From the NCBI GenBank assembly GCA_905221605.1, contig CAJNDS010000002.1, positions 553,501 to 617,500 of the forward strand: a stretch of DNA of 64,000 nt. The letters are read 5' to 3'. Positions 1 through 64,000 of the stretch are shown in pieces. The notes under the pieces were generated by a model, which saw only the letters and a program-made list of their open reading frames with translations, was not told where the DNA came from and made no database searches. Positions within the stretch are counted from its first letter, which is position 1, and every line of letters starts with the position of its first letter. Origin of the DNA: Symbiodinium natans (Eukaryota; Sar; Dinophyceae; Suessiales; Symbiodiniaceae). Made by a program: the position numbers and the translations under genes.

Positions 1-362
1 GTCCATGTCAAATGGGCTTCCAAGCAAGTAAACCCTAAACCCTTACTTACTCCGTTCAGGAGACTGGGGATGAGGTCGCAAATAAGACGCAATGGGTTGA
101 GGGTTTAGGTTTTATTTAGGAAGATTTGAGCTGAAATCTAAAGATTTGTAGGGTTTGGGGATAATCAGAGGAGCTCGTGAGTTTACCAACTCTGAACCTA
201 GAAAGCCGCTCGAATACAACCCCCGAAGACGCCGAAGTCTACACCCTGAGCTCCAGATGGAATGAAAGCTTGAACTCTGAACCCCTTGTAGGGGTGTGGG
301 GTTTAGGGTGTAGGGCATTGCACCCCTCCAACCTGACTGACTGAAACCCCTTCAAAAACCAC

Positions 363-462
363 TTCAAACTCCTTCTCTGAAGCCTCGAACACACCGGAAT
401 GCCTCCAGCAACTGCAAGACAAGGCCGCTGGAGTTCTGGTCCAGGAAGGAGGCGACCTTTGC
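363..462 (-). CDS. possible exon, unrecognised
   Basis: Open frame of about 33 codons on the minus strand containing SGLVLQLLEAFRCVRGFR, amphipathic with no repeats. The plus strand also gives an open Glu/Gln-rich frame (CLQQLQDKAAGVLVQEGG), so the strand is uncertain. I prefer minus because most exons in the window lie there. No family recognised. Confidence 0.25.
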
Positions 463-1042
463 TAGGATTTTGGGTTTTGCCCTAAGTCTGACGAGGGGCT
501 TGTAGGCCCTGACACCCAACTCGAACATATCACGGCCAACAAAACTTCACGACCACCACTTCATCAGCATGCGGCATTCAACATCATTCCAGGACAACTG
601 GTGGGCACATTGTAGCTCCTTTTGCGGTACGTGATTGTGAGGTTCGTCGAACATAGTGAAACAGAACAGCTGTGGAGGGTGTACATATGGCCGTGTGAAT
701 GTCTGTCTGGGACTATGGCTCACGTTGCATTTTTCAGGGCTGACATGTGACCCACTACCGGTTTACGGGTGCACCTTGCAAACAAGAGACACATTGAAAC
801 CCTAAACCTTGAACCCTAAACCCTCAACACTTGCAAACGTACTAGTTGCTCGCAGCCCTGCTCTAGCCCAAGACCCCGAACCCTCAAGCTCCAAATCCTT
901 GAACCCCGACAAAACCCATTCCGGTACTTCCCAAAACCAATTGGCTACTCCTAATCATATACAACCCCACCCCCCCCCCAAAAAAAAAAAAAAGAAACGA
1001 AAATGATAAAACAATACTATGGTTCTTATGAATTCCTAGGAC

Positions 1043-1128
1043 TCCCTTAAAACACGGTGAAAAATGTTCCTGAATATGATCCTCTTAAACCTAAGGGAAA
1101 TTATGAAATATCCCAAGGGCCTACCTAG
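1043..1128 (-). mobile_element. introner-like element, family B, degenerate copy
   Basis: About 86 bases aligning by eye to the second intron of the membrane-protein gene (53042-53112) and to 59743-59835. The minus strand starts GTAGGCCCTTGGGA, carries a central AGAGGATCAT motif and ends TTTTTCAC where the other copies have TTTTCAG, so the 3' splice site looks decayed. Confidence 0.55.
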
Positions 1129-1202
1129 ATTATGTGCACATATTATTGAGAAGCCCCCATTTAGCCCCGGGCAATACATGAGCCAATCTTAGACATCTTC
1201 GA

Positions 1203-1440
1203 GTTTAGGGTTTAGGGTTTAGGGTTTAAACCCTGAACCATACACATGCTGATAAAGGCACAAACGCTGCACGTCGGCCGGCCAGCCTTGTCCGCAACCT
1301 TTCCAAGAGTGGGTTTGGCTTTCAGAGATTTGGGTGAAGGGCTTAGGGTTTAGGGTTTAGGGTGTAGGATTTAGGGTTTAGATGCAAGGGCTTAGGGTTT
1401 AGGGTTTAAGGTTTAGGGTTGAGGGTTGATGGTCTGGGGT
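1203..1440 (+). repeat. interstitial telomere-type arrays (TTTAGGG)
   Basis: Short runs of TTTAGGG with TGTAGGG and TTGAGGG variants on both sides of the exon at 1259-1318; a further run lies at 1594-1660. The rest of 1-1258 holds only scattered single repeats, an A-rich run near 980 and no gene I can support. Confidence 0.9.
1259..1318 (-). CDS. coiled-coil-type exon
   Basis: Minus-strand open segment PNPLLERLRTRLAGRRAAFV, rich in Leu and Arg at helical spacing and set between telomere-type runs. It fits the coiled-coil exons of the large minus-strand locus. Boundaries are not certain. Confidence 0.35.
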
Positions 1441-1984
1441 GACAGTTTGTAACTACAACACTTTGAACCCTGAGTTGCAGCACTGAATAAGAAAACCTCG
1501 GTTGCAGAAAATCAGAGAAGCTGACACCCAAGAGTGCGAACCAGCAAAGAGAATGTGCTGTAATGCAAAGGAAATCCAGGGCAATTACCCTCAGCTTAGG
1601 GTTTAGGGTTTAGGGTTTGGGGTTTCGGGTTTAGGGTTTCGGGTTTAGGGTTTAGGGTTTCAGGTAAAACTAATATTCAGACGGATTCGTAACATGTGGC
1701 AAAGAATTGCACGAGCACACGTCCGTGATACGCCTTGAGAGTCAGTTCCGGCCCCTGTGGGCCTGACAAATGCAGCATGACCACCGTCAAGAAAGGCTGC
1801 GTTTGCAAGATATTGCAGGCTGCACCATTTACGGTTCGATGTCTGAGAAATGGTGGCCTCAACATCCAGGGTACCTCACCTGGAATTATCCCCTTCTTGT
1901 CCAGCACTCACTGTGCTAAAGAATTGCTCCTGGAAACCCTTTGAGAAGTTACATGTTTAAGGGTCCCTTTTCAAAAGATGTAAA

Positions 1985-2054
1985 GCTAAACCCTAACCCT
2001 AAACCCTAAACCCTAAACCCTAAACCCTAAACCCTAAACCCTAAACCCTAAACA
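1985..2054 (-). repeat. CCCTAAA array
   Basis: Near-perfect CCCTAAA heptamers, abutting the low-coordinate end of the 2084-2146 exon. Confidence 0.95.
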
Positions 2055-2083
2055 ACGATGGCTTTCAACAGTCCAACTTAAAC

Positions 2084-2146
2084 CTTGGCATGTGATTGTG
2101 CAAGGCGTGCACCTACATGGACTCCAAGTGCAAGTGCTTTGCTTCG
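2084..2146 (-). CDS. short helical exon
   Basis: 21 codons ending in AAG followed by GTTTAAG (GT donor). Residues RSKALALGVHVGARLAQSHA are Ala/Leu-rich and helix-like. Flanked by CCCTAAA on the left and TTTAGGG on the right, like other exons of the locus. Confidence 0.35.
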
Positions 2147-2148
2147 GG

Positions 2149-2345
2149 GGGTTTAGGGTTAGGGTCTAGGGTTTAGGGTTAGGGTTTGGGGTTTGGGGTT
2201 TGGGGTTTGGGGTTTGGGGTTTGGGGTTTGGGGTTTAGGGTTTAGGGTTTAGGGTTTAGGGTTTAGGGTTTGGGGTTTGGGGTTTGGGGTTTGGGGTTTG
2301 GGGTTTGGGGTTTGGGGTTTGGGGTCTAGGGTTCAGGGTTTAGGG
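2149..2345 (+). repeat. TTTAGGG array with TTTGGGG blocks
   Basis: TTTAGGG runs interrupted by two homogeneous TTTGGGG blocks (about 2184-2233 and 2268-2325), so variants are locally homogenised. The next 300 bases (2346-2640) carry an open plus-strand frame without recognisable content. Confidence 0.95.
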
Positions 2346-2640
2346 TAACCAATATTCCGACCAATTTAATGCAGCAGCCAGAGCGCAAACTGAGGTACAT
2401 AAGGTACCAGGTACATAAGTCTCTAGGGCCTCAGTGTTGCAGGCGGAATGCCTTTGCTGTCGCATATCACGTGACCCGTGAACCCCTTGAACCCCTTGAA
2501 CCCAAAAGGCCCAAGGCGCCCCCAAAAAACATCCCGATGAACGAATGGTGGTTCTGCCAACTACCGCTTCACGAAGGATTTCATTTCAGAGCCGTTGTAT
2601 TCATCCCAACGCTCGATTCCCCAGCTACACAAGTTACAGA

Positions 2641-2782
2641 TCCCTAAACCCTAAACCCTAAACTCTGAACCCTATATTATGAACCCTAAACCCTAACCCT
2701 GTATTATAAACCCTACACCCTAAACCCTTAACCCTTAACCCTAAACCCTAAACCCTCAACCCTCAACCCTAAACCCTAAACA
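2641..2782 (-). repeat. CCCTAAA array
   Basis: Degenerate CCCTAAA heptamers. Read on minus, its edge supplies the GT donor (GGGTGTTTAGGG) of the next exon. Confidence 0.95.
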
Positions 2783-2783
2783 C

Positions 2784-2840
2784 CCGCCTTCCCCGGGCTG
2801 CTTCCTTGTGCCAGGCGATGGCCACGGTGGCCAACAAGAG
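2784..2840 (-). CDS. Sfi1-like repeat exon
   Basis: Exactly 19 codons between a GGCAG acceptor and a CGG|GTGTTTAGGG donor, phase 0 at both ends. Reads LLLATVAIAWHKEAARGRR: Leu at -7, hydrophobic at -3, Trp, then basic residues, matching Sfi1 centrin-binding helices. The donor GT is made by the telomere-type repeat. In the Sfi1 family such helices stack end to end and each binds one centrin. One of about twenty such exons on this strand. Confidence 0.6.
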
Positions 2841-2875
2841 CTGCCTTCGAACGGGGCTTTCATGCCATGCTTTCG

Positions 2876-2985
2876 TTTAGGGTTTAGGGTTTAGGGTTTA
2901 GGGTTTAGAGTTTAGGGTTTAGGGCTTAGGGCTTAGGGTGTAGGGTGTAGGGTTTGGAGTGTAGGGTGTAGGGTTTGGGGTTGTG
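2876..2985 (+). repeat. TTTAGGG array
   Basis: TTTAGGG heptamers with TGTAGGG variants, at the high-coordinate flank of the Sfi1-like exon 2784-2840. Confidence 0.95.
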
Positions 2986-3081
2986 CTTGTTCATGCCGCC
3001 CTTGCGCGGGAGCAGCTCATCTTGAGCATTGAGGCTTTAAAAATCCCCAGATACCACGCGGGTTTCATCATGTATTTGGGG
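2986..3081 (+). CDS. possible plus-strand helical exon
   Basis: Plus-strand frame LVHAALAREQLILSIEALK continuing IPRYHAGFIMYLG, followed by GGTAGGG (possible GT donor). The minus frames contain stops. If real, it belongs to a different gene or an inverted copy, because most neighbours read on minus. Confidence 0.35.
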
Positions 3082-3584
3082 GTAGGGATTAGGGTTTAGG
3101 GTTTAGGATAGGGTTAGGGGGACCCTTGGGGATATAGACCGTCTGAAATAAGGTCATTAACATTTCTTCTTCGTACCTTTCAGAATACAAGAGATACACG
3201 CCGGCCGCTGGCTGTGGTTTAGGATTTCGGGTTGAGGGTTTAGGGTTTACCTCTAGCCCCGATGCACTCAAAAGGCGGGTAGCAACGACACTCGATCTTA
3301 ATCACACGCGTCCCCACTTAAAACCTCTGAGAATACTACTAATTTGGATTCTCTTAAGCCAACAAGGAAAAATCACGTGTAAAGGTCTTAGGGAAGCAGT
3401 CCTCAACTGCAAGAGACCTGCTCCATATGACTTCCAGTCCGGTTGGCGACATCGTACAACACAAGGCGCCGCTTTCCATAAGAGGGCCTACAGAACTCCG
3501 GCTTATGGTTTAGGATCTCTGCAACTACAGCGTTGTGTAGGGATTAATTGGGGCTTAGGGTTCCGGTGTTGAAAAAAAACCAAA

Positions 3585-3728
3585 GCCCTAAACCCTGAAC
3601 CCTGAACCCTCAACCCTGAACCCTGAACCCTGAACCCTAAACCCTAAACCCTAAACCCTAAACCCTAAACCCTAGGCCCTAAGCCCTAAGCCCTACAGTA
3701 AGCCCTAAGCCCTAGGCCCTAAACCCAA
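3585..3728 (-). repeat. CCCTAAA array
   Basis: CCCTAAA with CCCTGAA and CCCTAAG variants, on the low-coordinate flank of the exon 3731-3843. Confidence 0.95.
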
Positions 3729-3730
3729 GC

Positions 3731-3843
3731 CTTCCTGAGGAGGCCAGGGAGGCCGCGGCCCGGCGCGCGGCCGCGCCGCGCGCGGCCGCCGCGCGCCAGA
3801 CGACCAAGGCGGCACGGAGGAAGGGGAGGGGCCCACCTCTGAG
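3731..3843 (-). CDS. Sfi1-like repeat exon, Ala/Arg-rich
   Basis: Minus exon after an ATGCAG acceptor, reading LPFLRAALVVWRAAAARGAA and then more Ala/Arg helix. Trp has Leu at -3 and Leu at -7 and is followed by Arg. It ends at a GC donor (AG|GCTTGGG) or at the next GT, which lies in telomere-type sequence. Strikingly GC-rich against its flanks, so compositional bias favours open frames; the Sfi1 spacing is the reason for choosing this one. Confidence 0.55.
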
Positions 3844-3858
3844 CTGCATAGAGGAAGG

Positions 3859-4045
3859 TAGGGTTTAGGGTTTAGGGTTTAGGGTTTAGGGGTTAGGGGT
3901 TAGGGTTTAGGGTTTAGGGTTTAGGGTTTAGGGTTTAGAGTTTAGGGTTTAGGGTTTAGGGTTTAGAGTTTAGGGTTTAGGGTTTAGGGTTTAGGGATGT
4001 TTAGGGTTTAGGGATGTTTAGTGTTTAGGGGTTGAAGGGTTCGGG
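3859..4045 (+). repeat. TTTAGGG array
   Basis: Long, mostly perfect TTTAGGG array on the high-coordinate side of the exon. A further short run, including a head-to-head junction, lies at 4195-4270. Confidence 0.95.
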
Positions 4046-4095
4046 ATTTACAGGATTTCGGGCTTTCGGACTTCGCGCGCGGCTGCTTATTATGC

Positions 4096-4185
4096 CCTTT
4101 GGCTGCCCAAACACAGTACACCATGGGATGCAAAGCAGGACATGCTACCGGAAACCAAGAAATCCTTCAACGCCTTGAAACTCAA
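4096..4185 (-). CDS. possible exon
   Basis: Minus frame LSFKALKDFLVSGSMSCFAS after a AAACAG acceptor. No family recognised and no clear donor. From 4280 to 5080 I see only degenerate CCCTAAA-type sequence and G runs. Confidence 0.3.
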
Positions 4186-4827
4186 CTGTTTCTTTAGGGT
4201 TTAGGGTTTAGGGTTTAGGGTTTTAGGGTTTAGGGTTTAGGGACCCTAAACCCTAAACCCTGAACCCTCAACCGCAGCTACAAAGTAACAGCTCGTAGGC
4301 TTTGACGCTGCATGGCCGTTTAAACCCTCAACCATACCTAGAGGCTGCAACTACTAGTGGCAGTAGGCTCGTACCCCGCCCAGCCTTTATATGCGCCTGC
4401 GTTGCGCGTAATCGACCCCCCCCCCCCCCCATGGTATCCCCCCCCACCCACGGCATCCCCCTCCAAACCCTGCCTGTTAACCCTAAAAACACCACGGACC
4501 ACGGGGGGGAGGACAGAGAAACCTCAGCCTAAACCCCACACCCTGAACCCCCAGCCCTAAAACCTAAACCCACCAATGAACGACAGGAGGGAGAAGGGTA
4601 AACCCGAAACCTTAGCCGCTTTAACCCTGAACCCTGAAGCGTAAACTCAGCACGAACCACAGGTAGGAGAGGGGAAACCGCAAACCTACCATTACCCCAA
4701 ACCTTGAACCCTGATTAAACTCTAAACCCACAATGAACCAATGGACCAGAGTGAAAATCCTGAACTCTACAGCCTAACCCTAAACCCCTAAACCACAAAC
4801 CCATGAACCACGGACCATGGACCACAG

Positions 4828-4930
4828 GGGGGGGGGGGGGGGGGGGGGGTGGAGGGGACCCCAAAACCCACCATGAACCACAGGGGGGGGGGGGGGGGAA
4901 CCATGGGGGGGGAGGGGGGGGGGGGGGGGG
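4828..4930 (+). repeat. three long G runs
   Basis: Three G-rich runs of roughly 15-25 bases each, separated by similar ACCATGAACCACAGG-type sequence, so a G-tailed unit appears to have been duplicated. ORFs across it are artefacts of the runs. Confidence 0.8.
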
Positions 4931-5080
4931 TTCGCCTATGCTGGCGCATATAGGGCTACTCGACATTTCGTACGTACCAAAATGGATCAGGAACCCTAAG
5001 CCCTAAACCCAACACCCTGAACCCTAAACCCCCCTCCCCCCCTAAACAGCCTCACAAGGTGTGAGGGGGGGTGAAATCCA

Positions 5081-5179
5081 AACTTCCCGACCTCGCATCT
5101 GCTGAAATCCGATCATGCCATCCGTGCGATGCAGGAACTGCTTCTGGAGGCTTTCCTTGGTGCCATCCCGTTGTGTGGG
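5081..5179 (+). CDS. possible plus-strand helical exon
   Basis: Plus frame with SHLLKSDHAIRAMQELLLEA and then FLGAIPLC, followed by GGGTTTAGGG whose GT could be the donor. Helical and natural-looking, but strand assignment is uncertain. Confidence 0.35.
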
Positions 5180-5275
5180 GTTTAGGGCTTAGGGTTTGGG
5201 GCTTGAAGGTTCAGGGTTTAGGGTTTAGGCGGGATCCCAAACCCTTAAACCCCAAATTTGCGTTGGGTTTGGCAG

Positions 5276-5336
5276 GGTGAAGGCGGAGGACGGCTTGCAG
5301 CGGCTCCTAGCTGAGTGCGGCGTCTACAGCAGCATA
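5276..5336 (+). CDS. possible plus-strand coiled-coil exon
   Basis: After a TTGGCAG acceptor the plus strand reads VKAEDGLQRLLAECGVYSS and then runs into the hairpin element at 5334. Minus frames here are poorer. It may pair with the exon at 5081-5179. Confidence 0.3.
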
Positions 5337-5430
5337 TGGGTAGTTCTCTACATTAGGGTCCCTTTTTGGGTTTAGGGTTTAGGGCTTAGGGTACCCAAAA
5401 AGGGACCCTAATTTAGGAAACTACCCATAT
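5334..5430. mobile_element. hairpin element with telomere-type loop
   Basis: Arms of about 37 bases (ATATGGGTAG...TCCCTTTTTGGG and its complement) with few mismatches. The loop of about 24 bases is TTTAGGG-type repeat. Looks like a non-autonomous inverted-repeat element in or beside an exon. Confidence 0.7.
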
Positions 5431-5578
5431 AGGGGGGGCACCAGGAGTTCTGGCTCCACTCCCAGAAAGCCATGCTTCATAAAGCGCATAGCCCCGCCCT
5501 GAAACCTACAACCTACACCCAGGGTTTAGGGTTTAGGGTTTAGGGTTCGGGGTTCAAGGTGTTAGGGCTTAGGGCCCC

Positions 5579-5680
5579 TCATGACTCAAGCCCGGCGTCG
5601 TAGGCGCTGTCGAGGCTGAGCTGATGCCGCTCGACCAAGCACATCTGGCACGGAAGGGGCTCCCAAAAGATAAAGCTCAG
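5579..5680 (-). CDS. possible exon
   Basis: Minus frame containing QMCLVERHQLSLDSAYDAGL and ending in a TGA. Acidic/basic alternation suggests helix. Flanked by TTTAGGG (5521-5570) and CCCTAAA (5695-5770). Confidence 0.4.
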   Translation of the reverse strand: MSFIFWEPLPCQMCLVERHQLSLDSAYDAGLES

Positions 5681-5694
5681 AAGTATCCGAAACC

Positions 5695-6115
5695 CGAAAT
5701 CCTAAACCCTAAACCCTGAACCCGAACTCGAACCCTGAACCCCTAAACCAGAAACCCTAAACCCATCTTAAAGCCTAAACGGTTTAGGGTTTAGGGTTTA
5801 GGGTTTAGGGTCTAGGGTCTAGGGTCTAGGGTTCAGGGTTTACGGTTTTAGGGCTCCGAGTTTAGGGTGTATATAGGTTCTAGGGATGCTCCATAACTCG
5901 AACTCGTTCCGATTTCAGGAATATTCGCCCTTGCTTAGGGTTCAGGTTTCAGGGTTTGGGGTTTAGGGTTTAGGGTTTGGGGTTTGGGGTTTAGGGTCTA
6001 GTCTAGGGTCTAGGGCTAAATCCCGTCATGACTCCTACCAAGAGCCAGCAAGTTACAGGATCTACCCTAAACCCTAAACCCTAAACCCTAAACCCTAAAC
6101 CCTAAACCCTAAGCC
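5695..6115. repeat. mixed-orientation telomere-type arrays
   Basis: CCCTAAA (5695-5770), TTTAGGG with TCTAGGG variants (5780-5860), TTTAGGG/TTTGGGG (5940-6010) and CCCTAAA (6064-6115). No gene seen. Confidence 0.9.
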
Positions 6116-6185
6116 CCCAGGGTGGAACCTTGTTCATCCGGCGACATAGTGGGGGGCTTTCGGGATTTGAGGTTTAAGGTTGGGG

Positions 6186-6240
6186 GATGTTGCCCCTTAT
6201 GCTAAGAGTCCTTAGCAGGGGTTGTAATACCCCCTATGAG
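6186..6240. mobile_element. MITE family 1, partial
   Basis: GGATGTTGCCCCTTATGCTA followed by AGAGTCCTTAG, the left end of the family described at 6972-7058. The right inverted repeat is missing. Confidence 0.5.
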
Positions 6241-6744
6241 AACCCCTAAAATTTTAGGGTTCAGGGTGTTGGGGTTTTAGGGTTTACGGCTTTCAGGCTG
6301 AGCAGGTCCCTAGCGCAGAATACATGTCACAGCTGCAAAGCATGTAAGCCCAAGCCGCAAATACCTAACCATCGTGCTCCTAAAACGCCCCGGACCTCAT
6401 AAATCCTTGAAAGCCCTTGAAATCCCAAACCCTAAGCCCCAAGCCCTAAACCCTTCATTGCTGTAAGCCCGGGGCCCTATACCCGAAAAAAACTTGGTAG
6501 GGGTCCCTTCTTCGCGCATTCCCTGGCCCCAGGTTCAGCTACGTAGATGCCTAAGACAAGTTTAGGGTTTAGGGCTGAGGGTTTTTGGATTGTTACCCGA
6601 AAAAAAGTCATCCGGCGGCCCCTTTGTTTTTGCTGCCCACCCCCAGCCCGAACAAACCCCCTAAACGCAAAAACAACAGCACATAACACTTTGGGGTTTA
6701 GGGTTTCGGGTTTAGGCTTTAGGCTTTAAACCCTAACCCCAAAC

Positions 6745-6814
6745 CCAGACTGTGAGCCTGCTGCCAGGCATTCAAACATTCTGCAAGCAGGCCGTGCGTG
6801 GAACTCCTGCTCAG
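6745..6814 (-). CDS. Sfi1-like repeat exon
   Basis: Minus frame SSTHGLLAECLNAWQQAHSL: Leu -7, Leu -3, Trp, then helix. Ends CTGG|GTTTGGGG, so the donor GT again comes from a telomere-type variant repeat. The acceptor is not obvious. Between 5700 and 6740 no other exon can be supported. Confidence 0.5.
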
Positions 6815-6971
6815 GGGTTGGGTTTTGGGGTTTTGGAGGTTTAGGCTTGGGATTTCGGAGCTCCTGTGCTTTAACCCTAAACCCTAAACCCTAAACCCTT
6901 TAGGGTTTCGAAGTGCCAGGGTCTTGAGGTTTGCCCTAAACCCAAAACCCGAAACGCTACGCAAAAAGCCC

Positions 6972-7058
6972 GGATGTTCCCCCTTATACTAAGAGTCCTT
7001 AATTGGGATCATAGCAATCCCCGACTATAATCCCTATTCAATATAAGGGGGAACATCC
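6972..7058. mobile_element. MITE family 1, complete
   Basis: Terminal inverted repeats GGATGTTCCCCCTTATACTA and its complement around a short core (AGTCCTTA...TAATCCCTATT). Other complete copies: 26111-26205, 27646-27731, 38788-38888, 41956-42050, 57125-57220. Too short to encode a transposase, so non-autonomous. Confidence 0.8.
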
Positions 7059-7120
7059 CAACCTATAACCCTTGTACAAAAACAAGAAACGACCCATAAG
7101 CCCTGCAAGCCCTACGGTGA

Positions 7121-7222
7121 ACTCCAGAAAGTTGGAACATGGATTAAGGATGATTCGCGCTGGGATTCTCTTTAGTATACCTGTTGGGGTATGGGGATGA
7201 CGATGCTCCAACTTTTTGGAGT
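7121..7222. mobile_element. MITE-like inverted repeat
   Basis: 20-base termini ACTCCAGAAAGTTGGAACAT and ATGCTCCAACTTTTTGGAGT are complementary with two mismatches. Single copy seen here, next to a family 1 element and a family 2 fragment (7247-7312). Confidence 0.6.
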
Positions 7223-7339
7223 ATTTTTGTAAACCCTGCAAGGGAGCTGATAAGGGAACCCAAACACTAAAAAAGAGGGAACAAGGGCCTATTCTGGGTC
7301 CTAGTTGTACAAAGAAAGAAAAGACCCCAAAAATGCTAT

Positions 7340-7590
7340 AAGCCCCAAACCCTAGACCCTAAGCCTTAAACCCTAAACCCTAAACCCTAAGCCCTACACC
7401 AGAGCTCTCCTTTCCAGGGCGCAGGCAGCTTGGCTGCCGCGCAAAAGCAGCTTGCTTCGGAGCCTACGGCTTGCCGGTGCTTTGGGGTTTAGGGTTTAGG
7501 GTTTAGGGTTTAGGGTTTAGGCTTCTCAGGACTGTCAAGGGTTTAGGGTTGAAAAGTTCAGGGTTTTGGGTTTTGGGTTTAGGGTTTAGG
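7340..7590. repeat. CCCTAAA array, exon, TTTAGGG array
   Basis: CCCTAAA at 7340-7390 and TTTAGGG at 7484-7590 flank the GC-rich exon island at 7397-7478, the standard arrangement in this window. Confidence 0.9.
7397..7478 (-). CDS. coiled-coil-type exon
   Basis: Minus frame RRLRSKLLLRGSQAACALER, Leu/Arg-rich helix. A second minus frame (HRQAVGSEASCFCAAAKLPA) is also open, so the reading phase is unresolved. Confidence 0.35.
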
Positions 7591-8726
7591 GTTCCCTGGA
7601 AAGGGGGGGGGGAGGGCAACAGACTCCAACAATGACCCCTGAGCTCAGGATCCAGCAGTCAGGGTTCTATTCTGATTTTCTTACACAATAGGAATGCCAG
7701 GACTCTCTCAATGATAACAGGGATCCGACTTAAAACTGACCTGCTTACAGCCGAGATCAGTCCAGCTCTTCTAATTAACAACTCATCCAAGCTGTAGAAT
7801 ACTAATAAACAACTCACCTGACAGCCGCGATCAGTCTTTGGGCAGCTTGTAGATCTCCCGCACACAGATTTTTAGCCATTTGTGCTCTGCTGCACAGAGG
7901 GTTGTTTTGAGATAGGTCAGTTACATGTACTTTATAAGGCAGGTTATAAGTGGTCTAAAGGCACTTGTAACTCATTTAACTCAGGCACAAAGAGTTATAA
8001 GTTTGGCTCGAACTTGCATCCACATATACCTCTTTTACGGGACTTATGTATCTTTTTCGTATCTCCAAGATGAGATACACAAGGTACTTATAAGTACGGA
8101 AGGAAGATAGTAAAAAGTTATAAGTAGTTATAAGTCAGTTCTAAATGAGCAAAAAAAGGATAGGGAAAGATAGCCGGCACTTAGGTTTTCAGCAAAAATG
8201 GAGCAATAATCAGTATTAGCAGCATGCAGGAAAGGTGTTCTTGAAGGAGACGGGAACAAGAGGAAGTGGGTGTATATACATGTCTAGACCTTGTCATTCT
8301 CAACAACAACACGAAACTGAACCGGGGCGGGGGCGGGGGGGCAGGCCAAGAAATCATCATGCACATGCCTGGTTGCCTTTTTTCTTTCCCGGGAGAAAGC
8401 CTCCTCGGCTTACTCCAAGTCCAGTGCCAAGGTGCGCAAAACAGGCGTGAAGACCAACTAATACGTCTGTTTTGGGTTAGCAGGACTTATAGGACTTACT
8501 AACCTATGTACAAGTAGGGTCTAAGTCCTGCCTAAGCTACCTAAGAGTGACCTAAGTCTGTGGAAGTTGTGAAGAGGTTAAGAAATGTTACATAAGTTGC
8601 TAAGTTATGCTAACTTTTCTCAGTTTTGCCTAGCTTATCTAACTTTTCCTAACAGTTTCCTAACAATTTGGTGTGTTTATATATATATATATATTTTTTT
8701 TCATATGTTTGAAGATATAGCCTGGA

Positions 8727-8870
8727 AGCTTCGTTTCTTTCGTTTGGCATCGATCTCAATATGTCTGTCAGATATGGCATAGAAGCTTCGTTTCTTTCGT
8801 TTGGCATCGATCGCAATATGTCTGTCAGATATGGCATAGAAGCTTCGTTTCTTTCGTTTGGCATCGTTCG
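8727..8870. repeat. tandem 57-base repeat in left arm
   Basis: Two and a half units containing AGCTTCGTTTCTTTCGTTTG and ATATGTCTGTCAGATATGGC. The mirrored copy at 12660-12850 has an extra truncated unit, showing the arms have diverged by repeat-number change. Confidence 0.85.
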
Positions 8871-9417
8871 CCGAAGCTTTGGCGATTCAGTTTACTTCGT
8901 TCGTTTGAGGAATAGTGGTTTCCAGGGTTTGGGGTTTGGGATGTAGGTCTGGGGTTTAGGATTTAGGGTTGGGGGGTGAGGGTTGATGGAGAGTTGAGGA
9001 TATATAGGGTTTACGGTTACGAACTCAGGGTTTAGGATTTAAGGTTTAGGGTTGACTGGAGTGAGGCTCACAGCCCCAGCTCAGCCCTCAACCCTAACCC
9101 ACCCTATCAAGAGGATAGCACTTTTAACCCCATCAACCCCGAACACCCAGAGAAGCCTCAACCCCCAACCCTCCATCCCTCAACCCCCTACCCCCCATCA
9201 ACCCCCAACCCTACGAGCCAAAGTTTAGGGTTTCGGGTTTGAGGGTTTCAGGCCTCATTGTGCCCACTCTACCCTGCAAAAATATTTGGTTAAGGCCGAA
9301 ACCCTAAGCCTAAACCCTGAACCCTAAACCCTAAATCCTCAACCCTAAACCCCAAGCCCTAAGCCCTAAACCCACTAAACCCTCTAAACCCTAAGCCCTA
9401 AAACCCTAAACTCTAAA

Positions 9418-9508
9418 TTTGGTGGCAGCGAAACCAAAAACAGCTGCAAGTTAAATTCAACTTATTATTTAACTTGCAGCTGTTTTTGGTTTCGGGGCCA
9501 CCAAAAAA
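9418..9508. mobile_element. nested hairpin element in left arm
   Basis: Arms of about 38 bases (TTGGTGGCAGCGAAACCAAA...GCAAGTTAAAT and complement) around a short loop. The mirror copy is at 12014-12108. Confidence 0.75.
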
Positions 9509-10049
9509 TGTTGGGGACAGTGCCTGCGGGTGGGAATCAACGTTATAAAACCTATATTTGAGACGATTTAGAAGTTGAAGGACGACCCCATACGACATCT
9601 ACTGCAAGCTTAATAAACCCTAAACCCTAAACCCTAGACCCCAAAACCCTCAATCGAGCCCGACGACTCGAAATCCCAAACCGCGAAAAAATCAGAAAAT
9701 TCGGATTTTTTCTGAAATTTTCGTGGTCCTAGTACTAAATGCAAGAGGAAAAAATTCAGAAACTTCGGATTTTCTGAGTATTCTGAATTCTGAATGGGTT
9801 GATTTTCTTACGAGAAATATATGCATCTGAGGATGGTTTGGAGCTTTAAGTATATTGAACCTATGGATACAAAAGAGGTTTAAGTAAATTGCAGAAATAT
9901 AAAAGGAGAAAGAGTTCGGGACAAACCAAAGGGACATCAACTTCACTGGTGCAGTTATAGCGCAGCACAAAATTCGTTTCTTTGTTTCTGGTCTGCCCCT
10001 TCCTCAGAAAAGCTAACTTTTTCAAACTTGATGGATTTTGCTGGTCCGC

Positions 10050-10330
10050 GACTTTGATCCTAAACCCTAAGGCCTCTGCTGAGCGATTTTGATCCGATGG
10101 ATTTTGCTGCTGAGCGATTTTGATCCTACACCCCCTAAACCCTATGCTGAGCGATGCTGAGCCGATGGATTTTCCTGCTAAGCGATGTTGAGTCGATGGA
10201 TTTTGCTGCTCCGCGACTTTGATCCTAAACCCTAAACCCTCTGCTGAGCGAATTTGATCCGATGGATCTTGCTGCTGAGCGATTGTGAGCCTGAACCCTA
10301 AACCCTCTGCTGAGCGATTTTGATCCAAGG
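10050..10330. repeat. about 60-base tandem units with CCCTAAA inserts
   Basis: Units contain GATCCGATGGATTTTGCTGC and TGAGCGATTTTGATCC plus one or two CCCTAAA heptamers. Mirrored at 11196-11480. Confidence 0.75.
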
Positions 10331-20490: not shown

Positions 20491-20974
20491 CTGAAACTAA
20501 ACTTGGAGGTTCATGGGTTCAGTTCCATCGATCAAGCTGTCGCATGTGCAACGCAGTGTTGGTGCCGAGAAACTCTAAAACCCTAAACGCCCAAAATACC
20601 CTTCAACAAACAAGAGAAACCCTAAACAAACCCGAGAAAACCCTTAAACAACAACCTGAAGCAACCCTCAACACCCTGAGAGACCCGAAAAAACCCTCCG
20701 AATCTCCCTCAATCCCGAATCGTCGAGCTCCGTGGTCTCAAGCGCCTCCTAAACTCTACACGCAATGGGGTTTAGGGTTTAGGGTTTAGGGTTTATGGGG
20801 TGTAGGGTTTTTGGGCTAAAGGTTCACGCTATGGGCCCTAAACGTTGTAATCCCTAAACCCTTCATCATAAACCTTGCAAGCCCTCTAAATATTCAAACC
20901 CCGAAAGGATAGGGCTTATGAACTTCACGCCTCAATCCTAGACCTTGTTAGCCCTTATCAAACCCATATACCCA

Positions 20975-21310
20975 AACCCTGGAACCCTAGTACCCTAAAA
21001 CTCCACAGCCCCAAAAGCAAACAAAATACTAAGCCCTGAACCCTGACCCCTCAACCCTAAAAACCCTAAAACCCTACAACCCTAAAACCCTAAATCCTAA
21101 ACCCACCCCAAAAAAAAAACCAAAACCCTAAACCCTAAAGCCCCCAAAGATCCTAAACCAGAACAACCCTAAACCCTCGAACCCTCAAAGCCTCAAACCC
21201 TAAAACCCTCAACCCCTCAAACTCCTCAACCCTAAAACCCTAAAACCCTGCCAAAAGAATCCCAAAACCCTAAAACTCCAAAACCCTAAACCCTCAACCC
21301 AAAACCCTCA
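20975..21310 (-). repeat. degenerate CCCTAAA array
   Basis: CCCTAAA, CCCTAAAA and CCCTCAA mixtures. The 20540-20970 stretch left of it is similar but more decayed and holds no gene I can support. Confidence 0.9.
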
Positions 21311-21322
21311 ACCCCCAACGAC

Positions 21323-21421
21323 AGGCTCAGCCCGTGGCTGCGCGCGCCCCCCGCGCGGGGCCAGGGCGGCCGCCGCCCGGGCGCCGCGCTCCGCCAGGAG
21401 CGCCTGGTGGCGCTGAAGGAC
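21323..21421 (-). CDS. coiled-coil exon
   Basis: CAGCAG acceptor, 33 codons, CCT|GTCG donor; phase 0 at both ends. Reads VLQRHQALLAERGARAAAAL and then an Arg/Ala tail. Phase agrees with the exon at 22008-22078. Confidence 0.45.
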
Positions 21422-21719
21422 CTGCTGGGGGTTTGAGGGGTTTAGGTTTAGGGTTGTAGGGTTTCGGGTTTCGGGTTTAGGGTTTAGGGGGGTTAGGGGG
21501 TTTAGGGGGTTTAGGGTTTTTAGGGCTCAGGTTTTTGGGGATTAGCGTTTAGGGTTGGTGGCGCAGAAGGGCCTGCTGGGGTTTGGGAGGTTTTGGGGGG
21601 TTTCTGGGGTGTAGGCTTGGTAGGGTTTAGGGGTTTAGGGCTTTAGGGCCTAGGGGTTAGGGTTTTTGTTTTCGGTGTCGCTCAGCAAGGCCATGGAAAA
21701 TACGTCAGAGCTCCCAAAA

Positions 21720-21990
21720 GCTCCTCAGCCCTACAGCCCTCAGCCCTATAACCCCATAACCCTAAGTAGCCCTAAACCCTGTAACCCTATAGCCCCTGTA
21801 ATACACCCTAAGCCCCTTTATTTTTATAGCCCTAAACCCTAGCCCCAAACCCTAGGACCTAAACCCTATAACCCCTGTAGCCCAATAACCCCTATCAGCC
21901 CTATAACCCCTATCAAAACCGATAACCCCTGAAAGCTCTATAACCCCTACTTAAACCCTAGCCCTAAACCCTAAACCCTAAACCCTAAAT
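21720..21990 (-). repeat. CCCTAAA array
   Basis: CCCTAAA with CCCTATA and CCCCTGTA variants, left of the exon 22008-22078. Confidence 0.9.
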
Positions 21991-22007
21991 CACGCCCGTC
22001 CGCTCAC

Positions 22008-22078
22008 CTCCGCAGCGCCGCGCGCTGCCCGCTGCTCCGCAGTCCTGGCTGCGGAGGCTCTCGAGGGGCTCTTATTGG
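22008..22078 (-). CDS. coiled-coil exon
   Basis: Minus frame PSRASAARTAEQRAARGAAE ending GAG|GTGAGC, a near-consensus GT donor in phase 0. Acceptor AATAAG or AAGAG. Confidence 0.5.
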
Positions 22079-22079
22079 G

Positions 22080-22440
22080 TTTTTGGGGGGTTTAGAGTTT
22101 AGGGTTTGGGGTTTGGGGTGTGGGGTTTGGGGTTTAGGGTTTGGGGTTTGGGGATTGGGACTACTTCCGGATGTCTTGCATAAAGCCTCGGTTTTCGGGT
22201 GTCGGATTTAGGGTAGCTCTGAAGACCCAATGCCGGCCCTGGAATCAGGAGGGGCCCACGGCAGGGACCGAGCTCCTTCTGGTCTCAGGGTTTAGGGTTT
22301 GGGGTTTGGGGTTTAGGGTTTAGGGTTTGGGGTTTGGGGTTTAGGGTTTAGGGTTTGGGGTTTGGGGTTTAGGGTTTAGGGTTTGGGGTGAGGGTTTGGG
22401 GATTAGGGTTTAGGGTTTAGGGTTTGGGGTTAGGGTTTAA
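22080..22440 (+). repeat. TTTGGGG/TTTAGGG arrays
   Basis: Mixed arrays at 22080-22160 and 22285-22440. The island between (22205-22285) has an open minus frame KELGPCRGPLLIPGPALGLQ that could be an exon (confidence about 0.3). Confidence 0.9.
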
Positions 22441-22444
22441 AGGT

Positions 22445-22564
22445 CTACTAGGTTGCCAAGGAACCTAGGATTAAAAAAGACGCAATTTTTTTGCTTAGGG
22501 GGGTTTATAAGGGAACCGAAACCTCCCCAAAAAAGGAATAATGGGACTACTGGGCATCCTAGTC
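22445..22564. mobile_element. MITE family 2
   Basis: Left end CTACTAGGTTGCCAAGGAAC, core GGTTTATAAGGGAACC, right end CTACTGGGCATCCTAGTC; ends partly complementary. Related copies 30680-30796, 47877-47993, diverged 29780-29880, fragments 7247-7312 and 26483-26549. Confidence 0.75.
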
Positions 22565-22864
22565 TAGGGAAGGGTTTCGGGTTTTGACTTAGGGAAACTG
22601 TAAACCTAAGGCCTCCACAGCTCCCACGCAAGCGAAACGTGTCTGAGGCCATTTTTTAGAAGGAACTCCAAAACCAAAACAATTTACCCTACACCCTTCA
22701 ACTTACTTCTCCTATCACCACGGAATAAACAAGGCTGAACTTTGTTAGTGCTACTAAGTTTGGTACCCCGCAGGGTTTAAAGTTCAACTCAACCCGAAGC
22801 CCTAAACCCTACACCCTAAACTCCTAACCCCTAAACCCTCGAAGTAGGTCAACGCCCACACAAC

Positions 22865-22922
22865 TCTGCCTGGACCGCCAGGAGAGCAAGATCGATCGTA
22901 GCAGACCGTTCGAGCTTGCGGC
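22865..22922 (-). CDS. Sfi1-like repeat exon
   Basis: CTTCGCAG acceptor, 19 codons plus one base, GT donor. Reads AASSNGLLRSILLSWRSRQ: Leu -7, Leu -3, Trp, Arg. It starts in phase 0, matching the exon at 23381-23422. Confidence 0.6.
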
Positions 22923-22934
22923 CTGCGAAGGTGG

Positions 22935-23280
22935 GCTTAGGGTTTAGGGTTTTAGACGGCTTAACAGGGTTTTAGGGCTTTAGAGGGTTTTAAGGTTTAG
23001 GGTTTAGGGTCTTAGGGCTTAATCGGGTTTTAGGGGTTTAGGGTTTAGGGTTTTAGAGGGTTTTAGGGTTAAATAGGGTTTAGGGTTTTAGGTTTTTAGG
23101 GTTAGGGTCTAGGGTTCTAGGGTTTGAGGTTTTTAGGGTTCTAGGGTTTTAGAGGGTTTTAGGGTTTTGGGGTTTTGGGGTTCTTGGGTTTTTGGGTTTT
23201 AGGATGTACAGGGTTTAGTGTTTTAAGGTTTTAGAGTTTAGAAGGGTTTTTAGGTTTCGGGCTTAGGCAATGGGATTTCG
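22935..23280 (+). repeat. TTTTAGGG/TTTAGAGGG array
   Basis: Dominated by GGGTTTTAG-type octamers, a different local variant from neighbouring arrays. Confidence 0.9.
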
Positions 23281-23380
23281 GGTGCAAGGTGTAGGGAACC
23301 CTGAACCCTAAACCCTAAACCCTAAACCCTACCTAAACCCTAAACCCTAAACCCTCAACCCTAAACCCTATACCCTAAAC

Positions 23381-23422
23381 CCGAAACCAGTCCAGCGATG
23401 CCTGCAGCGCCAGCGCTGCCAC
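23381..23422 (-). CDS. short helical exon with Trp
   Basis: GGGCAG acceptor, exactly 14 codons VAALALQASLDWFR, donor CGG|GTTTAGGG created by the array. Phase 0 on both sides, matching its neighbours (23737-23807 upstream, 22865-22922 downstream). Confidence 0.5.
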
Positions 23423-23736
23423 CTGCCCAGTGTGGCTTGGGGTTTAGGGTTTAGGGTTTAGGGCGAGACCTTCAACTGCATGAGGATCCTGACTCAGGTC
23501 CTTCAAAACCCCACATTCAATAACCCCAAATTCACACAGGAGTGCCCCGTAAATTGCCTTCATTCGGCTCCTTAGAATGATGTATACGAATGATGCTTTC
23601 CACGGCATCCTCCCTTGTCAGGTTTCGGTAGAGTTTTGGGAGGCTGGCCCTAAACCCTAAATCCTATATAAACTCTAAACCCCAAACCCCAAACCCTAAA
23701 CCCGAAACCCTAAACCCTAAGCAAGGCAGAAACCAC

Positions 23737-23807
23737 CTGGCCATGCTGGCGGATCTGCATGCGACGGCGTCTCAACGCGAGAGCACCTGGTTCTGAACGA
23801 AGAAGCC
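23737..23807 (-). CDS. coiled-coil exon
   Basis: Reads LLRSEPGALALRRRRMQIRQ and ends CAG|GTGGTT (GT donor, phase 0). It starts with two bases of a split codon, fitting the single leftover base of the exon at 24061-24097. Confidence 0.5.
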
Positions 23808-24060
23808 CTTTGGAACCCAAACCCTAAACCCTAAACCCTAAACCCCAAACCTTAAATAAACCCTAAACCCCAGACGCATAGGAAAGAAAAGGCAGGGATT
23901 TCCTGAGCAACCCAAAGCCCTACATTCTTGTAGGCTGTTGTAACACTATATATCCCTCATCGGATTCTGAGAGCACCCACAAAAAGTTCGACTTTGGGGC
24001 TCTTAAGGCCGGGTTTAGGGTTTAGGGTTTAGGGTTTAGGGTTTAGATTTTGGGGCTTGC

Positions 24061-24097
24061 CCGATAATCGCCAAGGGTGAAGCTTGAGGGCTGAGGC
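24061..24097 (-). CDS. microexon with Trp
   Basis: Strong acceptor CTTCTTGTTCCCAG, then 12 codons plus one base, ASALKLHPWRLS, and a GC donor. Phases fit both neighbours. Confidence 0.45.
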
Positions 24098-24295
24098 CTG
24101 GGAACAAGAAGCAGGGGGCCCTGTTTTGGGCTTAGGGTTTAGGGTTTAGGGTTTAGGGTTTAGGGTTTAGGGTTTAGGGTTTAGGGGTCTGGAAGGGCAC
24201 AGAAACCCCGAAATAACGCAGACTGAAAGCTAACCTCCCCTGTACGAAGGCTGTTGTAAGGGTACTGCTGGGCATTGAGGCATTGGAGCCTAAAC

Positions 24296-24726
24296 CCCTA
24301 TGCCCCTAAACCTAAACCCTAAACCCTAAACCCTAAACCCTAAACCCTAACACCTAAACCCTAAACCCTAAGCCCAAACCCCAAAACCTTAAACATCAAA
24401 GCCCTACGAACCCCTGTGAAAACCTCGAACCTCAAGCTCTTGAATCGCAAGTGAGTGCGACTGAGACCCTAAACCCTAAACCCTAAACCCTCTAAACCCT
24501 AAACCCTAAACCCTAAACCCTAAACCCTAAACCCTAAACCCTAACACCTAAACCCTAAACCCTAAGCCCAAACCCCAAAACCTTAAACATCAAAGCCCTA
24601 CGAACCCCTGTGAAAACCTCGAACCTCAAGCTCTTGAATCGCAAGTGAGTGCGACTGAGACCCTAAACCCTAAACCCTAAACCCTCTAAACCCTAAACCC
24701 TAAACCCTAAACCCTAAACCCTAAAC
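24296..24726 (-). repeat. CCCTAAA arrays with a 194-base tandem duplication
   Basis: Units 24351-24544 and 24545-24730 appear identical over the non-telomeric part (CACCTAAACC...AAGCTCTTGAATCGCAAGTG). A very recent duplication. Confidence 0.9.
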
Positions 24727-24829
24727 TCCTCCAAGACGTCTGAGGCTGCGACTTTGCCAGGCCCAAAGCGCAGCCGCCGCCACGCCGCGTCTGCCACGCA
24801 GAGCCAAGGCGGCTGCTGCGGCTGCGCCC
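24727..24829 (-). CDS. Sfi1-like repeat exon
   Basis: ATGATCAG acceptor, donor GGAGGA|GTTTAGGG. Contains RGVAAAALWAWQSRSLRRLG: Leu -3 before the second Trp, then Arg-rich. It starts with one base of a split codon, matching two leftover bases of exon 25294-25396. Confidence 0.6.
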
Positions 24830-25149
24830 CTGATCATGGCGCGATTTTAGGGTTTAGGGTTTAGGGTTTAGGGTTTAGGGTTCTGGGTTCTGGGTTCAGG
24901 GTTTAGACCCTAAACCCTAAAGTACCCTAAGCCCTACACCCTGCAATTTAGGGTTTGGGGTTTACACCCGCAATTTAGGGTTTGGGGCTTCTGCATGCTT
25001 CACGCCTCCCGAAGTAAGGCTAACAATGGTGTCCGTGTACAGGAGATTCTACTACATATTAGGGGTATATAGGGGGGGCACGCCCTAAAAATTTTACTAA
25101 AAGCCCATGCAAGAATACTGGAAATATGAACTATCGCGAGGGCCTTAGC

Positions 25150-25290
25150 CCACAATCCCTAACCCTAACCCCCCCCAACCCCACAGAACCCCACAGAACC
25201 CTACAGAACCCTACAGAACCCTACAGAACCCTAAACCCTAAGCCCTAAGCCCTAAGCCCTAAACCCTAAACCCTAAACCCTAAACCCCCC
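25150..25290 (-). repeat. CCCTAAA / CCCTACAGAA array
   Basis: Includes five CCCTACAGAA decamers (25185-25235) before normal heptamers. TTTAGGG at 24846-24905 flanks the preceding exon. Confidence 0.9.
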
Positions 25291-25293
25291 AAC

Positions 25294-25396
25294 AAAAGCC
25301 CTCCCGGCCGTCGTAGAAGCAGCTCTCGCTCCCGGGCTGCAGCAGCCGTGGCTTGCTTGTGGCCCCGTGTGGTCAGGACTTCTTGGCGCCAGTCGC
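25294..25396 (-). CDS. coiled-coil exon
   Basis: Reads DWRQEVLTTRGHKQATAAAA and then RERELLLRRPGG. Acceptor CCCCGAG; donor GC, or GT at TTTT|GTTGGG, both leaving two bases. Starts with two bases that complete a Gly codon with exon 26362-26434. Confidence 0.55.
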
Positions 25397-25399
25397 CTC

Positions 25400-25810
25400 G
25401 GGGAGGGGTTTGGGGTTTAGGGTTTAGGGTTTGGGGTTTCGGGTTTCGGGTTTGGGGTTTGGGTTTAGGGTTTGGGGTTTGGTGTTTAGGGTTTGGGGTT
25501 TAGGGTTTGGGGTTTGGGGTTTGGGCTTTAGGGGGTTGAGGGGGTTTGGGGGGGTTTGGGGGGGTTTAGGGGGTTCAGGGGGGTTTAGGGAGATTTAGGG
25601 GTTTAGGATATCGGGTCTAAGGGAGTTAGGGGTTTAGGGGTTTAAGGGGTTTAAGCGGTTTAAGGGGTTTAAGCGGTTTAAGGGGTTTAAGGGGTTTAAG
25701 TGGTTTAAGGGGTTTAAGGGGCTCAAGGGGTTTAGGGGGTTAAGGGGTTTAAGGGGTCTAACGGGGTTTAGGGGGTTTAGGGGTTACGGGTTGTAGAGGT
25801 TTAGGGGCTG
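25400..25810 (+). repeat. TTTAGGG/TTTGGGG/TTTAAGGGG array
   Basis: Starts as TTTAGGG/TTTGGGG and passes into a homogeneous TTTAAGGGG nonamer block (about 25640-25760). Confidence 0.9.
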
Positions 25811-26110
25811 AGGGGTATAGACTCTATGGCGTGTCAGGACTTTTGGAAATAGAAGAGGCTTGAATTCGGGTCTCTGGTGCTGAAGGCTTTTTACTCGACC
25901 GGGGCTTATTGAATTTTGCCCCAGAGGGTGCGGGAAACAACGAGGCTTTAGGGTTCAGGGTTTAGGGTTTAGGGTTCGGAGTTTAGGGTTTGAGGGCGTA
26001 GGCTTTGAGGTTGTTCTGCCAGGCACGACTGGGAGCACCCCGGCCCGACCTGTCACTGTTTACACCAACGGCTTGGTGGCAATTCTGAGCAAATTTGTGG
26101 ATGATGATTT

Positions 26111-26205
26111 GGGATGTTCCCCTTATGCAGTCCTTAGTAGCGATTCTCGTACTCCCCTAATATAATCCCTATCAAGGACTGCTAGTAGAATAGGGGAACG
26201 TCCCA
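26111..26205. mobile_element. MITE family 1, complete
   Basis: TTTGGGATGTTCCCC and GGGGAACGTCCCAAA ends, with a second inner inverted pair (CAGTCCTTAGTAG / CTAGTAG...). Confidence 0.75.
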
Positions 26206-26299
26206 AAAAAATGTTGCAACAACAAAAACAACCCAGCTGCAGGAAACAAAAGCCCTAAATGTACGGTTGGCATGAAATACTACTAAAAAATGCACTTGT

Positions 26300-26648
26300 G
26301 GGAACCCTAAGCCCTAAGCCCTAAGCCCTAAGCCCTAAACCCTAAACCCTAAACCCTAAACCCTCAATCCTTCTCCCGCCCTGTAATTCCCCAGAGACAC
26401 TGAGCAGCCCGGTCGCCCAGAACAGTTGCCTGGGCTGAAAGGCTTCTCGGTTTAGGGTTTAGGGTCTAGGGTTTAGGGTTTAGGGTGGAACCCAGACCGG
26501 AAAAAAGGGGAGGGGGGGGGGGGAAGTAAGGGCCTACTCTGGGTCCTAAACCCTAAACCCCTAAACCCTAAACCCTAAACCCCTAAACCCTAAACCCCTA
26601 AACCCTGAACCCCTAAACCCTAAACCCTAAACCCTAAACCCTAAACCC
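26300..26648. repeat. CCCTAAA and TTTAGGG arrays around exon
   Basis: CCCTAAA 26303-26361 and 26548-26648, TTTAGGG 26449-26486, with a MITE family 2 right-end fragment and a G run at 26483-26549. Confidence 0.9.
26362..26434 (-). CDS. Sfi1-like repeat exon
   Basis: CCTTTCAG acceptor, phase 0. Reads PRQLFWATGLLSVSGELQGG and then RRIE; donor GAGG|GTTTAGGG from the array. Trp is present although the -3 residue is Gln, so this unit is atypical. Confidence 0.5.
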
Positions 26649-26762
26649 GGGCCTGTATGGGTGCATACTACTCCTCGTATGCGTTCAGGGTACAGATTTA
26701 AAAAAAAAAACTAGAATCGGTAGTGTTGGTCTATATTCTGGTGCTCTCTACACTACACCCCA

Positions 26763-27640
26763 TTTAGGGTTTGGGGTTTAGGGTTTAGGGTCTAGGGTCT
26801 AGGGTTTAGGGTTTGGGGTTTGGGGTTTAGGGTTTGGGGTTTGGGGTTTAGGGTTGAGGTTTAGAGGAGAGCAACAACGGCACATGGTTTCGCATAACTA
26901 TGTCTTACACCGCGCTGAGTTCGGAAGAACCCACACCTAAAGCAGGAACACCTGAATCCCGGACCCATCTACACCACAATGCCCGCACATCAGAAAGTCC
27001 TAGAAACGAAAAAGCGCCCATGCTGCAAAAGCCCAAGCAACCTAAGCGCCAAGAAAGCTCTCAAACCACACAAGCCCCAAGACCCTCTACCCTAAACCTG
27101 AAGCCCTCAGCCCTCAATCCTCCTAAGCCTCTGAGCCGCAAAGCAAGAAAGATCGCAAATCATCAAAAGCTCTTAAACACTGAGGCAGCGCACATCCTCT
27201 ATAGGGTTTAGGGTTTATAGGGTTTACAGGGTTTGTAGGGTTTATAGGGTTTATAGGGTTTCTAGGGTTTCTAGGGTTTCTAGGGTTCATGGGACTTCTA
27301 GAGTGGTTGCAGGGGTTTTTGTAGGTTTATGGGGCTTCTTATGGGGTTTACAGGGCTGATGGGGTCTTTGGGGCTTATCGCGTGTACCCCGTAACCCATT
27401 TCCTGTGCGGTCATCTCCCATACGAGTACCTCCTTAAGCAGTACACCCTCCAACCCCAATCCCACGACCCTATGAGCCCTCAACCCCCAACAGCCTAAAA
27501 ACTCAACCTGCCCCAAAACCTTCCAGCCTAAACCCTCGCCCCACCAACCCCCAAACCCTGAACCCTCAACCCTCAACCCTAAACCCTACACCCTAAACCC
27601 TCAACCCTATACTCCCCGTGTAGACAGAATCCATATGCTC
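26763..27640. other. decayed arrays, no supported gene
   Basis: TTTAGGG/TTTGGGG 26763-26860, GGGTTTATA-type runs 27204-27290 and CCCTAAA 27560-27610. The ORF at 26900-27211 is Lys/Pro-rich low complexity with no recognisable domain. Confidence 0.6.
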
Positions 27641-27645
27641 ACCTT

Positions 27646-27731
27646 GGGATGCTCCCCCTTATGCTACCAGTCCTCAACAGGAAGTATAATAATCCTACTA
27701 AGGACTGGTATAGTATGAGGGAATGCCTCCC
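27646..27731. mobile_element. MITE family 1, complete but diverged
   Basis: TTGGGATGCTCCCCCTTATG and the complementary GAGGGAATGCCTCCCAA end, with inner CCAGTCCTCA / AGGACTGG arms. Confidence 0.7.
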
Positions 27732-27924
27732 AATGGTCTCACTTCTTGAAAATATGGTCTCCTTTGGGGTTACGATGAATTATCAGGCAGCCCAGCAGCC
27801 CCCAACATCTACGGTACCCCAAACAAAGGCACCATCATTTTGAGAACTCACCAGATACGATCAAGGAAGACTGAATATATTAGAGGGGGAGGGGGACTAA
27901 ACCACTGCAACACCCCAAGTAATT

Positions 27925-28275
27925 CCTAAACCCCAAACCCCAACCCCGAACCCTAAACCCCAAATCCTAAACCCCAAACCCTAAACCCCACCCTAAACCC
28001 CAAACCCCAAACCCTAAACCCCAAACCCTAAATCCGTGCCTGCAGCGCCCGCGCGCTGCCGGCGGCCAGGGCCAGCGCGGCGGCTGCGCCCCGCTGAGCG
28101 AGCTGGGCGCCTTAGCTCTAGGGGTTGTATCTTGGACCCTTAAGGATGTGGTTTAGGGTTTAGGGTTTAGGGTTTAGGGTTTAGGGTTTAGGGTTTAGGG
28201 TTTAGGGTTGAGGCTTGAGGGTTGAGGGTTTAGGGTTTTGGGTTAGGGTTTAAGGTTTAGGGGTTTGGGGAACCG
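27925..28275. repeat. CCCTAAA array, exon, TTTAGGG array
   Basis: CCCTAAA/CCCCAAA at 27925-28035 and TTTAGGG at 28150-28270 around the exon 28040-28102. Confidence 0.9.
28040..28102 (-). CDS. Ala-rich helical exon
   Basis: Exactly 21 codons, phase 0 at both ends: GCCCAG acceptor, GC donor (CTGCAG|GCACGG). Reads LAQRGAAAALALAAGSARAL. Length equals exons 50123-50185 and 58704-58766 (63 bases). Confidence 0.45.
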
Positions 28276-28279
28276 GTTT

Positions 28280-28680
28280 CAAGATCCTTAATGTGGTACA
28301 AGAGCTATCCTGCACCCAAAGACCCCAAACCCAACTCTAAACTACCCCTCAAGCCTACGCCGCCCACCCTACACCTCATCAAACCCTAAGTAACTGAACT
28401 TACGCCTAAGAATGAATGCTAAGCTAACCTCATAACGGAAACCTGAACTGGAGCTAACAAAAACAAACTACCAGTATCCGTGGGGAAGTACAGGTGAACC
28501 TTTGGGATTATCTAGGGATATGATAATTACAAAAGTTAACGGATACCGTAAGGTTACCTGCTCTATTACAAAGATTGCAAACTGCAAGCCCTTAACTGAC
28601 CATTCACTAAGCCTAAAGCAACCCAAACCTCCAACCCTCAGGCCCTAAACCCTATAAAGCCTAGACCAGCCCTCAACATA
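28280..28680. other. unique sequence with one inverted-repeat element
   Basis: No gene seen. 28491-28560 has complementary ends CAGGTGAACCTT and AAGGTTACCTG around an AT-rich core, a probable MITE remnant. Confidence 0.5.
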
Positions 28681-29000
28681 TCTGCCCTAAACCCTAAACC
28701 CTAAACCCTAAACCCTAAACCCTAAACCCTAAACCCTAAACCCTAAACCCTAAACCCCAAGCCCTCTCTCAACCTTGCCCGGCTGCGCCGAAGGTCGCTC
28801 GCGGCCGCATGGCGCTTGCACCGGCCCTGGGAGGTGTGAGAGCTTCTAGGGTTTAGGGTTTAGGGCTAGGGTTTAGGGTTTAGGGTTTAGGTTTTAGGGT
28901 TTAGTTTTTAGGGTTTAGGGTTTAGGGTTTAGGGTTTAGGGTTTAGGGTTTAGGGTTTAGGGTCTAGGGTCTAGGGTTGAGGGTTTAGGGTCTAGAATTT
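28680..29000. repeat. CCCTAAA array, exon, TTTAGGG array
   Basis: CCCTAAA 28683-28758 and TTTAGGG 28848-28995 flank exon 28774-28826. Confidence 0.95.
28774..28826 (-). CDS. Arg-rich helical exon
   Basis: CTCCCAG acceptor (phase 0), donor GCAAG|GTTGAG. Reads GRCKRHAAASDLRRSRA. Phase 0 start fits the phase 0 end of exon 29338-29417. Confidence 0.5.
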
Positions 29001-29199
29001 AAGGTCCATTGTTTAGGGCTTCAGGCCTTCGGGTTTCCAAAAAGGGGTTCAGGGCTTGATTGTGGGTTTTGAGAATTCAAGGTGTCGGGCATTTTTCACT
29101 GTGCGTAGCAAGAAGATGGTGGGCACAGGGGGCCCAAACAAGCTTATATTCCAGGCTCAGACCTTTCAACTGTACTAGGCCCCTAAACACTCTTGGGCC

Positions 29200-29690
29200 T
29201 AAACCCTAAACCCTAAACCCTAAACCCCAAACCCCAAACCTAAACCCTCAACCCTCAACCCTAAACCCTACACCCTAAACCCTAAACCCTAAACCCTAAA
29301 CCCTAAACCCTGAACCCTGAACCCTAAACCCTACTACCAGCAAAGGCGCGTGCAAGCACACCTTGTGCCAGTAGAGCAGGATCGCCGCCTCCAAGGGCCG
29401 CCTTTGGCCAGCCTTGACTCAGCTTCCCCATGCTGGGGTTTAGGGTTTAGGGTTCAAGGTTCAGGGTTTAGGGTTTAGGGTTTAGGGCTAGGGTTTAGGG
29501 TTTAGGGTTTAGGGTTTAGGGTTTAGGGTTGAGGTTTGAGGGTTGAGGGTTGAGGACTGGGGTTTAGGGGTTTAGGGTTTGGGGTTTAGGGTTTTGGGTT
29601 TAGGGGTTTTGGTTGAGGGGTTTAGGGGTTTAGGGGTAGGGGGGTTAGGGGTTTAGGGTTTAGGATTTAGGCTTTAGGGTTTCTGGGGTT
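29200..29690. repeat. CCCTAAA array, exon, TTTAGGG array
   Basis: CCCTAAA 29202-29333; TTTAGGG 29438-29690 grading into TTTAGGGG. Between 29000 and 29200 nothing supportable. Confidence 0.95.
29338..29417 (-). CDS. Sfi1-like repeat exon
   Basis: Reads RRPLEAAILLYWHKVCLHAP: Leu -3, Trp, His-Lys. Donor GCTG|GTAGTAGGG, phase 0. Starts with two bases that fit the single base left by exon 30554-30638 if that exon uses its GTTTAGGG donor. Confidence 0.6.
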
Positions 29691-29779
29691 TAATTAACCA
29701 CAACCATCCCAGAGAGACTACAACCTCTAACCCTAAACCCGCAAAAACCTCTAATTGATCTCAGCTCCGTATTCACTTC

Positions 29780-29880
29780 TTGGTCGCCCAGTAACCATCT
29801 TGTAATAAGGGTGCCGTTTTTTGGTTGGTTACTTTATCAAGGAAACCCAGAACCCCAAAAAAGTGATGCTTCTGGTCTTC
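29780..29880. mobile_element. MITE family 2, diverged
   Basis: Shares GGTCGCCCAGTAACC, AAGGGTGCCGTTTTTTGG and AAGGAAACC...CCAAAAAA with the family; the right end is lost. Confidence 0.5.
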
Positions 29881-30074
29881 TCATCAAGGCGCTATATATG
29901 GTCAAACACTTCTTCGAACTTCAGTCCCCGCGCTCGAAAAAATCAGGCTCGGACGCCCCCCCCAAACAACGAAAGCAGCCCGAAACCCTAAACCCTAATC
30001 CCTAAACCCTAAACCTTGAAAATTGGTCCTCGCGAGCTGCTGCCGAGCAACTACCATCTTCGCTGCCGTGAGAC

Positions 30075-30473
30075 GTGTTGCCCTGGAAAGCCCAAGTTCG
30101 CACGATTTTGGGGGGCTCTACCTCTAAACCCGCAACCCTAAACCCTGACCTCGAAAGCCCTGGACACCAGCTCATGACAGGAAGAAGTTCCTCACCGCCA
30201 GAAGAAGGTTCGGAGAAGGTGTGGCTTGACCATGCTTATCTCTTGGGCCCCGAGATCCCGCCAAGACCTGCTCGTCTTACTGCCTCTCAGTACGGAATTC
30301 GCGGGGACTTTGCTCCAGAACATATACCTGGACATGTACGGAACCTCGTAAAACACTAACTCCCGACTCCAGGGACGCGCACTAAGCCTTGTCTGACTCT
30401 CCGTACGCTCAAGATGTTCCAAATCAACCACTCCTCTTCGGCCAGACATCGAACATGCCAAATCACACGACAT
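30075..30473. CDS. possible exon, strand unresolved
   Basis: Plus frame WLDHAYLLGPEIPPRPARLT (to a stop at 30357) and minus frame ELVFYEVPYMSRYMFWSKVP both look natural. No family recognised and no clear splice sites. Confidence 0.3.
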
Positions 30474-30553
30474 GGAAAAGGAAATAAATAGCCCTGAAAC
30501 CCTACCCTAAACCTTCTCAATTACCTGAAGGCCCTAAACCCTCTACCCTAAAC

Positions 30554-30638
30554 CCCGAATTTGCCGCCTGCGGCCGGAGGCCTCCCGGCGCCAGCACAGC
30601 ATCGTCTTGAGGAGCAGCAGACGCAGCATGGAACGCAG
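30554..30638 (-). CDS. Sfi1-like repeat exon
   Basis: Reads LRSMLRLLLLKTMLCWRREA and then SGRRRQIR: Leu -7, Met -3, Trp, Arg-Arg. Acceptor CCTCGAG, phase 0 (fits exon 33311-33388). Donor CGGG|GTTTAGGG made by the array, leaving one base, which fits exon 29338-29417. Confidence 0.65.
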
Positions 30639-30679
30639 CTCGAGGCCTCTTGGGCTTCACAGCTGGATTTCACCGTCTT

Positions 30680-30796
30680 CTAGGCTGCCCAGTAACCTAG
30701 GCTTAAAAAAGGGTGCCCTTTTTTGAGAAAAGGGGTCTATAAGGGAACCTAAACCCCCCCCAAAAAGGGAATAAGGGATCTACTGGGCATCCTAGT
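30680..30796. mobile_element. MITE family 2
   Basis: CTAGGCTGCCCAGTAACC ... GGTCTATAAGGGAACC ... CTACTGGGCATCCTAG; the outer ends are complementary over about 12 bases. Confidence 0.75.
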
Positions 30797-31174
30797 CTTT
30801 AGGGGTTTAGGGGCTCAGGATTTGGGCGTAGGGTTTAGGTTTAGGGTTAGGGTTTCGGGCACCTGAAACAACCTCAGATTTGTAAGTTACCGACTTACAA
30901 GTAACCTCAAAAAAGGGTAGGATTGTGGTTGTAAAGGTAGGTTTAGGCGCGTGTGGGGATGGGGCCTATAGGTGTCATGCTGTTTATACGCTTTAGGGTC
31001 TGGGTTTGAGGGCCCCCAAAAAGAGGAGGGAAGGGTGGGGGGGAGAGCGGGTTGGGTTTTGGCGTTTGTGCGGTCTTGTGGACAATCTGGAAGAAACGCC
31101 TTTGGACTCAAACTACTTTACATAGAGTCATATGGAATATGGATCATCAAGTTCAGGGAGGTGAACCCTACTGC

Positions 31175-31522
31175 GCCCTAAACCCTAAACCCTAAACCCT
31201 AAACCCTAAACCCTAAACCCTAAACCCTAAACCCTAAACCCTAAACCCTAAACCCTAAACCCTAAACCCTAAACCCTAAACCCACAGAACGGGCACATGT
31301 GTAGGAAACTGCAGTTTACTACGTGACACAAAGCCGAGCTTCGGTTCGCGATCTGGGCACCCCTTTGTCGCGCTGCGCGCCCGGATGCCGAAGCGGAAGC
31401 AGCCTCAAGAGGTTCTTCTTACTTGGGTTTAGGGTTTAGGGTTTAGGGTTTAGGGTTTAGGGTTTAGGGTTTAGGGTTTAGGGTTTAGGGTTTAGGGTTT
31501 AGGGTTTAGGGTTTAGGGTTTA
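31175..31522. repeat. perfect CCCTAAA and TTTAGGG arrays
   Basis: CCCTAAA 31175-31284 and TTTAGGG 31424-31522, both nearly perfect. The GC-rich island between them (31286-31423) has open minus (NLLRLLPLRHPGAQRDKG) and plus frames; probably an exon, frame unresolved. Confidence 0.95.
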
Positions 31523-31523
31523 G

Positions 31524-31972
31524 TATTGTACAGTATTGTACATTGAATATTATTGAACATTCATTCTTGTAGTTTTTTCATTCTTGTATACTCTTGTACA
31601 TTAGTGTGTATTGTGGCATTTTGAAAGCTATTAAATATATTATTGTATATTCTTGTGTGTTATTGAATAAAACTGTATAATTTAGTATTATTGTATCTTC
31701 TTATATATTATTGTATATGATTGTATATGACTGTATATGATTGTATATTGTTGTAAATTATTGTATATTATTGTACATTCTGGCATTCTTGAACATCATT
31801 GCATTATTGTCTTTTGTTTTCTTGCGTTTTATTGTATAAATTGCCGATCGTTGTATATTATTGGATATTATTGTCTATTTTAATATTCGTGTATATTACT
31901 GCATATTATTGTAGATTTTTTGATACTTTGTTGTCGATTATTATACATTACCCTATATGATTCTATATTATT
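31524..31972. repeat. AT-rich TTATTGTATA degenerate repeat
   Basis: About 450 bases of loosely repeated ATTGTATATTATTG, bounded on both sides by TTTAGGG arrays. Base composition is unlike the rest of the window. No coding frame. Confidence 0.85.
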
Positions 31973-32275
31973 AGGGTTTAGGGTTTAGGGTTTAGGGTTT
32001 AGGGCTTAGGGCTTAGGGCTTAGGAGTTATCGAGTTTAGGGTGTGGGCCCTCCCCCACCCCCACAGCATCCTGGTCTTCACAAAGGCACATTCTTAGGGT
32101 TTAGGGTTTGGGGCTTAGGGCTTTAGGGTTTGTGTTTAGAGCTAAAGAACGAACAGCCCACGGACCTAACCCTCCTGCGGGGCTTTTTGGTAGAGGTGGC
32201 TCAGAGGATTTAAGTTTAGGGCTTCAGGGTTTGGGGGTTAGGGCTGAAGGGTTTAGGGTTCGGAGTCTTTACATC

Positions 32276-32350
32276 ATTCGGTCTATGCGCAGGGTTAGAG
32301 CGCATGGCTGAGGAACCTTTGTCTGAGAGGGCCGGAGTTCTGCATTCTTG
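32276..32350 (+). other. tRNA-like sequence, possible SINE head
   Basis: GGTCTATGCGCAGGGTTAGA continuing GCGCATGGCTGAGGAACC resembles a tRNA D-arm (GCGC...GCGC) and anticodon arm, with a weak B-box-like GGAGTTCTGCATTC. No complete cloverleaf or paired acceptor stem, so probably a tRNA-derived repeat. Confidence 0.3.
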
Positions 32351-32617
32351 CGCTCGAGGGTTCATAAGTAGCTTGGGGTTTGCAAGGTTCGGGGTAAAAG
32401 CCCAAACCCGAAACCTCAAAACTCTAAAGACCCTGTGCTTACTACAGGGCTCACCAAACCACCATTGAAGGGGATACCCCAAACAGTCCCTACGACTTGG
32501 GTCTTAGATTCTCGAGGTTTAGGGTTGTAAAAACCTTCATCCCTATCAAAGTTTGGGGAGGGTTGGGGGGGGTGCCCGAGGTTTGAACCCAGTTCGCTTC
32601 CCTCTGCGCGCATGAAC

Positions 32618-32729
32618 CTTCATCGCGAACACTTGGCCGGCAGGGCACTTGGTCTGGCAAACAATGCCTTTGCCACCTTCGCCCAAGCTGCGACACCGTC
32701 GAGGAAGAGCCTTGCCAAGTGACTCCTTG
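32618..32729 (-). CDS. protein kinase exon (N-lobe)
   Basis: Minus exon with CRSLGEGGKGIVCQTKCPAG followed by QVFAMK: a glycine-rich loop (GxGxxGxV) and the beta-3 lysine at family-typical spacing. Acceptor TTTCAG, donor ATGAAG|GTTCAT. Only these subdomains are present; no catalytic loop or DFG exon was found nearby. The exon joins 32838-32923 in frame if the hairpin between them is removed. Confidence 0.6.
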
Positions 32730-32740
32730 CTGAAATTCTT

Positions 32741-32834
32741 CTACCAGGATGGGCTATTATACCCATAATCCCTGAAAAGGCCCTTCATAGGGTTCATTAT
32801 GGGGGTTGTAAGGCCTAATAGCCCATCCTGGTAG
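32741..32834 (-). mobile_element. hairpin element forming the kinase-gene intron
   Basis: Ends CTACCAGGATGGGCTATTAT and its complement match over about 22 bases with one or two changes. It lies between two exons of the kinase gene. A GA donor (AG|GATC) with the TTTCAG acceptor downstream restores frame. Introner-like. Confidence 0.65.
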
Positions 32835-32837
32835 ATC

Positions 32838-32923
32838 CTGCTCCAGGACTTCGTCTGCTGCGCCTGCTTCCACTGCTGCGCCTTGGGCGGCCGCCGACGC
32901 CGCAACGATTCTTGTGAAGGAGC
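32838..32923 (-). CDS. exon upstream of kinase exon
   Basis: CGTAAG acceptor, reads APSQESLRRRRPPKAQQWKQ and then AQQTKSWS. Basic, probably a linker before the kinase domain. It ends in phase 2, matching the C|AAG start of 32618-32729. Confidence 0.5.
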
Positions 32924-33235
32924 CTTACGTAGGTTATATACCACAACTGAGTTTGCGGTTCAGGGCTTATAGTTAGGGTTTGGACATGAAAAGGACGCCC
33001 CATAACAACAACCCATAATCCACCAGTTGCGTATGAACGCCTCCCCAAAAAAAACAAAATATGTGCTCGTCCTTCAAGGCATTTGTTCCTTGGGGGGGGG
33101 GGGGTTCTTAAGCAAAAAAGCAGCAATAGGCTTCGGGGTCGGGGTTTCATAAGTTGTTCTCCTGACCGGGCGTCATGGTCAAGAATCTGGCGCCCATCTT
33201 CTGGAAACGTCCTACAAATTCCTGGAACAGGCACC

Positions 33236-33475
33236 CCAAACCCTAAACCCTAAACCCTAAACCCTAAACCCTAAACGACCCTAAACCCTAAACCCTAAGC
33301 CCTGAAATACATCGACTGCTGCACTGGCCTGCTTGCGCAAGTGGCGTTGGGTGGCCGCCGCACGCTGCCACAAGCCGAGAATGGAGGCCTGGTAGGGTTC
33401 AGGGTTTAGGGTTTAGGGTTTAGGGTTTAGGGTTTAGGGTTTAGGGTTCAGGGTTTAGGGTTTAGGGTGTTTTAG
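33236..33475. repeat. CCCTAAA array, exon, TTTAGGG array
   Basis: CCCTAAA 33236-33302 and TTTAGGG 33396-33475. Further TTTAGGG arrays at 33678-33795 and 33925-34070, the latter about 17 near-perfect units. Confidence 0.95.
33311..33388 (-). CDS. Sfi1-like repeat exon
   Basis: CTACCAG acceptor, exactly 26 codons, donor GAT|GTATTT; phase 0 at both ends. Reads ASILGLWQRAAATQRHLRKQ and then ASAAVD: Leu -3, Trp, Gln-Arg. Same 78-base length as exon 49607-49684. Confidence 0.65.
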
Positions 33476-34262
33476 GGCTCGGGCTTACGAGAAATAACCC
33501 TATATACAACCTATACCCCTGTAACACCATCAGCCCATAACCCTCTACGTAACCCTGTGGGCCCTATCACACTAAAGCGACCTGGATCCCTGATCCCTGA
33601 ACCCCTCAGAGTTCAGGCCACGGCTATTTCTAGAGGTCACGGGTCTGGAAGTGTAGGTTGCAAAGGAGTTACGGCAAGGGTTTAGGGTGTAGGGTTTAGG
33701 GTTTAGGGTTTAGGGTTTAGGGTTTAGGGTCCAGGGTCTAGGGTCTAGGGTCTAGGGTTTAGGGTTTAGGGTTTAGGGTTTAGGGGTTTAGGGTTTCCTA
33801 AATGGGTTTGGTCATGTTAGAGGGGAACTTTGAACCACGAAAGGGGCAAAAGGGTGCCACAAAGTTCCAAAACTCTGCCCTGCCCGACCAGGCCCAGGGG
33901 ACCAGAAACTTGTAAATTATTAGCGTTTAGGGTTTAGGGTTTGGGGTTTAGGGTTAGGGTTTAGGGTTTAGGGTTTAGGGTTTAGGGTTTAGGGTTTAGG
34001 GTTTAGGGTTTAGGGTTTAGGGTTTAGGGTTTAGGGTTTAGGGTTTAGGGTTTAGGGTTTAGGGTTTAGTACGAAGCGGTAGGCTTTGGGCTCGTGAGGC
34101 AAACCCTAACAAGCTTAAACCTTGGTAACTCTGCACCCTGTGAACCCTCCTAAACCCTAAGCCCCAAGCAAAAAGCGCTAAACCCTAACCCCCTTAAACC
34201 CCGAACCCCAAAAACCCAAGACCCCAAAACCCCAAAACCCCTAGACCCTAAACCCTAAACCC

Positions 34263-34366
34263 AGTGGGCCTGCAGCCGCCGCTGCCCGCCCTGGCAGCTC
34301 GAAAGCGCCGCCTGTCGTGCGAGATTCTTGGCGCGGCCTGGGTGTGCTCGAGACTTTGTGCTTGCA
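34263..34366 (-). CDS. probable helical exon
   Basis: Minus frames QAAPRISHDRRRFRAARAGS and RAKNLARQAALSSCQGGQRR are both open. The second ends in phase 0 before GTTTAGG. Flanked by CCCTAAA-type (34150-34262) and TTTTGGGG-type sequence. Confidence 0.4.
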
Positions 34367-34434
34367 GGGCGCTTAGGTTTTGGGGTTTTGGGTTGAGGGT
34401 TCGGGGTTTAGGGTTTGGATTTATGTGTAATGTA

Positions 34435-34555
34435 AATGTATGTATGTATGTATGTATGTATGTAGGTATGTAGGTATGTAGTTATGTAGGTATGTAGGTA
34501 TGTAGGTATGTAGGTATGTAGGTATGTAGGTATGTAGGTATGTAGGTATGTAGAA
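34435..34555 (+). repeat. (TATG)n / GTAGGTAT microsatellite
   Basis: TGTATGTATG followed by ten or so GTAGGTAT units. Sequence 34560-35100 is AT-rich without a supported gene. Confidence 0.9.
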
Positions 34556-35330
34556 GTCTATGTGTCCGTGTATACACCTTTCAACGTACATAACAATGCA
34601 ATGTGCATGCATCTTTATATATGCATATATGTATGTTCGCTTGGTTTCTCGGGTCTAGGGTTTTTTCAGGGTTCAGGTTAGGGTTTATAGGGTTTATATA
34701 GGGGGTTTCGGGGGGTCTAGGGTCTGGGGTTTTAGGGTTTAGGGTCTAGGGTTTAGGTTTAGGGTTTAGGGATGGACGGTTTCGGTTTCTTTGGCAGCAC
34801 ACCATTGCCATTTCAATATTTTTGTTTATCTATATGCGCTTTTTGTTTTTTTGAATTTCTTCGATTTTCCTGATGAATTTCTTACGCGGTTTCTATGCGG
34901 TGTTTACGCTGTTCTCAAATACGCATAAACACAACATAAAAACGTCATAGATTGTGTGCGGCTTTTTAACCACATAAAAAACGCATAAAAAATCATAATC
35001 TTTCACAAACACGAAAAACCGAAAACATCAAGCACTTTTTGGTGGAAATACATAAAGTTCGTACATCGTGATGTGCGCTAACAGACTCTACAGGTACTGA
35101 GCCCTAAACCCAGTCCTACAAGCTTACGTGTGACCGTGGGCACTTTATCGAAAAACTGTCTCTATTTGCGCGCTGCTCTGGAGCATGGCTATAGTTTTCC
35201 ATGTGGGGACACAAGCTTTGCCTTCGAGCACGCAAGATTTTCCTGCGAACACGCATCTGTGTCGTCGGTCACAGGATTGTGCTCCGTATAAGCAGTGTGG
35301 TTTGTTCGCTTGCGTGTTTGTGGAGAACAC

Positions 35331-35486
35331 ATGGCGGACGAGGCAGTGGCCATGCCGGCAAACGCCGAAGTGGAAGAACTCGAAGACAATGATCAGCCTC
35401 AGAAGAAGCCTGCCTCCAAAGAAGCTTGGGCTTGCCAGTCAAGGCTGTGCTGGCACAGCGCAGGGCGACTGACAGATCTCTTGTAA
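35331..35486 (+). CDS. possible short plus-strand ORF
   Basis: ATG in ACACATGG context, 51 codons MADEAVAMPANAEVEELEDN, acidic start, ends TTGTAA. No family; low confidence. Confidence 0.25.
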   Translation: MADEAVAMPANAEVEELEDNDQPQKKPASKEAWACQSRLCWHSAGRLTDLL

Positions 35487-35621
35487 TTCATTGTTGAGGC
35501 CCTCGTCGCTGTGGGCAAAACGCATGCATGTTAGAAGGAAAAGAAGCTTTCTCGTCCTCTTCCTCTACAAGCCGCACTCTGTTGCTGCATCATTAAATAT
35601 AACATGCCTCCAAGCTGCCAC

Positions 35622-35721
35622 CTTGTGGCCCTTGAATCGGGCACCCCTGCACCATGTGCCGGATGTGTTCGTGGAGGTAGTCGGCCCCGAACCTGCTCTC
35701 TTGTGACAGACCATACAAGAC
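35622..35721 (-). CDS. exon c of unrecognised gene
   Basis: Acceptor CCATCTCAG (phase 0), donor CAAG|GTGGCA. Reads VLYGLSQESRFGADYLHEHI and then RHMVQGCPIQGPQ. Phase fits exon b. This gene has no telomere-type repeats in its introns. Confidence 0.6.
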
Positions 35722-35854
35722 CTGAGATGGAAATTTGTGGGCGGCTCTACTGGAATGACCGAAAATATAGATTGTAGATACAGGGGTGTCAGTGGAGAAT
35801 AAGAATCAAATCCCAATCCATCCGAGAATCAGACCCAACCTGCACGTCTGTCAC

Positions 35855-36170
35855 CTGCAGCTGTGTGAGGCACCAGGCCACATGTGGCAAATCTGACCAC
35901 ACCCCGTCTTCGAAAACCATCGGCGTGTGGTCCCCGAACTGCCTGGTGCCTTTCAGGGTATGGTGTATGACGCCAACAGACATTACTTCGGAGGGAATTG
36001 CGAGGCCTTTGTAACCATAATAGAAGCGATGCTTCAAAAACTCAGACAAATGTAGGGAACCCTGCCTCGGTCCCCTGTCTTGGGCGGTCGGCTCCAGTGC
36101 TCAGCCCGTAGCCATGCGAAGGTGACCTTGTTGAGCTCGCTCCAGAACTTCGAGCACGCAGAGGCTGCCA
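35855..36170 (-). CDS. exon b of unrecognised gene, apparent frameshift
   Basis: Acceptor GTTCCAG, donor CTGCAG|GTGACA. First part reads KFWSELNKVTFAWLRAEHWS and then RPPKTGDRGRVPYICLSF before a stop; the second part continues LKHRFYYGYKGLAIPSEVMS to DLPHVAWCLTQLQ in another frame. The switch falls at a run of five T (about 36040), so a single-base sequencing error or real mutation is likely. A CAG acceptor at 36062-36064 is the alternative. Domain not recognised. Confidence 0.55.
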
Positions 36171-36259
36171 CTGGAACCAATACATTAATTCAGGGTCTCG
36201 GTGATCTCTGGGAACCCACTAATGTATTGGAGGCTCCCCGTGCGGGTGACTCGTCTTAC
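36171..36259 (-). other. 89-base GT-AG intron with complementary ends
   Basis: GTAAGACG donor and GTTCCAG acceptor, phase 1. CCAATACATTA (36177 side) and TAATGTATTGG (36231 side) form a terminal hairpin, so this intron may itself derive from an inverted-repeat element. Confidence 0.55.
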
Positions 36260-36425
36260 ATTGCAAGTACAACCCTGGGGGGATGGCCTGGTATTCGGGC
36301 CCCTGGATATCTTGCGCACCGCACGCACGCACTGCTCTATCACCAATCTGCTGCGAAAGAAGAGCCAGCATTTCCTCTGACCACAAGCCAAGATGCTCCA
36401 AAGGTTTCAAAGGATGTGCTTCGTT
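36260..36425 (-). CDS. exon a of unrecognised gene
   Basis: Reads HPLKPLEHLGLWSEEMLALL, SQQIGDRAVRACGAQDIQGP and then YQAIPPGLYLQ; ends T|GTAAGACG leaving one base, which fits exon b. The acceptor side is not settled. Confidence 0.5.
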
Positions 36426-36799
36426 GACTCAACTGCTGTCAAGGCACGACCCATGCGATGACGCCACTTCATAGCTGGCTCTGACCACAGCAAGTCGGAC
36501 CTGCGTGTGATGCAAACATATGCACACATCTAAATACCTACTTGCTGACATAGACTAGAGCCGTGATAAGGAGCGCGGCTGTTGACTGATGAAGTTGATG
36601 TTGCAGGGACTGTGGTTCTCATTCGGACCTGACAAGTGGATTGCATGCTGGGATGTAGTCTACATTCTACATATAATACTGCCAGGCAGGAGCCACACCT
36701 AGATATCGGGCCTGAATCCAGTGCTCTCTGGATGAGTCGACCAGGACACCACTCGAAGTTCAGGTCCATCTTCCTTCCAGCAAGCACAAGGTAAGGAAC

Positions 36800-36865
36800 C
36801 CTCATCATCGCACAAGCAGACGCACGTGGTAACAGCCCGTTCCAATGTCGAACCCGAAGCGGCTC
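36800..36865 (-). CDS. possible upstream exon of same gene
   Basis: ATCTTCAG acceptor, 22 codons EPLRVRHWNGLLPRASACAM ending MR, GT donor; phase 0 at both ends. Sequence 36870-37720 shows no further exon I can support. Confidence 0.4.
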
Positions 36866-37755
36866 CTGAAGATCTGGCGATAATCGGACCCTCCGAGCTC
36901 CTGGTGTGCTGGAATTTAGGAGCTCAGGATCATGGTGAGGTGCTTTGTCGTTCACTTACATTGCAAAGCTGAAGTTTTGCAGCAAAGGGTCTCAGCCAGA
37001 ATCAGAAGCTGATGAGCAACAGGGGCCACGTAGGGGCGATGGCTCTGAAAGGCTCCCAAACCCTAAAGACCGAAGCTGTTTGCAAGTGCCCCTCAGGCTG
37101 TACATGTGTATGTGTCTGTTCTATTTCCTGTCTGATGCTTCAGGAGGTCGACTGCGTTTTTTGTGAAGTCCAGAGTTTTGCCTCTCGCAAGTCGGACAAT
37201 GCAGGCTGTACAGGTTAGAGGTACATGTTGAGACATGTCCACACGCCATGTCCTGTCATGATGTCATAACTTGCCATGATCTGAAAATCGGGCCGAACAA
37301 CAATCAAGCAGTGCTCCCACCAGCCATGCAAACTTCCACGAGGAAAGGACAGACGCAGCATTGCACTTGTGCCTCGGTCGCGACCATGAGCTCGAACGGA
37401 AGTCGATTCGGACCTGCAAACAGTAAACCACACTACCTTCACAAACTCATGACAAAACTCAACAATGTGGCTCAGCATCTGAATTCAAGGCCGGCTGATG
37501 ATGGCCACACAGAGGATGAGTGTGTGCGTGTGTGTGTGTGTGCGCTCATGTCTGCGTGGAAGAACAACAACGATGAAACAATGATGCCCCCCATGACCCC
37601 CACGACGACTGCACCACCACCACTGCCCCCCCACATCCCAAATGACCGAAACTGATCAAACGATGATCACTCCAAACAAAGGTCACCCTGGTCTAGGGTC
37701 ACCCTTTGCACTTCCCGATTTTTTCTTGAACAACACTTTTTTTGAGTAAAGTGAC

Positions 37756-38160
37756 TTCTCTCGCGGCGTGGGGGCGCACAGCATCTTAGAAAAGCCACTT
37801 TTCTCGAAAAGGCATTTTTCTCGAAAAGCAACTTTTCTCGAAAAAACACTTTTTGCAAAAAGTGACTTTCTGGCGACGGGGGGTGCGCAGCGTGCGCGAA
37901 AAGTCACTTTTCCCGAAAAGCCACTTTTCTCGAAAAGCAACTTTTTGCGAAAAGGGACTTTTCTCGCGACGTTGGCCCGCGCAGCGTCCGCGAAAAGCCA
38001 CTTTTGTAGAAAAGCCACTTTTCTCGAAAAAACACTTTTTACGAAAAGTGACTTTGCTCGCGACGTTGGAGCGTGCAGCATCCGCGAAAAGCCGCTTTTA
38101 TAGAAATATAGAAAAGCCACTTTTCTCGAAAATCCACTTTTTGCGAAAAGCAACTTTTCT
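37756..38160. repeat. four-unit satellite of palindromic subunits
   Basis: Higher-order units of about 90-110 bases starting CTCGCGACGTTGG...GCGCAGCGTCCGCG, each followed by four to five copies of CACTTTTCTCGAAAAG, itself nearly palindromic. Open frames on both strands (KSGFSRKVAF) are repeat artefacts. Confidence 0.9.
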
Positions 38161-38285
38161 GGTCGGTTTTCCCGCTAACCAGGAAGACGCATCGTGTGAC
38201 AGCTTAGCAAGTCCAGACCCTAAACCCTCCCAGACCTTAAACCCTAAACTCTACCGAACCAGGATTTTGTGATTGGAAAGAGCAG

Positions 38286-38405
38286 GTTAAGGGTACTTAT
38301 TAACACAAAACTAACTGTACATATAGCCCAACTATAACCCTATTGGGGCAGTTGGGGGCTTATACATGGGTTATAAGTACAGTTCTAATTGGTTTATAGG
38401 TACCA
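38286..38405. mobile_element. MITE-like element
   Basis: Ends GGGTACTTATTAACACAAAA...CTGTACATATA and TATAAGTACAGTTCTAATTG...AGGTACC are complementary with mismatches. A partial second copy lies at 18291-18333. Confidence 0.6.
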
Positions 38406-38451
38406 TGAACCTCCAAGTACACCCTCAACATTAGGGCCAAGGACGCCTGAG

Positions 38452-38660
38452 CCTAAACCCTAAACCCTAAACCCTAAACCCTAAACCCTAAACCCTAAAC
38501 CCTAAACCCTAAACCCTAAACCCTGTCTCAGGGGCCGACATTTCAGGTGCCAAGCGACGAGGATCCTAACTCGACGGGGCTCAGGTGGCCAATCTCCCCC
38601 CCAAAAAAAGGGTTTAGGGTTTAGGGTTTGGGGTTTGGGGTTTAGGGTTTAGGGTTTAGG
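38452..38660. repeat. CCCTAAA array, exon, TTTAGGG array
   Basis: CCCTAAA 38452-38524 and TTTAGGG/TTTGGGG 38608-38660. Confidence 0.95.
38522..38579 (-). CDS. Sfi1-like repeat exon
   Basis: Reads PRRVRILVAWHLKCRPLRQ: Leu -3, Trp, His-Leu-Lys. Acceptor CACCTGAG, donor CAGG|GTTTAGGG formed with the array. Confidence 0.5.
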
Positions 38661-38710
38661 ATGAGGATCAGGATGATGGTGGTCATGACTCTTAGCTAGG
38701 GTCAGGCTTT

Positions 38711-38888
38711 GGGATGCTTCCCCTGAGACTGAAAGCTCCTTAATAGGATTCAGGGTTTAGGGCTTAGGATGTAGGGTTTGGGGTTTGGGGATGTTCACCT
38801 TCATGCTAACAGTCCTTAGTAGGGATTATCATAGGGGGGGGGGGACTAGAATCCCTATTAGGACTGCTAGTACAAGGGGGAACATCCC
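38711..38888. mobile_element. MITE family 1, solo end plus complete copy
   Basis: Left-end fragment 38711-38751 and complete element 38788-38888 (GGGATGTTCACCTTCATGCT ... CAAGGGGGAACATCCC) with a G run inside. Confidence 0.75.
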
Positions 38889-39050
38889 AAGTTAGGCTGG
38901 CGAAGGGTCTTGGAAGGGAAAGGGGTTCAGAGTTTTTGGGGTTTGCTGTGCTACATGCAACCCCCATCCCCAGGACCGTAGATACACTCACCTATGCCAA
39001 TAACAGAAACATCCCACAACTCTAAACCGTGAACCACAAAATCTGTTTCA

Positions 39051-39143
39051 TATGGGGGCTTACGAAATTATTGGGGGTACCTTATTGGGGGGCCCTTGTC
39101 ATAAGGGATCCTACTATCTGGTGGTGTATATTAAGGTCCCCCA
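39051..39143. mobile_element. MITE family 3
   Basis: ATGGGGGCTTACGAAATTAT ... GGTACCTTATTGGGG ... GATCCTACTAT. Relatives at 44541-44643, 46847-46925, 55328-55389, 60801-60904 share GGTACCTTATTGGGGTC and CCGAAATTCGG-type ends. Confidence 0.6.
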
Positions 39144-39470
39144 AACCCTAAACCCTAAACCCGAAACCCGAAACCCTAAACCCTAAACCCCAGTTTTCGG
39201 AATCCCCCATATGGTGCTGAAGCAGGATGTCTGCGCGCCCACTGATGGAATGCCGCCCGGCTGAGGATTATGAGGGCCTAGAGACGAGTCGAAATGTGGC
39301 TTCCATGTTGGGTTGAGGGTTGAGGGTTTAGGGCTTAGGGTTTAGGGTTTAGGGCTTAGGGCTTGGGGTTTAGGGCTTAGGGCTTAGGGTTTAGGGCTTA
39401 GGGCTTGGGGTTTAGGGCTTAGGGCTTGGGGTTTAGGGTTTAGGGCCTTTAGGGTTTGGGGCTTAGGGTC
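39140..39470. repeat. CCCTAAA array, exon, TTTAGGG/CTTAGGG array
   Basis: CCCTAAA/CCCGAAA 39144-39192; the right array (39306-39470) alternates TTTAGGG and CTTAGGG. Confidence 0.95.
39209..39277 (-). CDS. Sfi1-like repeat exon
   Basis: CGTCTCTAG acceptor, phase 0. Reads ALIILSRAAFHQWARRHPAS: Phe -3, Trp, Arg-Arg. The downstream boundary abuts a solo MITE family 3 end, so the donor is unclear. Confidence 0.55.
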
Positions 39471-40334
39471 CCAAGAGGAAGGAAGCACACCCAGTGGACC
39501 CCGCAACCACCCGTGGCCTCGCGAGAAAGAGCCTGCGGCAGGTTGCCTGGCTCAGTGGAGCTCTGAGGATGTCGACTTCTTAAAGTTTAGGGTTTAGGAT
39601 TAGGGTTTAGGGCTTGGGGCCCTAAACCCTAAACCCTAGCCCGAAACCCTAAACCCTAGCCCTAAACCCTAAACCCTATATCCCAAACTGAAGACCATCC
39701 CACCGGAAACACCACGAAGCGCATCTTCAAGCCCGAGCAACAACAACACGGCACCCCACCTGAAACGCTATTTGCCACAGTTTCATGGTTTACCTAGCCC
39801 TATCGGTCTATGGTAGGGTGTAGGGTTTAGGGTTTAGGGTGTAGGGTGTAGGGTTTAGGGTTCAGGGTTTAGATCCCTATTGTACACAGCATGGAGCATC
39901 CATAGATGTGCGAACCCTGAAACCCTAAAAGCCCTTAAAAGCCCTCGACCCACCCCCCCCCCCCAAAAAAAAAAAAAAAAGAAAAGAAACTCAATAAATA
40001 AAACGAAATAAAAACACCCTCAAAAACACGCCTGAACGACAACTAACAACCATTAAACAACAAACCTTAGAACACACTAAGAACCCGAACAAAAAGACAA
40101 TAAACAACTTTAATCGCCCTACACACAAACCGCTTGAAAGCCCTGGAAAGCCCTCAACAGCCCGAAAAGAACCCTGAGAAGCCATAAACCCTAAACCGCA
40201 AAGCCTAAACCCCAAACTTCAAACCCTAAACCTAACTCCTAAACCCTAAACCCTAAACCCTAAATCCTAAACCCTAAGCCCTAAACCCTAACTCCTAAAC
40301 CCTACATCCTAAACCCTAAATGAGCCCTAAAAAC

Positions 40335-40371
40335 CCTCATTCAGGGCCTCCTCAGCCAGGCCAGCCTCTTC
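40335..40371 (-). CDS. short coiled-coil exon
   Basis: GACTTCAG acceptor, 12 codons EEAGLAEEALNE plus one base, donor GAGG|GTTTTTAGGG. CCCTAAA-type sequence (40180-40330) lies on the donor side. From 39480 to 40170 no exon is secure. Confidence 0.4.
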
Positions 40372-40385
40372 CTGAAGTCCACGGG

Positions 40386-41290
40386 AAAGTATCCCTAAAC
40401 CCTAAACCCTAAACCCAAATCCCTGCACCCTAAACTAACCCTGAAGCAGTAAGTTAACCCCTAAAGCCCTCAATGAGGCCCAAAACACCCTCAGTGCTAC
40501 CCTTTCCCCCTTAAGACCCCCCAAAAAACCTCAGATATCCCTAATCTCTAGTCCAGGGGTTCAGGGTGTAGGTCCAGAAGGTGATTCCTTCCCAGTACTT
40601 GGCGCCACGCACAGAGGACGGTGCATTTGGGGTTCGCGATTATCCTTGCCAAGCTCTATGAACAGGACTGCCCAAACCCCCCAAAAAGCACTACTTGTTT
40701 AAGAACCAGCCCCAAGAAGATCTCCCTTATACGGGCAATCTAGGGATTATCGTTTTCGATGTCTGTTTAAGGAGGGGGGTTCTTAAGTACATAGTAGAAA
40801 AAACACCTTTGTGGGTGTAGGGTTTGGGGTTTAGGGTTTAAGGACCGAGGACTATTCGTGGGTATTTAGGTTTAACGGTTTCTATGTAAACCCTCTCGGG
40901 TTTCGGGTTTCGGGTTTAGTGGAGTCCCTCCGCTGAGGCTTTGGGGGTGCCTTCATCGCCTCATCCTGATGCAGGCAGGGTTCCGAGTGGCGCGCCGTGC
41001 GACAGAGGCGGGCGAAGCGCGAAAGGCCGTGGAATACCTGCGCCTTCGGTGGTGAAGGACTGTCGGGCTGTACAGTTAAGGGCTTGGGGTTTAGGGTCTA
41101 GGGTTTAGTTTTATTTTATTTTTTCCGCCGAGCCCTTGAACCCGAAGAACCACGGATCCATGTCCCAAGGCTTTGGGGCTAAACAGTTTAGGGCTTAGGG
41201 TAGCTCTCAAGTAAAGCCTCTGAACGCTGAACCCGAAACTCCTAAGCTCCTCACTAAGCGCCTAGAAGCCCTTAAGAAAGCCCCAACCCC
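40386..41290. other. mostly non-coding, one possible exon
   Basis: Degenerate CCCTAAA to 40450, then unique sequence. Island 40920-41075 is GC-rich with open frames on both strands (minus VFHGLSRFARLCRTARHSEP), undecided. 40690-40800 contains complementary TTTAAGAACC / GGTTCTTAAG ends. Confidence 0.5.
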
Positions 41291-41745
41291 AAATTCCAAA
41301 CCCTAAATCCTAAACCCTAAACCCTAAACCCTGAATCCTAAATCCTAAACCCTAAACCCTAAACCCTAAACCCTAAACCCTCAACCCTAGCCCTAAACCC
41401 TAAACCCCAAACCCTAAACCCTAAGCCCTGCCCCTGAATCCCTTGCCATGTATCCCAAGCCCAGGGGCCAGGAGGGCAACGTCGCCGCTGCTGCGGTAGC
41501 TCAGGGCCAGGAAGAAGCCGCGCTGGAAGAGGCGCTCCTCGCAGGTTTAGGGTTTAGGGTTTAGGGTTTAGGGTTTAGGGTTTAGGGTTTAGGGTTTAGG
41601 GTTTAGGGTTTAAGGGTTCGGGTCTTCATAGACAAGAACTCCCCGAACCCATCAAGCCTCAGAACCTTGCCTATAGAACCGAAGGTTTAGGGTTTAGGGT
41701 TTAGGGTTTAGGGTTTAGGGTTTAGGGTTTAGGGTTTAGGGTTAA
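41290..41745. repeat. CCCTAAA array, exon, TTTAGGG arrays
   Basis: CCCTAAA 41290-41440; TTTAGGG 41546-41612 and 41684-41742, the last meeting CCCTAAA head-to-head at 41743. Confidence 0.95.
41461..41537 (-). CDS. probable exon
   Basis: Minus frame ERLFQRGFFLALSYRSSGDV after a CTGCGAG acceptor, GC donor. The plus strand is also open (QEGNVAAAAVAQGQEEAALE) and ends GCAG|GTTTAG, so the strand is ambiguous. Confidence 0.4.
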
Positions 41746-41801
41746 CCCTAAACCGTATTCGTAAACCCTAAACCCTAAACCCTGAACCCTGAACCCTAAA
41801 C

Positions 41802-41868
41802 CCTATCTCGGTCCTTCATTCGCGCCTGGGCATCGTGTGCCGCCCTTAGCTCTTCCTGCAGTTGTTTG
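41802..41868 (-). CDS. coiled-coil exon
   Basis: Reads KQLQEELRAAHDAQARMKDR with a clear heptad-like pattern, donor AGG|GTTTAGGG from the array (phase 0), acceptor CTGAAG. Confidence 0.55.
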
Positions 41869-41887
41869 CTTCAGGGTTCATGGGTTC

Positions 41888-42050
41888 GGATGTTCCCCCT
41901 TATACTAACAGTCCTTAATAGGGTTTAGGGTTTAGGGCTTAGGGCTTAGGGTTTTGGATGTTCCCCCTTATACTAACAGTGCTGAATAGGGAATATCAGA
42001 GGGAGTACTTGAATCCCTATTAGGGACTGTTGGTATAAGGGGAACATCCC
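41888..42050. mobile_element. MITE family 1, solo end plus complete copy
   Basis: Solo left end 41888-41924, running straight into TTTAGGG, then complete element 41956-42050 with GGATGTTCCCCCTTATACTA ends. Confidence 0.8.
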
Positions 42051-42394
42051 AATTCATGGGGCCTAGGATGCATTATAACCTTTGCATAGCATGTAATGTC
42101 TTCAGATCTGGTCAATACTGTGTAGATGATGTTCTATATAGAAGGACATACTATATACATATATGTATATGCAGCTTAAACTGTTTATCTACGTATTGTT
42201 ACGGGTCTTACTACAAGTAACTGGTTATGGGAGCCAATGGGTTTAGGGCTCGGATCTGCCATCCAGTGCAATCCCAGTATCTGTGTTGGGGGGTGGTTCA
42301 AGGTTTAGGCGTTCAGGGTTTTAGATCTACAGGGTTCGGGGTTTTAGATCTAAAGAGTTTAGGGTTTAGGTGTTCAGGGTGTTAGATTTACAGG

Positions 42395-42504
42395 TTTTAA
42401 TTGGCATTGTGCACATGGAGTTCTGGAAAGATCCCGAGCGGCTGCCTCCAGTTGTCGCGTCTGCGTCTCGGCAGTCGTCAACCTTGATGGTGCCAAACGA
42501 ATAA
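42395..42504 (-). CDS. possible coiled-coil exon
   Basis: Minus frame RLTTAETQTRQLEAAARDLS, helical. The plus frame (HMEFWKDPERLPPVVASASR, ending in TAA at 42502-42504) is also plausible as a C-terminus. Undecided. Confidence 0.35.
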
Positions 42505-42715
42505 AAACAAAGACTGAAATCCCAAATCTAAGCGTCTGAGAATCTAAACCTCTGCCCTGCAGCCCCAAACCTCCCCGAGCCTGCCCAAACCTTCCTCAAC
42601 CCCCCTTACAGTAACCCCCAACAACAGCAACCGTTCGTTTCTGTCGGCTTCAACCACCCATAAACCGCAAACCCAAAACTCGAATAGCTTCTCCGCCCCC
42701 ACGTGGCAACTCCCC

Positions 42716-42878
42716 CCTTTGATATTAATCCCCGCCCTAATATTAACCCCAACAACTACCCCTAATTAATATCAAATACTCCCATTAGTGTTATATTATA
42801 GTATATTGGGGGGGGGGGGTATTTAATGTTGGGGGGTGTGGCGGGGGTTAATATGAGGGGGAGGGGGAGGGGATTAAA
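42716..42878. mobile_element. AT/G-rich inverted repeat
   Basis: AACTCCCCCCTTTGATATTA... and ...GGGGATTAAAAGTTCC are imperfectly complementary around a G run at 42810-42820. Possible decayed element; no gene in 42505-43370. Confidence 0.45.
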
Positions 42879-43044
42879 AGTTCCCGCTATCGAAAACAAT
42901 ATGCATGAACACAGGGACTTCGTGTTGCAGGGAGGGGAGGCGTTCAAGGAGGGCATTTCACAGCGACTTGTTGGTGATCCCCCCGACCCCAAACATATCT
43001 TTCTGGGAACATAACCAGGATTCTATAAAGAGTCCTGAAGTGAG

Positions 43045-43141
43045 TGGGGTTCAAGAAGGGTATGTAACCTAAGGTTCCCCAACTCCCCACTACTCCCGAT
43101 AGGGCTCCCGAGGCTTCCCCAAGGTTCCCTACGTACCTACC
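43045..43141. mobile_element. MITE-like family 10
   Basis: Contains GCTTCCCCAAGGTTCCCTAC and GTACCTACC; the reverse complement resembles 44776-44850 (GGTAGGTACCTATGGAACCT). Confidence 0.45.
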
Positions 43142-43377
43142 CCCTAAACCCTAAACCCTAAACTTTAAACCCTAAACCCTAAACCCTAAACCCTAAACCC
43201 TAAACCGCCCTATAAACCCTGTGACTCTTTCTGATGGGCCCTTGGGTACTCTTCATCTTGAAAGCACCATCGTAAACCAGACAAGCATTGGTCTCGATGC
43301 GTCCCCTACGCAACAGGACTCAGATCGAGCCATACATGGTCCCTTTTAATCAGGGTTTAGGGTTCAGGGTTTAGGGT

Positions 43378-43824
43378 TTAGGGTTTAGGGTTTAGGGTCC
43401 ATCTTTCAATAACTGATATGAGGTTGGCACGAGACAAAATCCTTGGTGGAACCAGGATAGTACGCCTCACCTTGGCGCGGAACTTATCGCTCAAGGGGGC
43501 GTGTAAGAATGCCTTCCGAATGTCCAACATCGCTGAAGCCCATTCTTCAAGGGCTGATTGCCCCAGCCGAATCCGTAGTGCAATCGAATCCAACCCTGAA
43601 GCATACACGTCCTTTCGAGAAAGAACATTGGGCTGGTCGGTCATCTCACCGTCCGCATTCTTCTTTTGGATATTGCCACAAGCAACGATCCTCGCCCGCC
43701 TCTTGCCAACAAGAGGTTTCCTGGTAAATACAACTTTAGCTGGCACAATCTCCATGGCGCAGTTCTTAATGTCTTCCTCACATAACTCGGGTGGATTATG
43801 GCGATTATAAGGCCTAGTAGCCAC
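43378..43824 (-). pseudogene. Ty1/copia reverse transcriptase fragment
   Basis: Minus ORF with KVVFTRKPLVGKRRARIVAC then MLDIRKAFLHAPL, the entry to the copia-type RT domain and the first catalytic Asp region (xDIRKAFLHAP). It stops being RT-like at a conserved Trp and continues directly into CCCTAAA repeats (translated as LNPKP). The YxDD motif, integrase, RNase H and LTRs are absent, so a short relic. Confidence 0.75.
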
Positions 43825-43938
43825 AAATTAGCTGGGCAACGCGGGCTTTCATGAGATGCTTCTGGGTCTTGCCATGCATGCACGCCACACCTTAGGGCCT
43901 TCGGGGCTTCGGGGCCTTGGGGTCTTAGGGCTCAGGAC

Positions 43939-44047
43939 TTCGGGCTTCTTGGCTAAAGGTAATCTCATGCAGCTGCAGCACAGCTCCTCCATCTGCTGTG
44001 CTCGCTGCCCCGCGATCCGCAGCTGCTCCTCCGCATGGCGCATGGCT
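43939..44047 (-). CDS. coiled-coil exon
   Basis: CATTTTAG-type acceptor, reads MRHAEEQLRIAGQRAQQMEE and then LCCSC, donor CCGAA|GTCCTG possible. Strong heptad character for the first 25 residues. Confidence 0.45.
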
Positions 44048-44540
44048 CTAAAACATCCTGAGCCCTAAATCATAAAATAGGTACGACGTTACTGCATCTA
44101 GTTGCGATGTACTTCATATGTATTCGTCTGTCTAGAGCACATACATACATATAATGGCACATACATATACATGTACATGGCAGTTGATGAGAATACCTGT
44201 TCCCCAAATTTACTACATTCCCCCCTATAAAAATTTCCGAAGAAGGGCCTTAAACCCTAAACCCTAAACCCTAAACCCTAAACCCCAAACCCTAAACCCT
44301 AAACCCTCCACATACAACACACACGTAGCATGAAGGGTTCGGGGCCGGGAAGCGGGAAGGGGGGGGGGGGGGCTTCGGTCCTCCAGGGAGTTGTGGCGAT
44401 CCCCAGACATGGACAAGCGCATCCTGGGATTGATCCGGGTCGCATAGATGGGGGCTTCCGAAGCTAGGGGTACCCAAGAAAGTCCCCCAATTAGGGCTTA
44501 GGGTTTAGGGTTTAGGGCTTAGGGTTTCGGGCTTCGGGTT

Positions 44541-44643
44541 TACGATTTCCGAAATTCGGGGTACTTATTGGGGTCCACAAGGGAATGAATCCTACCGTTC
44601 GGGGGTCTATTGTAGGGGTCCCCTTTTTTGTAAACTTCCATAT
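44541..44643. mobile_element. MITE family 3
   Basis: TTTCCGAAATTCGGGGTACT ... GGGTCTATTGTAGGGGTCCC; shares the GGGGTACTTATTGGGGTCC core. Confidence 0.55.
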
Positions 44644-44939
44644 CAAAAAATGGTCAAGAGCGCGAGCTCTTTTTCAACTGAGCAGAAGCGGTATGACTGA
44701 AAGCGATTGATTTCACAAGCTAATTGATCTTATAGAGTCATTAAGGGAGGGGGGTTCGTGGGAGGTAGGTACCTATGGAACCTTAGGGAAGCATTGGATG
44801 CAGTGAGGGGCATTAGGGAAGGGTGGTTTCAGTTCCAGAGTTAGGTTCAAAGGGGGGGGGGGGGGGATCCAGGATGAGTCATGGACCCGCATCTCTCCAC
44901 GAAGTCCTGAGACCACTTTCGAGCTGGGGAGCACCGGAA

Positions 44940-45292
44940 CAAAACCCTAAACCCTAAACCCTAAACCCTAAACCCTAAACCCTAAACCCTAAACCCTCCT
45001 GTTGAAGAATAGACCTGATGGCCTCCACAATGTTGTGCATGTCGTCTGGCTGCAAGCGCCGGAACTTAGAGAGATCAACCCTAAACCCTAAACCCTAGAC
45101 CCTAGACCCTAGACCCTAAACCCTAAACCCTAAACCCTAAACCCTACCGCCGTCCGGCCTCATGCCACTAAGCCACTGAGCATGAGCAGGGCATGAAAGG
45201 TTTCATAAATTCACTTCACAACCCAGCAGCCAGGGTTTAGGGTTTAGGGTTTAGGGTTTAGGGTTTAGGGTTTAGGGTTTAGGGTTTAGGGT
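44940..45292. repeat. CCCTAAA arrays, two islands, TTTAGGG array
   Basis: CCCTAAA 44942-44996 and 45078-45146 (with CCCTAGA variants), TTTAGGG 45233-45293. The island 45148-45232 has only weak frames. Confidence 0.95.
44995..45064 (-). CDS. exon of unrecognised helical domain
   Basis: CTCTCTAAG acceptor, reads FRRLQPDDMHNIVEAIRSIL and then QQE, donor GAGG|GTTTAGGG from the array. Acidic/hydrophobic, unlike the Ala/Arg coiled coil; may mark a different domain or gene. Confidence 0.55.
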
Positions 45293-45705
45293 TGCGAAAA
45301 TAAGCCCTCGAAACTCACAGCCTGATTGAATCATGTCTCTGTGATTCAGGGCTAAGTACTAGAGCCCTGGGAGAATATCGGCCGGCCTGACAAATCCTGG
45401 AGAGCAGTGTGCTCAATCGCTCTTCTATGTTGCGTAGTTAGAGAAAAACACGCTTGGGCAGTCGATCTTTAAGGCTTAGGCTCTAGCAATCCAACGCAAG
45501 CGTGAGACTCAATAATCCCCCAGAGGCACCGAATCTTTAAAAACAACCTTTAGAACAACAAACACCAAAACCCTAACTATCTGTCTGTCTTCCTTTATTT
45601 CTGCACTCATGCCTTTCTATATTATGTCTCTGAGCATTGCCTTCTTTAGTTGACTATTTCTTTCTGTCGGTCTTTGCTTCTATCAGACGGCCTCGCTCCC
45701 CTCAA

Positions 45706-45835
45706 AGAGCCAAATACCCCTTCATTAAGGAACATACCTTAAATCATATTAAGGATCCCGAAACAAATTAAGGTGTATATATATATATATATGTACATGT
45801 TCCTTTTAAGGGGTATTTGGGCTCTCTGGGCCTGT
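45706..45835. mobile_element. MITE with long terminal inverted repeats
   Basis: AGAGCCAAATACCCCTTCAT...AAGGAACAT and ATGTTCCTTTTAAGGGGTAT...GGGCTCT pair over about 30 bases with few mismatches; (TA)n core. Single copy here. Confidence 0.75.
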
Positions 45836-45944
45836 GGAAGAACAAGAACTCCGGATGAAAGCCCAAAAACCCTACAGCGCCCTAAGCCCCAAAACCCTAA
45901 AACCCCCTTGCCCGGCCTGCAGGTACCCCTATAGCATGGCCTAA

Positions 45945-46500
45945 ACCCTAAACCCTGAGCCCTAAACCCTAAACCCTAAACCCTAAACCCTAAACCCTAA
46001 ACCCTAAACCCTAAACCCTAAACCCTAAACCCTAAACCCTAAACCCTAAACCCTAAACCCTAAACCCTAAACCCCAATCTCAGAGGGGGGTGGTCTAAAA
46101 TTGCACCCCAAGCTTCTCGAGCTCGGTCAGGTCCGTGCGGGCCTCCAGCTCTCAATTCGGGTTTAGGGTTTAGGGTTTAGGGTTTAGGGTTTAGGGTTTC
46201 GGGTTTAGGGTTTCGGGTTTAGGGTTTAGGGTTTAGGGTTTAGGGTTTAAGGGTTAAGGGTTTGGGGTTTGGGGGTTTGGGCTTTGGGCTTTGGGCTTTG
46301 GGCTTTGGGCTTTGGGCTTTGGGGTTTGGGGTTTGGGTTTGGGGTTTGGGGTTTGGGGTTTAGGGTTTGGAGTTTGGGGTTTGGGGCTTAGGGTTTAGGG
46401 TTTAGGGTTTGGGGTTTGGGGTTTGGAGTTTGGGGTTGAGGGTGTAGGGTTTAGGTCTTCGGGTTTAGGGTTTCGGGTTTAGGGTGTAGGGTTTAGGGGT
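45945..46500. repeat. CCCTAAA array, exon, long TTTAGGG/TTTGGGG array
   Basis: CCCTAAA 45945-46073; 46158-46500 passes from TTTAGGG to GCTTTGG and TTTGGGG blocks, each locally uniform. Confidence 0.95.
46107..46148 (-). CDS. short coiled-coil exon
   Basis: TTGAGAG acceptor, exactly 14 codons LEARTDLTELEKLG, donor GGG|GTGCAA; phase 0 on both sides. Confidence 0.5.
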
Positions 46501-46589
46501 TCCCCAAGGTGAAAGCCTTCAAGCCTTAAAAAAGCCCTGAACCCGAAGCCCTAAACTTCCAAACAACAGGGTCTTAGGCTACTTTAGGG

Positions 46590-46725
46590 CGTAGGGTTTT
46601 AGGGGTTTAGGGGTTTAGGGGTTTAGGGGTTTAGGGGTTTAGGGGTTTAGGGGTTTAGGGGTTTAGGGGTTTAGGGGTTAGGGGTTTAGGGGTTTAGGGT
46701 TTAGGGTTTAGGGTTTTAAGGGAGA
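46590..46725 (+). repeat. TTTAGGGG octamer array
   Basis: About 14 units of TTTAGGGG, the same variant as 19478-20233. Confidence 0.95.
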
Positions 46726-46846
46726 CTTCAGGGTCTAGGGTTTCGGGTTTGGGGCATGAGGTTTTGGCGCTTGGCGCTTAGGGCTGCTTCTTGTTGCTGT
46801 TCTTCTTCTTATTCTTCTTACCTGACTCCGAGACACTTCATGCTCA

Positions 46847-46925
46847 GATGGGGGTTTTCGAAAATAGGGGGTGCCTTTTTGGGGTCCGTTTTAGAAGGGG
46901 TCCGTATTTTCGAAAAAAACCCATA
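46847..46925. mobile_element. MITE family 3
   Basis: GGGGGTTTTCGAAAATAGGG and TATTTTCGAAAAAAACCC ends are complementary; core GCCTTTTTGGGGTCC. Confidence 0.6.
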
Positions 46926-47029
46926 TCAGCATATCTATACTCCTGAGACCCGAAGCCAGGCGCATTCGCATTCTGAGAAACCCACAACAAGCCAACAAAC
47001 CCTGCAAAGCCTACAAACCAAACAAACCC

Positions 47030-47470
47030 TACAAACCCTACAACCCTACAAACCCTAAACCCTACAAACCCCTCAGCCTTAACCGTAGACGCCCAAACCC
47101 AAAAACCTGCAAACAGCTAAACCTTCACCGTATAAACCCTGAACCCTAACCCTACAAACCCTAAACCCTACAAACCCTCAACCCTGAACCCTAAACCCTA
47201 AACGTTAAACCCTAAACGTTAAACCCTAAACCCTAAACCCTAAACCCGAAACCCTAAACCCTAAACCCCAAGCAAACCCTCTACGCCCAAGATATGTTCA
47301 ACCTGCCTGGAGGAGCTGCCGCTCAGTCTTCATGGCGCGGTCCTGGCAGATGTCAGGTTTAGGGTTTAGGGTTTAGGCTTTAGGCGTTAGGCTTTAGGCT
47401 TTAGGGTTTAGAGTTCAGGGTTTAGGGTTTGGGGTTTAGCGTTTAGGGTTTAGGGTTCAGCGTTCAGGGT
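47030..47470. repeat. CCCTAAA array, exon, TTTAGGG array
   Basis: CCCTACAAA and CCCTAAA 47030-47280; TTTAGGG/CTTTAGG 47354-47470. Confidence 0.9.
47303..47342 (-). CDS. short coiled-coil exon
   Basis: ATCTGCCAG acceptor, 13 codons DRAMKTERQLLQA plus one base, donor GCAG|GTTGAA. Canonical sites at both ends. Confidence 0.55.
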
Positions 47471-47876
47471 GCTTAGGTTTCCGGGTCGTATTTGCTTTTC
47501 TTTTTTCGGTTGGTTATTCCCATTTTGTCTGGGTAGGGTTGAGGTTAGGGTTTCGGGTCAGGCCAGGGCTTAGGAATCTGGATTTTTGTTGAAAATGTAA
47601 AGCGTCTAGGGTTTGGGTTGGGGGCCGTGCTGTCTGAAAATACTCATGACTAAAACCCTCTTGAACCTGAGCAGGGAACGTATGAGAAATCCCTAGGGTT
47701 AGATCCACGCCCGGGCAGCCATTGGATCAAGAACCATGTGAAGTAAGGTTTACATTGCCAGTCTCACCAGCCCTAAACCCTAAACCCTAAACCCTAAACC
47801 CTAAACCCTAAACCCTAAACCCCGGCATTTTCAGTCGCCAGCATCCCTAGGGAGCCCAATATTCACCAAAACCCTA

Positions 47877-47993
47877 CCTAGCTTGCCCAGCAACCTGGGA
47901 TTGAAAAAGGGCGCCCTGTTTTGCTTAAAGGGGTTTATAAGGCAACCTGAAGACCTAAAAAGGGGAGTAAAGGGCACTACTTGGCATCCTAGT
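47877..47993. mobile_element. MITE family 2
   Basis: CCTAGCTTGCCCAGCAACCT ... GGTTTATAAGGCAACC ... CTACTTGGCATCCTAG. It lies inside an otherwise open minus frame (47831-48049), so it may be a recent insertion or intron. Confidence 0.7.
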
Positions 47994-48190
47994 TCAGGCG
48001 CACCTGAAAACTGCACGGCTTCGCCACAAACACCCACCCTCAACTCCAAACCCTGAACCCTAAACCCTTTTAAACCTTTAAACCCTTAAACCCTTAAGCC
48101 TTGAAACCCGTAAACCCTTAAGCCCTTAGACCCTTAAGCCCTTAAGCCCTTAAACCCTGAGGCTCTTAAACCTCCTAAACCCCCTAAGAC

Positions 48191-48249
48191 CTTGAACAAA
48201 AAAGCACGGCCTCCGCGGCGGAGAGCTTCTCTCTCATGCGCCTTGACTT
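48191..48249 (-). CDS. coiled-coil exon
   Basis: AGCCTGCAG acceptor, reads KSRRMREKLSAAEAVLFCS, donor CAAG|GTCTTAGG. CCCTTAA-type array 48045-48180 on the donor side. Confidence 0.55.
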
Positions 48250-48259
48250 CTGCAGGCTA

Positions 48260-48845
48260 CCCTAAACCCTAAACCCTAAAGCCTTAACCCTAAACCCTAA
48301 ACCCTTAACCCTAAACCTTCCCTCTATCTCCTCTACTTCGTCTGAACCCTGCAATTTCGACCCCAGGGATGACCCCAAACAGAGAACCTCCAAGTAGTGC
48401 CCTATACGGTTTAGGGTTTAGGGTTTAGGGTTTGGGGTTTAGGGTTTAGGGTTTAGAGTTTAATTAGGGCTACTATTGGGTTATTCTTGGGAACCCTTAA
48501 GGGGATCTACTTTTGGGATCCTCCCAGGGTCTGGGAATACTTAGCCCCTCAAACCCTTTCACCCTAAGCCCCGCCTAACACCTTAAACAACTATAAACCC
48601 TAAACCCTAAACCCGAACCCTAAACCCTAAACCCTAAACCCTTCCTGGTCATCTGGTTCGAACACAGAGTTTCAGTAGGGTTGCTTATGAGGCCTTGAGT
48701 GTGATTTCTACCAAGAAAAGTACGTACTCCCCGGCCCCCCCCCCCCCCCCCCCCAAAAAAAAAAAAAAAAAAAAAGAGGAGCTTCAGCTAGAGATCTGGG
48801 CCGGCTTATCTCTTAGGGTTGTCAACCCTGAATCCTGCCTCTGAG
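48260..48845. other. arrays and homopolymers, no gene
   Basis: CCCTAAA 48260-48320 and 48595-48640, TTTAGGG 48408-48460, and a C19-A21 homopolymer pair at 48736-48775. No supported exon. Confidence 0.7.
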
Positions 48846-49103
48846 TCCCCCAAACGCTACACCCCAAACCCTGAGCCCTAAACCCTAAACCCGAAACCCT
48901 AAACCCTAAACCCTAAGCCCTAAACCCGAAACCCTAAACCCTAAACCCCTAAATCCTGAACCCTAAACCCAACTCCGCACATGACAGAGACTTGCACGCA
49001 ACTTGACGAGCACACACTCCCACGCTTAGGGTTTAGGGTTTAGGGTTTAGGGTTTAGGGTTTAGGGTTTAGGGTTTAGGGTTTAGGGTTTAGGGTTTAGG
49101 GTT
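48845..49103. repeat. CCCTAAA array, exon, TTTAGGG array
   Basis: CCCTAAA 48847-48970; near-perfect TTTAGGG 49026-49102. Confidence 0.95.
48974..49024 (-). CDS. possible Trp-containing exon
   Basis: Reads WECVLVKLRASLCHVR between CCTAAG (acceptor) and CGGA|GTTGGG (donor). Helical; Trp at the start, so only half an Sfi1-like unit. Confidence 0.4.
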
Positions 49104-49292
49104 GCAATCTTACCCCTCCTAGTACCCATAAATACGTATATAGTACCTATACTACACTACACAAGTAGAAAACAAAAAACTACCCAAGTAAACTGGCAAA
49201 CCGCCAAAACCCGAAACTCAACCTAAGCAAACCCCCCAAACCTAAACCCTGAACCCCCTAAACCCTGAACCATAAACCCTGAACCACAAGAC

Positions 49293-49348
49293 CCACTCTT
49301 GCCCGGCCTTGCATCACCATCGGAGGCAGCGGCACGCAGAAGCTGAGC
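49293..49348 (-). CDS. helical exon
   Basis: CCCAGAG acceptor (phase 0), reads AQLLRAAASDGDARPGKS, donor GTGG|GTCTTG. TTTAGGG 49371-49435 on its right. Confidence 0.4.
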
Positions 49349-49606
49349 CTCTGGGGCTTTGAGGGCGAAGGGTTTAGGGTTTTAGGGTTTAGGGTTTAGG
49401 GTTTAGGGTGAAGGGTGAAGGGTTAAGGGTTTAGTCAAGTCGCCGGGGCTTACAAAACTTCAGACGGGCAGGGTCGGCAGGGTCTGGGGCTTAACCCCAA
49501 ACCAACCCTGCGCCCCAATAGACCCTAAACCCCAAACCCTAAACCCTGAACCCTAATCCCTGAACCCTAATCCCTGAACCCAAACCCTAAACCCGAAGCC
49601 CTAAAC

Positions 49607-49684
49607 CGCCTGCAGCAAGTTCCGCGCAAAGTTGGCGAAGCCCCAGGCCAGCAACACTGGAGCGGTGGGCGAAGGCGTAGTGGC
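49607..49684 (-). CDS. Sfi1-like repeat exon
   Basis: CTCCAG acceptor, exactly 26 codons, donor GCG|GTTTAGGG provided by the array; phase 0 at both ends. Reads APVLLAWGFANFARNLLQA in its second half: Leu -3, Trp. Phase fits exon 50123-50185 upstream. Confidence 0.65.
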
Positions 49685-49724
49685 CTGGAGCTCCCCGAAA
49701 CCCTACAGAAATTAAGCCTGCGCA

Positions 49725-49807
49725 GGGCTTAGGGTTTAGGGCTTAGGGTTTAGGGTTTAGGGTTTAGGGTTTAGGGTGTAGGGTTTAGGGTTTAGGGTTT
49801 AGGGCTT
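49725..49807 (+). repeat. TTTAGGG array
   Basis: Right flank of exon 49607-49684. The next stretch to 50015 is unique with no supported gene. Confidence 0.95.
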
Positions 49808-50122
49808 ATGGTCAACATGGGGGGGTTGCCTACAACAAGGGTAGCCTTGTTGGGGGTTCCTATAGGTCATTTGTGGGTATGCGAGGGATCTCCCCATTTT
49901 CGGAAACACCCGATTCTTCAACGGTGGTACGTGGGTTACCTGAATTTTGTCGGGCGTACGTCCGAGATGCCTCGAGGTTCCTTGATGAACATGGTTTCCG
50001 AATTCTCTTGTTGTTTGAACTACCCTAAACCCCAAACCCCAAACCCGGAACCCTGACCCGAAACCCTGAACCCCAACCCCTAAACCCTAAACACTAACCC
50101 CTAAACCGCTTAGGGGGTCTAC

Positions 50123-50185
50123 GGCCTGCATGGAAGCAGACCGGCTCGTCAGAGCCTGCCGCTCGAAGTCATCGATCTGGGCCTC
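50123..50185 (-). CDS. coiled-coil exon
   Basis: GTGCCAG acceptor, exactly 21 codons, donor GCC|GTAGAC; phase 0 at both ends. Reads EAQIDDFERQALTSRSASMQ. One of the cleanest exons. Confidence 0.65.
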
Positions 50186-50214
50186 CTGGCACACTTAAGG
50201 GTGTGGGGTTTTTG

Positions 50215-50500
50215 GGGCGTAGGGCTTAGGGTTTAGTGTTAGGGTTTAGGGTTTAGGGTTTAGGGTTTAGAGTTTAGGGTTTAGGGTTTAGGGTTTAGGG
50301 CTTAGGGCTTAGGGTTTAGGGTTTAGGGTTTAGGGTTTAGGGTTTAGGGTTTAGGGTTTAGGGTTTAGGGTTTGGGGTTTGGGGTTTAGGGTTTAGGGTT
50401 TAGGGCTTAGGGTTTAGGGTTTAGGGTTTAGGGATTAGGGTTTAGGGTTTAAAGTTAGGGTTTAGAATTTAGGGTTTGGGGTTTGGGATTTAGGGTTTAG
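50215..50500 (+). repeat. TTTAGGG array
   Basis: About 38 heptamers with CTTAGGG and TTTGGGG variants. Confidence 0.95.
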
Positions 50501-50655
50501 GATATCCCCCTAGAAGGGACCCTGAATCTTATTCCCGTGTATGACCCCTTTGCATACCTTATAGAGTCACGCGGACTAGGTCGCCAGGCTAGGACGCCAG
50601 GGCGTACCCGATCAGCGTCAGCCTGAAGAGTCAGCTGTTGGACGTCAGAGTGTTG

Positions 50656-50871
50656 GCATTAAAACACATCAGGAATCATCGGCCAAGCAACTGAGGCAGC
50701 GATCCCTCTGTTCATGATCCATGCAATCAGACAAGGCTGCGTGAACGAGGAGAAATAGAAGTGGCCGCCAGGTATCTTGCGCGCTGGAACGTTCCGCTGA
50801 GTGACCCCTGTCACCTCGTTGCATAACTTCGGATCAGCCACCGCAAAGAGGCGCCAAGGGGCTGTGTTTCA
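50656..50871 (-). CDS. exon, probably 3'-terminal, unrecognised
   Basis: Minus frame WRLFAVADPKLCNEVTGVTQ, RNVPARKIPGGHFYFSSFTQ, PCLIAWIMNRGIAASVAWPM and then IPDVF and a TAA. About 70 codons of natural composition with a hydrophobic C-terminal half. No family recognised; no telomere repeat inside. Confidence 0.45.
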
Positions 50872-60330: not shown

Positions 60331-61250
60331 GTAGTGCTCTTAAGGCTTCTTCGCTGTTAGGGTTTTGGATTTTGCACAAACATGGCGGAGGGGCTTCTAG
60401 AGGCCGAGGCTCAATACCCAGACGTGAGGGGTAGGCCGTATAAACCCTCACGATCAACACTATGCAGGGCACGCTTAAAGGGATTATACCGTGCAACCAT
60501 CCCAGAGGACCCCACATCCGAAAAAAACAGAAGCCCAACAAGCCTGAATCGCCATTTTTTCAAAACGCGATACCAAAATTGAAACATCCTCGGCCGCTTA
60601 AACCTTCGGAGCATCCCCCCAAAAAACAACCTAAAGCCTACACCCTAACCCCCCCAATGCCCTAAAACCAACACCACCACTCCCCAAATCAGCAAAGCCT
60701 GCTGCGGCTCCAACACTGGCTGCGCGCAAGGCTGGGGTCGCAAGTTCGAGGAGGGTAGCTGCCCAAGGCATGCAGGAAGTTGAGCATGCCCATCACATCT
60801 GGGGGTTTGCCAAAATAAGGGGCCCCTACTCTACACCCCCAAATAGTAAGATTCCCCTTATGAAAGGGACTCCAATAAGGTACCCCGAATATCGTAAGCC
60901 CCCATCTTATGGCTTCCGTGTGCTGAGCCACCCCGCTTCCAGATGGCACACTGGCAGCACAGTCACAAAATCTTACAGGTTTCTACCCTAAAGCCTCAAC
61001 CCTAAACCCTAAACCCTTAACCCTAAACCCTAAACCCTAACCTAAGCCCTCTACCCTAAACCCTCAATCAAGGGGGGGCTCATAGCAAGCCATAGGCTGA
61101 CCCGACACCTCACACTCAATACCCCCCCCCCCCCCCCCCCCCCCCCCTTACGCTTGGGATGCTCAGGATCGCGCATATCGAGCTGCCTCCTGGGATCCTC
61201 CTGAAAGAAAGGGCTTAGGGGACTGCTACTGACTATTACAAGGTCAGGGT
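60331..61250. other. no secure gene
   Basis: A short plus ORF 60382-60582 starts in good context (AACATGGCGG) but lacks recognisable content. MITE family 3 copy at 60801-60904 (GGGGGTTTGCCAAAATAAGG ... ATCGTAAGCCCCC). C run of 27 at 61121-61147. Confidence 0.5.
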
Positions 61251-61481
61251 TTAGGGTTTCATTGGGGTTTAGAGTTAGGGTTTCGGGTTTAGAGTTCAGG
61301 GTTTAACTTTTGGGGTTTAGGGTTTGCTGTGATATAGCTTCTGCGTGAAGGTTTGGATGCAGTCCTAGAGTCCAATAACTTCTTCCCAACCCACCGTGAT
61401 TAATTGCCACCGACCTTCGAGCTGTGGGAGGCGGGTGAACGACCTGGGTCGTAGCCCCCCCTGCCTGTAGGGGGCGGCCTA

Positions 61482-61689
61482 CAACGTGCATTTGGCAGGC
61501 GATGGTTCGAACAGTGCGAAATTGAAGACATGGCGAGAAAGCCTACGTGAGGTCCTTTGGGCGGAGTGAGGCAAACGGCTTTTCGGAGGCAACGTGCATT
61601 TGGCAGGCGATGGTGCGGACAGTGTGAAGGCATGGGCGCGAAAGCCTACGTGGCGGAGACGGTTGTTAGGCAAACGGCTTTTCGGAGGC
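61482..61689. repeat. tandem direct repeat, two units
   Basis: Units 61482-61589 and 61590-61689 share CAACGTGCATTTGGCAGGCG, GCGAAAGCCTACGTG and GCAAACGGCTTTTCGGAGG. Confidence 0.9.
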
Positions 61690-62120
61690 ACGGACAGGAC
61701 TAAAGTTTCGACCTACCAACACCTGAACATGTTGCGGAGTCGAGGAGTCGCGAGCATGTGGATTTAACTTTAACATAGGCCTGCGAAGCGGAGAAATGAC
61801 TCCCGAACAAAAATATACTACTACTTTTCTGCGGGTGGAGTCCTGGTGTGCTGGGAGTCTAAGGGGGATGGGGGGCGCGGCTTTGCCATGCTTGCCTGTG
61901 TGACCTGATGCCTCTGGGTCGTGCGTCGCACTTTCGTCCTACCTGAACAGGCCTTGAGTTTAGGGTTTAGGGCGCTACGGGCCAATGCAGCACTTCTGAT
62001 TGATACGGCAAAGGGGCTATGAAGACTACTACGGCAGGGTTTAGGGTTTATAGGTTTGAGACTGAACCCCTAAGAACGACAACCTGAGGGTAATGTTCGT
62101 AACGTATTAATAATACCCCC
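61690..62120. other. unique sequence, no gene seen
   Basis: Mixed composition with one or two isolated TTTAGGG units; no convincing frame. Confidence 0.6.
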
Positions 62121-62177
62121 GGATTAGACCGGTCCACCTCCCGAAAATGCCCGCCCGTCCGATTAGTCAACCCCCCC

Positions 62178-62545
62178 GATTAGACCGGTCCTGGCCTCAT
62201 GTGATTTTTTTTTTAGGATGAGATGTGTGCGAGCCCTCAAGCCCCAAACCCCTAAACCCCAAACCCTCAACTAGTGAACTCCCCCCACCGATTGGGTCGG
62301 AATTGCCCTCAAGTAGATTCCAAGAGATTTCTTTTGAGGATGACATGCTTGTGACTCTACTGCCCTAAGTCCCAAACCCTCAACTAGTGAACTCCCCCCC
62401 CGATCGGACGGGACCTGCCCTCATGTACACTTTTTTGAGGATGATACGCTTGGGACCGCGAAAGCCCTCGAGCCCTAAACCCCAAACCCTCAACTATAGG
62501 GAACTCCCCTCCCGATTAGACCGGACGTGCCCTCATGAGGATGTT
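62178..62545. repeat. tandem repeat of about 115 bases, four units
   Basis: Units begin CCGATTAGACCGG (or CCGATCGGACGGG), continue CTGCCCTCATG...TTTTGAGGATGA and end CCAAACCCTCAACTAGTGAA. Confidence 0.85.
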
Positions 62546-62699
62546 GTAAGGGTGACACGATGATCCTTACGTTTGCTGCGAGCTCATCTCCAAGTGCTCT
62601 CACCAATCAGCTAGCATGGCTCCCACTCATGCTGCAAAAGACGACGACGACTACTACTGCCACTACTTCCGATTCCAACTACCAAAACAAGCAGCAATA

Positions 62700-64000
62700 A
62701 GAAAATCCCAAGCCTGAATTATCTTGAAAAACCGTTTTCTCATGGCTTCTAAGAGTATCCCTGTTCGGCCCCTGGCCCACCCGATTAATTCGCAGCCCTC
62801 GATTAATGCGGGCCTCGGCCCGGGAACCTTTAAACAAGCCAGCTCCAAGCTTCGAGCCTCCAAAGCAAGCAGCAGCAGCCACAAAATTCCAAAATCCCAA
62901 GCCTTCCGGAACAGATGGTTTTGAATTGAAAATCTATCTAGAAAAACCATTTTCCCAAGGTTTCTAAGGTATCCCTTTTCGGCCCCTGACCCACCCGATT
63001 AATTCGTGGCCCTCGATTAATGCGGGCCTCGGCCTGGGAACCTTGAAAAAAGGCAGCTCCAAGCTTCGGGTCTCCAAAGCAAGCAAGCAGCAGTCACAAA
63101 ATTCCAAGCCTTCAGGAACAGATGGTTTTGAATTGAAAATTTATCTAGAAAAACCATTTTCCCAAGGTTTCTAAGGGTATCCCTTTTCGGCCCCTAGCCT
63201 ACCCGATTAATTCGTGGCCCTCGATTAATGCGGGCCTCGGCCTGAGAACCTTTAAAAAAGCTAGCTCCAAGCTTCGGGTCTCCAAAGCAAGCAGCAGCCC
63301 CAAAATTACAAAATTCCAGGCCTTCAGGAACAGATAATTTTGAATTGAAAATCCATCTACAAAACCATTTTCTTAATGTTTCTAAGGATATCCCTTTTCG
63401 GCCTCGACTAATGCGGGCCTCGGCCCGGGAACCTTTAAACAAGCCAGCTCCAAGCTTCGAGCCTCCAAAGCAAGCAGCAGCCCCAAAATTACAAAATTCC
63501 AAGCCTTCAGGAACAGATAATTTTGTGAAAATCCATCTAAAAAACCATTTTCTCAATGTTTCTAAGGATATCCCTTTTCGGCCTCGATTAATGCGGGCCT
63601 CGGCCTGGGAACCTTGAAAAAAGGCAGCTCCAAGCTTCGGGTCTCCAAAGCAAGCAAGCAGCAGTCACAAAATTCCAAAATCCCAAGCCTTCAGGAACAG
63701 ATGGTTTTGAATTGAAAATCTATCTAGAAAAACCATTTTCTCAAGGTTTCTAAGGGTATCCCTTTTCGGCCCCTAGCCCACCCGATTAATTCGTGGCCCT
63801 CGATTAATGCGGGCCTCGGCCTGAGAACCTTTAAAAAAGGCAGCTCCAAGCTTCGGGTCTCCAAAGCAAGCAAGCAGCAGCCACAAAATTCCAAAATCCC
63901 AAGCCTTCAGGAACAGATGGTTTTTAATTCAAAATCTATCTAGAAAAACCATTTTCCCAAGGTTTCTAAGGGTATCCCTTTTCGGCCCCTGGCCCACCCG
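62700..64000. repeat. satellite array, period about 180-220 bases, runs off the window
   Basis: Seven starts of AAAAACCATTTTC (about 62727, 62941, 63150, 63357, 63539, 63728, 63949). Units contain GATTAATTCGTGGCCCTCGA, GCGGGCCTCGGCCTGGGAAC and AGCTCCAAGCTTCGGGTCTC. Two units (63357, 63539) lack the same segment of about 28 bases around CCCACCCGATTAATTCG. Minus ORFs here are repeat-encoded. Confidence 0.95.

Follow-up and report, generated by a model that had tools for sequence, protein, structure and literature searches.

Telomeric repeat arrays tend to point outward from exon-sized intervals in the genome of the dinoflagellate Symbiodinium natans

The window analysed here is a 64-kb stretch of the Symbiodinium natans assembly that contains 189 arrays with two or more exact telomere-type heptamers, 103 of them TTTAGGG (G arrays) and 86 CCCTAAA (C arrays). 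We refer to the interval between a C array on the left and a G array on the right as a C-then-G island, and to intervals of 80-170 bp between neighbouring arrays as exon-sized. The islands and arrays of positions 22836..33477 are listed in Table 1. On the plus strand, the right edge of the island at 26361..26450 reads AAAG|GCTTCTCGGTTTAGGG, which resembles a GC donor that protein homology locates in a dynein gene. A tRNA scan and an Rfam search at gathering thresholds gave no match.

Table 1. Islands and telomeric arrays at positions 22836..33477 of the window.
Feature	Detail	Position	Strand
C-then-G island	candidate exon	22836..22942	
CCCTAAA array	7 units	23306..23379	-
C-then-G island	candidate exon	23380..23442	
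TTTAGGG array	3 units	23443..23463	+
C-then-G island	candidate exon	23868..24013	
CCCTAAA array	8 units	24661..24725	-
C-then-G island	candidate exon, GC 0.70	24726..24845	
TTTAGGG array	5 units	24846..24880	+
C-then-G island	candidate exon	25285..25415	
CCCTAAA array	4 units	26333..26360	-
C-then-G island	candidate exon	26361..26450	
TTTAGGG array	4 units	26451..26485	+
C-then-G island	low GC 0.45, doubtful exon	26646..26762	
C-then-G island	candidate exon	28033..28151	
CCCTAAA array	10 units	28685..28754	-
C-then-G island	candidate exon	28755..28851	
TTTAGGG array	15 units	28852..29018	+
CCCTAAA array	7 units	29259..29328	-
C-then-G island	candidate exon	29329..29438	
TTTAGGG array	10 units	29439..29528	+
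C-then-G island	longer, includes copy of 120-bp repeat family	30553..30797	
CCCTAAA array	15 units	31176..31280	-
C-then-G island	candidate exon	31281..31427	
TTTAGGG array	13 units	31428..31518	+
CCCTAAA array	7 units	33241..33292	-
C-then-G island	candidate exon	33293..33404	
TTTAGGG array	9 units	33405..33477	+

An earlier note on this DNA had placed CCCTAAA on the low-coordinate side and TTTAGGG on the high-coordinate side of exons. Exon-sized intervals in the window comprised 33 C-then-G, 11 G-then-C, 15 G-G and 8 C-C cases, and the excess of C-then-G over G-then-C was reached in none of 10,000 shuffles of orientation among the arrays; positions 22700-33600, close to the interval treated in that note, held 11, 3, 4 and 3 of these classes, respectively. 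The direction of the claim thus holds in the window, but not as an absolute rule, because about half of the exon-sized intervals (33 of 67) obey it. C-then-G intervals had a median length of 127 bp and a GC content of 0.60, against 314 bp and 0.50 for G-then-C intervals. The coding signal of the islands was modest (median z 0.74, against 0.14-0.33 in other intervals; the mean was 1.13, and G-G intervals came close at 1.00) and too weak for the codon model to name exons or strand. Peptides from 11 islands, read on the minus strand in one hand-picked frame each, with 6 of the 11 lying within the interval of the earlier note, matched no Pfam family as a chain and, when searched against the genome, gave 11 matches, all of them to the window itself, and no relatives. 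These chosen peptides therefore did not identify the gene of the window.

The same polarity is found well beyond the window. The 759 Mb assembly contains 205 matches to the spliced leader, against 0 for the control, and 853,942 and 852,709 overlapping matches to the two strands' patterns of (TTTAGGG)x4, about 1.7 million in all. Arrays make up approximately 14% of the sampled DNA (20 stretches, one of them all N), and lie at non-terminal positions in mid-contig stretches, which makes them interstitial telomeric sequences. Sequences of this kind are not generally known to be associated with exons. Exon-sized intervals in the sampled stretches were C-then-G in 74 cases and G-then-C in 16, with none of 10,000 shuffles as extreme. 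Genome-wide, a spacing of 100-130 bp gave 194,914 C-then-G and 60,787 G-then-C overlapping matches, whereas counts at 300-330 bp were nearly equal; the two 100-130 bp spacing patterns were sought in viral contigs and none was found.

Of the 34 arrays nearest to 72 Pfam-matched exons of kinesins and dyneins, 26 had the predicted orientation (p 0.0015), although for kinesin exons alone the tendency was weak (11 of 17, p 0.17). Polarity was, if anything, stronger on the donor side, where 13 of 15 arrays were as predicted; upstream, 6 of the 19 nearest arrays were of the G type, the wrong way round. Well-matched dynein exons fell inside C-then-G islands. The other 49 exons had no nearby array, and skew did not differ between their two sides (p 0.76), so that the polarity is a property of the arrays and a general skew of introns is ruled out as its cause. 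Random orientation elsewhere in the genome, which the earlier note had named as the outcome that would contradict it, was checked by proxy through these homology-matched exons and the spacing counts; orientation is non-random. Arrays thus point outward from exons across the genome as a tendency, not a rule.

Protein homology allowed us to place 11 introns in three dynein genes, several of the exons being set on weak matches or by eye, and the junctions by hand with AG|G and an uninterrupted protein as guides. G units preceded C units in 7 of the 11. In two of the genes, 6 of 7 introns (4-12 arrays each, single units counted) had every G array before every C array, and over all 11 introns the order was equalled in none of 100,000 within-intron permutations. 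The third gene, C1812, breaks the rule: of its introns one is G only, one runs C-then-G, one is mixed, and one counts as G-then-C by virtue of a single C unit. Both array types occurred in 9 of the 11 introns, with one G-only and one C-only intron. The proposal that each intron begins with TTTAGGG and ends with CCCTAAA accordingly describes most of the placed introns and fails in one gene of three.

Donors of these introns read AG|GC, AG|GA, G|GT or the like, and the first array unit lay 7-58 nt inside the intron; acceptors were AG|G, with the last array unit 22-128 nt upstream. Such G[C/A/T]...AG borders at homology-matched exons, in an organism with spliced leaders, are those of spliceosomal introns. 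The placed introns use ordinary sites outside the arrays, which rules out, for these introns, the suggestion that the arrays supply ready-made splice signals. The six donors of the form G|GTTTAG read from the window did show the literal GGTTTAG at five positions (not at 24727), but this string is the repeat itself, with 1170 occurrences over the two strands of the window. The junctions of 8 of the 11 introns showed direct repeats of 3-5 nt, a count favoured by the choice of junctions with AG|G in mind. We found no length coupling between the arrays at the two ends of introns: the unit counts of paired arrays were uncorrelated (rho -0.01, n=107), and the sides of one intron may differ as greatly as 9 and 69, or 11 and 60, heptamers. 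With arrays masked, a comparison of the window and 19 sampled stretches revealed no element family common to the sequence between arrays; repeats of at least 110 bp there were chiefly local duplications and 110-125 bp families unlinked to array ends.

The polarity is real; what caused it, and whether it plays a part in splicing, are matters for candidate readings. We tentatively favour a large class of spliceosomal introns that bear telomeric repeats as ends resembling terminal inverted repeats, with an introner-like origin, and our best reading is a telomeric variant of the inverted-repeat introns known from dinoflagellates. Within the intron, TTTAGGG blocks would lie towards the donor and CCCTAAA blocks towards the acceptor, each such intron having arisen from, or been converted by, one insertion with inverted telomeric ends. 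A single insertion of this kind would explain why G arrays come before C arrays in the majority of the introns placed in two genes. The blocks would then have changed length independently, with mutation and further insertions splitting them into several arrays. Splicing would proceed at ordinary AG|G[C/A/T]...AG|G borders beyond the arrays, as the homology placements suggest, and RNA pairing of the blocks may occur without being required.

The nearest known systems, as described in the available portions of the papers cited, are the introner elements of Amoebophrya and Prorocentrum cordatum, which carry inverted and direct repeats (PMC7789003, PMC10666404). The S. natans introns resemble these in being dinoflagellate introns with complementary sequence towards both ends and, at their hand-placed junctions, apparent short direct repeats; the repeats of those species are short (8-20 nt), whereas those of S. 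natans are long, degenerate telomeric arrays, unequal and several per intron. Inverted-repeat introners have been defined by inverted repeats lying no more than 30 nt from either end of the intron (PMC10666404); with array units alone counted, 1 of the 11 placed introns has them so close at both ends, and in all 11 the nearest unit is at most 58 nt from the donor and at most 128 nt from the acceptor. TTTAGGG/TTTGGGG is noted at scaffold ends in Amoebophrya (PMC7789003), and the available text of the two papers makes no mention of telomeric repeats inside introns. Introners of Symbiodinium microadriaticum have terminal inverted repeats and target-site duplications, and in some of them the duplicated target supplies a splice site (PMC9860276). 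They are likewise intron-making insertions with terminal inverted repeats, as those of S. natans may be, but they form sequence families, whereas the window and the 19 sampled stretches of S. natans yielded no shared sequence family of the kind that marks introner transposable elements. Like other interstitial telomeric sequences, the arrays lie away from chromosome ends (PMC6410037); interstitial telomere signals were rare in Karenia by FISH (PMC6395649), unlike the abundant, exon-orientated arrays of S. natans. In euglenid nonconventional introns complementary sequence also brings the ends together, but borders are variable and non-canonical (PMC4770533), in contrast to the AG|GN...AG of the placed introns, which at their hand-set junctions start with GC, GA or GT and end with AG. 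Telomeric arrays as intron ends were not found in the open-licence literature, judged by title and abstract start, among the matches listed.

A somewhat unlikely but credible alternative is that telomeric repeats enter introns either way round and that selection retains harmless placements. CCCUAAA lacks AG and has a CUAAA core, which fits it for a place ahead of an acceptor, whereas UUUAGGG contains UUUAG|G, a potential false acceptor that would be tolerated only further upstream, where its G triplets may aid the donor. Compatibility with splicing accounts for one-sided introns, for unequal and uncorrelated lengths and for the absence of G arrays after C arrays in two genes; YAG is also scarce beyond the initial C unit of several introns, which the arrays themselves partly cause. 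It sits badly, however, with the G-only intron Ia of C1812, whose last TTTAGGG is 39 nt from the acceptor, and with the upstream arrays of G type; it gives no strong reason for the donor-side polarity, and array-free flanks lack such skew.

That the two arrays pair in the pre-mRNA and bring donor and acceptor together, as the earlier note proposed, seems unlikely as the explanation. A hairpin joining the ends has been proposed for the inverted-repeat introns of Amoebophrya (PMC7789003, in its available text), and most placed introns hold both array types. Folding was mixed: among the 6 G-then-C introns of the two regular genes, a half-flipped control had a longer predicted end-to-end path in 4 cases and an equally long one in 2; over all 11 introns the real sequence had the shorter path in 5 and the longer in 3, with a tie in the other 3, and the control was lower in energy per base in 5. 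The uncoupled array lengths, the one-sided introns and the many Pfam-matched exons with no array nearby also argue against pairing. We consider it similarly doubtful that exons are capped on both sides by outward-facing arrays whose polarity serves the cell in intron or exon definition, whether by RNA duplexes, telomere-repeat splicing signals or telomere-type chromatin.

Break healing, in which telomerase extends both ends of a break within an intron and the ends rejoin, would always yield TTTAGGG followed by CCCTAAA, and head-to-head junctions with a 0-12 nt gap outnumber tail-to-tail ones (2245 against 739 matches). Such direct junctions are few beside all (TTTAGGG)x4 matches, they show roughly the same bias as the general polarity, and the two blocks typically lie some 300 bases apart; we regard this origin as quite improbable, and direct telomere fusion is rejected as a general cause, its junctions being too few to carry the polarity. 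Least probable is that C-then-G islands are mostly non-exonic and owe their polarity to another element or a chromatin feature, a reading that suits the modest coding signal and the peptides lacking relatives but not the well-matched dynein exons that occupy such islands.

If the arrangement holds on transcripts and our sample is typical, telomere-like repeat placed around exons would make up about a seventh of this dinoflagellate genome. Telomere repeats would then be linked to intron gain or intron definition, these introns would offer a natural test of whether complementary ends aid splicing, and runs of TTTAGGG in such assemblies should be taken as chromosome ends only with caution.

We counted 189 telomeric arrays of at least two exact units in the window, 103 of TTTAGGG (G arrays) and 86 of CCCTAAA (C arrays). 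Intervals between neighbouring arrays are short and GC-rich where the order is C-then-G (median 127 bp, GC 0.60), and longer where it is G-then-C (median 314 bp, GC 0.50). An earlier note had proposed that exons here are flanked by C and then G arrays, so that introns begin with TTTAGGG and end with CCCTAAA; we found a real tendency of this kind but no fixed rule, with 33 C-G, 11 G-C, 15 G-G and 8 C-C intervals of 80-170 bp and a C-G excess matched by none of 10,000 orientation shuffles. The C-then-G intervals are candidate exons of a putative gene. Further features of the window are tabulated below; by eye, the palindromic element was also recognised in an array-free kinesin intron of another stretch of the assembly (L027).

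Further sequence features of the window
Feature	Position	Strand	Remarks
Large inverted duplication	8457-13090		Pieces 89-99.6% identical; each arm bears telomeric arrays as well as 57-bp tandem repeats
Repeat family of about 120 bp	22443-22564, 30675-30797, 47874-47993		Copies about 78-88% alike, amid arrays; also in stretch L019 of the assembly
Short palindromic element, starting near GGGATGTTCCCC	26109-26205, 27644-27735		By eye
AT-rich TATTGTATATT-like repeats	31519-31976		Between two TTTAGGG arrays; by eye
Open frame of repeated KSGFSRKV-like units	37683-38153	-	Weak histone H1-like HC2 match, below cut-off
Open frame resembling copia-type reverse transcriptase	43378-43824	-	RVT_2, E 7e-4, below curated cut-off
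Open frame, mostly Phe-Pro-Pro repeat	56287-56658	+	
Tandem repeat, period about 214 bases	62717-64000		Reaches window end; holds open frame of repeated peptides

Across the assembly (759 Mb, 2543 contigs), (TTTAGGG)x4 gave 853,942 forward and 852,709 reverse matches, compared with 21 and 10 for the control, overlapping matches within arrays being counted. The 21-base spliced leader of dinoflagellates matched 205 times and its reversed control 0 times, so the source was taken to be a dinoflagellate. Six of the spliced-leader matches lie on one strand of G000:C479:102078-129887; four of the five distances between them measure about 3.8 kb, resembling a tandem cluster. With one mismatch per unit allowed, arrays account for 21% of the window and for 0-32% (mean about 14%) of 19 sampled 10-kb stretches. 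The sampling was not strictly random: one stretch begins at a known array and the others lie at round coordinates on contigs where the spliced leader matched, while a twentieth stretch consisted entirely of N. Besides this last one, three stretches (L006, L012 and L017; GC 0.54-0.56) have zero two-unit arrays, so that the genome looks to be split into array-rich and array-free parts. Sampled intervals of 80-170 bp comprised 74 C-G, 16 G-C, 32 G-G and 24 C-C, about half obeying the rule, and interval length quartiles were 107, 125 and 163 bp for C-G and 172, 292 and 551 bp for G-C. Genome-wide, two units on either side of a 100-130-base gap gave 194,914 C-G versus 60,787 G-C matches, and a 300-330-base gap gave 143,516 versus 134,098 (matches overlapping within arrays, not locus counts); the orientation bias is thus tied to exon size.

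Pfam searches of the genome returned 98 kinesin and 37 dynein matches, and flanks were read for 54 and 18 of these, respectively, picked before arrays were seen, the omitted ones being mostly longer matches. Considering arrays no more than 200 nt away, the closest one upstream was C in 13 cases and G in 6, and the closest one downstream was G in 13 cases and C in 2. For the two families together, orientation elsewhere in the genome was non-random (26 of 34 arrays pointed the expected way, p 0.0015), with dynein contributing 15 of 17, but kinesin alone gave only 11 of 17 (p 0.17). Heptamer totals ran in the predicted direction in both families (kinesin, upstream C 54 and G 18, downstream G 26 and C 7; dynein, upstream C 87 and G 9, downstream G 53 and C 4). 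No tandem unit pair occurred within 220 nt of 49 of the 72 exons; the flanks of these 49 showed no side-to-side skew difference (p 0.76), whereas those of the 23 array-bearing exons differed.

Using a dynein paralogue with a single open frame (L083) as query, we placed 11 introns by homology in three dynein genes of this one genome (C1971, C96 and C1812), one of which disagrees with the others. Seven exons matched with E values of about 1e-4 or lower and others at E 0.005 to 1.9; three short exons, one per gene, were positioned by eye, guided by colinearity and known dynein sequence, and the junctions are predictions based on protein continuity and the AG|G motif. All G arrays precede all C arrays in four of four C1971 introns and two of three C96 introns, the third having C arrays only; of the C1812 introns, one holds G arrays alone, one runs C-then-G, one is mixed, and the last counts as G-then-C through a single C unit. 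Seven of the 11 are thus G-then-C counting single units, and six counting arrays of two or more. None of 100,000 within-intron permutations reached the observed excess of G-before-C pairs over all 11 introns, an excess absent from C1812 alone. C blocks are longer in C1971 and C96 (heptamers, G 48 versus C 211) and shorter in C1812 (G 46 versus C 15). Donors were AG|GC, AG|GA, G|GT and similar, and acceptors AG|G. The proposal that the repeats themselves supply these signals did not hold for the placed introns, as the arrays neighbour the splice sites instead, with 7-58 nt between the donor and the first unit and 22-128 nt between the last unit and the acceptor.

Polarity is confined to places where arrays exist, and most placed introns of C1971 and C96 show one G-to-C change despite their many arrays; what fits best is an origin as introns that would have carried inverted telomeric blocks at their two ends from the start, blocks that would later have been broken up into several arrays. 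Selection for splicing compatibility, setting array orientation, is a close rival. Pairing of the arrays in RNA to join splice sites, as the earlier note envisaged, may take place where both blocks occur, as they do in nine of the 11 introns; predicted folds, assessed against a half-flipped control, were mixed overall, a lean toward pairing being limited to the six G-then-C introns from C1971 and C96, while one-sided introns occur and unit counts were uncorrelated (rho -0.01 for 107 G-C pairs and 0.11 for 107 C-G pairs). If telomere repeats were added at breaks and the ends then rejoined, the same orientation would result, but direct junctions (0-12 nt) are few, with 2245 G-C versus 739 C-G matches.

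Among dinoflagellates, introns that carry an inverted repeat at each end are described in Amoebophrya (PMC7789003) and Prorocentrum cordatum (PMC10666404), and introners, or intron-making insertion elements, with TIRs at their ends in Symbiodinium microadriaticum (PMC9860276). As far as these three accounts and the other literature searched were consulted, no description of long telomeric arrays at intron ends was found. We therefore take the telomeric form to be a new one among the inverted-repeat introns known from dinoflagellates.
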